From: Leptolyngbya sp. | GTDB lineage: Bacteria > Cyanobacteriota > Cyanobacteriia > Phormidesmidales > Phormidesmidaceae | Length of the DNA stretch: 64,000 nucleotides | Reading direction: 5' to 3' | NCBI GenBank assembly: GCA_003249105.1 | Contig: QBLT01000003.1 | Span: forward strand, 1-64,000 | Shown here: one piece after another, positions 1 through 64,000 of the stretch | How the letters are laid out: each line of letters starts with the position of its first letter | Numbering within the stretch: the stretch's first letter is position 1 | The notes under the pieces: generated by a model | Told to the model about the DNA's origin: nothing | Database searches by the model: none | The model's input: only the letters and a program-made list of their open reading frames with translations | Position numbers and translations under genes: made by a program

Positions 1-1
1 G

Positions 2-136
2 TTGAAAGCCCACGAAATTGCCGGTCAGATGTTCGACAACGAATACGACTTAGCCATGACCGTCATTGAGGGTATGGAGGTCCGAAGCAAAGCCGGAAAT
101 TACCTCCTGGAACGTTTTATATTTAATTCCGCCTAG
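2..136 (+). CDS. C-terminal fragment of a truncated hypothetical protein (…LKAHEIAGQMFDNEYDLAMTVIEGMEVRSKAGNYLLERFIFNSA*)
   Basis: Open frame from the window edge to TAG at 134-136; not in the supplied ORF track because it has no start. Confidence 0.4.
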   Translation: MKAHEIAGQMFDNEYDLAMTVIEGMEVRSKAGNYLLERFIFNSA

Positions 137-152
137 CTACTTATTAATAGAT

Positions 153-542
153 CTAGCCTCTGCCAAACAGCCGCTTTAGCGGATTTGAGGCAATTTGGCC
201 CAGGGGGGTGCGGCTGCGCTTAGCCGCTTGCACTGGGTCGTCAGCAGTGAGAATGTCAACGGCGCGATCGTACTGTTTGTCGCTGGCGGATTGACTGGTG
301 CTAGACGCAAAGGTGGCAGCCGGTGCCTCGGCCTGGGTGTCAGATAGAGCCGTTTGGTAGGCCTGGTTTAGGTTTGGCAGGCTAGCCGCGATCGCAGGCA
401 GTTCCAGAATTCGAGCCTCTAGGTTTTGACCAATGGCGTGGAGCTGCTTTTGCAGCCCCTCTGGCAAGGCGTCGTCTTGCTGGCCCAGGGCGGTGATGAA
501 GGCTGTCAGCGATTTTTCTTGTTGGGAGTTTAAGGTAGGCAT
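153..542 (-). CDS. Hypothetical protein
   Basis: ORF 153..641; the internal ATG at 542 (MPTLNSQQEKSL) is a more plausible start than the upstream one. Confidence 0.5.
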   Translation of the reverse strand: MPTLNSQQEKSLTAFITALGQQDDALPEGLQKQLHAIGQNLEARILELPAIAASLPNLNQAYQTALSDTQAEAPAATFASSTSQSASDKQYDRAVDILTADDPVQAAKRSRTPLGQIASNPLKRLFGRG

Positions 543-855
543 GATTTTAGGATCTAAACAGTACTGTAATGGGGGCGATCGCAGGGCGCTGTGTGGAGCC
601 GCCTGACGCACTAAAGCTAACCCCGACGGCGCATTGGCCATTGCTAAACCGCAACCTACAACGCTGCTTAGATCGAGGTTTTTGGTTTAAAGTCTCGCTC
701 TTTGATAGTAGGAAACTTTCTTAGCGATGATGGCGGTGCATGACATAAATCCCACTTTGGGTGGAGCCGCCCTCTATGTCGGATGGCGGCTTAATGCTTG
801 AGAGGATGTTTGAGAAGTCCTATTTCTTATAGCAAAAGTGGAGATCCCCCTCAAT

Positions 856-897
856 CCCCCTTAAAAAAGGGAACTTTATCCCCCCTTTTTAAGGGGG
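856..897. repeat. Cyanobacterial interspersed repeat with inverted arms (CCCCCTTAAAAAAGGG…CCCCCCTTTTTAAGGGGG)
   Basis: Inverted repeat read directly; 'ATCCCCCTTAAAAAGGGGG'-type elements are common in cyanobacterial intergenic DNA. Confidence 0.7.
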
Positions 898-1105
898 CAG
901 GGGGGAGCAGCAAGTGACTAAAGCTCCAGCGCATCACTTCTCAAACGCCCTCTAAGCAATGTCACTCTGACTACGGTTTAGAAGAATTCAGAGTACGATG
1001 GCTCTATGCCGATCGAAATAGTCCATTCGGCTGAGACGCTCGGATGCTCCTCTGCCTTACCCCTGGCTATAACGCGATAACGTCACACAAAGGTTCATTG
1101 ATTCT

Positions 1106-3718
1106 ATGCCCAACGCCCACCGCGCTTTTCAAAACCTGCACGATGACAACGGTTACAAGTCGTTTGAAATGCCGGGGGCCAAACCCCACTACAACCCCGA
1201 TCGCCCCGGCCAGGTCGAACACATCGCGCTGGACTTGAGTCTGGATCTGGAGCAAAAGATCTGCGAGGGCACCTGCAAAATTCGCATTAACCCCGTGCGC
1301 GACGGCGTTGATCGGTTGACCCTCGATGCGGTTAACCAGCAGATCGAGTCGGTAAAGGTGGGCACCGCCAAGCAAGACTTTGACTACGATGGCGAACAGC
1401 TGGTGGTACGGCTGAAGAAGCCCACGATCGCAGGCCAGAGCTTTACCGTTGCGATCGCCTATCGCCTGGTGCAGCCCGAGCGCGGCATCTATTTCATTGG
1501 CCCCGACAAACACTATCCCGACAAACCCGTGCAGGTGTGGACCCAGGGCGAAGACGAAGACTCGCGCTTCTGGTTTCCCTGCTTCGACTATCCCGGTATG
1601 CTCTCGACCTCAGAGATTAAAGTGCGGGTGCCCGCCGCCTATCAAGTCGTCTCCAACGGCGCGCTGGTAAACACGACCGAAGATGACGACCACAAGATCT
1701 ACCACTGGCACCAGCAGCAGGTGCACCCCACCTATTTAATGGCTCTGGCGGTGGGCGAGTTCGACGTCATCCAAGACCAGTGGCAAGAGATTCCTGTTAC
1801 CTACTACGTCGAGAAAGGCCGCCAAGACCAGGGCCAGATCACCATGGGCAAAACGCCGCGCATGGTGGAATTCTTAAGCGAAAAGTACGGCTACCGCTAC
1901 GCCTTCCCCAAATACGCCCAGGTGTGCGCCGCCGACTTTATCTTTGGCGGCATGGAAAATACCTCGGTGACCATTCTCACCGATCGCTGTTTGCTGGATG
2001 AGAGGGCGGCGATCGACAACCGCAACTCTGAAGCTCTCGTGGTTCACGAGCTGGCCCACCAGTGGTTTGGCGACCTGCTGGTGATCAACCACTGGAGCCA
2101 CGCCTGGGTAAAAGAGGGCATGGCCACCTACTCCGAAGTGATGTGGACCGAGCAGGAGTACGGCGCGGACGAAGCGGCCTATTACCGCCTGGGCGAAGCC
2201 CGCAGCTACCTGAGCGAAGACAAGAGCCGTTACCGCCGCCCCATGGTCACCCATGTGTACCGCGAGGCAATCGAGCTGTATGACCGCCACATCTATGAGA
2301 AAGGAGCCTGCGTCTACCACATGATTCGCGCCGAGCTGGGGGATGCCCTGTTCTGGAAGGCGATTCACACCTTTGTGCAAGACAACGCCCACAGCACCGT
2401 GGAAACCATTGACCTGCTGCGGGCGATCGACAAAGCCACCGGGCGCAACCTGCGGCCCCTGTTTGACCAGTACGTGCTGCGCGGCGGCCACCCCGACTAC
2501 AAAGTCGCCTACAGCTGGGATGGCGACAGCAAGCTGGCCAAAGTCACCGTTACCCAAACCCAGGCCAAAGACGGCGACACCAGCAGCACCAGCGGCCTGT
2601 TTGATTTGAGAATCCCCATTGGCTTTGGCTACATCAGCAAGGGCAAAACCCCCAAAGTCGAGATCAAACCCTTCACCGTACGCCTCCACGAGCGCGAACA
2701 AGCCCTGTTCTTTCCGTTAGATAAAAAGCCCGATTTCATCAGCTTTGACGTGGGCAACCACTATTTGAAAACGGTGGAATTGGAGTATTCCGTCGCGGAA
2801 CTGAAGGCGCAGCTGAAGCATGACCCCGACCCCCTGTCGCGCATCGAGGCGGCGATCGCCCTGGCCAAAAAAGGTAGCCTCGAAGCCGTCACCGCCCTCA
2901 CGGAAGCCCTCACCGACGAACCCTTCTGGGGCGTCCGCGCCGAAGTGGCCGAACAACTGGCCTCGGTAAAGCTCGATCAAGCCGTCGAGGGATTGCTGAA
3001 GGGACTGGAAGACCGCGAAGCCCGCGTGCGCCGCGCCGTGGTGGAAGCCCTGGGCGACATCAAGACCGCCGAGAGCTACAAGGCATTGAAGGCGATCGCC
3101 GAAAAAGGCGACCCCAGCTACTACGTCGAAGCCGCCTCCATTCGCTCCTTTGGCAAGGTGGGCGCGGCTGATCTGGAGGGCAAAACCAAAGATAAGAAAA
3201 CCCTGAAGCTGCTGGAGAGCATTCTCAAAGAGCGCCAGGGGTGGAATGAAACGGTCAGGTCGGGGGCGATCGCTGCCCTCAGCCAGTTCAAATCCTCTGA
3301 AGAAGCGCTGGATCTGCTGCTCAAGTACACCGAACCCGGTACGCCCCAGGCTTTGCGATTGGCGGCAATTCGCTCCCTCGGGGCGATCTCTAAAGGCCAG
3401 AGCAAACCCAACGTAGAGCGCATTCTAGATCGGCTAGAGACCATCGCCAGCGAGTCGTTCTTTCTCACCCAGGTGTCGGCGGTGTCGGGCTTGAGCGGCA
3501 TTGAGACCGGGCGGGCGATCGCCATTCTGCAAAGTTTAGCTGACCACACCCCCGATGGCCGCGTGCGCCGCCGCGCCCAGGAGGCGGTGCAGCAGGTGCA
3601 AACGGCGATCGGCAAAGATAAAGCCGTTGAAAAGCTGCGCCAAGAGCTGGATGATCTGAAGAAATCTAACCAAGACCTCAAGAGCCGATTAGAAACTCTG
3701 GAGGCGAAAGCGAAGTAG
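1106..3718 (+). CDS. M1 family metallopeptidase (aminopeptidase N-like) with C-terminal HEAT repeats
   Basis: GGMEN and VHELAHQWFGD (HExxH) motifs; HEAT-like helical C-terminus; 870 aa. Confidence 0.95.
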   Translation: MPNAHRAFQNLHDDNGYKSFEMPGAKPHYNPDRPGQVEHIALDLSLDLEQKICEGTCKIRINPVRDGVDRLTLDAVNQQIESVKVGTAKQDFDYDGEQLVVRLKKPTIAGQSFTVAIAYRLVQPERGIYFIGPDKHYPDKPVQVWTQGEDEDSRFWFPCFDYPGMLSTSEIKVRVPAAYQVVSNGALVNTTEDDDHKIYHWHQQQVHPTYLMALAVGEFDVIQDQWQEIPVTYYVEKGRQDQGQITMGKTPRMVEFLSEKYGYRYAFPKYAQVCAADFIFGGMENTSVTILTDRCLLDERAAIDNRNSEALVVHELAHQWFGDLLVINHWSHAWVKEGMATYSEVMWTEQEYGADEAAYYRLGEARSYLSEDKSRYRRPMVTHVYREAIELYDRHIYEKGACVYHMIRAELGDALFWKAIHTFVQDNAHSTVETIDLLRAIDKATGRNLRPLFDQYVLRGGHPDYKVAYSWDGDSKLAKVTVTQTQAKDGDTSSTSGLFDLRIPIGFGYISKGKTPKVEIKPFTVRLHEREQALFFPLDKKPDFISFDVGNHYLKTVELEYSVAELKAQLKHDPDPLSRIEAAIALAKKGSLEAVTALTEALTDEPFWGVRAEVAEQLASVKLDQAVEGLLKGLEDREARVRRAVVEALGDIKTAESYKALKAIAEKGDPSYYVEAASIRSFGKVGAADLEGKTKDKKTLKLLESILKERQGWNETVRSGAIAALSQFKSSEEALDLLLKYTEPGTPQALRLAAIRSLGAISKGQSKPNVERILDRLETIASESFFLTQVSAVSGLSGIETGRAIAILQSLADHTPDGRVRRRAQEAVQQVQTAIGKDKAVEKLRQELDDLKKSNQDLKSRLETLEAKAK

Positions 3719-3804
3719 CAGGGTACTGCCATTGCTTTGCATGACGCACCTTGGTTAATTCCTAAACCTACGAGGTGACTTCTGCACAATGTCTATTCAA
3801 GGGC

Positions 3805-3872
3805 GTTGTGCGGGGACTGTCGGTATAATTACCCCATATAAGGTAGTTATACGGAAACTGTCGGCATAAAAA
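3805..3872. repeat. Two imperfect 27-bp direct repeats (GTTGTGCGGGGACTGTCGGTATAAtta / GTTATACGGAAACTGTCGGCATAAaaa), 41 bp apart
   Basis: Copies at 3805 and 3846 read directly. Confidence 0.7.
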
Positions 3873-3891
3873 GTTGTTAGTGGAATAGGCC

Positions 3892-4653
3892 ATGAGCAAA
3901 GTTGTAACTGTTCAACTGGAGTGGAAATATTCTCCCAAAACCTATCTGGAGGAACCGATTTCAATTTCATTTGAAGGAGCCGACCTCGAGATTAAGGATG
4001 GAGTCGCAATCGCAAACATAGATCCTGACCTATACCATACGGATAGCTCAATACGGGAAGATTTAACCCGACAAATCGAAAGTAGAATGCATGCCGTCCA
4101 AATCATGACGCATAAAGATTTCGAGTTGAGTAAGCCATCCCGAACGGATATTCGAGAAGATGGGAAAAAGAATCATTTTCTGGAAATTGAGTCTTGCGTC
4201 ATAACCATGAGCGTTGGAGCAGTTGACCTAATAGTAAAAGATAAAAATGGAAATATTGTCTCGGATACGAAAAGAGACCGTTTAGATAAACAAGAGTATT
4301 TTGCGTCTCTAGTAGATAAGCATAGAAACTCTGATCCCACCCTTGACCAAATGCTAAATAGCTACCAAAAATCAGTGAAAGACCCTGACAATGAATTAGT
4401 TTATTTATACGAAATTAGAGATTCACTATCCGAGGAGTTTGGATCAAAGACAACCGCAATCAAGAAATTAGGTATCACAAGTAATGAGTGGGATGAAATC
4501 GGAAAACTGGCTAATACTCTCCCGCTCAAACAAGGCCGACATAGAGGCAAAGCGGTAGGCGCACTCAGAGACGCAGAAATGGCAGAGCTTGAGAAGGCAC
4601 GTAAATCTGTCGCTTATCTAATTGAAAAATATCTAGAGTATTTGGAGGCGTGA
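3892..4653 (+). CDS. Orphan hypothetical protein (253 aa), possible HEPN-like helical C-terminus
   Basis: ORF with lower GC than its flanks; C-terminus YLYEIRDSLSEEFGSKTTAIKKLGI…LRDAEMAELEKARKSVAYLIEKYLEYL. Confidence 0.75.
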   Translation: MSKVVTVQLEWKYSPKTYLEEPISISFEGADLEIKDGVAIANIDPDLYHTDSSIREDLTRQIESRMHAVQIMTHKDFELSKPSRTDIREDGKKNHFLEIESCVITMSVGAVDLIVKDKNGNIVSDTKRDRLDKQEYFASLVDKHRNSDPTLDQMLNSYQKSVKDPDNELVYLYEIRDSLSEEFGSKTTAIKKLGITSNEWDEIGKLANTLPLKQGRHRGKAVGALRDAEMAELEKARKSVAYLIEKYLEYLEA

Positions 4654-4743
4654 TAAATTCACTAATAATCACATGCACTCGGACAGCAAAAAGCGCTGCC
4701 CCTTCGCTCTACTTTTTGCTGCCGGTGATGTGAAGCGTTATCT
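4652..4743 (+). other. Candidate attC site 1 (integron cassette recombination site)
   Basis: Left arm TCACAT-g-CAC-t-CGG-a-CAGCAAAAAG pairs with right arm CTTTTTGCTG-CCG-GTG-ATGTGA, leaving three extrahelical bases on one arm; outer GATAA…TTATC; right end GCGTTATC; abuts the stop codon of the upstream ORF. Confidence 0.55.
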
Positions 4744-4849
4744 CGCTTCGATTTGACTGTGGGGCGGTTCTTCAAAGTTGCTTACCTGTCTCTGAGCCTG
4801 CTATGGCAAACCAATGCTTGGGCACTGCCTGTAGTGCTATAGTGGTGTC

Positions 4850-5287
4850 ATGCCAGGTTTAGCTTTGCTGCGGATAGTTGTTGATACCAATGTTGTCTTT
4901 GAAGGTCTGACCAAGCAAGGCGGGGCTTCAGGCTTAATTGTTGATGCTTGGTTGGCTGGGCTGATGGTGGTATGTGTCTCCAATGCGCTTGTCTATGAAT
5001 ATAGTGACGTACTATCTCGCAAGCTATCAGCAGAACGGTGGCGTAAACTGAAACCTGTGCTGGGGCAACTGCTGAGTGTTGCTCAATACACCAATATTTA
5101 TTTCTCGTGGCGACCGACTTCTCCGGATGCAGGGGACGATCTCGTGATCGATTGTGCGATGAATGCAGGTGCGATCGTGGTTACGTCTAATATTCGAGAT
5201 TTTCAGAGTGCAAAAAAGTCGCTGGGGCTGCGAGTTTTAACCCCTGTGCAGTTTGTAGAGGCATTAGCATCAGGAGAAAAGTCATGA
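4850..5287 (+). CDS. Putative toxin-antitoxin system toxin, PIN family
   Basis: RIVVDTNVVFEGL, LVIDCAMNAGAIVVTSNIRDF: PIN-domain acidic motifs. Confidence 0.85.
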   Translation: MPGLALLRIVVDTNVVFEGLTKQGGASGLIVDAWLAGLMVVCVSNALVYEYSDVLSRKLSAERWRKLKPVLGQLLSVAQYTNIYFSWRPTSPDAGDDLVIDCAMNAGAIVVTSNIRDFQSAKKSLGLRVLTPVQFVEALASGEKS

Positions 5288-5625
5288 GCCGCTTGACCTT
5301 ACGATTACCTGAGACCTTACATCAGCACCTCACTCAGCTTGCCGAAGGTGAAGGTGTGTCGCTGAATCAGTACATCGTCTATGCATTGACCCGCCAAGCA
5401 TCTTTAGCCCATGTAGTTCAGGTCGTCCCCCAAGCGGAAGTTGAACAGCAAAAGCAGGCATTCCAGGATTTGATAAGACAGTTGGGGCAAGCTTCGTCTG
5501 CCGAAATTGAGGCTATTTTAGCAGCACGTGAACAAGCCGAGCCAGAAGCCGATCTGAGTGCAGATGTCGTTGCACATCTCAAAGAACGAATCGAGGCTGG
5601 TATGAATAGAGCCGATCGAAGTTAG
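5284..5625 (+). CDS. Cognate antitoxin (HicB/RHH-like, 'LRLPETLHQHLTQLAEGEGVSLNQYI')
   Basis: 4-bp ATGA overlap with the PIN gene; ribbon-helix-helix motif. Confidence 0.8.
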   Translation: MSRLTLRLPETLHQHLTQLAEGEGVSLNQYIVYALTRQASLAHVVQVVPQAEVEQQKQAFQDLIRQLGQASSAEIEAILAAREQAEPEADLSADVVAHLKERIEAGMNRADRS

Positions 5626-5633
5626 CGTCATCG

Positions 5634-5716
5634 AGATAACAAGTCGTTGGAGCGGCGAACAAAGTTTTCTCGCTCCGTTCAAATTGATGAGTCGCCGCTC
5701 AACTTGGTCGTTAAGC
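5634..5716 (+). other. Candidate attC site 2
   Basis: TAACAAGTCGTTGgAGCGGCGA … TCGCCGCTCAACTTGGTCGTTAAGC: paired GTT-GAGCGGCGA with one bulged G; right core GTTAAGC fits GTTRRRY. Confidence 0.55.
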
Positions 5717-5835
5717 GCACAATTCAACGGCAGGATGACCTCACAATTTGTAGTTTGGGCAAGGGGCCATGCCTAGTAGAAAATAATTGGCTTGGTGGGC
5801 TGCCTACTTGAAACCATCCCATGAGATGGGCTGGT

Positions 5836-6399
5836 TTAGCGAAAAATCTCAGCTATGGAAGTATTAAAGCCTGGCAGTAGCGGAGACGATAGCGTGTCGT
5901 CAACCAAAAGCGTACCGACCAACTGAAGCTGGGCTTCAGCACGACGATGGATTTCCAGGGTTTTGAGTTGCCAGTTGACGATCCAATATTCCTGCACCCC
6001 ATAGCGAGAATAGAGTTTGAGCTTGACCTCCTTGTCGCGCTGCTCGTTCAAGTCACCTGGAGAAAGTACCTCCACCATCAGCTCTGGTGCCACAATCAGG
6101 TGCCCCGCATCGTCTACACCATCAGCTAAGCGCGCTTGGCTAATCCACACCACATCAGGAATAACGGCGTCTGTAGGGGTAAAAATTACGCCTGGGGTTT
6201 GAAAGGGTTTGCCCAGACCAGTCCGTCTAGACCAAGTTTCTAGCTCAAAATGAATGTTGCCACCGGCTCCCTGGTGGCGAATGTGGGGAGCACGGGTCAC
6301 GTAGAGTTCTCCGTCGATAATTTCATAGCGCTTCCAGCCGCCGTCGTCGGGCATGGCGGCCAGATCGCGGGTAGTCCAGGGTTGGGAGTAGGCGACCAT
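5836..6399 (-). CDS. Uma2 family endonuclease (DUF820)
   Basis: PDVVWIS…APELMVEVLSPGD…KLKLYSRYGVQEYWIV; start at MVAYSQPW preferred over 6618. Confidence 0.9.
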   Translation of the reverse strand: MVAYSQPWTTRDLAAMPDDGGWKRYEIIDGELYVTRAPHIRHQGAGGNIHFELETWSRRTGLGKPFQTPGVIFTPTDAVIPDVVWISQARLADGVDDAGHLIVAPELMVEVLSPGDLNEQRDKEVKLKLYSRYGVQEYWIVNWQLKTLEIHRRAEAQLQLVGTLLVDDTLSSPLLPGFNTSIAEIFR

Positions 6400-6562
6400 A
6401 GCAGTTACCGATGGGCTTGTTTTAAGTTTAGGGTTCCTGAGGGGCAGCTGCTTCAATGTGCTGAAGTTTAGCGCTCTCAAGTGCAAAAAAGCTGAAGAAA
6501 TCGGTAGAAACCGGGGCCTGCTTCTATGGTGGTGAGAACGACAGCAGGAGCGATCGCCCCCC

Positions 6563-8101
6563 ATGCCCCCATCCACCACCACCATCAACTGGGCCACACT
6601 GCAAAACGGCTCTGACATTCGCGGCGTCGCCCTAGAGGGGGTGGCCGGTCAAGCCGTGAACCTCACCCCGGAGGTGGTCACCATTCTGGGCAAAGCCTTT
6701 GCCACCTGGTTGTCCTTAGAGCTAGATCTTCCAGCGGCAGAATTAGCGATCGCCGTGGGGCGTGACAGCCGCCTCTCTGGCCCCACCCTAATGCAGGCCG
6801 TGATCGACGGCATGGCCTCCCTGGGCTGCCGGGTGATGGATGTGGCCATGGCCTCGACCCCGGCCATGTTTATGGCCACCGTACTGCCCGAGTTTAGCTG
6901 CCACGGTGCGATCATGATGACCGCCAGCCACCTACCCTTCAACCGCAACGGCCTCAAGTTTTTTACCCGCCAGGGCGGCCTCGGCAAAAAGGATATTTCG
7001 CGCATTTTAGAATTGGCTGAGCAGGGCAATTTCCCGACTGCGACAGCCCCCGGCTCGGTAGAAAGCCGCGACTTAATCGGTGCCTACGCAGCGGGCTTAG
7101 TGCAGCAAATTCGCCAGTCGGTGAACCATCCCGAAAACTTCGACCAACCGCTGCACGGGCTCAAAATCATTGTCGATGCAGGCAACGGGGCGGGCGGCTT
7201 TTTCGCCAGCCAGGTGCTCGAACCCCTGGGAGCAGACACCACTGGCAGCCAGTTCTTAGACCCCGATGGCACCTTTCCCAACCACGTACCCAACCCTGAA
7301 GATGCGGCGGCGATCGCCTCGATCTGTCAAGCCGTAGTCGCCCAGGGAGCTTACTTTGGCCTGATCTTCGATACCGATGTCGATCGCGGCGCAGCGGTCG
7401 ACGCCGACGGGCGCGAACTCAACCGCAACCGTTTGATTGCGCTGATTGCTGCGATCGTGCTGCAAGAGCACCCCGGCACCACCATCGTCACCGACTCCAC
7501 CACCTCCGATGGGCTCACCCAGTTCATCGAGGGCGACCTGGGGGGCATTCACCATCGCTTTAAGCGGGGCTACAAGAATGTGATCAACGAGGCCATCCGG
7601 CTGAATGAGGTCGGACAGCCTAGCTGGCTTGCGATCGAGGCCTCGGGCCACGGGGCAATGAAAGAAAACTACTTTTTAGACGATGGCGCTTATTTAGTTA
7701 GCAAACTGCTAGTCGAACTGGCCAAAGCTCGCCTCACCGGCAGACGTCTCACCGACCTGATCGCCACCCTGCAAGACCCCCACGACAGCCAAGAGTATCG
7801 GCTTACAATTCTGTCCCCCAACGCCCAGGCCTACGGTGCGGAGGTAATGAGCCAGCTGCAAGCCTTTGTCGCTACCCAGACCGATTGGGCAGTAGTGCCC
7901 AACACCTACGAGGGAGTGCGGGTCGCTTGCCAGTCGCCTGCAGAGCAGGGCTGGTTTATGGTGCGCATGTCGCTCCACGATCCGGTGCTGCCCTTAAATA
8001 TTGAGTCGAACGTGCCAGACGGAGTGGCTAAAATAGCGCAGCGCCTGCAGGCGTTTTTCGCTTCCCTGGCCGAGCTAGATATTTCGGCGTTAGAACGGTA
8101 A
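6563..8101 (+). CDS. Phosphomannomutase/phosphoglucomutase
   Basis: GSDIRGVA, MMTASHLPFNRNG (active serine), FDTDVDRGA metal loop, EASGHGAMKENY. Confidence 0.93.
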   Translation: MPPSTTTINWATLQNGSDIRGVALEGVAGQAVNLTPEVVTILGKAFATWLSLELDLPAAELAIAVGRDSRLSGPTLMQAVIDGMASLGCRVMDVAMASTPAMFMATVLPEFSCHGAIMMTASHLPFNRNGLKFFTRQGGLGKKDISRILELAEQGNFPTATAPGSVESRDLIGAYAAGLVQQIRQSVNHPENFDQPLHGLKIIVDAGNGAGGFFASQVLEPLGADTTGSQFLDPDGTFPNHVPNPEDAAAIASICQAVVAQGAYFGLIFDTDVDRGAAVDADGRELNRNRLIALIAAIVLQEHPGTTIVTDSTTSDGLTQFIEGDLGGIHHRFKRGYKNVINEAIRLNEVGQPSWLAIEASGHGAMKENYFLDDGAYLVSKLLVELAKARLTGRRLTDLIATLQDPHDSQEYRLTILSPNAQAYGAEVMSQLQAFVATQTDWAVVPNTYEGVRVACQSPAEQGWFMVRMSLHDPVLPLNIESNVPDGVAKIAQRLQAFFASLAELDISALER

Positions 8102-8104
8102 CCC

Positions 8105-9148
8105 ATGGTCTCTTTGTCTCAGCTGCCCAAATGGGCGATCGCAGGCCTCGCCTTCCCCCTAATCTGTCTCAACGGCTGGCTGCTCTACAAGCTGGGGGGA
8201 GTGCTGCACCCCATCCCCAGCATCGTCATCACCGCCAGCCTGATCGCCTTTCTGCTCGACTACCCCATCGACTGGCTCGAAGAACGCGGCCTGGCCAGAG
8301 GCTTGGCGGTGGCCCTGGTGGTGCTACTGGCTGCTTTGATCACCACTATTTTGGTTGTCTTTTTAGGACCCCAGGTGTGGCAGCAGCTCAACGAGTTTGC
8401 CCTGCGGTTGCCCGGCTGGATTGATCAAGCCAAAACCCAGCTGCTGCTGTTAGAAGACCGGACGATTTTTCAAAGCCTGCCCGTCAACCTCGATCAGCTC
8501 ACCGTGCAGGCGGCCAATCAGCTCACCAATGCGCTCCAAGCCACCACCAGTCAAGCGATTAGCGTCACCCTCAGCACCCTCGACAGTGCCCTAAACCTTT
8601 TGATCACCGCTGTGCTGGCCATTCTGCTGGTGATCAACGGCGACCCGCTGTGGGAAGGTTTACTCAGCTGGTTTTCGCCCCCCTGGCAAGCACAAATTCG
8701 CAACGCACTGCGGCCTAGCTTTCAGGGCTATTTTTCGGGTCAGGCTACTCTGGCGCTAATTTTAGCCGTGGCCCAGTCAACAGCCCTCATTTTGCTCAAT
8801 GTGCCCTTTGGTCTGCTGTTTGGCCTAGTGATTGGCCTGGTCAGCGTCATCCCCTTTGGCGGCACGGTGGCAGTACTGGGCATCAGCACGCTGCTGGCCT
8901 TTCAAGATGTGTGGCTAGCCCTAAAAGTGTTAGGGGTGGCGTTCTTGCTGGGGCAAGTCAACGACAACTTGGTAGCCCCGCGCCTGATGGGCGGCATCAC
9001 TGGCCTCAACCCAGCGGTGATCATCTTGGCGCTGCTGATCGGGTCAAAATTTGCCGGATTTCTGGGGCTGCTGCTGGCTGTACCCACCGCCAGCTTTATC
9101 AAAAAGATTGTCGATGCGTTTCGAGAACCCAAGGTAGAGACTGTTTAG
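8105..9148 (+). CDS. AI-2E family transporter
   Basis: Multi-TM protein with the C-terminal conserved region GQVNDNLVAPRLMGGITGLNPAVIILALLIG. Confidence 0.9.
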   Translation: MVSLSQLPKWAIAGLAFPLICLNGWLLYKLGGVLHPIPSIVITASLIAFLLDYPIDWLEERGLARGLAVALVVLLAALITTILVVFLGPQVWQQLNEFALRLPGWIDQAKTQLLLLEDRTIFQSLPVNLDQLTVQAANQLTNALQATTSQAISVTLSTLDSALNLLITAVLAILLVINGDPLWEGLLSWFSPPWQAQIRNALRPSFQGYFSGQATLALILAVAQSTALILLNVPFGLLFGLVIGLVSVIPFGGTVAVLGISTLLAFQDVWLALKVLGVAFLLGQVNDNLVAPRLMGGITGLNPAVIILALLIGSKFAGFLGLLLAVPTASFIKKIVDAFREPKVETV

Positions 9149-9202
9149 CGCCGCACCCCAAAGGCTGAGCCGCTTCCGATAGAGGCAGTCCCAAGGTGTG
9201 AA

Positions 9203-9520
9203 CTAGCGCTCAACCTGGGTTTGGGCCGCTTTTAGAATGCTGTCGAGCAGGCCAGGAAACGCTGCTTCTAAATCGTCGCGGCGCAGAGAATTCATGTGCT
9301 GGGTGCCCTGTTTGCGGCAGTGCAGCACCCCGGCCTCGCGCAAAATTTTAAAGTGGTGGGAGAGGGTTGACTTGGCCACTCCTAAATCTAAATCAGAGCA
9401 GCACAGCTCGTCATTGCTGGCCAGGCGCTGCACAATTTCGAGACGTACGGGGTCACCGAGAGCGTACAGAACCCCTTCGAGAGCGATGTCTTGGCAGTTG
9501 GGATGGTGAATGGGTCGCAT
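9203..9520 (-). CDS. rexT: ArsR/SmtB family regulator, RexT-like
   Basis: Winged HTH (VAKSTLSHHFKILREAGVL); vicinal Cys40-Cys41 (ELCCSDL); divergent from a thioredoxin gene. Confidence 0.7.
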   Translation of the reverse strand: MRPIHHPNCQDIALEGVLYALGDPVRLEIVQRLASNDELCCSDLDLGVAKSTLSHHFKILREAGVLHCRKQGTQHMNSLRRDDLEAAFPGLLDSILKAAQTQVER

Positions 9521-9558
9521 AGTTGCATTATGCCACGGCAGACGCTATAGTTTGTTTG

Positions 9559-9573
9559 TTCGAAGTTTTCGAA
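9559..9573. promoter_or_regulatory. Candidate ArsR-family operator TTCGAAgttTTCGAA in the divergent intergenic region
   Basis: Inverted repeat between the regulator and thioredoxin starts. Confidence 0.5.
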
Positions 9574-9606
9574 TAATTGAAATTCGCCAGTCGGCGGAGG
9601 TGTCCA

Positions 9607-9933
9607 ATGTCCGCAGTTGTCAGCATTACCCAAGATACGTTTCAAGCCGAAGTGCTGAAAAGTGACGTGCCAGTGCTCGTTGACTTTTGGGCTCCGTGGT
9701 GTGGCCCCTGTCGGATGGTGGCAGGCGTGGTCGATGAGGTAGCCCAGCAATACGAAGGGCAGCTCAAAGTGGTTAAGGTCAACACCGACGAGCAGCCCGG
9801 CATTGCCTCCCACTACGGCATTCGCAGCATTCCCACACTCATGGTGTTTATGGGCGGCGAAAAAATGGAGCAGGTAGTCGGGGCTGTGTCTAAAACCACC
9901 CTCACTAAAGCCGTCGAGCCATTCCTGAGCTAA
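9607..9933 (+). CDS. Thioredoxin
   Basis: [10 protein letters not shown] active site; start [12 protein letters not shown]. Confidence 0.95.
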
Positions 9934-10164
9934 CCAGTCACAGCCGCTCGTAGAGGCAAACAACCGTTTGCCCTTACCCAACCCATGTCGTTACTAGACA
10001 TCCCTTAGTCTTGATGCAATAAGGGCGATCGCCAGCCTGAACCTGGGGCGTCGTTAGGCCATTGCCCGTTTAGGCTTCGTTCCCCGCTAGGGCGCCATTT
10101 GCCCCTACACGCCCATAGGATTCCGCAGAATTCTTTAACGCTAACCATCCTAAAGGAGATCTCC

Positions 10165-11259
10165 ATGTCCACTGAAAAGAATCTGTTCACCCCGATCAAG
10201 CTCGGTGCCTACGAACTGCCCAACCGCATTGTGATGGCTCCGCTCACCCGCAATCGTGCTGGAGAGGGCAATGTGCCTCAGGAATTAAATGTGACCTACT
10301 ACGAGCAGCGAGCTTCCGCCGGGCTGATCATCACTGAGGCGAGTCAGGTCTCACCCCAGGGGCAGGGCTATCCTGCTACCCCCGGCATCCACAACGCCGA
10401 GCAGGTGGCCGGGTGGCAAAAGATTACTGAGGCCGTCCATGCCAAGGGCGGTCGGATCTTTTTGCAGCTGTGGCACGTTGGTCGCATTTCGCACCCGTCA
10501 CTACAGCCCGATGGGGCAACGCCCGTAGCTCCTAGCGCCATTCAGCCGAAGGGCGACGCCATGACCTACGAGGGTATGCAGCGCTTTGTTACGCCAAGAG
10601 CCCTAGAGCTAGATGAAATTCCTGGCATTGTCGATCAGTATCGCCAGGCTGCCAAGTATGCGCTGGAAGCTGGTTTTGACGGCGTGGAGGTGCACGGAGC
10701 CAACGGTTATCTGCTCGACCAGTTTTTGCGCGATGGCAGCAACCACCGCACCGATGCCTACGGCGGCCCGGTCGAAAACCGCGCCCGCCTGCTGCTGGAA
10801 GTGACCGAGGCTGTGGTGGGAGTGTTTGGAAGCCAGCGCGTCGGTGTGCGTCTATCCCCCAGCAGCACCTTTAACGACATGAGCGACTCTGACCCCAGAG
10901 CTACCTTTGGCTATGCCATTCAGGCGCTGAACCGGTTTGACCTGGCCTACCTGCATCTGTTGGAACCGAGCGAGGCCGACCTACGCTACGGCGGCATCCC
11001 CATCCCCACCAAAGAATTTCGGCCTCTGTACGACGGCCTGCTGATGGTGAACTGGGACTACGACCAGGCAGCGGGAAATGCGGCGATCGCCAGCGGCGAT
11101 GCCGACCTAGTTTCCTACGGCAAGCTGTTTATCGCCAACCCCGACCTGCCCGAGCGCTTTGCGAAAAATGCGCCGCTAAACGAGCCCAACCCCGACACCT
11201 TCTACGGCGGTGGGGAAGCAGGGTACATCGACTATCCCACCCTGGCTGAGGTCGCGTAG
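10165..11259 (+). CDS. Alkene reductase / Old Yellow Enzyme family (NADH:flavin oxidoreductase)
   Basis: MAPLTRNRA, QLWHVGRISHPS, FDGVEVHGANGYLLDQFLRDGSN. Confidence 0.93.
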   Translation: MSTEKNLFTPIKLGAYELPNRIVMAPLTRNRAGEGNVPQELNVTYYEQRASAGLIITEASQVSPQGQGYPATPGIHNAEQVAGWQKITEAVHAKGGRIFLQLWHVGRISHPSLQPDGATPVAPSAIQPKGDAMTYEGMQRFVTPRALELDEIPGIVDQYRQAAKYALEAGFDGVEVHGANGYLLDQFLRDGSNHRTDAYGGPVENRARLLLEVTEAVVGVFGSQRVGVRLSPSSTFNDMSDSDPRATFGYAIQALNRFDLAYLHLLEPSEADLRYGGIPIPTKEFRPLYDGLLMVNWDYDQAAGNAAIASGDADLVSYGKLFIANPDLPERFAKNAPLNEPNPDTFYGGGEAGYIDYPTLAEVA

Positions 11260-11428
11260 GGCGTCAGCCAACCTGTGCTGGCTACATACAGTTTTTTCTA
11301 AGCTAGTCTCCCTCCGGTGAGCTAGATCGTTAACCCGATCTGGCTCACTTTTGTGTTGAGCAACAAATGGTTCAACACCTGCGTCTTTCGGTGTAGTTTG
11401 CAAGTCACTATAACCAGGAAGCGCAATA

Positions 11429-11992
11429 ATGAGAGCCGCAAAGATTCTTTTGGCGGGGGTAATTGGCCTGTCTAGCACAGCTGCTCTGATCACCCCCAGC
11501 CGGGCCGATGAGTTTACCTGTCGGGGCAATCTGGGCAACACCACTGTCGATAACCTACGGGTACCTGAAAATGCGATCTGCACCCTCAACGGCACCCGTG
11601 TCGAAGGCAACATCACGGTGGAATCCGGGGCGGTGTTGATTGCTCGCGGCGTGCGCGTTGAGGGCAATATTCAGGCTGAAAATGCCGCTCAGGTGACGGT
11701 GACCACCCGCTCGGTGGTCGATGGAGATATTCAGATCAAACGGTCAGGCGGCGCGATGGTGGCTGACACCCGCATTGGGGGCGACCTGCAATTGGAGGAA
11801 AATGTGCGATCGCTGCTCAGCCAGGGCAACACCATCGGCGGCAACCTGCAAGCCTTCAAAAACGAGGGCGGCCTGCGCGTTTCCAGCAATCGCATCGACG
11901 GCAACTTGCAGTGCAAGGAAAACCGCCCCATCCCCAGCGGCAATGGCAACATGGTGCGGGGCAACAAAGAGGATCAGTGTGCTCGGTTCTAA
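11429..11992 (+). CDS. Exported hypothetical protein with a repetitive beta-solenoid-like pattern
   Basis: Signal peptide; repeated VEGNI/VDGDI/IGGDL/IGGNL motifs. Confidence 0.7.
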   Translation: MRAAKILLAGVIGLSSTAALITPSRADEFTCRGNLGNTTVDNLRVPENAICTLNGTRVEGNITVESGAVLIARGVRVEGNIQAENAAQVTVTTRSVVDGDIQIKRSGGAMVADTRIGGDLQLEENVRSLLSQGNTIGGNLQAFKNEGGLRVSSNRIDGNLQCKENRPIPSGNGNMVRGNKEDQCARF

Positions 11993-12004
11993 AGGATGCG
12001 TTCT

Positions 12005-12778
12005 CTAAAACCCTTGGGCAATGGGCGACGTAGCCAATCCCCCAAAGCGGCGCTGGCGGCTTTGGTACCAGTGCAATGCTTGGTGAAAGGCGGCGCGATC
12101 GAACTCAGGCCACAGCAGATCGGTAAAGTACAGCTCGGTATAGGCCAGCTGCCAGGGCAAAAAGTTGCTCAGCCGCTGTTCACCGCTGGTACGAATCAGC
12201 AAGTCGGGGTCGGGCTGTGGGTAGGTCAGCAGGGCGCGGCCCAGAGATTCCTCATTCACCTGCTCTAGGGATAGCGCACCGCAGGCGACCTGCTGGGCAA
12301 TGTGGCGCGTGGCCATCACGAGCTCTTGCCGTCCGCCGTAATTCACTGCTACGTTAAATTGCACTCGCTGATTGTCGTGGGTTAGGGTCATGGCCTCTGT
12401 CATCAGTTCTCTCAGCCGCTCCGGCAGCGGCGATAGATCCCCTAAAAACTGAATTCGTACGCCCTCTCGCTGCATTTCGGCCAGTTCGCGGCGCAGCAGC
12501 CGATCAAACAACCGCATCAGAAAATTTACTTCCTCCATCGGTCGCTGCCAGTTCTCGGTGGAGAAAGCGTAGACCGTCAGCGCCCCGATGCCCCAGTCTT
12601 TGCAGCAGCGCAGCAGGTCTTTTACCGTTTTGGCCCCCTGGCGGTGGCCCGCGATGCGCGGCATGCCCCGCTGGGTAGCCCAGCGACCGTTTCCATCCAT
12701 AATCATCGCCACGTGCTGGGGCAGCGCGTTGGCGTAGAGGTCTGCTGGCAGGGTTGAATAATTAATAGGTTGAATCAT
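12005..12778 (-). CDS. uppS: Isoprenyl transferase (undecaprenyl diphosphate synthase)
   Basis: HVAMIMDGNGRWATQRGMPRIAGHRQGAKT; NVAVNYGGRQEL; DPDLLIRTSGEQRLSNFLPWQLAYTELYF. Confidence 0.95.
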   Translation of the reverse strand: MIQPINYSTLPADLYANALPQHVAMIMDGNGRWATQRGMPRIAGHRQGAKTVKDLLRCCKDWGIGALTVYAFSTENWQRPMEEVNFLMRLFDRLLRRELAEMQREGVRIQFLGDLSPLPERLRELMTEAMTLTHDNQRVQFNVAVNYGGRQELVMATRHIAQQVACGALSLEQVNEESLGRALLTYPQPDPDLLIRTSGEQRLSNFLPWQLAYTELYFTDLLWPEFDRAAFHQALHWYQSRQRRFGGLATSPIAQGF

Positions 12779-12807
12779 GGATTTAAATTCCTTAAAAGCG
12801 TAGGTAT

Positions 12808-13779
12808 CTACCCATGGGCAGGGTGGGGGCCGAATAATTCTGTTAGATAAGCTGGTGTCAGCGATCGCTCCCACTGCCACAGCACCCGCATCACCTGGTC
12901 AAAGGCATAGAGAAAAGTGAGCCGGTGGCTGAGGCTCCACTGCTCCCAGGCGAGTTCTGCCGTCATGCGGCGCAGGGTGTGAATCAGGCTGCCCTGAAGC
13001 TGCGGCTGCCGCCACTTTTTCACCATCGCGTGGGTTAGCGTGCCCACCATCATTCCCAAACCGCTGTTGGGATAGGCCCAGCGACCAAACCCCCAGAACT
13101 TAGTCATGTGGTTGATCTCGTCGATGAGCAATTCTCCCAGTGCCGCCTGGAGCGGGCCGGTGGTGTAGGCCATCATCCACAGGTAGAGGCAGGCGGCTCC
13201 GTACTCGGTGGCGATGCGGTGCAGCCCGTGGCGGTAGAGATCGGTGCGGGGATTTTCGCGAGGGGTGTAGGGTCTGGCGCTGTGCGGAACGGGGTGAGGG
13301 CGTTCTCCAGAGAGCCGGTGGTAGAGCATGGTCAAGACGGGGGTGTGGCGCTTTTCTTCTCGCTCCCAAAGCCCCGGCCTGATCACTCCGGCAGTGTCCA
13401 CGGTGCCGCCGACAAACTCGGCCATTTGAGGATAGAAATGCTCTAGATATTGACGGCTGGCCTGGGTGTAGCCGCGAATCGGGGCTTCGGTGTTAATCGT
13501 GCCCAGCAGAATGGCGCAGAAGGTGTCGAGGGCAATGCCGTTGACCTGAGCGGGGGAAATAGCGGCCCAATTCACCGAATTCCATCGGCGGGGCTGGGGA
13601 TGTCGGAACTGGTGAGGCAGGTCGGCGAGGCGATCGCCCAGATGCTCCACGGTCACATACCGCTGGGTTAGTGCTTTAATTCGCCGCCGCGCCTGATTAA
13701 ACCCGATGGCAGGCGTCCAGACTCCCGCTAAATCTTTATCTACTGATATAGGGGATGCAAGCCCCACTGCGACAGTCAT
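12808..13779 (-). CDS. Ferritin-like diiron-site protein of unknown function
   Basis: Two ExxH motifs (EKRH, EINH), each preceded by a helical Glu (EAPIRGY, TEYGAACLY). Confidence 0.6.
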   Translation of the reverse strand: MTVAVGLASPISVDKDLAGVWTPAIGFNQARRRIKALTQRYVTVEHLGDRLADLPHQFRHPQPRRWNSVNWAAISPAQVNGIALDTFCAILLGTINTEAPIRGYTQASRQYLEHFYPQMAEFVGGTVDTAGVIRPGLWEREEKRHTPVLTMLYHRLSGERPHPVPHSARPYTPRENPRTDLYRHGLHRIATEYGAACLYLWMMAYTTGPLQAALGELLIDEINHMTKFWGFGRWAYPNSGLGMMVGTLTHAMVKKWRQPQLQGSLIHTLRRMTAELAWEQWSLSHRLTFLYAFDQVMRVLWQWERSLTPAYLTELFGPHPAHG

Positions 13780-13979
13780 ATTGAATACCCTATAAACGCT
13801 TTAGACTTATGTAGGTTTACCGTAGCTCTGCGATCGCCTAGAGTCAGTCGGCAACAGTCGGCCCTATCCCTCAATGCCTAAGTTGCTAAGAGCGGAAAAA
13901 GTCGGAATCCGCAACCTTAGGGATGTAGAGACCTTGTAATCTCGGCTAAGGTTGTGGCCGTAGGAGCACCGCACAGTTT

Positions 13980-16493
13980 ATGGCTTCAGATGCAGTAGAT
14001 CTGGCAGACCGGCTTGTCTTCACCGTCACCGGACGGCATCTGAACGATTTGCAGCGCACTATCTTGCGCCAGGTGTGGCAGGGCCAAAAGTATCTCGACA
14101 TTGCCAATACCGCCGGATATACCGAGGGCCACATCAAAGACGTGGCCTATCAAATGTGGCGGCTGCTGTCGCGGGTGACCGGCGAGAAAGTGACGAAATC
14201 CACCCTGAAGTCGGCTCTGAAGCGATCGCTGCTCAAGATGGGCATCGATGTGTCTGGAGCTAGCGCTGCCCTTGGCTTTGCAGATTCGGCAGGACAGCGA
14301 GAGGCGTTGCCTTTGGTCTCCCAATCTCCTCAAACTTTGGGGCATCTAGAGTCCCAGCTCGTCCCTTATGGCAGCACACAGTCTGCGCCTACAACCCTAA
14401 CAAATCCTAATTTTGTCGGGCGACAAGAGGCGATCGCCCACCTCAATACCCTGATCGCTCAAGGCCATCGCACCATCCTCATCCAGGGCGAAGGCGGCCT
14501 CGGCAAAACCACCCTGGCCCAGCACTTCATTTCTGAGCAGTCAGTAGATCTGACCCTAGAGCTACTGATGGCCAAAGATCCCGCCGACATTACTCCAGTG
14601 GAATGGGTGGTAGAAGAATGGCTACGGCAGGATTTTGGCGTTGAGCCAGGGCGTGAGTTTGGCGTCACCCTCGATCGCCTGCGCCGCCACCTGCGCCAGC
14701 AACGAGTTGCTGTACTCATCGACAACTTAGAACCCGCGCTGGATGCCCAGGGCCAGTTCATTGCGCCCCATCGCCGCTATAGCGAACTGCTCAGGGTTTT
14801 AGCCGACAGTCGAGGGCAAACGCTGACCCTGATGACGAGCCGCGATCGCCTCTGCGAACCCGGCATTCCCATCACCCACTATCGTCTTCCTGGCTTAGAA
14901 CTCCCTGCTTGGGCCACCTACTTCGCCCACCGAGGCATCCCCAACAATCGGGATGTGTTGGCCGCCATGCACAGCGCCTACGGCGGCAACGCCAAGGCAA
15001 TGGAAATTCTCGCCGGGGCCGTGCAGGCCGACTTTGAGGGCAGCCTCGCCCTCTACTGGCAGGCCCACAGTCAAGACCTGCTCGGTCAGGTAGATCTCAA
15101 AAACCTGGTAGAAAGCCAGATCCACCGCCTGCGCGATCTCGACCCCGATGCCCATCGCCTGTTCTGCCGTCTGGGCGTCTACCGATACCAAGACGTGCCG
15201 ACTATTTATTGGGAATCGGTGCAGTGCCTCATGGCCGACATTCCCGCTCAGCGCCACCAGGCGGTTGTCACCTCCCTGCGCAATCGCTCGCTGCTGGAGT
15301 GCCGTCAGGGGCGCTACTGGCTGCATCCCGTGGTGCGCGCAGGAGCCTTGGCTCAGCTCAACGCCCATGCAAAAGATTCTACTGAGTGGGAATCGGCCCA
15401 CCGCGCCGCCGCCCGCTGCTGGAGCGATCGCATCCAGCGCATCTGCACCCTCGACGATGCCATTCAAGCTCTGGAAGCTTACTATCACTACGTTGCGATT
15501 GGCGACTACGGCGCGGCGGCGCGGGTCATTCTCCACAGCCGCGACAACCAGTGGCAGCAGTTTTTGCCCCTGGGCAGCACTCTCTACCGCATGGGCCTGG
15601 TGCAGCCGGTCACCGATGCGATCACCGCCATCATCGACCACATTCCCACCGAGAATGCCGATGCCAGCGAGCTATCGAACATCCTGGGCGATCTGTATTG
15701 GATTCAGGGTCGGTTGGAGAAGGCGATCGCCTGTCAGCAGAACGCGATCGCGATCGCCCAAACCTGCCTGCACACTGAGGCTCCCGACCCCGCTACTCAC
15801 CGCTGGTACTACCTCACCATGCTGGTGGTCGATTCTCAACTTAGCCTCGGTCTATATCATCTGGATTTGTGGAATCTTGAGGCCGCTGCCACCTGGTTTA
15901 GCCAGGTGATCGCCACCGCGACCGGCACCCGCCACCAACCCTGGGCCGACAAAGCCACCACCTGTCTAGCTCTGGTGCGCTCCTACCAGGGCGAGAAAGA
16001 ATCGGCAAAAAACCGGGCCAACTCCGTAATCGAACAAGTCCGAGGTCGGGGCCAAAGCGGTCGTCATGCCTTCTTTGTTCAACTTTTAGGCCACACCTAT
16101 CTCAACCTGAGCGATCTCGATACGGCTGAATCTCTTTTTGAGGAAGCCATTCAGGCGGCGGAGGCAGGGCACTACCTGCAAATTAAAGCCAATGCGTTGG
16201 TGGGCTTGGGGCGACTGAAGGGGCAGCGGGGGGATCTGAAAGAGGCGGTAGAGGATTGTCGGAATGCGATCGCCCTGCTGGATGAAGTGGGTGCCCACGG
16301 CGACCGAGCAGCAGCCCATCTGCAATGCGCGCTCACCTTGGCCGACCTGCCCATGTACAAAAGTGAAGCCCAGCTCCACTTTTGTAACGCTCTAGAATTA
16401 TTTGAATCAATCCCAGCTCCCCACCAGGTTGCCAGAGCCAAACAGGCTTGGGTGGAGCGTTTGGGCCAAAACGAAAGCCCGGTAGCAAATTAA
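13980..16493 (+). CDS. STAND NTPase (NB-ARC-like) with N-terminal vMAP-type HTH domain and C-terminal TPR-like repeats
   Basis: N-terminus LNDLQRTILRQVWQGQKYLDIANTAGYTEGHIKDVAYQMWRLLS; Walker A GEGGLGKTT; Walker B VLIDNLEPALD; TPR-like C-terminus. Confidence 0.85.
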   Translation: MASDAVDLADRLVFTVTGRHLNDLQRTILRQVWQGQKYLDIANTAGYTEGHIKDVAYQMWRLLSRVTGEKVTKSTLKSALKRSLLKMGIDVSGASAALGFADSAGQREALPLVSQSPQTLGHLESQLVPYGSTQSAPTTLTNPNFVGRQEAIAHLNTLIAQGHRTILIQGEGGLGKTTLAQHFISEQSVDLTLELLMAKDPADITPVEWVVEEWLRQDFGVEPGREFGVTLDRLRRHLRQQRVAVLIDNLEPALDAQGQFIAPHRRYSELLRVLADSRGQTLTLMTSRDRLCEPGIPITHYRLPGLELPAWATYFAHRGIPNNRDVLAAMHSAYGGNAKAMEILAGAVQADFEGSLALYWQAHSQDLLGQVDLKNLVESQIHRLRDLDPDAHRLFCRLGVYRYQDVPTIYWESVQCLMADIPAQRHQAVVTSLRNRSLLECRQGRYWLHPVVRAGALAQLNAHAKDSTEWESAHRAAARCWSDRIQRICTLDDAIQALEAYYHYVAIGDYGAAARVILHSRDNQWQQFLPLGSTLYRMGLVQPVTDAITAIIDHIPTENADASELSNILGDLYWIQGRLEKAIACQQNAIAIAQTCLHTEAPDPATHRWYYLTMLVVDSQLSLGLYHLDLWNLEAAATWFSQVIATATGTRHQPWADKATTCLALVRSYQGEKESAKNRANSVIEQVRGRGQSGRHAFFVQLLGHTYLNLSDLDTAESLFEEAIQAAEAGHYLQIKANALVGLGRLKGQRGDLKEAVEDCRNAIALLDEVGAHGDRAAAHLQCALTLADLPMYKSEAQLHFCNALELFESIPAPHQVARAKQAWVERLGQNESPVAN

Positions 16494-16551
16494 GTAAACC
16501 ATTCGATGGGCAATGGCCGACCCATCTTAGGAGGGTATTTACCCCAGGCTG

Positions 16552-16580
16552 TTTACAATTTGAAACATTTTCGTTAATGT
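16552..16580 (+). promoter_or_regulatory. psbA promoter: -35 TTTACA, 17-bp spacer, -10 TAATGT
   Basis: Sigma70-type hexamers about 70 bp upstream of the psbA start. Confidence 0.6.
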
Positions 16581-16600
16581 AATGACATATATACCTCGCT

Positions 16601-16614
16601 GGTCCCTTGGGACC
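16601..16614 (+). promoter_or_regulatory. Short inverted repeat GGTCCC-TT-GGGACC in the psbA 5' UTR
   Basis: Direct reading; lies between the predicted promoter and the ATG. Confidence 0.5.
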
Positions 16615-16649
16615 GGCACAAAGCAAACCTAACTGCACTTATTTCAATC

Positions 16650-17711
16650 ATGACTACGACTCTTCAAAGACAACAATCTGCCTCCCTGTGGGAGCAGTTT
16701 TGCCAGTGGGTGACCAGCACCGAGAACCGCCTGTATGTGGGCTGGTTCGGCGTACTGATGATCCCCACCTTGCTTGCTGCCACCACCTGCTTCGTCGTCG
16801 CCTTCATCGCGGCCCCTCCCGTCGACATCGACGGCATCCGTGAGCCCGTCGCTGGCTCCCTGATGTACGGCAACAACATCATCTCTGGTGCGGTTGTGCC
16901 TTCTTCCAACGCTATCGGCCTGCACTTCTATCCCATCTGGGAAGCCGCTTCCCTCGATGAGTGGCTGTACAACGGTGGCCCTTACCAGTTGGTGATCTTC
17001 CACTTCCTGATCGGCGTCTTCTGCTACATGGGTCGTGAGTGGGAACTGAGCTACCGCCTGGGCATGCGCCCCTGGATCTGCGTCGCTTACTCGGCTCCTG
17101 TGGCTGCTGCGACCGCTGTGTTCCTGATTTACCCCCTGGGTCAAGGCTCCTTCTCGGACGGCATGCCCCTGGGTATCTCTGGTACCTTCAACTTCATGCT
17201 GGTGTTCCAGGCTGAGCACAACATTCTGATGCACCCCTTCCACATGCTGGGTGTGGCCGGTGTGTTCGGCGGTTCGCTGTTCTCCGCCATGCACGGTTCT
17301 CTCGTTACCAGTTCTCTGGTGCGTGAGACCACCGAGAGTGAGTCTCAGAACTACGGCTACAAGTTTGGCCAAGAAGAAGAGACCTACAACATCGTTGCGG
17401 CCCACGGCTACTTCGGTCGGTTGATCTTCCAATACGCCAGCTTCAACAACAGCCGCAGCCTGCACTTCTTCTTGGGTGCGTGGCCTGTGATTGGCATCTG
17501 GTTTACCTCCCTGGGCATCAGCACCATGGCGTTCAACCTGAACGGGTTCAACTTCAACCAGTCGATCCTTGACTCTCAGGGTCGTGTGATTGGCACCTGG
17601 GCGGATGTGATCAACCGGGCCAACCTGGGTATGGAAGTGATGCACGAGCGCAATGCTCACAACTTCCCCCTCGACCTGGCTACGGCTGAGGCACCTGAAA
17701 TCATCGGCTAG
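16650..17711 (+). CDS. psbA: Photosystem II D1 protein (Glu130, high-light type; 353 aa)
   Basis: Full D1 sequence with Y161, D170, E189, H198, H215, S264, H332, A344 in canonical positions. Confidence 0.99.
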
Positions 17712-17744
17712 TCTTGAGTGACTACTCCATTGATTGATTAGGCT

Positions 17745-17775
17745 AAAGAGCGCTCCCCTCGGGGAGCGCTCTTTT
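17745..17775 (+). terminator. Rho-independent terminator of psbA
   Basis: AAAGAGCGCTCCCC-TC-GGGGAGCGCTCTTT followed by T-rich sequence. Confidence 0.92.
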
Positions 17776-17904
17776 ATTTTGGGGTTGACTTTCTCCCCAG
17801 CGGTTGAGCCCCGCTCAATTTGTTTTAGCGAAAGCTTGGAATTTTCACGCTGCGATCGCAGGTTGCTTTACACTTTAGGGCTGTCGTTATTGAGAACCAC
17901 CCCC

Positions 17905-18294
17905 ATGCTGGAGTTTATGACCCTGCCCAATAACCTGCTGCCACCGGTAGCTCCTTACTCCCACGCGGTGCGGGCGGGAGACTTTTTGTTTGTCACCGGG
18001 CAGCTAGCAGAAGACCCGGCCACAGGCGAGGTCGTCAAAGGCCCGATTGAAGAGCAGACCCGGCGGGTGATGGATAATCTGGCCCTAGTGCTCGACCACG
18101 CAGGCAGCGGTTTTAACAAGGTAGTCATGGCCAGGGTATTTGTCACCGACTTTCGCTATTACGAAACCGTAAATGCTATTTACCAGTCTTACTTTGGCGA
18201 TGCTCCCCAGCCCAGCCGCACGACTGTAGGGGTCACGGCTTTGGCAGGTTATGGAGATGTGGAGATTGATCTGATTGCCTATTGTGGGGAGTGA
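17905..18294 (+). CDS. RidA family protein (reactive intermediate/imine deaminase)
   Basis: PYSHAVRAGDFLFVTGQLAEDPATGEVV…VVMARVFVTDF…PSRTTVGVTAL. Confidence 0.93.
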   Translation: MLEFMTLPNNLLPPVAPYSHAVRAGDFLFVTGQLAEDPATGEVVKGPIEEQTRRVMDNLALVLDHAGSGFNKVVMARVFVTDFRYYETVNAIYQSYFGDAPQPSRTTVGVTALAGYGDVEIDLIAYCGE

Positions 18295-18345
18295 GTTAGT
18301 GGGTGGATGGGGAGTGGTTCTCTGGAAAATCTCCATCCACAAGTT

Positions 18346-18699
18346 TCACACAAAGCCAAACATAGAGACAAAGCATGCCCCGTTAACCAGGGCAGTTAGC
18401 ACGGCGGTAATGATCACCCCCTTAGCCATGGCGGTGTGCCCTCGCCGCCGAAGGGTAATCACCAACGGAATTACGTAGAGCAGCTGCCAGAATAAGAATC
18501 CCGCTGCCCCGATTACCCAAGGAACAGCAAAGGCATAGTCACCAACGCCAGCTACGGCCAACAACAAACCTAAAAGGAATATCAGTGCCCCTGCTACGGC
18601 ATGGCAGCCCAGCAGCAGCAGCATGCCCTTAACAATCTCCAAAATTTCGTTTTGGGGCGTAGGGGCGTTTTGGGGTGTGGGATCGGTGGGGTTGGTCAT
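18346..18699 (-). CDS. Small membrane protein, hypothetical
   Basis: 117 aa with hydrophobic segments; overlaps the radical SAM stop by 4 bp. Confidence 0.7.
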   Translation of the reverse strand: MTNPTDPTPQNAPTPQNEILEIVKGMLLLLGCHAVAGALIFLLGLLLAVAGVGDYAFAVPWVIGAAGFLFWQLLYVIPLVITLRRRGHTAMAKGVIITAVLTALVNGACFVSMFGFV

Positions 18700-20132
18700 G
18701 GCGCTGGGGTGGGAGTGGCGGCTTGAACTTCGGCTAGTTTAGCGGCTCCAGCACTGCCCTCTCGGTAAAACAGGTTGTAGGTGTCGAAGGGAATGAGGCG
18801 ACCATCGGGGTGCACGATGTGAATGCACGATCGCTTCACCGATCGCACATCAAAGTTATAGGCATCGAGAAACTGCACAATCATAATGCGAAAGATATTC
18901 TCGTAGGTGATGCCGCTGGGTACGGGCACCTGGGGCAGGCAGCAGAGCAGTTGCTTTAGGGCATTAGCCGAGGATTGTGGAGAGTGGCTAGTAGAGAACA
19001 GCTCGAAGATTTTTTGTTTGAGCTGTGGGTCTTGCTCGTAGAGCACCGAGTTGGGCATCATTTCCACAAAGGTGGGCGTGGAGAACATGCCCGTCAGGGG
19101 AATCACCTGGCCCTTGACCTTGAGGGCGTAGGCCATAGCCAAGGAGTCGGGGTGGCAGGGCACGGGCAGAATATCCTGCGGCTTAAAGTGGGGGCTTTGG
19201 TTGAGAATGGCGCGGCGCACTTCGGTGAGGGTGTAGCGATCGCGCCCCGCCTCAAACCCCTCCAGTCTGCCCGCCGCCTGGATCGGCTGAAACGTGACAC
19301 CGCGCACGCACCGCTGGGCCAGGGCATAGTCGATAATTTTGCCAATTTCGTGGTCGTTGAGCCCTTTCTTGAGGGTGACCACCAGGGTGGTGGAGAGGTT
19401 GAGGTCGTTGAGGCGATCGATCGCTTGCTGTCGGGTGGCTCGCAGGTCGGCCCCTCGCAGCTCTCGCAGGGCTTTTTCTTCAAAGCTGTCGAATTGTAGG
19501 TAGATCTCGGTGCCGGTTTTGTATTGGGCGAGGCGATCGCAGAACTCCGCATCCTGGGCAATCCGCAACCCGTTGGTGTTGATCATCAAATGCTGAATCG
19601 GTCGGGCCTTGACCAGCTCCAGCACTTGAAAGAATTCAGGATGCAGGGTGGGTTCGCCGCCGCTGAGCTGCACCACCTGGGGGCTACCCTCGTTGGCTAC
19701 CACAGCGTCTAGCATGCGCTCGATCTCGGCCAGGGAGCGGTGGCGGCGGGGCTGACTAGCAGCGTTGTGCTCTTCGGTACCGGAGTCGGCGTAGCAGATG
19801 GGGCAGCTCAGGTTGCAGCGATCGGTCAGCTCAATTAGCGTCAGGCAGCTGTGCTGCTCGTGGTCAGGGCAGAGGCCGCAGTCGTAGGGGCAGCCGTGGC
19901 GAATCGGTGTGTTGAACTTGAGGGGCATATCCCCCGGTTTGATAAATGCCTGGGTTTGTCGATAATATTCTTCGTCATCAGCGATCAACACCTCTTCGTG
20001 CCCGTGGGTGGGGCAGTGCTTGATCAGATATACGCCCCCGTCTTGAAACACAATTTTGGCCTCGACTTTGCCCAAGCAGCGAGAGCACAGGCTGTTGGTG
20101 AGGGCATAGAACAGATAGGGGCGGGTGGGCAT
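18696..20132 (-). CDS. Radical SAM protein, MJ0619/Tes-like family
   Basis: CPYDCGLCPDHEQHSCLTLIELTDRCNLSCPICYADSG; QLSGGEPTLHPEF. Confidence 0.88.
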   Translation of the reverse strand: MPTRPYLFYALTNSLCSRCLGKVEAKIVFQDGGVYLIKHCPTHGHEEVLIADDEEYYRQTQAFIKPGDMPLKFNTPIRHGCPYDCGLCPDHEQHSCLTLIELTDRCNLSCPICYADSGTEEHNAASQPRRHRSLAEIERMLDAVVANEGSPQVVQLSGGEPTLHPEFFQVLELVKARPIQHLMINTNGLRIAQDAEFCDRLAQYKTGTEIYLQFDSFEEKALRELRGADLRATRQQAIDRLNDLNLSTTLVVTLKKGLNDHEIGKIIDYALAQRCVRGVTFQPIQAAGRLEGFEAGRDRYTLTEVRRAILNQSPHFKPQDILPVPCHPDSLAMAYALKVKGQVIPLTGMFSTPTFVEMMPNSVLYEQDPQLKQKIFELFSTSHSPQSSANALKQLLCCLPQVPVPSGITYENIFRIMIVQFLDAYNFDVRSVKRSCIHIVHPDGRLIPFDTYNLFYREGSAGAAKLAEVQAATPTPAP

Positions 20133-20204
20133 TAAATGACCAAGATGGGTGAAGGTAAGCTACTGCTGATTGAGCTTAATTGTGTCTAGTTCTACGGGTG
20201 TTTT

Positions 20205-20531
20205 TCAGGAACTGCCGATCTCAATCACATTCCCTGGAGCGAGGGTATCTAGGATGCTATGAACATCGGGTATCAGAGGCATCAAATCAGGAAGCCGGTT
20301 ACTACGTGCCACAAGCACAACAATAGCTACGCCAGCCTGTTGTAGGTTTTGCTGATAGCGCAAATTTTGATCGGTGGTGAGCAAAGTTGTGAACCCCTCT
20401 CGACTCATCAGTTGCAGCAATTCTCCATTCTTTTTGCCTGACCATCCCATCTCTACGACCGTATGGATGTCGCGATCCGCAAGTTCACGTTTTAGCGGTC
20501 GTGGAACACACTCATCTAGCAGGATTCGCAT
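20205..20531 (-). CDS. DUF5615 family PIN-like protein (toxin)
   Basis: MRILLDECVPRPLKREL…TTDQNLRYQQNL. Confidence 0.88.
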   Translation of the reverse strand: MRILLDECVPRPLKRELADRDIHTVVEMGWSGKKNGELLQLMSREGFTTLLTTDQNLRYQQNLQQAGVAIVVLVARSNRLPDLMPLIPDVHSILDTLAPGNVIEIGSS

Positions 20532-20751
20532 AGGCCATTAGCATTTCTTTGGCAAGTTCGAGAGTAGCGATCGCCTGGTCGTGCCCCACACTTGGAAAAT
20601 GATCTAAAAACTCATCGAGTGAATCACCTGCCTCTAAATAGTCGAGGAGTGTTTTCACCGGAACCCGTGTGCCAACGAATACAGGTGTGCCTCCTAAAAT
20701 TTCAGGGTCACTGTGAATAACAGGCGTGGTGGGTGTCATGGCATGCATCAA
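20512..20751 (-). CDS. DUF433 domain antitoxin
   Basis: IHSDPEILGGTPVFVGTRVPVKTLLDYLEAGDSLDEFLDHFP. Confidence 0.92.
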   Translation of the reverse strand: MMHAMTPTTPVIHSDPEILGGTPVFVGTRVPVKTLLDYLEAGDSLDEFLDHFPSVGHDQAIATLELAKEMLMAYANPAR

Positions 20752-20797
20752 ATGATGGTTTTACAACTGATGGTTTTACAACAGCCCAGAGCTTGAA

Positions 20798-21538
20798 CTA
20801 ATGGCTGAATAGCTCTCGGCGAGAAAGCTGGCGCAGCCCATAGACTATTCCCAGTAAACAAGCAAGCTGAATAAAGCTTAGCCCCAAGAGCGGCTGAAAG
20901 TCGGGTTTAAGAAAATCAACCACAAAGCGAAAGCCAAGGTAGCTGACCAGATAGAGCTGAAACAGCCTGCCGCTGGGGGGATTGCTTTGGCGATACCAGG
21001 CCAGAATCACTCCCAAAATAATCAAGAACCCCACCTCGTAGAGCTGAGTGGGATGGCGGGGCAGGCCATCGCCAAAGTTGATGCCCCAGGGTAGGGCGGT
21101 GACGGTGCCGTAGGTGCGATCGCTCAGCCCGGTCAAAAAGCAGCCCACCCGCCCGATCGCCGTCCCCACCAGCAGCGGCAACACAAAAGCATCGCCGGTC
21201 GATCGCGTTAGACCAATCCACTTTTTGGTAATTTCTACGCCGATTAGCCCGCCCAGCAGTGCCCCGACCACGGTTTTGCCCTGCAAGCCCAGCAGCAGCC
21301 ACGCTCGCCAATCGCTCCCCAACAGATCGATATGCTGAAGCAGCACGAGGAACTTTGCCCCCACCAGCGCGCCGATTAGCCCACCCACCACCACCGAGCT
21401 GCGCTGGCTTAAGGGGATAGCATCTTTGGTGACATTGCGGCGCAGCAGCCCCATGGCCACCCCATAGGCCACTACCTCAAACACAAAATGAGGGTGAAGC
21501 TTAAATGCCCCCACCCCCAAATAAACCGGAAACACCAT
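20798..21538 (-). CDS. Prolipoprotein diacylglyceryl transferase family protein
   Basis: GRVGCFLTGLSDRTYGTVTALPWGINFGDGLPRHPTQLYEV; multi-TM. Confidence 0.88.
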   Translation of the reverse strand: MVFPVYLGVGAFKLHPHFVFEVVAYGVAMGLLRRNVTKDAIPLSQRSSVVVGGLIGALVGAKFLVLLQHIDLLGSDWRAWLLLGLQGKTVVGALLGGLIGVEITKKWIGLTRSTGDAFVLPLLVGTAIGRVGCFLTGLSDRTYGTVTALPWGINFGDGLPRHPTQLYEVGFLIILGVILAWYRQSNPPSGRLFQLYLVSYLGFRFVVDFLKPDFQPLLGLSFIQLACLLGIVYGLRQLSRRELFSH

Positions 21539-21643
21539 AGATTGACGCGAGTAGCGAGTAGGTTGGGTGAAACGCAGTGTAACCCAAGAAAACTCCATTG
21601 CTGTTGGGTGCCGCTAGCGCTCTACCCAATCTACTCAAGGACT

Positions 21644-22846
21644 TTAGCCGCGCATTTTCTCAGACCAGACGCGGGTTGGCAGACCCCACACGTAGATAAA
21701 GCCCTCAGCGGCTTTGTGGTCAAAGGCATCGTCGGAGCTGTAGGTGGCTAGGGCATCGCTGTAGAGGGCCAGGTTAGACTCGCGGCCCACCACCCGGTTG
21801 GTGCCCTTAAACAGCTTCACCCGCACGGTACCGGTTACTCGCTCCTGGGTCTGCTGAATGAAGGCATCCAGCGCCAGCTTGAGAGGGCTATACCAGAGGC
21901 CGTTGTAGACCAGGCGGCTATAGGTTTCTTCGATGCCGCGCTTGTACTGGGTGACATCGGCGGTGAGAGTGAGGCTCTCCAGGTCACGGTGGGCGTCGAT
22001 TAGCACCAGCAGGGCGGGGGCTTCGTAAATTTCGCGCGACTTGATGCCCACCAGGCGGTTTTCAATCATGTCGATGCGGCCAACACCGTGGCGACCGGCG
22101 ATCGCATTCAGCTGCGTGATCAGCTCTACCGGGTTGAGGACTTCACCGTTGAGGCTGGTGGGCAAGCCCTTGGTAAAGCCGATGTCGATATATTCTGGCT
22201 CATTAGGGGTGTTTTCGATGGCCTCGGTCATCAAAAACACTTCTTCGAGGGGCTCGGTCATGGGGTTTTCGAGCGGCCCGGCCTCAATGCTGCGGCCCAG
22301 CAGGTTGCGATCGATGGAGTAGGGGCTAGATTTCTTTACCGGAAAGGCGAGGCCCATTTTTTCGCCGTAGGCAATGGTTTCTTCGCGGCCCATGCCCCAT
22401 TCGCGGGCGGGGGCCAGCACCTTGAGGTGGGGGTTGAGGGCGGCGATCGCCACGTCAAAGCGCACCTGGTCGTTGCCTTTGCCGGTGCAGCCGTGGGCGA
22501 CGGCGTCGGCTCCGTAGCGATCGGCGGCTTCGACCAATGCCTTGGCGATCAGCGGGCGGGCCAGGGCGGTGGAAAGGGGGTAGCGGTTTTCGTACAGGGC
22601 GTTGGCCTGAATGGCGGGGAAGGCGTAGTCGGTGATAAATTCTTCGGTCAGGTCGGCAACCAGGGATTCTTTGACCCCGGCGTTTAGCGCCTTGAGGCGA
22701 ATGGGCTCTAGCTCGTCGCCCTGGCCCAGATCCGCCGCTAGGGTAATCACCTCTTTAACGCCCCACTCATTCATCAGGTAGGGAATACAGACGGTGGTAT
22801 CGACGCCACCGGAATAGGCTAGAACAACTTTCTCTGCGCGACCCAT
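21644..22846 (-). CDS. argG: Argininosuccinate synthase
   Basis: [44 protein letters not shown]. Confidence 0.97.
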
Positions 22847-23163
22847 GGGCAATTCCCTACTTTCGTTAGACGATTCGTTCAACAGTCGTCCTGAACGGAC
22901 GATTTACTCGATGCACCAAAGCCTGTGGTTCTGAATAGAACGGTGACGCTCTGGCCATGGCTATCTTATATGGAGTTGCCCGCCCTGCACTACGGCGATT
23001 TAGTAAGATCTGATGACATAGGGAGTAGGGCTTAGGACAACAGCGATCGCTGAAACGTCTTAACCGCCTCAACGTGATTGGCTCTATTGATGCAGCGCAG
23101 CAACAGCCGTAGTGATAACTGGGTCCTGCTGCCGCGCCACCCGACTTACAGGATACTGATGAT

Positions 23164-24426
23164 CTACAGATCTACTGGCTCATCCTCTATAGCTGGTGGC
23201 AGAGCGATTGGGGCAAAGGCTTTGGTGTCGTCTTGGTCAAGCTGGTGAGCAAGATCCGCTGCTTCTAGCCGTTCTAGAAATGGCAAAATCTCGCTAAAGC
23301 TGCGAAACCCAAGTTGTTCCAGGTCGTCAATGGTAATTGTTTCGTCAGAGATTGGCCCTCGCTGTTCTAAAAAGGCTCGAACTCGTTCTTCTTGAACGCT
23401 GAGGGCAGCACGTTCTCTCAGTTCTGGGGCAGCAGCTTTTAGCCCCTGGGCTAATACCTCTGAATCAATTACAGTGGCCTGCATATTAGCAGCGGTGTCA
23501 AGCACGGTATTGCCGAGCCGGTTAAACAGCCGGGGCTTGCCTAGCGATACTTCGCAGAAACGTTTGGCGGCTTCTGGGGTAAACGGCAGCACCGAGCGCG
23601 GATCATTGGGGTCAGTGCAGATGTTGTTGATGCGGGCGCTGTTGAGGTAATTGATCAGCATCTTGTAGGTTGTCGGCTGATCAAGTTCTTCGAGCGGAAG
23701 CTGTAGGTCAAACAGCCCTCGCTCACTGGTCAACAAATCGCCAGTGATACCCATAGGGTGCCCAGTGAGCATAAACCAGGCCCGCCCTTTCAGCATGCCC
23801 TGGGCATCGTGCATCATCTGTCGAACGGCGCTGGGGTTGCGCTTGTCTAAGTCGTCAATGGCAATGACAACACCCTGGGGATATTTTTCCTGGGCTCGCT
23901 CTAGCAGCGTATCTAGGCTCACGGTGGGGTATAGCGGCTTGGTAATGGGCAGATCCTTCTCCGCCATTTTTGCACCCATAACCAGGTTACCGCTCACTTC
24001 TGAGCTGCGCTCTTTGAGAATTTTGGCGGTTGGGATCCCCATTTGGTAAAGCTGCCGCTGGGCCCATTCGTCATCGGCCATTTCGCGGGCAACCGCAATT
24101 AAGGCTGTGGTGGCCAGGTCTAGATCAGCGGGTAGAGAAATGTAGGCGGTCAACATCTCCGGGCGCTTGCGGCGCAAAACAGACAGCACCTCTCGCAAAA
24201 AGGCGCTTTTGCCAATGCCAATGCGGCCATAGACCAAAACCCGTCGCCGCTCTCGACTTTGAAACAGGTTAAACACCCGTCGCAACTCATCTTCGCGCCC
24301 GGTGAAGATGTACTGTAGCGTTTCGCTTTCGAGGTCAGGCGGGCTTTCTGTAAACGGAATTTCGTGCAGGCCCAAGCCCTGCACATTGCTGGTTGACTGG
24401 TCGAAAATATCGTCGGCGGTAGTCAT
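23164..24426 (-). CDS. AAA ATPase (AAA_16-like)
   Basis: Walker A YGRIGIGKSAF; Walker B GVVIAIDDLDKRN; 4-bp overlap with the upstream TPR gene. Confidence 0.85.
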   Translation of the reverse strand: MTTADDIFDQSTSNVQGLGLHEIPFTESPPDLESETLQYIFTGREDELRRVFNLFQSRERRRVLVYGRIGIGKSAFLREVLSVLRRKRPEMLTAYISLPADLDLATTALIAVAREMADDEWAQRQLYQMGIPTAKILKERSSEVSGNLVMGAKMAEKDLPITKPLYPTVSLDTLLERAQEKYPQGVVIAIDDLDKRNPSAVRQMMHDAQGMLKGRAWFMLTGHPMGITGDLLTSERGLFDLQLPLEELDQPTTYKMLINYLNSARINNICTDPNDPRSVLPFTPEAAKRFCEVSLGKPRLFNRLGNTVLDTAANMQATVIDSEVLAQGLKAAAPELRERAALSVQEERVRAFLEQRGPISDETITIDDLEQLGFRSFSEILPFLERLEAADLAHQLDQDDTKAFAPIALPPAIEDEPVDL

Positions 24427-26195
24427 GCAGGCACCTCGCTCATCTGCTGCTCCGCCCGCTGAGCTGCCTGGTAAAGGTTATCCACTTCTCTTACCCTGTT
24501 TTGTCTGTCTAGCTGATGGTAAAGGTCGCGGGCTTGCTGTAGCTCGGCCATGCCTTTTTTGAAATACCCTTGGGAGGCCAAAACACTCCCTAACCCATGA
24601 CGACTTTGGGCAATGCCGGGCTGATCGTTCAGGTGCTCGTACAGGCGCAGGGCATCGCGGTAGTAGAGACGAGCATTATCCCAATCAGATAGGGTTTCGT
24701 GGGCGCGACCGGTTTGATATAACGCATTGGCATGGGCGAGTTGGTCATCCCCTTCGCTGAGCAGTCTGACGCTGTTGAGTAAGAGCTGTAGCCCTTCCTG
24801 CCACTGGCCTTCGCGTACTAGGCGGCTACCTAAGACAGATTGAGTAGTGGGTAGCGCCTGCCAAATTTTTTCGCGATCGTAGTGCTCTGGGCTAATGACA
24901 TCTAAGGCGGTTTTGTAAGCTTTGAGCGCGTCTTGTAGGTCGTTAGCCTTTTGGTTTAGCTCAAAGCGACGCGATAGCGCATTACCTAGTAGGTACTGAG
25001 AGTCAATGAAGTCTGGGCTACCGGGCACGGCGACTTCCAAAGCCTCTTTGAGCAGCGTAATGGCAGTATCTAAATCATCTGAATTATCTGTCGCTGAGGC
25101 TTGCTTGATTAGTGTCTCTGCCAGGCAACTCTGACTCTCAGCCCATTTAAACGGAAACGCATCTTGTGTGAAAACTTGTGCCGCTGCTTTGTGGAAATTA
25201 ATTGCTGTTTTTAGGTTATCGTTCTGCTCACCAAGAATGCGATCGCGGTAAGCATTGCCGAGGTTGTTTTGTAACATTGCCCATTGTTCTGGGAACGTAT
25301 CAACGGTATACACCTGGAGTGACAACTTATAAGTCACAATCGCCTGTTCTAGATTTTCGGCCCGGCTCCCTCGAATGCGATCACGATAAGCATTGCCGAG
25401 ATTATTTTGTGTCCCAGCCCATTTCTCTGGGAAAGCATCGCGGGTATAAACCTCAAGTGACAACTCATAAGCTGTAATAGCCCGTTCTAGATTTTCAGCC
25501 CTATCACCTCGAATGCGATCCCAATAAGCAATGCCGAGATTGTTCTGTGTCGTGGCCCAATTGTCTGGAAAAGAATCGCGAGTGCGAATTTTAAGCGACA
25601 ACTCGCAGGCCTCAATAGCCCGCTCTAAATTTTCAGCCCTATCACCCCGAATACGATCACGATACGCAATACCGAGATTATTCTGTGATCTTGCCCAATC
25701 CTCTGGAAAAGCATCACGGGTATAAACCTCAAGTGACAACTTATAGGCTGCAATAGCCCGCTCTAGGGTTTCGGCCCTATCACCTCGAATACGATTGCAA
25801 TAGGCAATACCGAGATTATTTTGTGACTTCGCCCAATCCTCTGGAAGAACCTCACGAGTAAACACTCTCAGTGCAACTTGATAAGCAGCAATACTTAACT
25901 CTAGATTTAATGCTCGATCGCCCAGCGGAAACTTCCAAACTGCGTTACCAAAATCTCCAAATAGCCATGCGACATTTTGTCTATCCCCCAAGTGACCATC
26001 TTCTAGAAGTTTAGGGAATACGTGGGGCAATGCCTCTAAAAGGTATTCGTCTAGCTTGGCTAAGTTTGCCTGTAAAAACTGTTCAACCTGCCATTCATCA
26101 CCCTCAGCTTTGGCGTAGCACTTGCCAAAGGCACGCATAAACTGGGTCGCATTGCGAGTGGGTAACGCTTTTGGCTGTCCAAATCCTTTTCCCAT
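24423..26195 (-). CDS. Tetratricopeptide-like repeat protein (46-aa repeats)
   Basis: Repeated NNLGIAYxxRIRGDRAENLERAIxAYxLSLEVYTRDAFPEDWARSQ units. Confidence 0.9.
   Translation of the reverse strand: MGKGFGQPKALPTRNATQFMRAFGKCYAKAEGDEWQVEQFLQANLAKLDEYLLEALPHVFPKLLEDGHLGDRQNVAWLFGDFGNAVWKFPLGDRALNLELSIAAYQVALRVFTREVLPEDWAKSQNNLGIAYCNRIRGDRAETLERAIAAYKLSLEVYTRDAFPEDWARSQNNLGIAYRDRIRGDRAENLERAIEACELSLKIRTRDSFPDNWATTQNNLGIAYWDRIRGDRAENLERAITAYELSLEVYTRDAFPEKWAGTQNNLGNAYRDRIRGSRAENLEQAIVTYKLSLQVYTVDTFPEQWAMLQNNLGNAYRDRILGEQNDNLKTAINFHKAAAQVFTQDAFPFKWAESQSCLAETLIKQASATDNSDDLDTAITLLKEALEVAVPGSPDFIDSQYLLGNALSRRFELNQKANDLQDALKAYKTALDVISPEHYDREKIWQALPTTQSVLGSRLVREGQWQEGLQLLLNSVRLLSEGDDQLAHANALYQTGRAHETLSDWDNARLYYRDALRLYEHLNDQPGIAQSRHGLGSVLASQGYFKKGMAELQQARDLYHQLDRQNRVREVDNLYQAAQRAEQQMSEVPA
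25200..25890 (-). repeat. Intragenic tandem repeat, 138-bp period (about 5 copies)
   Basis: '…TGCCGAGATTATTTTGTG'-type segment recurs near 25256, 25394, 25532, 25670, 25808. Confidence 0.85.
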
Positions 26196-26358
26196 AACAT
26201 CCTCTGCGCCAGCTTACACATCATCAGTGTCGTAAGTTCAATGGTAGTGCTATCTTTCTCAAATCACCCATTGCATCCCCAGCGCTTATGCAGCGGTGGC
26301 CAATTCGCTCAAGACACAGGGCTCCAGGTCATCTTTGAGAAATCTGAAATCACTTCCT

Positions 26359-26988
26359 TCAGTCCACATCACCGGCCACAATTTTCGCTAGCGCCTTCAT
26401 AATCCGTAGCGTCTGGGCTAGCCCTTCATCCTGATCCAAAATCAGCTCTTTCGAGCGGGCGTATTGCCGACCCGCTAGCTTTACAAACACAAAACTACTG
26501 CCATTCGTCACCAGCCCATACAGCGGTAGCGACAAGTCCGGGGCTGCCATCATGTAGCCCAACACCTGGGGAATCCCCACCTTGAGCGAAAACTCTGCCC
26601 GCTTCGACTCAATCACCAACACCCAAAGCTGGTCTTTTAGCACCAGTACATCGAGCCGTCCCCTCAGGGTCAGTTCATCGGCCAAGGCAGTGATTTCTAC
26701 CGTTTTCTCGGTGGTGACGTAAAACGGCGGCAAAAACAGCCCGGCTAAGTCGAGTAGGGGTGCGACCACAGCCAGCTTGACGGTATTTTCGAGTAGCGAT
26801 CGCCGCTCCAGGTTGGCATAGGCCGCTTCTACCCGTGCCAATCGTTCCAGTTCTGCAGAGCTGAGCGCAGGCAAATCGCCCTGCCACTCTGAGAAAAAAG
26901 AGCGATCGGCAACTTCCCGCAGCCCAAACTGCTGTTCTAGGTCATACAGTGTTAACTGCTCAATTGGTAATGTCTGCACCATGGCCAT
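26359..26988 (-). CDS. Type I restriction enzyme R-subunit N-terminal (HSDR_N)-like PD-(D/E)XK protein
   Basis: RGRLDVLVLKDQLWVLVIESKRAEFS (D…ExK) followed by a nuclease-fold-like C-terminus. Confidence 0.8.
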   Translation of the reverse strand: MAMVQTLPIEQLTLYDLEQQFGLREVADRSFFSEWQGDLPALSSAELERLARVEAAYANLERRSLLENTVKLAVVAPLLDLAGLFLPPFYVTTEKTVEITALADELTLRGRLDVLVLKDQLWVLVIESKRAEFSLKVGIPQVLGYMMAAPDLSLPLYGLVTNGSSFVFVKLAGRQYARSKELILDQDEGLAQTLRIMKALAKIVAGDVD

Positions 26989-27152
26989 ACCTCCTACCGC
27001 TATTGTGGCATTTGTGAGAGGCCCAAGTTCTCCTAAAAACCGGGTGCCTGTGAATTATCAAAAGCTGGTGTCATCCTAAGGAAAAGCACCTGGTCTCTAA
27101 GATCAGCGATCGCGCCTCAGCAGAATAAACACCTCCCCTCGCTCTGGCGTGA

Positions 27153-27635
27153 TTCGTACAGCGATCTGTCCCAGAATCGGCTGTTGCAGCACCACATTTT
27201 TTTGGTGTCAGGGCTGCATCCTTTAGAGTGAACCAGCAATGCTTTAGTGCGACAGCCCAACTTCCTATCGCGAGGCGGCAATGCTTTAGTGCGTTGGCCT
27301 GCCGGTCTTTGACCATCGCTCAACATTTGATTGTGGGGCGGCAACTTGTTAGATTGTGGCGCGACCATGCTGCTACGTTCGAGCAATCCTTTAAGTTGTC
27401 AATACACGATGCTTCTGTCATAGAGTGACTTCGAATAATCACCCGCTGCACCCTTACCGATTCAATACACAATGCTTCTGTCATAGGGCAACTTCGAATA
27501 GTCACCCGTTACATCCTTACTGGTTTAATGCACAGTGCCATTGTTATTGATACAAACCATGCCGTCATGCGCTGCATTACGATTGTTGCGCCCAAACTTG
27601 CTGCAACCCACTGCAACATTCATCCAGACCTAAGG
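27153..27635. repeat. Degenerate 21-bp-periodic tandem repeat region (about 23 units)
   Basis: Segments in 21-bp register: CAATGCTTTAGTGCGACAGCC, CAACTTCCTATCGCGAGGCGG, CAATGCTTTAGTGCGTTGGCC … CACGATGCTTCTGTCATAGAG … CACAATGCTTCTGTCATAGGG; includes a near-identical 63-bp duplication (27399-27461 / 27462-27524). Confidence 0.75.
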
Positions 27636-27735
27636 GCGTACGTGAGAGAGCAGGTGCACAGAAGTAAGTAGCTGATATACCCGCCGCTGCAATTTGCTGC
27701 CATGCTATGAGGGTTGTCGTCAACGCGGTTTTGCT

Positions 27736-28596
27736 ATGGTTTCTGCGCCCTCCTCGTCCGGCACTCCCCAGGGCATCTCTGCTACCCCTCTCGCCGCCAT
27801 TCTTGCTGCCCTAGGGCGGCTGATCGATGTAATCGCCCAGCTGCGCCACCCCGAAACCGGCTGCCCATGGGATTTAGCCCAAACCCCCACCAGCCTGATC
27901 CCCTACGTGATTGAAGAAGCCTACGAGGTAGTCGATGCCATTCAGGTTGGGGAGAAGGAGGCGATCGCCGAAGAACTCGGCGACCTGCTGCTTCAGGTGG
28001 TGCTCCAGGCCCAGGTGGCCAGCGACAACGGCGACTTTGACTTGGGCACCGTCGCCACGGGCATTGCCGACAAGCTGGTGCGCCGCCACCCTCACATTTT
28101 TGGTGATGCCTCGGGCGAAACCCCTGAAGAAGTTAGCCAAAACTGGGATCGCATTAAGGCCGAAGAAAAGGGCATTGCCCACGAACCCGACAAACTCACT
28201 CCGAAGCTAACCAAATACAGCCGCACCCTGCCGCCGCTGATGGCCGCCAGCAAAATCTCCGTCAAAGCCGCCAAGGCCGGGTTCGAGTGGGAAACCATTG
28301 ACAACGTATGGGACAAATTTCACGAAGAACTCGACGAGTTTCGCCACGCCCTGGCCCATGAACCGAAGGAAAATCAGCAGGCGGAGCTGGGCGATCTGCT
28401 GTTTACCCTGGTAAATCTGGCCCGCTGGTACGACCTCGACCCTGCCGAGGCGTTGCAGAGCACTAACCGTCGCTTCATCCAGCGCTTTGAACTGGTGGAG
28501 TCGGTGGCAGAGAAGCCCCTGGGAGACTATGCGATCGACGAATTAGAAGCGTTGTGGCAGCGGGCGAAGGCGCGTTTGGCTCAACCCGAGGGTTAG
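27736..28596 (+). CDS. mazG: Nucleoside triphosphate pyrophosphohydrolase
   Basis: LRHPETGCPWDLAQTPTSLIPYVIEEAYEVVDAI…EELGDLLLQVV. Confidence 0.95.
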   Translation: MVSAPSSSGTPQGISATPLAAILAALGRLIDVIAQLRHPETGCPWDLAQTPTSLIPYVIEEAYEVVDAIQVGEKEAIAEELGDLLLQVVLQAQVASDNGDFDLGTVATGIADKLVRRHPHIFGDASGETPEEVSQNWDRIKAEEKGIAHEPDKLTPKLTKYSRTLPPLMAASKISVKAAKAGFEWETIDNVWDKFHEELDEFRHALAHEPKENQQAELGDLLFTLVNLARWYDLDPAEALQSTNRRFIQRFELVESVAEKPLGDYAIDELEALWQRAKARLAQPEG

Positions 28597-28597
28597 C

Positions 28598-28649
28598 GGT
28601 GGGCAGTGCCCACCCGACCAGAGTTGCCGTAGGGTGGGCACTGCCCACC
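28598..28649. repeat. Inverted pair of palindromic units GGTGGGCAGTGCCCACC / GGTGGGCACTGCCCACC (REP/MITE-like)
   Basis: Direct reading; related copies at 30651-30673 and 60618-60640. Confidence 0.75.
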
Positions 28650-28687
28650 AGTTCCGATCCATCGCCCATACATAACCGATCGCGGCT

Positions 28688-28906
28688 CTATCGCGGCGCA
28701 TCGGGCTTGTAATAGTCGTTGGGGTTTACTGCCTGGCCACCGCCGTCTTTGTTGATGCAGCCAGCCTTCTCGACATAGCGGCAGACCCGTGCGTAGAGCC
28801 GAGCGCGAGTGCCCGGTGGACCAGCCGAGAAGAGTACGCGATCGCCCCCCACCATACCCACCATAATTTTGACGCCGCACACGGGGCAAGTTTGGGGAGC
28901 AGCCAT
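28688..28906 (-). CDS. Small zinc-ribbon-like hypothetical protein
   Basis: MAAPQTCPVCGVKIMVGMV…CRYVEKAGCIN; 72 aa. Confidence 0.6.
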   Translation of the reverse strand: MAAPQTCPVCGVKIMVGMVGGDRVLFSAGPPGTRARLYARVCRYVEKAGCINKDGGGQAVNPNDYYKPDAPR

Positions 28907-29013
28907 GGGGGAACCTCAATCGAACCTGTGAGGATTTTACCTTGTTGGGGAGTGAGGGAGTAGGGAGTGAGTGGGTAAGGGGGTGAGGGGTGAGGGAGTG
29001 AAGGGTGATGTGC

Positions 29014-30024
29014 TTAAGAATCGCTGAGCGAAGTGCGCCAGGTTTGCACTAGGGATCTCATGGGTTCGGGTAGCCAGCTATCGTATTGGGGATAGACGGG
29101 CAGGCGGGGCTGGAGTTGCCAGCCGGAGGGGGCGATCGCAGCTCCCAGCGACTCCGGCGTAGGATGGTCGTAATCTGGGTTCACTTCATCCACCGGGCTA
29201 ATGCCGCCCAGATCCCGCGCGCCAGCGGTCAAACAATCCAGTAGTCCCCTATGACTAACCAGGTTGGGCGGAATCTGAAGATTGACGGTAGGGGGTAGAT
29301 ATTCTCTCGCTAGCTGCACAGCTCTCACTAGCGCGGCTTCATCGAGCGCCATCCCCGGCTGAAGCTGCTGCTGGCCAGGGCTGTGGGGTTGCAGAATGAC
29401 TTCTTGAATGTGGCCATAGCGGGTTTGGAGGGTGGCGATCGCCCGTAGCGAATCTACCCAATCAGCCTCGCTTTCGCCCAGCCCCAGCAGCAGCCCGGTG
29501 GTGAAGGGAATCCCCAGCTCTCCGGCCCAGGTCAACTGTTGCAGCCGCACTTCAGGACGTTTGCTGGGGGCGTGGCGGTGCACGGTGTCGAGTAGCTGCG
29601 GCGTTACCTGCTCGACCATCAGGCCCATCGACACATTCACCTGCCGCAGCTGGGCCATTTCGTTGCGACTCAGGGGCCCGGCATTCGTGTGGGGCAGCAG
29701 TCCGGCCTCCAGCGCCAGCGCACAGATTTGGTAGATGTGGCGAAACCAGTCATCGCGGCGGGGGCTGTGGGGAGCCACCTCACCGCTGAGCACCAGCACC
29801 TCGCACACGCCCTGATGGCGCAAAATGGGTAGCTGTTGGGCCACATACTCTAAACTCAGCCAGGGTGCCTGGCCGGGGTCAACTCGAAAGTTGCAGTAGG
29901 TGCAGCGGTTAAAGCATTCATAGGTGGGCACCAGCGTGTAGGCCCGGCTGTAGGTCACTACCCGGTGCGACCTGTGCTGCGTCACCAAACCGCTGAGCGA
30001 ATCAACTGCCCTAGCTTGATCCAT
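29014..30024 (-). CDS. cofG: 7,8-didemethyl-8-hydroxy-5-deazariboflavin synthase subunit CofG
   Basis: YECFNRCTYCNFR radical SAM motif; GISPVDEVNPDYDHP; DLGGISP. Confidence 0.92.
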   Translation of the reverse strand: MDQARAVDSLSGLVTQHRSHRVVTYSRAYTLVPTYECFNRCTYCNFRVDPGQAPWLSLEYVAQQLPILRHQGVCEVLVLSGEVAPHSPRRDDWFRHIYQICALALEAGLLPHTNAGPLSRNEMAQLRQVNVSMGLMVEQVTPQLLDTVHRHAPSKRPEVRLQQLTWAGELGIPFTTGLLLGLGESEADWVDSLRAIATLQTRYGHIQEVILQPHSPGQQQLQPGMALDEAALVRAVQLAREYLPPTVNLQIPPNLVSHRGLLDCLTAGARDLGGISPVDEVNPDYDHPTPESLGAAIAPSGWQLQPRLPVYPQYDSWLPEPMRSLVQTWRTSLSDS

Positions 30025-30063
30025 ACCAACGCAATAGCTTTAACCCCGCCAGTTTAGGTGAGT

Positions 30064-30441
30064 TTAGGCAACTTCCACCGTCACCACTTCCACCGGAAAG
30101 TCTGCCGCCTTCCAGGCCGCGACCCCGCCGCGCACAATGGCAACCTTCGAGAAGCCTGCCGCCCGTAGCTGCTCGGCCACAGCGGCGGCTTCATCGTCGG
30201 TGTTGCTATAGATATAGAGATCGCGAGTGACTTCAAAGCAGTTGGCAGCGGTGGCTAGCAGCGAGTCAGCGGGCATCGAAATTGCGCCAGTTATATGGCT
30301 CTCGTTAAAATCGGCGCGATCGCGTACATCAATAATCGTTAGCGCCGGTTCACCCCAGTCCAGCCGCTCCTTGAGATCGTAGACACGAGACTCGGGCCGC
30401 AAAGGCGAAGGCTTAGGCAACAAGCCAAAAAAGCGTTTCAT
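30064..30441 (-). CDS. Rhodanese-like domain protein
   Basis: ALTIIDVRDRADFNESHITGAISMP…IVRGGVAAWKAADFPV. Confidence 0.9.
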   Translation of the reverse strand: MKRFFGLLPKPSPLRPESRVYDLKERLDWGEPALTIIDVRDRADFNESHITGAISMPADSLLATAANCFEVTRDLYIYSNTDDEAAAVAEQLRAAGFSKVAIVRGGVAAWKAADFPVEVVTVEVA

Positions 30442-30650
30442 GGTGAGGAGGATCCTGGGCGAAGGCGTTCTCCTGCAATGTAACAAACCTTAATAGGGTG
30501 CGCAAACTTTTATTGAGAATAGTAGACAAAATAACCCATTCCTTTGCCCATATCAATTGAAAATCTCAATGAACTTCCTTGACCCAGCCCTCAACCCTGG
30601 GCCAAATGTTACTAAACCAGGCCACTAAGATCGCTAAAAGCCTTGTCATA

Positions 30651-30673
30651 CCGTAGGGCGGGCACTGCCCACC
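30651..30673. repeat. REP/MITE-like unit CCGTAGGGCGGGCACTGCCCACC
   Basis: Same family as the 28598-28649 units. Confidence 0.7.
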
Positions 30674-30763
30674 AGCGTCAAACCAGCGCTATTCACCCGG
30701 AGCTTATGAGCATCGCTAGATCCTTTGTTCCAGTGCCTAACCCTCGCAGTAGCATAGAATCAG

Positions 30764-32506
30764 TTGCCTCGGAGCCCCCTTCCTATCCCTGCCGACAGCG
30801 TTTCTAATTTAGTCCCCCCCTCCATACAGCTATTGCCTGGGGAGGTCATTCACAGCATCGCCGCCGGAGAGGTAATCGACTCTCTAGCGGCGGTGGTGCG
30901 CGAGCTGATCGAAAACGCGATCGATGCCCAGGCTACCCACATTACCCTCGCTCTCTGGCCCGACCAGGGCCGGGTGCAGGTAGCTGACAACGGCACCGCC
31001 ATGGCGCTAGAAAATTTGCACCAGGCCGCCATCCCCCACAGCACCAGCAAAATTCGCACCCAGGCTGACCTGTGGCAGGTGAATAGTTTGGGATTTCGCG
31101 GTGAAGCTCTGCACAGCCTGGCCCAGGTTGCCCAACTAGAAATTTGCAGTCGCGCCCCCGGTGCCGAGTCGGGCTGGCGCGTCACCTACTCAGCCCAGGG
31201 AGAACCCCTAGAGACAGTTCCAGCCGCTTTGGCCCAGGGCACGGTGGTGACGGTCACCGATCTTTTTGGGGTTTGGCCCGCTCGCCGGGAGCGATTGCCC
31301 ACGCTACCCCGCCAGCTCAGCCAAGTGCAGCGCGTTATTCACCACTGTGCTCTGGCCCATCCGACGGTGACTTGGGCGGTGCAGGTTGGCGATCGCCCCT
31401 GGCTAGCCATCACCCCCAGCCCCACCGCTCAGGGTATCGTTCCACAACTGCTGAGGGCCGTCAGTGAAAGCGATTTACAAGACGGTTGGCAGGCTGCTCC
31501 CTGGGCCAAGGGGAAAGCCAATTCCTTAGAGAATTGTCCTTTAAAAGCGGGGATCTATAGTCTGATTGGCCTGCCCGATCGCTGCCATCGCCCTCGCCCC
31601 GACTGGGTCAAGGTGGCGGTCAATGGGCGAGTTGTAACGGTCCCCGAACTAGAGCAGGGCATTTTGAATGCCTTTCGCCACACCCTACCTCGCCACCGCT
31701 ATCCCCTGGCCTTTGTGCATCTAACTGTTCCTCCCAGCTATATCGACTGGAACCGCCGCTCCGACAAATCGACCCTGTACCTGCACCGCCTCGACGAATG
31801 GACGGCCCTTTGCCAGAGTCATCTTGAGGCGCTGCTCGGACGGCACGCTGCTGACCTGCCCGATGCCAGCCAGCAGCGTGTTACCCAACTGCTCAAAACG
31901 GCGGAACCGAGTGGTAGCTATGGCGTAGCTGAATTGTCCGATGGGTTGCCCTATCGCGAGCGTCCGGGCGGTTTGCGGGCGATCGCCCAAGTCCACAACC
32001 GCTACATCTTGGCCGAACAGACCGACGGCCTCTGCCTAATCGAACAACACATTGCCCACGAGCGCGTCCTCTACGAGCGTCTGCAAGCCCAGTGGCAGCT
32101 GGTGCCATTAACCACCCCCGTTGTGCTGGAGGGGCTCAGGGAGAAACAGCTTGAGCAGCTTGAGCGCCTAGGATTGCCCCCCGAAGAGTTTGGGCCAAAT
32201 CGCTGGGCTATTCGAGAAGCACCGGAGCCATTGTGCGATCGCCCCGACCTGCCCGATGCCCTGCTAGAACTCAGCCTCGGCGGCAATTTGGATACGGCTC
32301 AGGTGGCGATCGCTTGCCGCACCGCCATCCGCAACGGCACGCCGCTCGATCTCGCCACCCTGCAAACCCTGCTCGACGACTGGCAGCAGACCCGCAACCC
32401 CCGCACCTGCCCCCACGGCAGACCGATCTGCCTAACGCTGAGCGAAACCAGCCTGGCTCGGTTCTTCCGCCGCAGCTGGATGATCGGCAAAAGCCACGGC
32501 ATTTAG
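30764..32506 (+). CDS. mutL: DNA mismatch repair endonuclease MutL
   Basis: IAAGEVIDSLAAVVRELIENAIDAQA; VADNGTAM; LGFRGEALHSLAQV; C-terminal ACRTAIRNGTPL. Confidence 0.95.
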   Translation: MPRSPLPIPADSVSNLVPPSIQLLPGEVIHSIAAGEVIDSLAAVVRELIENAIDAQATHITLALWPDQGRVQVADNGTAMALENLHQAAIPHSTSKIRTQADLWQVNSLGFRGEALHSLAQVAQLEICSRAPGAESGWRVTYSAQGEPLETVPAALAQGTVVTVTDLFGVWPARRERLPTLPRQLSQVQRVIHHCALAHPTVTWAVQVGDRPWLAITPSPTAQGIVPQLLRAVSESDLQDGWQAAPWAKGKANSLENCPLKAGIYSLIGLPDRCHRPRPDWVKVAVNGRVVTVPELEQGILNAFRHTLPRHRYPLAFVHLTVPPSYIDWNRRSDKSTLYLHRLDEWTALCQSHLEALLGRHAADLPDASQQRVTQLLKTAEPSGSYGVAELSDGLPYRERPGGLRAIAQVHNRYILAEQTDGLCLIEQHIAHERVLYERLQAQWQLVPLTTPVVLEGLREKQLEQLERLGLPPEEFGPNRWAIREAPEPLCDRPDLPDALLELSLGGNLDTAQVAIACRTAIRNGTPLDLATLQTLLDDWQQTRNPRTCPHGRPICLTLSETSLARFFRRSWMIGKSHGI

Positions 32507-32508
32507 GG

Positions 32509-32609
32509 CAGGGTCAGGCACCCGTCCCTGCTTAAATGCGGGGTCAGGCACCCGGTCCCTTTTGGGCAACCATCAAGCCCCTATTGCACCACAAAAGGGA
32601 CCGGGTGCC
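32509..32609. repeat. REP-like element: two GGGTCAGGCACCCgGTCCCT units plus an inverted copy
   Basis: Perfect 18-bp inverted repeat GGCACCCGGTCCCTTTTG (32547-32564) / CAAAAGGGACCGGGTGCC (32592-32609). Confidence 0.75.
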
Positions 32610-32627
32610 TTGGCCAATACCCCTCAC

Positions 32628-33830
32628 CTAGGCGGCAAAATTCGCCGGGTCTTGGTCGCGACGGTGGCGAGTCGGCAGTGGCTCGGGCTGAGCATCTCCA
32701 ACCAGAGCCGCTGTAAACTCCAGGGCTTCCCGCAGGCACTTAGCCGCATAGATCGACATATCGCGGGGGACGTTGATGCGATCGCGCAGATACCGCAGCC
32801 CCAGCTCAATCCCAGCTGGAGGTTCGCAGGGCTCTCCGGTCATTAAATAAGTCAGCGCACAGCGCAGGGCCAGGTCAATTCCATCCTTCGCTGCTGGATT
32901 CACCTTAATGATGTTGTCTCGGTGCTTCACTACGCGAGTCAGGGCCTCAACTCGAGAGGTTTCTGGCTCGGGGTAGGCCACATCGGGCAGACCCAGCCAG
33001 GGGCCGCGATCGACCTGGGCCTGGTTGCGCCGGGTCTGGGGCAAATCATTCTCATAGCAGCCCCCCATTTGCGGTGGCAGGTCGTGCACATGGGTATGAA
33101 AGTCGCTCTGGGTGCCGCGATAGGTCGAGCGGCTCTCCAACCCATCGAACCAGTCTTTGAGGCGAGGATTCTCCTCGCGCAGGGAGTAGCCTTTGTAGTA
33201 GTAAAGGCTGGCATTCATGCGCTCCACGTAGGGCACAAACACCACGTCGCCGGTGCTAAACTCCGGCAAAAAGAAGGGGCCGGGATGGGTGGACAGCGCC
33301 TGCTCTACCCGTTGCACTATCCCCACAAACTGCTCGCCTGCCCGCTGGTCTGCTGCCAGCGATCGCACCGGCTGGCACAGCCACATGCACCAGGCTCGAA
33401 ACAGCAGTCGCTCTAGCTGCCGCAGGGGCACCACCTGCGGGTCTTTCATGCCCCAAACCAGGGGGCCAAAGGCATTCTCTAGCGCCAGCAGAATGTCGTC
33501 GCTCTCGGTAACCATTCGCCCATCTAACTCCAGGGCAGGCAGCATCCCCGAAGGCACTTTCCGTTTGTACCAAGCTTCCTTTTCGCCGTAGCAAAACATG
33601 GTGACCTTTTCGATACGGTAGGGCACCTGCTTTTCTTCGAGCCACAGCCATACTTTTTGGCAATAGGGGCACCAGGCGTGGTTGTCGCGGTAGAGGGTGA
33701 CCCGCACCGCCGACTCGGGCTGGCCAAACAGGCGTAGCCGAGATTGGGCATTCGTGGGGCCATTCACGTAGTCAACGGAAAAATCGGCCATTTCTTCTAG
33801 GGCCGACCAGCTGAGGGGGGCAGAGGTCAT
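32628..33830 (-). CDS. Glutathione S-transferase family protein
   Basis: [23 protein letters not shown]…[18 protein letters not shown]. Confidence 0.9.
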
Positions 33831-33945
33831 ACAGGGCAGCGCGCTAACAGTTCACCCCCTGATTGTGACAGGTATTCACCCACTCACCCTCACGCCCACT
33901 CACCTTCACGTAGGGGAGTCAAGCACGCAGAGGATTCCAGTGTCA

Positions 33946-34590
33946 CTAGGCCTTGTTATTCTCAATGGCCCAGCGGGCAAGCTCTGTGCGGTTGTTGAGG
34001 CCGGTCTTGCCCAGCATGTTGCTAACGTGGCTCTCAATGGTGCGCTGGCTGACCTGCAGCTCGTTGGCAATTTCGCGGTTGGCCATGCCTCGGGCGACAA
34101 ACTGCACCACCCGCAGCTCGGTAGGCGTCAGCTCCACATCAAAGGGAACTTGAATCGCTGGGCTGCCGCCGCCCTTGATTTGCTGTTTGATCAGCCGAGA
34201 GGTCTGTTTGAGGGAAGACTCTACCTGGGCGACTAGCTCCTCAGGCTCGAAGGGCTTGACCATATACACGTCGGCCCCGGTGTTGAGCCCCTTGACGCGA
34301 TCCTGGCTCTGGCCCTTGGCAGAGAGAAACAAAATCGGAATCCACTCGGTGGAGGGATTTTCGCGTATGTGGCGCACAAAGGCGTGGCCATCCATCTCAG
34401 GCATCATCACGTCGCAGATGATCATGTCTGGGGTGGTGTTTTCTAGCATATCCAGGGCCTCTCGACCGTTGCCCGCCGTCTTCACCTCGTAGCCACGGAA
34501 CTCAAGATAGTCCTTGACTAACAGGATTAGGTTAGGGTCATCGTCAATTAGCAGAAGCTGCTTTTGATCGCCTGGGGTTGAATCCTTCAT
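33946..34590 (-). CDS. NarL/FixJ family response regulator (Ycf29-like)
   Basis: LLLIDDDPNLILLVKDYLEFRGYEV…ICDVMMPEMDG…K; LuxR HTH LTPTELRVVQFVARGMANREIANELQVSQRTIESHVSNML. Confidence 0.9.
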   Translation of the reverse strand: MKDSTPGDQKQLLLIDDDPNLILLVKDYLEFRGYEVKTAGNGREALDMLENTTPDMIICDVMMPEMDGHAFVRHIRENPSTEWIPILFLSAKGQSQDRVKGLNTGADVYMVKPFEPEELVAQVESSLKQTSRLIKQQIKGGGSPAIQVPFDVELTPTELRVVQFVARGMANREIANELQVSQRTIESHVSNMLGKTGLNNRTELARWAIENNKA

Positions 34591-34874
34591 GCTTTGACAG
34601 TCACTGCGATTAACTCATCTTTAAAACTAAGTATGCCCCTAGGGCTAAGTATGCCCTCAAAGGCCCGGTGCAATCACACTGTGAATAACGCAGCACCGCG
34701 AACTTCAAGCCCCACCCCTCCAACCGTGATTAAAGGACTAGCACCTATTGCTGATGATACTTCAACAAACTGATATCAGCGTGCGTTGGCCTGGGGCCGG
34801 TCCTAGGAGCATCGCCCGTTACGAGCCACCGCTGCAGCTCAGGATGCGGTAAACCTCAGTCATTGCCCCCAACA

Positions 34875-34910
34875 GCAAGTGGTCGCCCTAGCGCTAGGGC
34901 GACCACTTGC
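34875..34910. repeat. 36-bp perfect palindrome GCAAGTGGTCGCCCTAGC|GCTAGGGCGACCACTTGC
   Basis: Each half is the exact reverse complement of the other. Confidence 0.95.
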
Positions 34911-35008
34911 CGCAGTCAAGTCTCCGCGCTGTGGTGCGGTAAATACCTGACTCTTACTGCAACCTTTCACATCTCAGAACGGGGCGCAAAAGGCTATCGC
35001 TTGGTCAA

Positions 35009-35704
35009 CTACATCGGCAGCAGCACCGTGTCAATCACGTGGATGATGCCATTGCTGGCCTCAATGTCAGCCGTTACCACATTTGCTTCGTTGATGGTGA
35101 CAGACTCTTCCCCCACGGTCACAGTCACGGGAGCGCCGGTCAAAGTATCTACCTCGCCGGAGGTCAAATCCGTGGAGCGGACTTCGCCGTCTACCACGTG
35201 ATAGGTCAGCAGCTGCGCTAGCTGATCACGGTTTTCGGGCAGCAGCAGCTCGTCTAAGGTTCCCTCAGGCAGGGCTTCAAAGGCTGCATCGGTGGGGGCA
35301 AACACGGTAATAGACAGGTCGCTGTTGCTTAGGGCCTCAGTCAGGCCAGCGGCCTCAATTGCAGCGGTCAGAATCTCAAAGTCTTCGTCACCAGCGGCGA
35401 TCTCGGCAATAGATTGCTCGGTGCTAGCGGTAGGCTGCTCAGCATCGGTGGGTTCTTCCATGGCGCTGGGCTGCTCTGCGTCAGTGGGCTCTTCCATAGC
35501 GGCAGGCTGCTCAGCGTCAGCGGCTTCTTCCATAGCGCCCGGCTGCGCAGCATCGGTGGGGTCCTCCATCTCCATAGCGGCAGGCTGCTCGGCCTGGGGC
35601 TTGTGGGTATCAGAGAACGCCTGCTGAGGAAACGCAGTGATAGCAGCAGGTGCGGCACCGAAAAGTACTAGACCTAAGGCAATGCGAAGAGTGTTCGGAG
35701 TCAT
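35009..35704 (-). CDS. Fasciclin domain protein with acidic repeat linker
   Basis: ITVFAPTDAAFEALPEGTLDELL…LAQLLTYHVVDGEV…NGIIHVIDTVLLP; signal-like N-terminus. Confidence 0.93.
   Translation of the reverse strand: MTPNTLRIALGLVLFGAAPAAITAFPQQAFSDTHKPQAEQPAAMEMEDPTDAAQPGAMEEAADAEQPAAMEEPTDAEQPSAMEEPTDAEQPTASTEQSIAEIAAGDEDFEILTAAIEAAGLTEALSNSDLSITVFAPTDAAFEALPEGTLDELLLPENRDQLAQLLTYHVVDGEVRSTDLTSGEVDTLTGAPVTVTVGEESVTINEANVVTADIEASNGIIHVIDTVLLPM
35430..35590 (-). repeat. 36-bp-period coding repeat (AMEEPTDAEQPx)
   Basis: AMEEPTDAEQPS/AMEEPTDAEQPT and degenerate copies in the fasciclin ORF. Confidence 0.85.
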
Positions 35705-36259
35705 GGAGAGTTACGTCCTAACAAGTGTTACAAATGTCTGGCTGATGGCGTTACATACCTTAACCAGACCTGAAGAGTTGTATCACGGTCTCAGGAAGCA
35801 ACTATCCCTCCTCCGATAGAGTTATTTCGTTCCCCAAAAAAGCAAAAAAAAGGCAATTACCCTTGTGCTAACTAATAGCGCCTATTTGGGTCGGCCAAGA
35901 AAACGGTATTGGGATTGCCAATTTATACATTAAAATGCAGGATATACGCAACACTGGGTCTGCCAAGCCAGCTCAATACCTGCTCGCTTTTTCTTGATGA
36001 CAAAATTCTTGGGTGACAACGGCAACTCAACAGAGTGCGAGGACGGGGCGATCGCGATCGGTCAATTTCTCTCAAAGAACTATGTCGGTAGGCGGGGCGA
36101 TCGGGCGATGTAGTGAACTTGAGCTGCGGCAATTGCTAGGGAAGTAGCCAAAGACACATTGAGATGTTGACCTATTTCAAGTCGACAACATCACCGAGCA
36201 GAAATCGTTGGTTTCTGCTTATTCCAACAGAGGTTAGCTCTGTTGAGCTTCAAGGAAGT

Positions 36260-36916
36260 CTACTCGTGACGCTGGCCACTGCTGTGGGCTCGCCCAGGTA
36301 CTGCCTCCATAGCGGCCATGACGGCTCTTTGGGCCGCTAAAATATCGCGTTCTTCGCCGCCTAGGTAAAGGCGACCAAAGCTGCCTACTGAGCTAATTTG
36401 CAGAATGTTGATCAGCGCTGCTTTTTCGGCCTCGTTGGCGGCTAAAGAGGCATAGGCCGCAGGCTCTACTTCAAACACGTAGAGCGTTTGACCGGCCACA
36501 ATCATGTTGCCACGGCGGGTGCGGTTAATGAGCTGAACGTGGTGGGGGTCAAGGTTGCGAATCACTTGACTAGAGATAATACGGGGTTTAAGCCGCTCTC
36601 GATAGGTGAGCCCTAGGGCATCGAGCATGGCTCCACCAGCGGCATGCACTTCGCCCTGATTGCTAGCGTGGATCTCAAGCAGACCGTAGAGGCGTTCGAC
36701 GATGAGGGTGCCAGGGCGAACCACGGCGGCTTTGAGGCCGATGTCGAGGATGCGATTGATTTCAATGCCGGGGGAAATTTCTATCCACAGGGAGGCATCG
36801 CCAGGCAACGGCAAAAACCCCAGCGAGACGCTACCCATATAGGCCGCATGCTGGGGTTGAAGATTGTCAATATAAACGTAGCTACGAAGATCGACGCCCA
36901 AGGCCCGGTGTTCCAA
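36260..36916 (-). CDS. ccmP: Tandem BMC-domain carboxysome shell protein CcmP
   Basis: [60 protein letters not shown]…; two BMC-like halves. Confidence 0.88.
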
Positions 36917-36995
36917 TTTCTTTCCTTGGGTAGTATACCGGGCTGGGGCGACAAGTCAGACTCTCAACTGGGGCATGAGCTGCACTGGAGGCAAC

Positions 36996-37340
36996 CTAAA
37001 ACTTAGAACCAAAGCCTACGGAGGTTGTGCCCATGGCATCGTAAACCGTAAGGCCTAGAGGCAAATTTAATTCTCCCGATTCATCGACTAAGTCGTTGAG
37101 AATTGGTAAATTTAATGACTCAGCTAGATCGGTAATACCACTGCTTTCTTGGCGACCTACCTGCTGGTTCAGTTCGTTGGCTACCCGGTTGAGGCTGTCT
37201 TGATTACGCTGCTCAACGGCGAGGGCATCGGCCATGGTCTGAGGCGTTGTTTGCAGGTCATGGGGCGCTGCCAGAGCTTGGCCTGGAAGAACGCAAAGGC
37301 CTAGAGCGGCGGCGGCGGCGAGCCAGTATGAATAGTACAT
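36996..37340 (-). CDS. Secreted hypothetical protein
   Basis: Signal peptide MYYSYWLAAAAALGLCVLPGQALA. Confidence 0.6.
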   Translation of the reverse strand: MYYSYWLAAAAALGLCVLPGQALAAPHDLQTTPQTMADALAVEQRNQDSLNRVANELNQQVGRQESSGITDLAESLNLPILNDLVDESGELNLPLGLTVYDAMGTTSVGFGSKF

Positions 37341-37630
37341 AGGTCTTGTGTGTGAGGGGTTTTGACGGCTGACGGCCAGGAACTCAAACCCTTGCCCTGA
37401 CAAAAAGGCGACGAGCTATTCTAGGTATAGCCCGCCTCATCAGATTGGCAAAGCAAACTTATTCTGGGTTCATGAAGCTGCGATGTTATGAAGCAACTGA
37501 AACAAATTTCTCAGAATAGCGAAGGGGTGGGCATCGGCCTCCGGGGGTAGCTTGCCCAACCTGTGGAAAAAGACACCACTATTTCAGTCGAATGAGATAG
37601 TTCCCAGTACTGGGGCAGGGTCTGTTAAGT

Positions 37631-38665
37631 TCAGAGATTTACTTGCTGGCCCGTTTCAGCGGCGATCGCGATCGCCTCCAGAACCCTGACTAGGTCAGTC
37701 GCCATCTGCCCCGCCGATATCGACGAGGGCGTATCCTTAGCGATGCAGTCCAGAAAGTGAGCGCACATTTGTTGAAGCGGCTCTAGGGGGGCGATCGCCA
37801 CAGCTTGGGTCTCAAGATCAGTGGGTACAAAAGGGGACGCTTGGGTCTGAAAGTGCCCACAGTAGAGGGTAAGGGGTTTAGCTTGAGGGCTCTCGTCGAA
37901 GACTAGGGTGCCGCGATCGCCCACCAGCGCCAGCCGCCGCTGCCGGTCGGGGTTAGCCCAGCTCACATGCACCATCACCTCTAGCAGGGTGGTGCTAACC
38001 GGGTTGGGATACATCAGCCGGAGCCAGCCCGCATCTCGCAGTTTGACCTCCGCCTCGGTTTGTAGCCACATTGGCCCCCAAGCGGCGACCGCCAAGGGAT
38101 TCTGCCCCAGCCAGTAATTCAAAATGGAAATGTCATGGATCGCAAGATCCCAAAACACATCGGCATCAGGGCGCACTGGGCCAAGATTAGTGCGGGCGGC
38201 ATACCCGTAGCGGAGTGTGCCAAGCTGCAGACATAGTTCGCGCCCCCGCTGCACCGCTGGGTGAAACAGGTAAGTGTGATCGACTATCAGCTGTCGTCGC
38301 TGGGTCTCTGCCAACTGGCAAAGGGCAGCACTGCGGTTGCTGTCTAAGGTGAGGGGCTTTTCGCTGAGCACGTGCAGGCCGGCTTTCAGGGCCGACTGAA
38401 TCATGGAGTAGTGGGTGCTGGCCGGGGTAGCAATTACCACGGCCTCTAATCTTGGGTGGGACATGGCCTCAAGCCAGTCGTCATAGCTGGCGACGCTGTC
38501 ACCTAGGGCAAAGCGATCGCGCAATTCCTCTAACCGCTGCCGGTCAGGATCGACTATCGCCACCACTCGCGCGGCGGGCAAAGTCAAAAAGTTGCGCAAC
38601 AGATGGCTACCCCAGCGGCCCAGACCAAAGATAGCGAGGTTAATAGGCTGGGGGGGAGGACTCAT
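37631..38665 (-). CDS. Gfo/Idh/MocA family oxidoreductase
   Basis: INLAIFGLGRWGSHLLRNF; VIATPASTHYSMIQSALKAGLHVLSEKPL. Confidence 0.93.
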   Translation of the reverse strand: MSPPPQPINLAIFGLGRWGSHLLRNFLTLPAARVVAIVDPDRQRLEELRDRFALGDSVASYDDWLEAMSHPRLEAVVIATPASTHYSMIQSALKAGLHVLSEKPLTLDSNRSAALCQLAETQRRQLIVDHTYLFHPAVQRGRELCLQLGTLRYGYAARTNLGPVRPDADVFWDLAIHDISILNYWLGQNPLAVAAWGPMWLQTEAEVKLRDAGWLRLMYPNPVSTTLLEVMVHVSWANPDRQRRLALVGDRGTLVFDESPQAKPLTLYCGHFQTQASPFVPTDLETQAVAIAPLEPLQQMCAHFLDCIAKDTPSSISAGQMATDLVRVLEAIAIAAETGQQVNL

Positions 38666-39377
38666 GGGTGAGGGTTTGACGCAGGCGATCGTAGGCGGCA
38701 GCGGCGGCGGCTTGCTCAGCCTGTTTTTTGGTGGGGCCGTGGCCGCTTCCCCAACAGGTTTCCCGAAACCATACGGTGGATGCATAGCGCTGGGGGTCGC
38801 CATCTACAGGCTGCTGTTCCACAGTGCGGTACAGGGGGAGGGTTTTGCTGTGGGCTTGGGTGAGTTCTTGCAGGGCCACCTTATAGTTTTGCCGGGCTGG
38901 ATCTTGGCGTACGACCGCCGCCAGTCTTAGCAGCGCATGGTCTAACCAGGTGCGCACCAACCTGAGAGTATGGATTTCTAAGTAGAGCACGGCCACCACT
39001 GCCTCTAAGGCATCGGCTAGGTGGGTTGGGCCGACCTTCATGCCAGGGGCAACAGTAAGGTAGGGGGCTAGATCTAGCTCCTGGGCCAGCTGGGCTAGGG
39101 TGCGATCGCTAATCAGCACCGATCGCACCGCCGACAGTTCCCCCACCGAAGCGCTGGGAAAATTTTCTTGCAGACATTCTGTTGCCGCCAGGCGCAGCAC
39201 CGCATCGCCCAGCAGCTCAAGCTGTTCGTAGTTGTAGGTCGCGTCTACCGACTTGTGGGTCAACGCTTGGTCAAGGCGCACCCAGTTAGTAGCACCAGCG
39301 GTGGGTAGGTCAGACTTTTGCACCCACTGCTCCAGCTGGCGCTGCCGAGATGGGGGGAGATCGGTCACAGTCAACAA
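38640..39377 (-). CDS. rnc: Ribonuclease III
   Basis: LDQALTHKSVDATYNYEQLELLGDAVLRLAATE; C-terminal dsRBD (GSGHGPTKKQAEQAAAAAAYDRL). Confidence 0.95.
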   Translation of the reverse strand: MLTVTDLPPSRQRQLEQWVQKSDLPTAGATNWVRLDQALTHKSVDATYNYEQLELLGDAVLRLAATECLQENFPSASVGELSAVRSVLISDRTLAQLAQELDLAPYLTVAPGMKVGPTHLADALEAVVAVLYLEIHTLRLVRTWLDHALLRLAAVVRQDPARQNYKVALQELTQAHSKTLPLYRTVEQQPVDGDPQRYASTVWFRETCWGSGHGPTKKQAEQAAAAAAYDRLRQTLTHESSPPAY

Positions 39378-39394
39378 ATCATCAGTAGGGAGAT

Positions 39395-39779
39395 GGAGGG
39401 AAGGAGGTAGACATAAGCCGGGTTCTGTTCCCCTGTTGCCAGGGGGGCGGTTATCTATCTGGGACGCTTGTTGCCAAGCGCCTCTTGCGGTACGTAACAG
39501 CGGGGCTGGAAAAAGACCAACCTTGCCCCTCGACCTTGCACCCGACCGGGGTTTACCGAGCCAGCACCTCTCGATGCTGCTGGTGCGCTCTTACCGCACC
39601 CTTGCACCCTTACCTGTGCCCCGAAAATTTCGAAGCCATCGGCGGTATGTTTCTGTGGCACTCTCCTCACGGTCGCCCGCACTGGGCGTTACCCAGCAGG
39701 TCTGGTCTTTCGGGAGCCCGGACTTTCCTCAGATTGGCGATCGCCAATCCGCAACCACCTGCGCTACCTCCCTCTTGTT
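39395..39779 (-). ncRNA. rnpB: RNase P RNA (bacterial type A)
   Basis: On the minus strand: …CTGAGGAAAGTCCGGGCTCCCGAAAGACC… near the 5' end, …ACAGAACCCGGCTTATGTCTACC at the 3' end; ends approximate. Confidence 0.95.
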
Positions 39780-39950
39780 AATAGTTTAAGCCCCAAGGTA
39801 GAAACGCTGCGCTAAAATAGCTGAGGCAAAGTAGGGATGCTCCTGCTGGTGTGAGCAGGGTTTGGGAAGAATGGCAGATGGGTGAGTAAGGGATGGGGCG
39901 ATCGCGCTGTCCTGACGCTATCGCTATCAGCCTACGACCCAACCAATAAA

Positions 39951-39986
39951 AAACGCCCTGGCTAACCCAAGTTAGCCAGGGCGTTT
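39951..39986 (-). terminator. Rho-independent terminator of the rpoB-rpoC1-rpoC2 cluster
   Basis: AAACGCCCTGGCTAAC-CCAA-GTTAGCCAGGGCGTTT, with a T-rich tail on the minus strand. Confidence 0.93.
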
Positions 39987-39999
39987 AAGATCAATCGTC

Positions 40000-42900
40000 C
40001 TAGAGGGCTTCGGTTTGGTCGTCGATCAAGAGATCATCGTCGATACCCTCGATACCAATCCCATTCCCCAATCCGGGGAAGTCACCGTTGCCGCGCGGAG
40101 TGCCATCATCCAGCGACATGCCGCCGATCATCTCATCGTCATTGAGCATGCTGAGGTTGCCCTCTAAGTCATAACTGCGAGCGGTGAAATCATCTAGCAC
40201 CACGTCCTGGAGCACCATGTCGTCGTCCAAAATGGCCGACTCATAGGCCGGGTCAAGTTCTGGCGCTGGCGACTCCTCATAGGCGTTGTAGCCCGTCCCG
40301 GCCGGAATCAAACGACCGATGATGACGTTCTCCTTCAGGCCGCGCAGCCAGTCCGACTTGCCTTCGATCGCCGCTTCCGTCAGCACTCGGGTGGTTTCCT
40401 GGAAGCTAGCCGCAGAGATGAAGCTATCGGTGTTCAGCGAAGCTTTCGTAATCCCCAGCAGCACCGGCGTATATTCCGCCGGTGCACCGCCCGTGATCGC
40501 CATAGCCTCGTTGACCTGCTCCACCTGGTAGATTTCTACCAGCTCACCGGGCAGCATGGTGGTATCACCGCCATCGTCAATGCGGCACTTCGACGACATC
40601 TGCCGCACAATCACCTCAGTGTGCTTGTCAGAAATGTCAATGCCCTGGGACTGATACACCGACTGCACCTCGTTCACCAGGAACGACTGCACCTCCTGTA
40701 AGGCCCCCAGCGCCGCATCATGGATGCCCATGCCCAGGCTGAGGTTGTACTTAAAGAACACCTCCAGAATCTGGTGGGGGTTGGCAGGGCCGTCGGTGAG
40801 GTGCTCAGCGGTGCTCACCCGCTGGCCGTCCGAGACAATCACATTCTGTCCAGGACTAATCGGATATTCCGTCACCACGCCATCATCTTCGATGATTTTG
40901 ACCTCGACAGTCTCGTCATCGCTATAGACTACCTGGGCATTGCCGGGGCGCTCAGACAGCACACAGGCCTCCTTGGGTTTGCGGGCCTCCAGCAGTTCCT
41001 CAATCCGGGGTAGACCCTGGATGATGTCGCCAGTTTTAGCCCGCTCAAACACCAGTAGCACCAGGTTGTCACCCCGCTGTACCAGGTCACCATCTTCAAT
41101 GTGCAGTACGGCACCGGTAGACACGCGGTAGGGACGAGCCAGCCGCAGAGAGATTTGGTCGCCGTCTATGGCGGTTACCTGGCCAGACTCTATGTGGGTC
41201 AGGCCCGGAGCCATTTCAGTATCGGCAACCACCAGATCGCCCACCTTCACCGTTGGCTCTTTGCCCTGCAGGTCGACCTTCATGCGGTCAGACTCGCGCA
41301 CAACCAGCACACGGCGAACAGCCTCTTGCCCTTCGCGAATACCGCGCACCTCACCTGCTTCTTTACAGCGAATCTCGGTGCGAGCGACGACCGCGCCCGG
41401 CTCAATCTGTTGGCCATCTTCTACTAGCAGACGGGTGACGGTGCTGCCCTGGGTTTGGTCAGCCACCACGTCACGGCGAATTACCTGAGTTTCGAGCACC
41501 ACCATTTGCAGTCGCATCAGGTCGGCATCGCTGTCGTCGGGGACCAGCTCAATGTCGGCCACGACGTGAGGTGATTCGTCTTCGATGTCGAGTACCAGCT
41601 GAGTGCGCAGCAGCTCAACTCCAACCACCGACTTCACCCGTTCCCCATCCTTAAAGGGAATCCGCTGGATGGCGCGCAGTTTGATCGAACCGGCGGCATC
41701 GGCGGCACTGTCTTGGCTGGGTACAGCGGGCTCGTTGGGCACCACGTATTCTTCCACCGGGCGAAGCAGCAGGGCGGGGCCATCGGGGGTTTCAACATAC
41801 TCGACGTAGCGCAGGGCGTCGGCCACCAGGCCCGGCATCACCTCTTCGCCAGCGTTGACCAGCGTGCCGTCGCGATCCATCACGTCCTCAGGGGCATCCA
41901 CCATGTGAATGTCGCCGGGCTTGACCAAGATCTCGCGCAGAATGTCGTTCTTTTGGGTGACTTCGACCACGCCGCTGTTTTGGCAGAAGATGTCTTTAAC
42001 AACCTCAGTGCCCGCTTCCAGGTACTGGCCGTCTTCCACCATCAGCAGAGAAATGTCTTTGTTGACCTCGTGGGCCTCCTCAGGAATCCACAGCAGGGTA
42101 CCACCCTGAACGACTTCATAGCCCTGCTTCCCCTTACCTTTTTTGGCTACATCGACCCCCGCAAACTTGACGATACCGCCAGTTTGGGTGTGGAAGCGAT
42201 CGTCTTCGAGTTCAGCAATCACCTGGCCGCTGGTGACCTTGGCCCCCGGTGTGGCAATCAGAGAAAACCGCTGACCATGAGCAGTCTCAATGAAGTAGTG
42301 CTCCCGACCCTGACCCTGTTCCTTGCGTACATGGGCTTGGTCAAGCATGACGGAGGCAGTGATGATTTCAACCTCGCGAGTGCCTTTTTCGTCGTCGGCT
42401 TCGGGCAAACGGACCAAACCACCCCGTTCAGTGGTGAGTTTGGTCTCGGCTAGGGTGTCATCGGCGTTGACGTAGTCGCCGTTGCGCACCACAGGCTCCG
42501 CACTGGGAGGTAGGTTGTAAACATCACCGGCTAGCACCCACAATAGACCGCCCCGCTGGGCTAGGCGGGTGGTGTTGCCCTGACGGTCGGTTTTTTCTTC
42601 CTGCACTAGACCGGCGAATTTCACCTCCCCAGCCAAGTCGGAGGTCACGTCCTTGGTAGCCTTCTCGGTCACTTTGCGGGTGCGCCCTGCGGAGGGTAGC
42701 TCAGCCAAGAGCTGATCCTTTTGGACGGTTTCACCGTCATCGACAAACAGAATCGTGCCCTGGGGTAGCGATTCAGATTTGTTCTTGCCGCTGCCCTCAA
42801 TCACCACATCAGCGTTCGACTCGATCATCAACGCATCCTCGCCGTAGCGGGTGCGGAAGGCACGGGTCTTCAGATTTTTAGGCAGCTTGACGGTGCCGTC

Positions 42901-43989
42901 TTTGCTAGCCCGGATGCGGGGGGCCACTTCGCCGGTAAAGGTACCGCCGGTGTGGAAGGTGCGCATGGTCATCTGGGTGCCGGGCTCGCCGATGGACTGG
43001 GCGGCAATGATGCCCACGGCTTCGCCCAGGTCAACCATTTCAGAGTGAGCCAGGCTCCAGCCGTAGCAGAGGCGGCAGACGGAGCGGGTGGCTTCGCAGG
43101 TGAGGGGCGATCGCACCACTACGCCTTCAACTCCAGCCTCAGCCAGCATTTCCGCCGTCTCTGGAGATACGGGATGGTCTTTCTCCAGCAGCACCTCGCC
43201 AGTTTTAGGATGCACCACATCTTCGGCCACCACCCGGCCCAGCAGACGATTCTCCAAAGGAATCAGGATCCGCTCACCGTCGGTCATACTGCGCAGGGGA
43301 ATACCGCGGGTCGTACCGCAGTCATGTTCCCGGATGATCACATCCTGGGAAACGTCTACGAGACGACGGGTGAGATAGCCTGAGTCGGCGGTTCGAAGCG
43401 CCGTATCGACCAGACCCTTCCGGGCTCCGTAGGAGGAGATCACGTACTCCGTAACGGTCAACCCCTCGCGGAAGTTGGTCTTAATCGGTAGGTCGATGAT
43501 TTCCCCCTGAGGGTTGGCCATCAGACCCCGCATACCCACCAGTTGGCGCACCTGGGAGATGTTTCCTCGGGCTCCCGAGAAGGCCATCATGTACACCGAG
43601 TTGAGAGGGTTGTTTTCCTTAAAGTTCTTCACCACCTGGTCCTTCAGCTCTTCGCTGGTGTCGTTCCAGGTGTCAATTACCTTAGTGAGCCGCTCTACTT
43701 CAGTGATTTCGCCGCGCGTGTACCGCTCTTCGGTAATGCGAATGTCTTCTTCGGCAGCGGCCAGCATGCCCTTTTTCTCCTGGGGTACCTGGAGATCTTC
43801 CACGCTAATGGAGACCCCAGCCCGGGTGGCGTACTTAAAGCCCAAGTCTTTGATGCGATCGGCCATCTGCGACGTGCGGGCGGTGCCGTAGTGGGTAAAC
43901 GACCAGGAGATCAGCTTTTTGAGCTGCTTCTTATCGATAATCCGGTTCCGAAAGGTCAGAGAGGTTTGAGGTGCCCCTTGCTCAGCCAT
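40000..43989 (-). CDS. rpoC2: DNA-directed RNA polymerase subunit beta' (C-terminal part)
   Basis: Cyanobacterial split beta'; [21 protein letters not shown]-type motif ([23 protein letters not shown]). Confidence 0.98.
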
Positions 43990-44044
43990 AGGTTTCGCCC
44001 TTGTGTAGTGATGTTCGTGCTGTGTCGGTGGTGTGGTGTGGCCT

Positions 44045-45919
44045 CTAGCCTGCGATCGCGTCGAGCACCGCCTTGTTGTAGATAATGCGGCCCGCCGTGG
44101 TCTTGATGTACTGGGAGATTAACTGGCCTTCGCTGTCTACCCGCACTCGGCGATCGGGGTAAATTTCGGTAATGCTGCCATCTTCAGACTCCATCCGCTC
44201 TGGGGACGTGTTTTTAGGCTGGTCAGACTCTACCTCGCCGTCAAACCGCAGCCAGACCTTGGCATGGAGATCCACCAATCCCTGCTCGAAAGCCATAATG
44301 GCATCTTCCATGCTGCCGAAGTAGTGGCCCTCGCCCTTAGTGGCGTCAGGGTTTTCCGCCGTCAGGTAGTAGCAGCCCAGCACCATATCCTGCGATGGGG
44401 TAATAATGGGCTGGCCAGTAGCAGGCGACAGCACATTATTCGAAGCCAGCATCAGCAGCCGTGCCTCCGACTGCGCCTCAAGGGACAACGGTACGTGCAC
44501 CGCCATCTGGTCACCGTCAAAGTCAGCGTTAAAGGCTGGACACACCAGCGGGTGCAGCTGAATCGCTCGCCCTTCCACCAGAATGGGTTCGAACGCCTGA
44601 ATCCCCAAACGGTGCAGCGTCGGAGCCCGGTTGAGCATCACCGGGTGGCTCTCAATCACCTCTTCCAGCACGTCCCACACACTAGGGTCGTTGTGCTGAA
44701 TCAGCTTTTTCGCCGCCTTGATGTTGTTGACCAGACCCTGGCGAATCAGCCGGTGGATCACAAAGGGCTGAAACAGTTCGATCGCCATCTCCCGAGGCAA
44801 CCCGCACTGGTGAATTTGCAGCTTAGGTCCCACGACAATTACAGAACGACCCGAGTAGTCAACCCGCTTACCCAAGAGGTTCTGCCGGAAGCGCCCCTGC
44901 TTACCTTCGATAATGTCGGAGAGTGACTTCAGCGGGCGATTGTTGGCCCCCACCACCGTGCGACCCCGGCGACCGTTGTCGATCAGCGCATCCACCGCCT
45001 CTTGCAGCATCCGCTTTTCGTTGCGAACGATAATTTCAGGAGCCAGAATCTCCTGAAGGCGAGCCAGTCGGTTGTTGCGGTTGATCACCCGCCGGTAGAG
45101 ATCGTTCAGGTCAGAGGTTGCAAAGCGACCCCCGTCTAGCTGAACCATCGGCCGTAAATCGGGCGGAATCACCGGAATCACGTCCAGCACCATCCACTCG
45201 GTCTTAGAGCCCGTGGCGATGAAGTTGTCAATCACCCGCAGGCGCTTGATCAACTTGGCTCGCTTCTGACCCTTGGAGTTGGCGATGTCTTCCCGCAGCT
45301 TCTCCGCTGTGGCTTCTAGCTCCAAATCCTCCAGCAGTCGCTGGAGGGCTTCAGCACCAATGCCGACCTCTACCCCAGCCAGCTCAGTCTCTTCGTCGTA
45401 GAGCTGATCTTCAATCTCGATCCACTGATCTTCAGTCAGCAGCTGCTTATAGCTGAGATTCTCAGCATTGCCCGCATCCAGCACCACGTAGGCGTTGAAG
45501 TAGACAATCTGCTCCACGTCCCGCAGGGGCATATCGAGCAAAATGGCGATGTAGCTCGGGATGCCCTTCAAGTACCACACGTGGGCCACCGGAGCGGCCA
45601 GCTTGATGTAGCCCATGCGGTGGCGACGCACCCGCGATTCAGTCACCTCTACACCACAGCGCTCGCACACAATGCCGCGATGGCGCACACGCTTGTACTT
45701 ACCACAGTGGCATTCCCAATCCTTAGCGGGGCCAAAGATGCGCTCACAGAACAGCCCGTCCATTTCAGGCTTGAGAGTGCGGTAGTTAATGGTTTCAGGC
45801 TTGGTTACTTCGCCCACGATTTGCCCGTTGGGCAGGGTACGTTCCCCCCACTGGCGAATGCGTTCGGGGGAGGCTAATCCGATTTTGACGTAGTCAAACC
45901 GTTGTTCTAGCTTGGCCAT
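44045..45919 (-). CDS. rpoC1: DNA-directed RNA polymerase subunit gamma (N-terminal beta')
   Basis: [16 protein letters not shown] catalytic motif; [23 protein letters not shown]. Confidence 0.98.
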
Positions 45920-46022
45920 GCTGGGTTATTTTCCTTGTAAGCGCGCTCGGTCTGATCAATGCAGGTTAGGCCGACCTCCGGAACTGGGTCAGACACAATT
46001 CCGGGGTCGGATCAGGGACAGG

Positions 46023-49000
46023 CTAGTCTTCTACTTCCTCTAGCTCTTCATCCCGGGCGATGGACTCATAGGTGGGGCGAGAAGGGGTACGGCGACTGTT
46101 GACGTCGGCCATAAGATCCACTTCGGTATCGCGACTGGTGCCGTCTTCGCGAGTTTCTACCTTATGCACCGCAATGTCTAAACAGAGGGACTGTAGCTCT
46201 CGCATCAGCACCTTAAAGGACTCAGGAGTACCTGGTCGAGGAATCGACTTGCCCTTGACGATCGCATTGAGCGCCTCATTGCGCCCCTGCATATCGTCCG
46301 ACTTGACCGTCAGCAACTCCTGGAGCGTGTAGGCTGCCCCAAAGGCTTCCAAGGCCCAAACTTCCATTTCTCCAAAGCGCTGGCCACCCTGCTGGGCCTT
46401 GCCACCCAGAGGCTGCTGAGTCACCAGAGAGTAAGGGCCGGTAGAACGGGCGTGGATCTTGTCGTCGACCAGGTGCACCAGCTTCAGCATGTAGGCTCTA
46501 CCGACGGTAATAGCCTTGTCAAAAGCTTCACCGGTACGACCGTCCCGCAACACAATTTTGCCGGGGTCGTCAGGGTTGAAGATCCAGTCTTTGCCGCTGG
46601 TTTCTCGGGCCTCCATCAGCTTGCCGTGAGTAGAGTTGCGAGAGGCCTCCTCTCCGTACATCTCGTCGAAGGGAATCACCTTGAAGCGACAATCAAGGTT
46701 GTCGGCAGCCCAGCCCAGCAGGCACTCAAACACCTGCCCCACATTCATCCGCGAAGGTACCCCCAGGGGGTTGAGGGCAATATCAATTGGGGTGCCATCG
46801 GGCAGATATGGCATATCTTCAATGGGCAAAATACGGGAAATAATTCCCTTGTTGCCGTGGCGACCAGCCATCTTGTCGCCCACCTGAATCTTGCGCTTTT
46901 GGGCCACATAGACCCGCACCACCATGTTGGCACCGGGGGGCAGCTCATCGCCCTGCTCTCGAGTAAACACCCGCACATCGACGACCCGGCCTTTCTCTCC
47001 GTTGGGCACTCGTAGGGAGTTGTCGCGCACATCTCGGGCTTTTTCACCAAAGATGGCCCGCAGCAGCTTCTCTTCAGGGGGTTGGTCAGACTCGCCCTTA
47101 GGCGTGACCTTGCCCACCAGAATGTCGCCCGACTCTACCCAGGCTCCGATGCGAATGATCCCAGTTTCATCCAGCTGGCGCAGGGCATCTTCCCCAACGT
47201 TGGGAATTTCCCGAGTAATTTCCTCTGGGCCAAGCTTGGTCTGGCGGGCCTCGATCTCAAACTTCTCCACGTGAATTGAGGTGTAGACATCGTCGTACAC
47301 CAAACGCTCGCTGAGTAGAATAGCGTCCTCGTAGTTGTAGCCTTCCCAGGGCATATAGGCGACCAAAACGTTCTGCCCCAGGGCCAGTTCACCGCCTTCG
47401 GTAGCCGAACCGTCGGCCAACACCTGGCCCGACTGCACCTTCTCCCCAGGGAATACAATGGGGCGCTGGTTCAGACAGGTATCTTGGTTAGAGCGCTGGT
47501 ACTTTTGCAGTTCGTACTCGTGGACGTTGCCCTCAGGGTCACGAACCTTAATTAGGTCAGCATCCAGATAGACAATCTCCCCGTCGGTGCGACTGATGAT
47601 CACCATACCGGAGTCGCGGGCGGCCTGGGCTTCTAGACCAGTGCCCACCAGAGGCCGCTCGGGCTGAAGCAGCGGCACGGCCTGGCGCTGCATGTTAGAA
47701 CCCATCAGGGCTCGGTTAGCATCATCGTGCTCTAGGAAAGGAATTAGCGAGGTTGCTACAGAGATAATCTGTACGGGCGACACCGCGACATAGTCCACCT
47801 CAGTGGAATCAGTAGTGGTGAAGTCTTGGCGATAGCGCACCGGAATCGTGCTGCCAATGATGTATCCGTTTTCATCAGTGGCAATGTCACCAGGAGCAAC
47901 CCGTAGATCGTCTTCCTCATCGGCGGTCATATAAATGGGCTCGACGTCTTTAAAGACCCGACCGTTCTCAGCTTTGAAGAAGGGGGTTTCAATAAAGCCA
48001 AATTCATTCACTCGGGCGTGAGTCGCCAGAGAGCCAATCAGTCCGGCGTTGGGGCCTTCCGGAGTCTCAATGGGGCAGATGCGTCCGTAGTGGGAGGGGT
48101 GAATATCCCGCACGGCGAAACCGGCCCGCTCTCGGGTGAGACCGCCAGGGCCGAGGGCGCTAATGCGTCGCTTGTGGGTTAGCTCGGCCAGAGGGTTGGT
48201 TTGATCCATAAACTGGGAGAGCTGGCTGGAGCCAAAGAACTCTTTAATGGCAGCCACCAGAGGCTTCGGGTTAACCAGAGAGGCTGGGGTCAGCGAGTCT
48301 GAGTCAGAAACGGTCATGCGTTCCCGAATAATGCGCTCTAGGCGGTTAAGACCTACCCGAACCTGGTTTTGCAGCAGCTCACCTACGGAACGCACCCGGC
48401 GGTTACCGAGGTGGTCAATGTCGTCGATAGAGCCGATATCAAATTCGAGGTTGATCAGGTAGTCAATCGCCGACAGAATGTCTGTCGGAGTCAATACCCG
48501 AGTGGCATCGGGTACGTTAAGACGCAGCTTGCGGTTGAGCTTGTAGCGTCCTACCCGACCCAGGTCGTAACGTTTTGGATCAGAGAAGCGCGAGTGCAGC
48601 AATTGCTCACCGCCAGCCACGGTGGGAGGTTCTCCGGGACGCAGCTTGCGGTAAAGCTCTAGCAGGGCCTCTTCTTCGCTGAACTGGCCCTCTTTCTCAA
48701 TAGTTTTTTGGAAGTAGTCGGGGTGACGCAGAGAGTCAAAGATCTCGTTGTCGGTTAGCCCTAATGCCTTGAGCAGCACCTGGGCCGATAGCTTGCGGGT
48801 CTTGTCGATGCGAACCCAGACCAGGTCGTTTTTATCGGTCTCAAACTTAAGCCAGGCTCCCCGGTTGGGGATCAGGTTAGCGTTGTAGGTGCGGCGACCG
48901 TTTTTGTCGGTCTCGGCCTTGTAGTAAACCCCAGGGCTACGCACAATCTGGTTGACGATAACTCGCTCTGCACCGTTGATGATGAAGGTGCCGCGATCGG

Positions 49001-49331
49001 TCATTAAAGGCAAGTCGCCAATGAAGACTTCCTGTTCTTTAATCTCCCCAGTTTCCTTGTTAATTAGCCGGGTGGGCACGTACATCTGCACGGCGTAGGT
49101 GGCATCCCGCCGCTTAGCCTCGTCAACGTCATACTTAGGGCTTTTGAGCTTGTACTGCTTGCCGAGGAAATGCAGCTCAAGTTTGCCGGTATAGTCGGTA
49201 ATAGGAGAAAAGCTTTCCAGCTCTTCGATCAACCCTTCTTCTAGGAACCAGCGAAAACTAGACCGCTGAATTTCTACCAGGTCAGGCAGGACAAAGTTGG
49301 GGGGAGCTTGGTAAACGGTGGTTTCAGTCAT
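46023..49331 (-). CDS. rpoB: DNA-directed RNA polymerase subunit beta
   Basis: RpoB motifs ([32 protein letters not shown]); start [11 protein letters not shown]. Confidence 0.98.
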
Positions 49332-49436
49332 GGGTCTCCTAGTGCAGGTTGGCCAGGTGCAGGTGGCCAAGATCAACGACGCGTCTGGAACAGCAGGCAA
49401 CAGCGAACAAATTGCCTTTTTAATTAAGCTAACGGC

Positions 49437-50279
49437 CTAACCGCCCGCTGGGGTCGGAAGACGAAATGTATCGGCATCAGCGGAGGAAAATATAAGGGAC
49501 TTGGGTAGGTTAAACAACGTCACAGCGTTACAAGTAGTGGTTTGGGCTAAATCCTCGAACTCAATCTGGCGCAGCTCAGCTAGGTGGGCCGCAACATGAT
49601 GTACAAAGGCTGGCTGATTGCGTCGCTCCTTGCGGCGAGGCTCAGGGGTAAGAAAGGGACAGTCGGTTTCGACCAACAGTCGATCGCTGGGCACCATCTG
49701 GGCTGAAGCCTTCACCTGATGGGCATTCTTAAAGGTAACGATGCCGCTAAAGCTGATATAGAAGCCCAGATCTAAAAACGTTTGGGTTTCTTCTGGGGTG
49801 CCTGACCAGCAATGCATTACACCAGTAATAGGCCCAACGGCTCGCTGAAACTCTTGAATTACTTCAGCAGTAGCTAAGGCCGCATCTCGACAGTGAACGA
49901 TAACCGGCAGACCTTGGCGGCGGGCAATGGTCAACTGCTGCCAGAAGGCTTCGCGCTGCACGGTTTCATCATCGGCTTTATAAAAGTCGAGGCCGGTTTC
50001 GCCAATGGCTACGACTCGACTGTCCGAAGCCGCTAGCTGAGCAATTTGATCTGCCGTAACGCTACTCCACTTGTCCATATCGAGGGGATGAAGCCCCACC
50101 GATAAAAACAGCTCTGGGATACGATCGGCAATTCGCTGCATTGTCGAAAACTCCCCTGGCTCTACGCAGGAATGTACCAAAGCCAAAACCCCGGCCTGTC
50201 GCCAGGCCTGGGTTAGTTCGTCAAGATCCCCAGCGAACGTTTCAAAGTTGAGATGTACGTGGGTATCAACCAGAGGCAT
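49437..50279 (-). CDS. TatD family hydrolase
   Basis: [44 protein letters not shown]-like motif. Confidence 0.93.
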
Positions 50280-50330
50280 AGGGAATGCAGCGACAAAAAC
50301 GGCAGGCAGCGTAGGTCAGCCCAAGGATGC

Positions 50331-50633
50331 CTAAGACGCAGCTCCCGCCGTCTCCTGAGCCTTGAGCACTCGCGCGATGCGTGACTTCTTACGCGCCCCT
50401 GTGTTGGGGTGAAGCACGCCACGCTTAACAGCTTTATCGATCTTGCTGTAGGCGGCGGCCATGGTCGATTCGACCTGTTTGAGAGAGTCGGGGCTAGGGT
50501 CAGCCTGATGAGCCTCGACCGCTGCGAGGTAGTTTTTGGTTAAGGTTTTAACCGCTGATTTGTAGGATCGGTTATGGAGCCGATTGCGCTCGGCAACTTC
50601 AATTCGTTTCAGTGCAGACTTAATGTTTGCCAC
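50331..50633 (-). CDS. rpsT: 30S ribosomal protein S20 (GTG start)
   Basis: [29 protein letters not shown]…[22 protein letters not shown] at 50633. Confidence 0.95.
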
Positions 50634-50856
50634 AGTTCGCCCTAGCTTAACAAGATTAATTGACTGGATAAAACATGTTAGCACCTAACAGCGCCATTGG
50701 TGTAATTGAATGCATTGGTTTCCTGCCAAATTGGTCTTTAGATCGACTAGGATGTTAGAACACTGGCGTTGACGGCTTTTCGGGGACATTTTACCTCCCT
50801 TTAAGGGTCAACCTAGCCGACTGCACCTTGCTGGCTTATCGGGATTCCTAGCTGTA

Positions 50857-52179
50857 ATGCTCCGCATCACTCATCAGCTAACTGAGGCAAAAACAGAGCT
50901 GCAACGCATCTGTGCCCGTACCCACGACGACCAGGTCGTCCACAAGGAAGCAACAGTTCGAGAGATCTTGCACGCTGTGCGTCGCCAGGGAGATCAGGCG
51001 CTGTTGCAGTACACAGCGGATTTTGACGGCGTGACCCTGGTGGCTGAGGGTTTGCGCTTTTCGGGAGCGGAACTGGATGCTGCCTACCAACAGGTTAGCA
51101 AGGGCCTGCTCGATGCGATTCGTCTGGCCTGCAAGAATGTAGAGTCATTTCATCGTCAGCGGTTGCCCCAGAGCTGGGTGCGCTTTGAAGACAATGGGGT
51201 GGTGCTCGGCAAGCGTTATACCCCCGTCGATCGCGCTGGGCTGTACGTGCCTGGCGGGCGTGCTTCATACCCGAGCACTGTGATTATGAACGCTATTCCA
51301 GCGCGGGTGGCTGGGGTGCCCAGAATCGTGATGGTGACTCCTCCTAGCAAAACTGGTACGGTCAACCCTGCCGTGCTGGTCGCGGCCCAGGAGGCTGGGA
51401 TCACGGAGATCTATCGGGTTGGGGGAGCCCAGGCGATCGCAGCCCTGGCCTACGGTACCGAGACGATCCCGGCTGTCGATGTGATTACTGGCCCCGGCAA
51501 TATCTATGTGACGCTGGCTAAAAAGCTCGTGTTTGGGACGGTGGGAATTGACTCTTTAGCTGGCCCTTCGGAAGTGTTGGTGATTGCTGACCATACGGCT
51601 AACCCGGCCCACGTAGCGTCTGATTTGTTGGCCCAGGCTGAACATGACCCGATCGCTGCTGCCATCTTGATCACTACGAGTGCTTCTCTTGCAGAGCAGG
51701 TGGCAGCTGAGGTAGATCGACAGCTCGCAGGCCACCCGCGCCAGACGCTGACGGAGAAGGCGATCGCCAACTACGGACTGGCAGTTGTTGTCGACAGTCT
51801 AGAGCAAGCTGCCGATCTCTCTAATGGTTTTGCGCCTGAGCACCTTCAGCTAGAGGTCGCCGAACCCTGGGACTTGCTGGAGTATGTGCGCCACGCCGGG
51901 GCGATCTTTTTGGGGCACTCGACCCCGGAGGCGGTGGGTGACTACCTGGCCGGGCCTAACCACACCTTGCCCACCTCTGGGGCCGCTCGCTACGCTTCAC
52001 CCCTGTCTACCGAAACGTTTATGAAGCATTCCAGCTTAATCCAGTACTCATCGGAGGCGCTGCGGGGCGTAGCTGAGGCGATCGCCGTACTGACTGAAAC
52101 CGAAGGGCTGCCCTCCCATGGTGACTCAGTGCAGCGGCGAGTGCAGCCCGACAGCAGCGACGGTGCTCCCAACCTCTAA
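50857..52179 (+). CDS. hisD: Histidinol dehydrogenase
   Basis: LYVPGGRASYPSTVIMNAIPARVAGV; GPGNIYVTLAKKLVFG; GPSEVLVIAD. Confidence 0.96.
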   Translation: MLRITHQLTEAKTELQRICARTHDDQVVHKEATVREILHAVRRQGDQALLQYTADFDGVTLVAEGLRFSGAELDAAYQQVSKGLLDAIRLACKNVESFHRQRLPQSWVRFEDNGVVLGKRYTPVDRAGLYVPGGRASYPSTVIMNAIPARVAGVPRIVMVTPPSKTGTVNPAVLVAAQEAGITEIYRVGGAQAIAALAYGTETIPAVDVITGPGNIYVTLAKKLVFGTVGIDSLAGPSEVLVIADHTANPAHVASDLLAQAEHDPIAAAILITTSASLAEQVAAEVDRQLAGHPRQTLTEKAIANYGLAVVVDSLEQAADLSNGFAPEHLQLEVAEPWDLLEYVRHAGAIFLGHSTPEAVGDYLAGPNHTLPTSGAARYASPLSTETFMKHSSLIQYSSEALRGVAEAIAVLTETEGLPSHGDSVQRRVQPDSSDGAPNL

Positions 52180-52268
52180 TAACGCATCCGCTCCAGCTTT
52201 AAAGATGGGCGGTGTGCCTGGTGCCTGTGGCACAATTAACGGGTTCACGCTTCTGGGGTCTGGGTTAA

Positions 52269-53921
<1,653 letters not shown>

Positions 53922-53958
53922 ATCTGTAGGGATACTAGTGACGCTCCTAGGGTAGCCC

Positions 53959-55143
53959 TTAGCCGCAGCAGAGGGCTGGGCTGGTGGGATACTCTAGGGC
54001 AACCACCGGCGGACAGCAGGAGTTGTTCTGATCTTGGCCCACCAGCCAGTAGGTCGTCATACTATCGCCACTTTTGAGGCAGATGGGGCCGCGGGGCTCT
54101 AGGGTGAATTGGTCTTTGAGGTGGGTATAGGTCAGCTCTGAAACCTGTATTTTGCCCGCTTCGCCCGTGGTTTCCATAAAGCTGGCGATGTTGACGGTAT
54201 CGCCCCAGAGGTCGTAGATAAACTTGCGAATGCCGATCACCCCGGCCACGACGCTGCCTGAGTTAATGCCAATGCGCAGCTCAAAGGGGCGACCATCGGG
54301 CCGACAAAAGTCGCGAACGGTCGTCTGCATGTCGAGGGCCATGCGGGCGATCGCCTGGGCATGGTCAGGGCGAGACGTGGGTACTCCCGCCGCCACCATG
54401 TAGGCATCGCCAATGGTTTTAATTTTTTCGAGCTTGTAGATGGCGGCCAGTTCGTCAAACCGAGAAAACATGCGGTTGAGCAGCTGCACCAGCTCGCAGG
54501 GGGTGAGTTTGGCCGCTACGGTGCTAAAGTCCACGATGTCGGCAAACAGAATTGTGACGCCGTCGAAATGATCGGCGATCGCCTGCTCCTGTTCCTTCAG
54601 CCGCTGGGCGATTTGAAAGGGCAGCACATTGGTCAGCAGTTCTTCGGAGCGCTGACGCTGGCGACGCAGCTCGGCTTCAGCCAGCTGACGCTCTTTAATT
54701 TCGGCCTGGAGCTGCTGATTTTGAGTTTCAAGCATGAGCTGCTGCCGACGCAGGGCCAGCTGATGCTTGACCCGCAGCAGCACCTCATAGGCCATAAAAG
54801 GCTTGACGATATAGTCGGCTGCCCCCAGCTGAAAGGCCTGTTCTTTTTCGGCTTCGGCATCGCGAGCGGTGAGAAAAATCACCGGAATGCTCTGGGTAGC
54901 TGGGTCAGCTTTGAGATGGCGGCACACGGCAAAGCCATCCATAGTGGGCATGGTGATGTCGAGCAAAATCAGATCGGGAGGGGCTAGGGCAATGGCATTG
55001 AGAGCCAGCGCTCCGCTGATTGCCTTGCGACAGCGGTAGCCTTCGATTTCAAGAATGGTGGACAATACCCGTAGGTTGTCAGGGATATCATCTACCAGCA
55101 GAATGTCGACATCCTCGTTGGCGTGGGGTTTGGCGGTGAGCAT
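53959..55143 (-). CDS. Response regulator with class III adenylate/guanylate cyclase domain
   Basis: REC (LLDITMPTMDG), coiled linker, cyclase (VTILFADIVDFSTVA…KIKTIGDAYMVAAG…DLWGDTVNIASFME). Confidence 0.93.
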   Translation of the reverse strand: MLTAKPHANEDVDILLVDDIPDNLRVLSTILEIEGYRCRKAISGALALNAIALAPPDLILLDITMPTMDGFAVCRHLKADPATQSIPVIFLTARDAEAEKEQAFQLGAADYIVKPFMAYEVLLRVKHQLALRRQQLMLETQNQQLQAEIKERQLAEAELRRQRQRSEELLTNVLPFQIAQRLKEQEQAIADHFDGVTILFADIVDFSTVAAKLTPCELVQLLNRMFSRFDELAAIYKLEKIKTIGDAYMVAAGVPTSRPDHAQAIARMALDMQTTVRDFCRPDGRPFELRIGINSGSVVAGVIGIRKFIYDLWGDTVNIASFMETTGEAGKIQVSELTYTHLKDQFTLEPRGPICLKSGDSMTTYWLVGQDQNNSCCPPVVALEYPTSPALCCG

Positions 55144-55151
55144 AGGTGAAG

Positions 55152-58100
55152 CTACAGGGAAACGGGTGTGGTGGGAACAGCCGTCAGGTCGATAATGACA
55201 TCGAGGCGAAAATCGTTGACCAGGCGGTCTAGCCGCTGGGCTAAAACCTTCTGCTCATCGGGAAGTTGGGCAATCAGCTGGCGAACCTGCCGATCGTTGG
55301 CGGCCTGAGCCGCCTGGTGAATTTGAGTCAGCCAGTCGGGAGCTAAAGCGCTGAAATCGGCTTGGGTAAGGAAGCGATAATCTCTGCTTGAGCTTTGGAG
55401 GTCAACGCCAAGAGGGCCAAACGTCAGCGTTTGAGCTTCGGTTTCTGTGGCTTCGGCGTACTGGTAGATGAGGCCCAGGCTGCACCCAATTTGGTTTAAC
55501 AGCTGATCGCGCTGCAGGGGTTTGGGCAGTACAGCATCACAGCCCGCCGCGATGCAGTCTGACTGCTGCTCTTCAAACACGCTAGCGGTAACGGCCACAA
55601 TCACCGTGGCGCTGCCGCCGGAGAGTTGGCGCAGCTGGCGAGCCACGCCATAGCCGTCGAGTACAGGCATCCGCATGTCTAGACAGATGAGATGGGGCTG
55701 CCAGGTTGTCCATAGCGCGATCGCTTCTTCCCCCTGGCTAGCTTCGCGCACCTCAAACCCAACTCCCTCCAACCAGTGACGCATCAGTAGACGGCTTTCG
55801 GCCACATCGTCTGCGACCAAAATGCGGTAGCTGGGCTGGTTGGGGGCGAGGTGAACAATGGACCGTTCTGCCCTGGTGGGCTCGATCAGGGCCGTGGTAA
55901 CCGCCCCGACCGGGAGGCTTAGGGTAAAGGTCGAGCCCCTGCCGGGCAGGCTTGATACGGTAATGGTGCCCCCCATTAGCTGAGCAAAGTTGTTGCTAAG
56001 GGATAGGCCTAATCCTGTCCCTTCAGCAGAGCGTCGCCCCGACTGAGTTTGCTCAAAGGGCTGAAACAGGTAGGACAGCTCGTCGGCGTCGATACCTACT
56101 CCGGTGTCTTGCACCGTGATTTCGAGCCAGTGGGTTTTGCTGTCGCTGCTGGCGAGGGTTAATCTGCTGCCCCGCAGCCGCGATCGCACGGTGACGCAGC
56201 CCTGGGCCGTAAATTTAATGGCGTTGCTGATCAGGTTGATCAGAATTTGCCGCAGCTTACCCTCGTCGGCCCACAGCCGATGGGCCAGCGGCGGCGGCTG
56301 AACCACCTCAAGGCGAATGCCCTTGGCTTCGGCTTTGAGCTGCAACATGTCGTTTACGGACTGGAGGAGATAGTGCAGATCGAAGGCCACTTCGTCGAGG
56401 CTAATTTTGTTGGCCTCAATTTTGGCCAGGGACAGCACATTGTTGATTAACCCCAGTAGATGGTTACCGCTGCGATTCACAATGGCAATTAGGTCGCGGT
56501 GGTCGTCGCTGAGGCTGGCGTCATCGTGCAGGATTTGGGTGAAGCCCAGAATGGCATTGAGGGGCGTGCGCAGCTCATGGCTCATGCTGGCCAGGAAGTC
56601 ACCCTTGGCCTGGCTGGCGGCATCGGCGGCACGCTTGGCAATTGCTAAGGCCTGGGCCTGCTGCTGGGTTTTGCGCAGCAGGTTGGCCTGCTGTACGGCG
56701 GTACCCAACTGCGCCCCCACCTGGAGCACCATCTTCACCTCGTGGCGAGTCCAGGTGCGAACCTGGTGGTGGGCGTAAACCCCCAGCAATCCCCAGAGCT
56801 GGCTGCCAGCAAAAATCGGCACAATGACGTAGGCGCGGATCTGCCAGCGCTCTAAAAACTCCAGATAGCAGCTGTCGAACCCCTCGCTGTAGATGTCGTT
56901 AACGCGGTGGTAGGTGCGGTCTTGGCGGTAGGTTTCGGCCTGGGTTTCTTGCAGGTAGGTGTCTTCTAACAGCAGATAGCCTTCGTCAAAGCCGCTGTTT
57001 TGCATCTCACGAGCACCACAGTCGTCGCGCTCGAGCAGCGATTGCCCCGTAGCCGGATCGGCCACCGTTGAGGGGGCCATGGGGTCAGCAAGGACTTCAG
57101 CGACGACAGAACCACTCCAGTTGTCGTTGAAACGATAAATCCAGGCGCGATCGCAGCCAATCGCCTGCTGAAGTTCTTGGGTAGTAGCGGCAAAAATAGT
57201 TTCTAAATCGAGGGTTTGGCGCATGCGTTGCACAATGCGGATGACCGCCTTTTCCCGGTTGGCCACCGCTCGTACGGCTTCTTCGGCCTGCTTCTGAATG
57301 GTGATGTCGCTACAGGTACAGACCACCCGTTCGACAGCGCCAGCCTCGTTGAGCTGGGGGTCAGCGTTGACTAGCAGCCAGCGGGGTGGGTCGCCGATCG
57401 CAGCGCTCACCCCCACAATGACGTCCCCGATTGGAGCCTTTTGGGCAATGGCCTGCTGTACCGGTAGGTCGGCGGGCGCAAAGGGGCTGCCATCTTCGCG
57501 GCAAATTGTCCCCGCCTGCCCAAATACCAGAGGAGCACCGTCGGCCTCCGGCAGCAGCAAAAACTGTTGAGCCGCCCGGTTGCTAATCAAAATCTCGGCC
57601 TTGGCATTGAGCAGCAGTGCCCCCACCCCCATCTCGCGAATCAAGGTGCGAAAGCGCCGTTCGCTGTGGGATAACGCCTCTTTTTGCAGGCGCTGTTGGG
57701 TGAGGCGCTGGTTAACTCTCAGGGTGATGAGGATGCCCAGCAAAATCAGCCCGGCTCCCAACCCGACCGCTAGCGCCAGCCAGCGCCCCTCTAAGTCTGG
57801 CCAAACTTCAGCTGTTTCCATGGGAGTGGCGTTGGCTAAAAACACCGTCCCCGCCATGCCTGTATAGTGTAGACCACCAATGCCCAAGCCCAGACTCAGC
57901 ACAGCTAGGTGGGTGGGCCAGCGATCGCCCTGCTTGGGGCGGCGGCGAGACCAGAGGATCAGGCCCAAGGCCACGGTCGAAGCAACGATGGCAATGGCTA
58001 CCGAAAGCCCCACCAGGGGCCAGCGATAGCGAATGTGGGCGGGCATGGCCATGGCGGCCATGCCGGTGTAGTGCATCCAGGCGATCGCCAGCCCCATCAC

Positions 58101-58445
58101 AGCGCCCGCTGCGCCTAGGCTCAGCCAGCTAAAGCCCGCGCGGCTGACCAACCATAGGGCTATCCCCGCTGCCAGCACCGCGCATACCAACGAGAGTCCG
58201 GTCGTGAGCAGGTCGTAGTTGACCGGCAGCGGCAACTCCAGGGCCAGCATGGCCACAAAGTGGGTAGCCCAAATGCCTGTACCCATCGCTAGGGCACCGC
58301 CCATCACCCAAGGCCACTGCCGCCATCCCGTTGCGGCTAAGATTTGCTGCCCTAGACTCAGCGTGGTGTACGAGGTCAGAATTGCAATTCCAAAAGACAA
58401 GCAGACTAAACCAGCGTTGTAATGACCAACAACCGTATGGGCCAT
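55152..58445 (-). CDS. MHYT-PAS-GAF hybrid sensor histidine kinase with receiver domain
   Basis: MHYT-type TM motifs (WATHFVAM, WMHYTGMAAMAM, GLHYTGMAG), SHELRTPLNAILG, GTGLGLSLS, REC (CLDMRMPVLDG). Confidence 0.93.
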   Translation of the reverse strand: MAHTVVGHYNAGLVCLSFGIAILTSYTTLSLGQQILAATGWRQWPWVMGGALAMGTGIWATHFVAMLALELPLPVNYDLLTTGLSLVCAVLAAGIALWLVSRAGFSWLSLGAAGAVMGLAIAWMHYTGMAAMAMPAHIRYRWPLVGLSVAIAIVASTVALGLILWSRRRPKQGDRWPTHLAVLSLGLGIGGLHYTGMAGTVFLANATPMETAEVWPDLEGRWLALAVGLGAGLILLGILITLRVNQRLTQQRLQKEALSHSERRFRTLIREMGVGALLLNAKAEILISNRAAQQFLLLPEADGAPLVFGQAGTICREDGSPFAPADLPVQQAIAQKAPIGDVIVGVSAAIGDPPRWLLVNADPQLNEAGAVERVVCTCSDITIQKQAEEAVRAVANREKAVIRIVQRMRQTLDLETIFAATTQELQQAIGCDRAWIYRFNDNWSGSVVAEVLADPMAPSTVADPATGQSLLERDDCGAREMQNSGFDEGYLLLEDTYLQETQAETYRQDRTYHRVNDIYSEGFDSCYLEFLERWQIRAYVIVPIFAGSQLWGLLGVYAHHQVRTWTRHEVKMVLQVGAQLGTAVQQANLLRKTQQQAQALAIAKRAADAASQAKGDFLASMSHELRTPLNAILGFTQILHDDASLSDDHRDLIAIVNRSGNHLLGLINNVLSLAKIEANKISLDEVAFDLHYLLQSVNDMLQLKAEAKGIRLEVVQPPPLAHRLWADEGKLRQILINLISNAIKFTAQGCVTVRSRLRGSRLTLASSDSKTHWLEITVQDTGVGIDADELSYLFQPFEQTQSGRRSAEGTGLGLSLSNNFAQLMGGTITVSSLPGRGSTFTLSLPVGAVTTALIEPTRAERSIVHLAPNQPSYRILVADDVAESRLLMRHWLEGVGFEVREASQGEEAIALWTTWQPHLICLDMRMPVLDGYGVARQLRQLSGGSATVIVAVTASVFEEQQSDCIAAGCDAVLPKPLQRDQLLNQIGCSLGLIYQYAEATETEAQTLTFGPLGVDLQSSSRDYRFLTQADFSALAPDWLTQIHQAAQAANDRQVRQLIAQLPDEQKVLAQRLDRLVNDFRLDVIIDLTAVPTTPVSL

Positions 58446-58814
58446 CGTGGTAGTTTCAACCGAAGACTAAATAATAGAACTGTCTAGATGCACTTCTAGC
58501 TTTCCCGAAACCACCGTGCTCGCACCATTTTTCTGTGTCTTAGAGCACAATTTTTTCGGGATTACAAAATTTTGATAAATTGAGCCTTAGCTAAGTATAT
58601 AAACGCACCACAATTCCCTAATGCTAGGGGTTGCCATGCCTTTCATAGAGAAAAACGGTGGTTGACTGTAGAAAATCAAATAGTCGTTTTAATCGGGGGT
58701 TTACCTTCAGGATAGATGCCCGATCTTCCACTGTATTGCCCTCATACTGAGGAAAACATTTTTTAGGATGGTTGTCCCCTGTCTTTGGAAAGATGCCTCG
58801 ACTACTAAATGTGA

Positions 58815-60572
58815 TTACATGCGCTCTAGTACTCGAATACCCAGCAGAGACAGGCCCAGCTTTAAGGTTTTGGCCGTTAGGTCACAGAGCAGCAGGCGCG
58901 AGGTGCGCTGGGGCTCTGCCGCCTGGAGCACCGAGCAGCGATCGTAGAACTGGTTGAACTTTTGGCTGAGCTCAAATAGGTATTGGCAGAGACGGTTGGG
59001 GTACAAATCCTGCGCCACTTCGCCCAGCACCTCGTCGAGCTGGAGCAGGTGGCGGGCCAGGGCAAACTCGCTGTCGTCTTCGAGATGAATGCGGGCCTCG
59101 GCGGGCAGATGGTCGAAGTCGATCGCGCCCTTGCGGCTGATGCCCTGCACCCGCACGTAGGCATAGAGCATGTAGGGGGCAGTATTCCCCGTCAGGGCTA
59201 GCATTTTGTCAAAGCTAAAGATGTAGTTGCTGGTGCGATTTTGGCTCAGATCGGCGTACTTGACCGCACCTAGGCCGACAGCTTCGGCCACGTTTTGAAT
59301 GAACTCCTCCGTTTCCTGCCGTGCTTCGACTTGAATGCGAGCCTCCAGGTCGGTGCGGGCGCGACTGACGGCTTCATCCAGCAGATCCTTGAGCTTGACC
59401 GTATCGCCAGAGCGGGTTTTGAACTTTTTGCCGTCTTCGCCCTGCACCACGCCAAAGGGCACGTGGGTGAGCTCGACCCCAGCCGGAATCCACCCCGCTT
59501 TGGCGGCGACCTGAAACACCTGGGCAAAGTGGTTGCCCTGGCCGGCATCGACCACGTAGAGGACGCGCTCGGCCCCATCCTGCTGGGTGCGGTAGCGAAT
59601 GGCGGCCAGGTCGGTGGTGGCGTAGTTGTAGCCACCGTCGGTTTTTTGGATGATCAGCGGCAGGGGGTCGCCGTCTTTGTTGGTAAAGCCATCGGCAAAG
59701 ACCACCTTAGCGCCCTGATCTTCCACCAGCAGGCCCAGGGATTCGAGATCCTTAACCACCTCCGCTAGCAGGGGATTGTAGAAGGATTCGCCGCGCTCTT
59801 GGATTTGAATATTGAGGCGATCGTAGAGTTTTTGAAATTCTTGGCGGGACTGGTCGCAGAGGGCTTGCCAGGCTTTAGTAGAGGTTTCATCCCTCGATTG
59901 CAACCCCACTACAGCCTCGCGGGAGCGGGTTTTGAAGTCGTCGTCCTCATCGAAGCGCTTTTTGGCTTGCTTGTAGAAGGTCACCAGATCGCCAATGTCG
60001 ACTTTGGAACCGGCTTCTAGCGCCGCAGGACAGGCTTCCTTCAAGTGGGTGATCAGCATGCCAAACTGGGTGCCCCAGTCGCCCACGTGGTTGAGCCGCA
60101 GCACGTCGTTGCCCATAAACTCCTGCACCCGCGCGATGGAGTCGCCGATGATGGTGGAGCGCAGATGCCCCACGTGCATCTCTTTGGCAATGTTGGGGCT
60201 AGAGAAATCGACAATCACTTTCTGGGGAGTTTTCACCGGCTCTACCCCCAGGCGCGGGTCGCCCTGCATCGCCCGCAGCTGGTTTTCTAAGTAGGCGGTT
60301 TGAAAGCGCAGGTTGATAAAGCCGGGGCCAGCAATTTCGGGCGGTTCGCAGAGGTCGCTGACATCGAGTTTTTCGACGATCTGCATCGCAATATCGCGGG
60401 GCTTTTGCTTCAGCGGCTTGGCCAGGGACATGGCTAGATTCGCCTGGTAGTCGCCAAACTTGGGGTTGCTCGTCGGCACCAGCATCGGGTCGGTACCCGC
60501 CAGGTCTGGGCCAAAGGCCGCGACCAAAGCCTGGTCAAACCGGACGGTAAGTTGTGCAAGTGTAGACTTCAT
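58815..60572 (-). CDS. argS: Arginine--tRNA ligase
   Basis: [36 protein letters not shown]. Confidence 0.97.
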
Positions 60573-60617
60573 GATGTGCGTTTCCTTAACCCCTGCCTGA
60601 GAAATTGTTTGCTGCTG

Positions 60618-60640
60618 CCGTAGGGTGGACACGGCCCACC
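60618..60640. repeat. REP/MITE-like unit CCGTAGGGTGGACACGGCCCACC
   Basis: Variant of the 28.6/30.65 kb palindromic units. Confidence 0.6.
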
Positions 60641-60671
60641 AACCCATCCAAACCGCTACGGAACTGGACCT

Positions 60672-61130
60672 ATGCCCTATTCACACCCGCTACTGACCGC
60701 CGAGGCGATCGCTGCCCTGCCCGAGTCCACCTTTGTCCATCCCCTCAATCCTAAAGCAATCCGCCATGGCCGGTCACTGGGCGATGCCGTTGGGTTTGAG
60801 CACATCGGCGTTCACCTAGTGCGGGTCAAACCCGGCCACGACTCAACTCAGTGCCATGTCCACCAGGCCGAAGAGGAATTCATCTATATTCTCTCGGGGC
60901 AAGGGCTGGCAACAATCGGTGACGAGACCGTGGAGGTTGGCCCCGGCGATTTCATGGGCTTTGCCGCTGGGGGACTAGCCCACGGCCTGACCAACCCCTT
61001 TACGGAAGACCTAGTGTACCTGGTCGGCGGCATGCGGCTGGAGTTTGACATTTGCGATTATCCCAAGGTCAACACCCGCATGTACCGGCGAGGCGACCAG
61101 CGAGACTACGTGGATTTGGCCGATGAATGA
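60672..61130 (+). CDS. Cupin domain protein
   Basis: [39 protein letters not shown]. Confidence 0.92.
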
Positions 61131-61950
61131 CTCAGGCATTTTTGAGAACCTAACTCCGAACGAGAATCTATCCCAAGATTGCCCTCCCTACCAACGCTTT
61201 CTTGGGGTCGACCTGGGCTGGCAGAACGGGCCTACTGGGCTTTGCTGTCTGCATCTGGAGGAGGGCAACCTGCGGCTGGTGGCGATCGATCGCCTTCAGA
61301 CCGTAGACAACATTCTGGCGTGGATCTCCCACTGGAGCGAGGGCTCGACCAACGCGGTGGTCGCGGTGGATGCCCCCACGTTGATTCCTAACCAAGCCGG
61401 GATGCGTCTGCCCGATCGCCTCGCCCACAAGCACTTTGGCCGCTACGACGCGGGCTGCTACCCCGCCAACCTGGGCCGTCCCTTCGCCGCAAAATTAGTT
61501 GCCTTTGGCCTAGCGCTCGAATCCCTAGGCTTTCAGCACCAGCCCCACAGCCCGCCCCAGCCCGAGGGCCGGTATCAGCTAGAGGTGTTTCCCCATCCGG
61601 CGACGGTGCACCTGTTTGGTTTGGGCAAAATTCTCAAGTACAAAAAGGGCACCTTGGCCCAGCGTCGCCCTGAACTAGAAAAACTGCGGCAGTATCAGCT
61701 CTCAGTGCTACCCACCCTAGATCCTGCTCTCAAGCTGGAGGAATCCGACCTGCCAGAGATTCCCCTAACTGGAGCCGCCATGAAAGCGGTGGAAGACCAG
61801 CTCGACAGCCTCACCTGCGCCTACGTGGCCGCTCACTGGTGGTCTTGGGGAGTAGAAAGGAATTGGGTGCTGGGCGATCGCACTGAGGGTTATATTGTCG
61901 TCCCTGCTCCGATTAACGCTCCGGCTCAAACCGCTACACTAAAACCTTAG
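61123..61950 (+). CDS. DUF429 family protein
   Basis: FLGVDLGWQNGPTGLCCL…VAVDAPTLIPN…; overlaps the cupin stop by 8 bp. Confidence 0.85.
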   Translation: MNDSGIFENLTPNENLSQDCPPYQRFLGVDLGWQNGPTGLCCLHLEEGNLRLVAIDRLQTVDNILAWISHWSEGSTNAVVAVDAPTLIPNQAGMRLPDRLAHKHFGRYDAGCYPANLGRPFAAKLVAFGLALESLGFQHQPHSPPQPEGRYQLEVFPHPATVHLFGLGKILKYKKGTLAQRRPELEKLRQYQLSVLPTLDPALKLEESDLPEIPLTGAAMKAVEDQLDSLTCAYVAAHWWSWGVERNWVLGDRTEGYIVVPAPINAPAQTATLKP

Positions 61951-61978
61951 CCAACCCTGAAATTTTGTCCATTCACCC

Positions 61979-63049
61979 ATGCCAAAGCCTTTAGATATCG
62001 ATGATTTTCTGCAAGGCTCTGGCCCAATTCTTGACGTGCGCAGCCCAGGGGAATTTCAGCAGGGGCACATTCCTGGCGCGATCAGCTTTCCCCTATTCAC
62101 CGATGCAGAGCGTGCCCAGGTGGGCACCTGCTACAAGCAGGTGGGGCGAGAGTCGGCGGTGGAGCTAGGTTTTGACATTGCTGGCCCTAAATGCGGCGAA
62201 TTTGTGCGGGCCGCCAAGGCCCTCGCCCCTGAGCGCCACCTGCGAATTCACTGCTGGCGGGGCGGCATGCGCAGCGGCGGCATGGGCTGGATTTTAGAAT
62301 TGGCGGGGTTTACCGTCCACTTGCTTGACGGGGGCTACAAGGCTTACCGACGCTGGGTGCGGGAGACCCTGGCGACGCCCAAACCAATCGTGATTTTGGG
62401 CGGCATGACGGGCAGCGGCAAAACACAAATTCTTCAGGAGCTGGCGGTCTTGGGAGAGTCAGTATTAGATCTAGAAGGTCTGGCCAACCACCGGGGCAGC
62501 AGCTTTGGGGCGCTGCTGCTGCCGCCCCAGCCCTCAACCGAGCACTACGAGAATTTGTTAGCAGACCAATGGGCAAAATTCCCAAGCGGTCGCCCGATCT
62601 GGCTGGAGGCCGAAAGTCGCCGGGTGGGCACCTGCCGCATTCCCGACGAGCTGTTTGCGCAGATGGATGCCGCTCCGGCGGTGGAGGTAGTGCGCTCTGT
62701 GGACGAGCGCCTTGACCTGCTGGTGGAGATCTACGGTGAAGCCTCCACTGAGGGTTTGGTTCAGGCGACGGAGCGGATTCGGAAGCGGCTGGGGGGCGAT
62801 CGCACCCAAACCGCCATCCACCATATCCAATCGGGAAACCTACGCGAGGCCTGCGCCATCATTTTGGATTACTACGATCGCGCCTACCGCCATGACCTGG
62901 AGCGGCGTCCTAGAGACATCCCCCAAATTGACATCAGCGGTCTTACCCCCGCCGCCAGCGCCCACTACCTGCATCTAATTGAAAAGATCTCTCACGTTGA
63001 CACCTTAGTGGATGCTCCATCAGAGGTCTCCGAGGAAGCAAAACCATAA
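61979..63049 (+). CDS. mnmH: tRNA 2-selenouridine(34) synthase MnmH
   Basis: Rhodanese HCWRGGMRSGGM; P-loop GGMTGSGKTQ; LANHRGSSFGAL. Confidence 0.94.
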   Translation: MPKPLDIDDFLQGSGPILDVRSPGEFQQGHIPGAISFPLFTDAERAQVGTCYKQVGRESAVELGFDIAGPKCGEFVRAAKALAPERHLRIHCWRGGMRSGGMGWILELAGFTVHLLDGGYKAYRRWVRETLATPKPIVILGGMTGSGKTQILQELAVLGESVLDLEGLANHRGSSFGALLLPPQPSTEHYENLLADQWAKFPSGRPIWLEAESRRVGTCRIPDELFAQMDAAPAVEVVRSVDERLDLLVEIYGEASTEGLVQATERIRKRLGGDRTQTAIHHIQSGNLREACAIILDYYDRAYRHDLERRPRDIPQIDISGLTPAASAHYLHLIEKISHVDTLVDAPSEVSEEAKP

Positions 63050-63076
63050 CCACTGAATCTGAATCCCACTAAAAAT

Positions 63077-63108
63077 GCCAGAACCGGCAACCATGCCGTG
63101 GTTCTGGC
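63077..63108. terminator. Bidirectional-type hairpin between convergent mnmH and the 63177-63512 gene
   Basis: GCCAGAACC…GGTTCTGGC with an A-tract on the left. Confidence 0.65.
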
Positions 63109-63176
63109 GTTCGTACGAGCTGCCCTTGGGCGATCAGCCATCCCCAACGCTCGGTTAGGGATGGCCTAACGTCGCT

Positions 63177-63512
63177 CTAGGAATTGGGCTCGGTGGTTAC
63201 GTTATCAGCACCATCTACGGTGAGGGCAACTTTCTTGGCCTGCTCCAGCACGCCTTCGGCGTCGGGATTGTACTTCAGCACCACGGTGGAGCCAGTTTGG
63301 GCCACCCAGAGGCCGACAGTGTCGGAGATATTAGCTTGGTCGAGGGCCAGAGCTACACGCTTGGCCAGACCGCTCTCGTCGAACTGGCCGTCAATGCCTA
63401 CCTTGGCGGGGTCAATAGAGGCCGTTGTAGCCGCCTTCTTTACGTCAATTTTGGGGGTGGCTTTAGCTTTCTCTTCTTCTTTTTTGCCGAATAATTTGCC
63501 TAGAAAACCCAT
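63177..63512 (-). CDS. Conserved cyanobacterial hypothetical protein
   Basis: MGFLGKLFGKKEEEKAKATPKIDVKKA…; 111 aa. Confidence 0.7.
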   Translation of the reverse strand: MGFLGKLFGKKEEEKAKATPKIDVKKAATTASIDPAKVGIDGQFDESGLAKRVALALDQANISDTVGLWVAQTGSTVVLKYNPDAEGVLEQAKKVALTVDGADNVTTEPNS

Positions 63513-63806
63513 AACATATCTCCTGATTTAGTCAAACCGGCTTTTCCTGGGTGCAGATCAGCTCTGGCTAAAGCTTGTCAGGCCGTTGCCAAGGGCTATA
63601 GCCGTACCAAGGTGGAACCTACCAGCAAATCGTAAAGAATCGATAAAGAGCCGACAAGGCCCACCGGATACAGTTGCTCCCTCAGTCTTCAGGAATATTT
63701 CGCTGGGGTCGGCGGCAAAGGGTTTGGGCTAAGATAGAAAGCTGGCAACGCATTTGCCACCGTTTTCATCACTACTGCTTTACCGTATATCGCCCGCAGG
63801 TCTGCC

Positions 63807-64000
63807 ATGAGTAAGGGTACGCTGTTCGACAAGGTTTGGGATTTACATACCGTAGGTACCCTGCCCTCGGGGCAGACTCAGCTCTTTATTGGGCTACACC
63901 TCGTGCATGAGGTCACCAGCCCCCAGGCCTTTGCCATGGTGCGCGAGCGTCAGCTTACGGTGATGTATCCCGAGCGCACCGTCGCCACCGTCGACCACAT
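63807..64000 (+). CDS. leuC: 3-isopropylmalate dehydratase large subunit (5' part)
   Basis: [64 protein letters not shown]; runs off the window. Confidence 0.93.

Follow-up and report, generated by a model that had tools for sequence, protein, structure and literature searches.

How did two gene cassettes come to lie between conserved genes of a cyanobacterial chromosome with no integrase beside them? Working integrons exchange cassettes as precise units: their integrase, IntI, binds attC in the form of a hairpin made by its folded bottom strand and joins it to the G|TT point of attI or of a second attC. In the usual picture, a single integrase serves a single attI and a single array. CALINs are defined as clusters in which two or more attC sites lie less than 4 kb from one another and no integron integrase is nearby (PMC9668308), and both off-target insertion and loss of intI are published routes to them (PMC8618304). 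We analysed a stretch of 64,000 nucleotides from Leptolyngbya sp. (contig QBLT01000003.1; hereafter the window), for which a sequence-only reading had proposed an integrase-less CALIN remnant that carries an orphan gene and a toxin-antitoxin pair. Our results indicate that the locus is very probably the remnant of a small chromosomal integron, consisting of an attI site and two attC-closed cassettes, from which the integrase gene has been lost.

Results

Layout of the locus

The window contains 72 HIP1 sites (GCGATCGC) where 1.4 are expected. HIP1 is a hallmark of cyanobacteria, and the window is therefore cyanobacterial. The locus falls within a HIP1-free stretch between sites at 3515 and 6550. 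It is flanked on the left by an M1-family aminopeptidase gene and on the right by a Uma2 gene and a phosphoglucomutase-like gene, an arrangement that is syntenic in the genus; the names aminopeptidase and phosphoglucomutase-like come from reading the sequence rather than from a family search. Between these flanks, and all on the + strand, lie an attI relic (3770-3880), gene cassette 1 (3877-4737, 861 bp), gene cassette 2 (4738-5710, 973 bp) and the right remainder of the acquired segment (5711-5826), which adjoins the chromosomal flank at the Uma2 gene on the - strand. This remainder is common to the nearest relative, G022, from 5707, and other relatives resume near 5827-5837. The three open reading frames named in the sequence-only reading are all present on the + strand, and GC content is 37% in the middle of the first against 57-61% in the upstream aminopeptidase gene, a deviation that it had also pointed out.

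The attC sites

Both cassettes end in hairpins that had been likened to attC, each said to lie within about 10 bp of the end of its unit. This holds: attC1 (4660-4743, +) begins 6 bp past the ORF1 stop and attC2 (5634-5716, +) begins 8 bp past the antitoxin stop. The cores that had been given are likewise in place, GCGTTATC at attC1 (R' GTTATCT, 4737-4743) and TCGTTAAGC at attC2 (R' GTTAAGC, 5710-5716); the corresponding R'' boxes are CACTAAT (4660-4666) and AGATAAC (5634-5640). In place of the IntegronFinder model we used a covariance model, R1, built from 12 hand-picked attC sites, 11 of them from genomes other than the host and one from a different host contig, nearly all beside intI and none from the window. 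Alignment of these 12 sites shows strongly covarying arms, with 85% of cells paired, a level that 0 of 500 shuffles reached. Over the 64 kb window R1 gave exactly two matches, which are the two reported hairpins on the same strand: attC2 with 41.1 bits (E 1.4e-9 over 64 kb) and attC1 with 22.4 bits (E 6e-4 over 64 kb). The same search across 110 kb of this chromosomal region from other genomes found no attC. In the model alignment, the R''/R' and L''/L' arms of both sites pair, with the extrahelical bases on the left arm, as had been described.

Folding, which had been suggested as a further check, bore out only one of the two hairpins. attC1 is far more stable than its shuffles (folding energy z about -5.0 to -5.5), and attC2 is not set apart from shuffles by folding energy alone (z about -0.3 to -0.6). 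Under the covariance model, attC2 nevertheless scores higher than attC1, despite its unremarkable folding energy. attC1 is degenerate, since its R'' ends in AAT rather than AAC and its R' GTTATCT departs from GTTRRRY. For this reason attC1 may no longer be able to recombine. An Rfam search found no match in the cassette region. We also considered the hairpins as transcription terminators and rejected this, as neither has a terminator-like tail. Elsewhere in the host genome, R1 detects several further attC on other contigs, and attC sites occur in all 28 genomes of the genus, with 2 to 84 in each.

The attI site and the integrase gene

What lies to the left of the first cassette distinguishes this locus from a bare attC cluster. 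We built an attI profile from sites beside intI or intI relics, none of them from the window, and it matches window positions 3815-3880 with 62.4 bits (E 1.9e-18). The full relic consists of repeat modules followed by a core, with the crossover point G|TT between 3876 and 3877. It is 92% identical to the segment in the same slot of G022, and window 3775-3880 has relatives in 20 of the 28 genus genomes, host included. Across the genus there are 59 core-bearing attI matches, nine with an intI piece within 1.5 kb and 50 without. At the nine, intI is always divergent and, where its start is kept, 181-192 bp away; seven of them went into the profile, and one site (G013 C7:993874) provides an independent check of the attI-intI distance. 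The profile match and the fixed attI-intI distance in relatives together identify the left edge of the locus as attI. The presence of attI in turn points to an integron whose intI was lost, in preference to a bare attC cluster or an off-target insertion. The description of the locus as an integrase-less CALIN remnant is thus supported, with the two attC sites and the lack of intI both borne out, and needs one refinement, the attI at 3770-3880 having been overlooked. An attI precedes the first cassette, as in a complete integron, and the intI gene is missing.

That no integrase lies near the cluster was confirmed by a tblastn search of 2-8 kb of the window, which returned no intI piece, and among the integrase matches listed for the host genome none is on the window's contig. 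An intI above the curated cut-off is present in 14 of the 28 genus genomes. The genome-wide search that had been advised for further attC and for IntI yielded, besides the attC sites on other contigs, only broken intI pieces in the host; as the host assembly comprises 412 contigs and is 93% complete, a functional IntI elsewhere in this genome could be missed. The window's genome (G000) holds two more integron relics with broken intI, one on C188 (11218-11560), where attC is kept, and one on C66 (1158-1340), where attI is kept. attI sites in the genus are also preceded by iterated, nearly palindromic modules (TTATACGGAAACTGTCGGYATAA; L118, L119, L121, L125, L146, in the attI-intI interval). These modules are possibly integrase binding sites.

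The two cassettes

Cassette 2 carries a PIN-domain (VapC-like) toxin gene (4850-5287, 145 aa) and a ribbon-helix-helix antitoxin gene (5284-5625, 113 aa) that overlaps the toxin stop. The PIN/antitoxin assignment made from the sequence agrees with Pfam: the toxin matches PF13470 (E 1.9e-19, 71 bits) and the antitoxin the HicB family PF05534 (E 1.3e-8, 35.1 bits). PIN and ribbon-helix-helix domains in overlapping frames, as seen here, are among the features of a type II toxin-antitoxin system, for which the pair is a candidate. The pair resembles VapBC-like systems, in which a PIN toxin likewise lies beside a ribbon-helix-helix protein with overlapping frames; it differs from them in that the toxin gene comes first. 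We infer toxin-antitoxin activity for this predicted pair, which probably favours retention of the cassette.

The unit occurs in four other genomes with different flanks (G074, which belongs to another genus, G025, G027 and G002), and its PIN toxin is 87-89% identical in them. In DNA alignments with G074 and G025, identity sets in with the GTTA core (window 4737), past a different attC; the G074 and G027 copies close with an attC where attC2 lies here, and the sequence beyond is unrelated. The sequence-only reading would have been overturned had the two units always been syntenic and never exchanged; instead, the toxin-antitoxin cassette has different neighbours with breakpoints at the core, and G022 holds different cargo in the same slot.

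Cassette 1 carries ORF1 (3892-4653), a low-GC gene of 253 aa. Identity to G022 breaks off at the left edge of the cassette, G|TTAG, and identity to the toxin-antitoxin cassettes of G074 and G025 sets in at its right edge, G|TTATCT. No Pfam family matches ORF1, and the gene was not found in the other 58 genomes of its family that we searched. Its structure prediction is poor (mean pLDDT 55.6), and comparison of the model with the PDB gave nothing significant, the best plausible match being a HEPN-like bundle (E 0.31). Relatives exist in Nitrosomonas aestuarii (74% identity) and in a Thiotrichales MAG (60%). The Nitrosomonas aestuarii copy (L175 3001-3797) is frameshifted, but its left edge is still G|TTA and it retains the left attC1 arm; behind the ORF1 relatives of L174 and L175, R1 detects no complete attC, the left arm being all that is preserved. 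This copy suggests transfer of the cassette between cyanobacteria and proteobacteria, and a cassette common to Nitrosomonas points to gene traffic between the two groups. Cassette 2 and cassette 1 thus both recur in other contexts as self-contained units, the defining property of a gene cassette.

The slot in relatives

In alignment with G022, identity ends at window position 3880 (GTTAG) and starts again at 5707 (TCGTTAAGC). In the interval G022 carries unrelated cargo closed by another attC, and both of its junctions fall at the same G|TT points as in the window. No related proteins are shared between the cargo of the two. More generally, a protein comparison of inserts found none in common within one slot and one marginal match between two different slots. 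Other relatives have mostly unrelated inserts or nothing in the window slot, and R1 found no attC there. The gap between the aminopeptidase and the Uma2/phosphoglucomutase-like genes (window 3748-5826; L069-L084) contains unrelated genes in many relatives. As the slot lacks attC in other relatives, the aminopeptidase-Uma2 gap is itself a general insertion hotspot.

attI sites without intI recur elsewhere in the genus. In about four of five of the intI-less loci that we examined, attI is followed by an attC of the same orientation, and the cargo begins at the attI core. One such position, slot A (flank L126:4065-4698), has an intI-less attI in at least 10 species (G019, G021, G013, G012, G009, G022, G007, G024, G027 and G011). 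Where both of its flanks are available, different species have different cargo between the same flanks, and in several the core of the last attC is the exact point at which the right flank starts again. In some species slot A is present without attI. Example loci of slot A are L126, L134, L136, L139, L140, L128, L171 and L161.

Discussion

The locus has two attC sites, one attI and no intI in cis, and it differs from related genomes with the precision of cassettes. On our preferred reading, an integrase gene would once have lain to the left of attI and since been lost, and IntI recombination at 3876/3877, 4737/4738 and 5710/5711 would have set the cassette borders. Cassette 2 would have brought the PIN-type toxin with its antitoxin, and cassette 1 an orphan gene shared with proteobacteria. 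We infer IntI chemistry at the locus from these borders, recombination at the attC sites being predicted, and loss of intI appears a better account than a transplanted attI.

Could the cassettes have arrived without an integron ever being here? A distant IntI might have used a chance GTT-like site, which would fit the lack of any intI piece in cis and has a published precedent among CALINs (PMC8618304). A chance site would not carry an attI, however, and the ~105 bp to the left of the first cassette form a full one that matches intI-adjacent sites at 62 bits, so we regard off-target insertion as extremely unlikely. Another possibility is that the attI-like segment has nothing to do with integrons and is a dispersed palindromic repeat beside which the cassettes lie by chance. 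The element is indeed iterated and nearly palindromic, and 50 of its 59 copies are far from any intI. Such a repeat would not be expected to keep a constant distance from intI, even at a site outside the profile, or to be followed so regularly by attC in the same orientation with cargo that begins at the core, and we consider it highly unlikely. Finally, an ordinary operon-like island with a terminator after each unit and an accidental resemblance to attC would explain why both hairpins are found no more than 10 bp from a stop codon; it can hardly be credited given that the attC model matches at both hairpins, and it is contradicted by the cassette-precise exchange of the toxin-antitoxin unit.

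The integron-remnant reading can be extended. attI sites without intI, the window's included, might be or have been platforms served in trans, with loss of intI in cis tolerated or even normal; we see this as a real possibility that falls a little short of an even chance. In its favour are the different cassettes with core-precise ends, where examined, at slot A, and the window's genome and G022, which have a common intI-less left junction and different cassettes. Where cargo changes with core precision at sites without intI in cis, IntI acting in trans is the simplest explanation. Against it, the host genome today has only broken intI pieces, and different cargo could also have come from differential deletion within a larger ancestral array, an alternative weakened by the fact that cassette-precise deletion would itself need IntI. 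Older activity in cis followed by loss of intI is possible at some attI sites. Only tentatively, and as somewhat less than probable, do we propose for the genus a distributed integron, in which intI-less attI at conserved slots, the window's among them, are loaded by an IntI encoded elsewhere.

The genus as a whole has more attI sites than integrase genes, and species differ in the cargo of their intI-less sites. Together these observations imply that a CALIN can, in some cases, be a decayed or trans-served integron and not the product of off-target insertion. The attI would escape a search in which intI and attC alone are counted.

How does the locus compare with known systems? A search of mainly open-access literature on orphan or integrase-less attI found nothing relevant. 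Like a CALIN, the locus has two attC less than 4 kb apart in the same orientation and no intI nearby; it differs in retaining attI, as CALINs are defined by attC alone. With sedentary chromosomal integrons it shares an attI followed by attC cassettes, a toxin-antitoxin cassette and a slot common to the nearest relative. Unlike them, it has no intI in cis and only two cassettes, and genomes of this genus often hold several attI sites rather than one array. Two earlier studies place Cyanobacteria among taxa with chromosomal attC sites (PMC8352920) and report intI in the phylum (PMC2426708); the locus belongs to the same phylum, and full sets of intI and attC occur in this genus. To our knowledge, both studies describe intI and attC rather than repeated intI-less attI sites. 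The window locus is thus well supported as an integron remnant of the CALIN type that retains its attI. Integrons and CALINs are already known from Cyanobacteria, and what is more unusual is the genus-wide pattern of multiple attI sites without intI.
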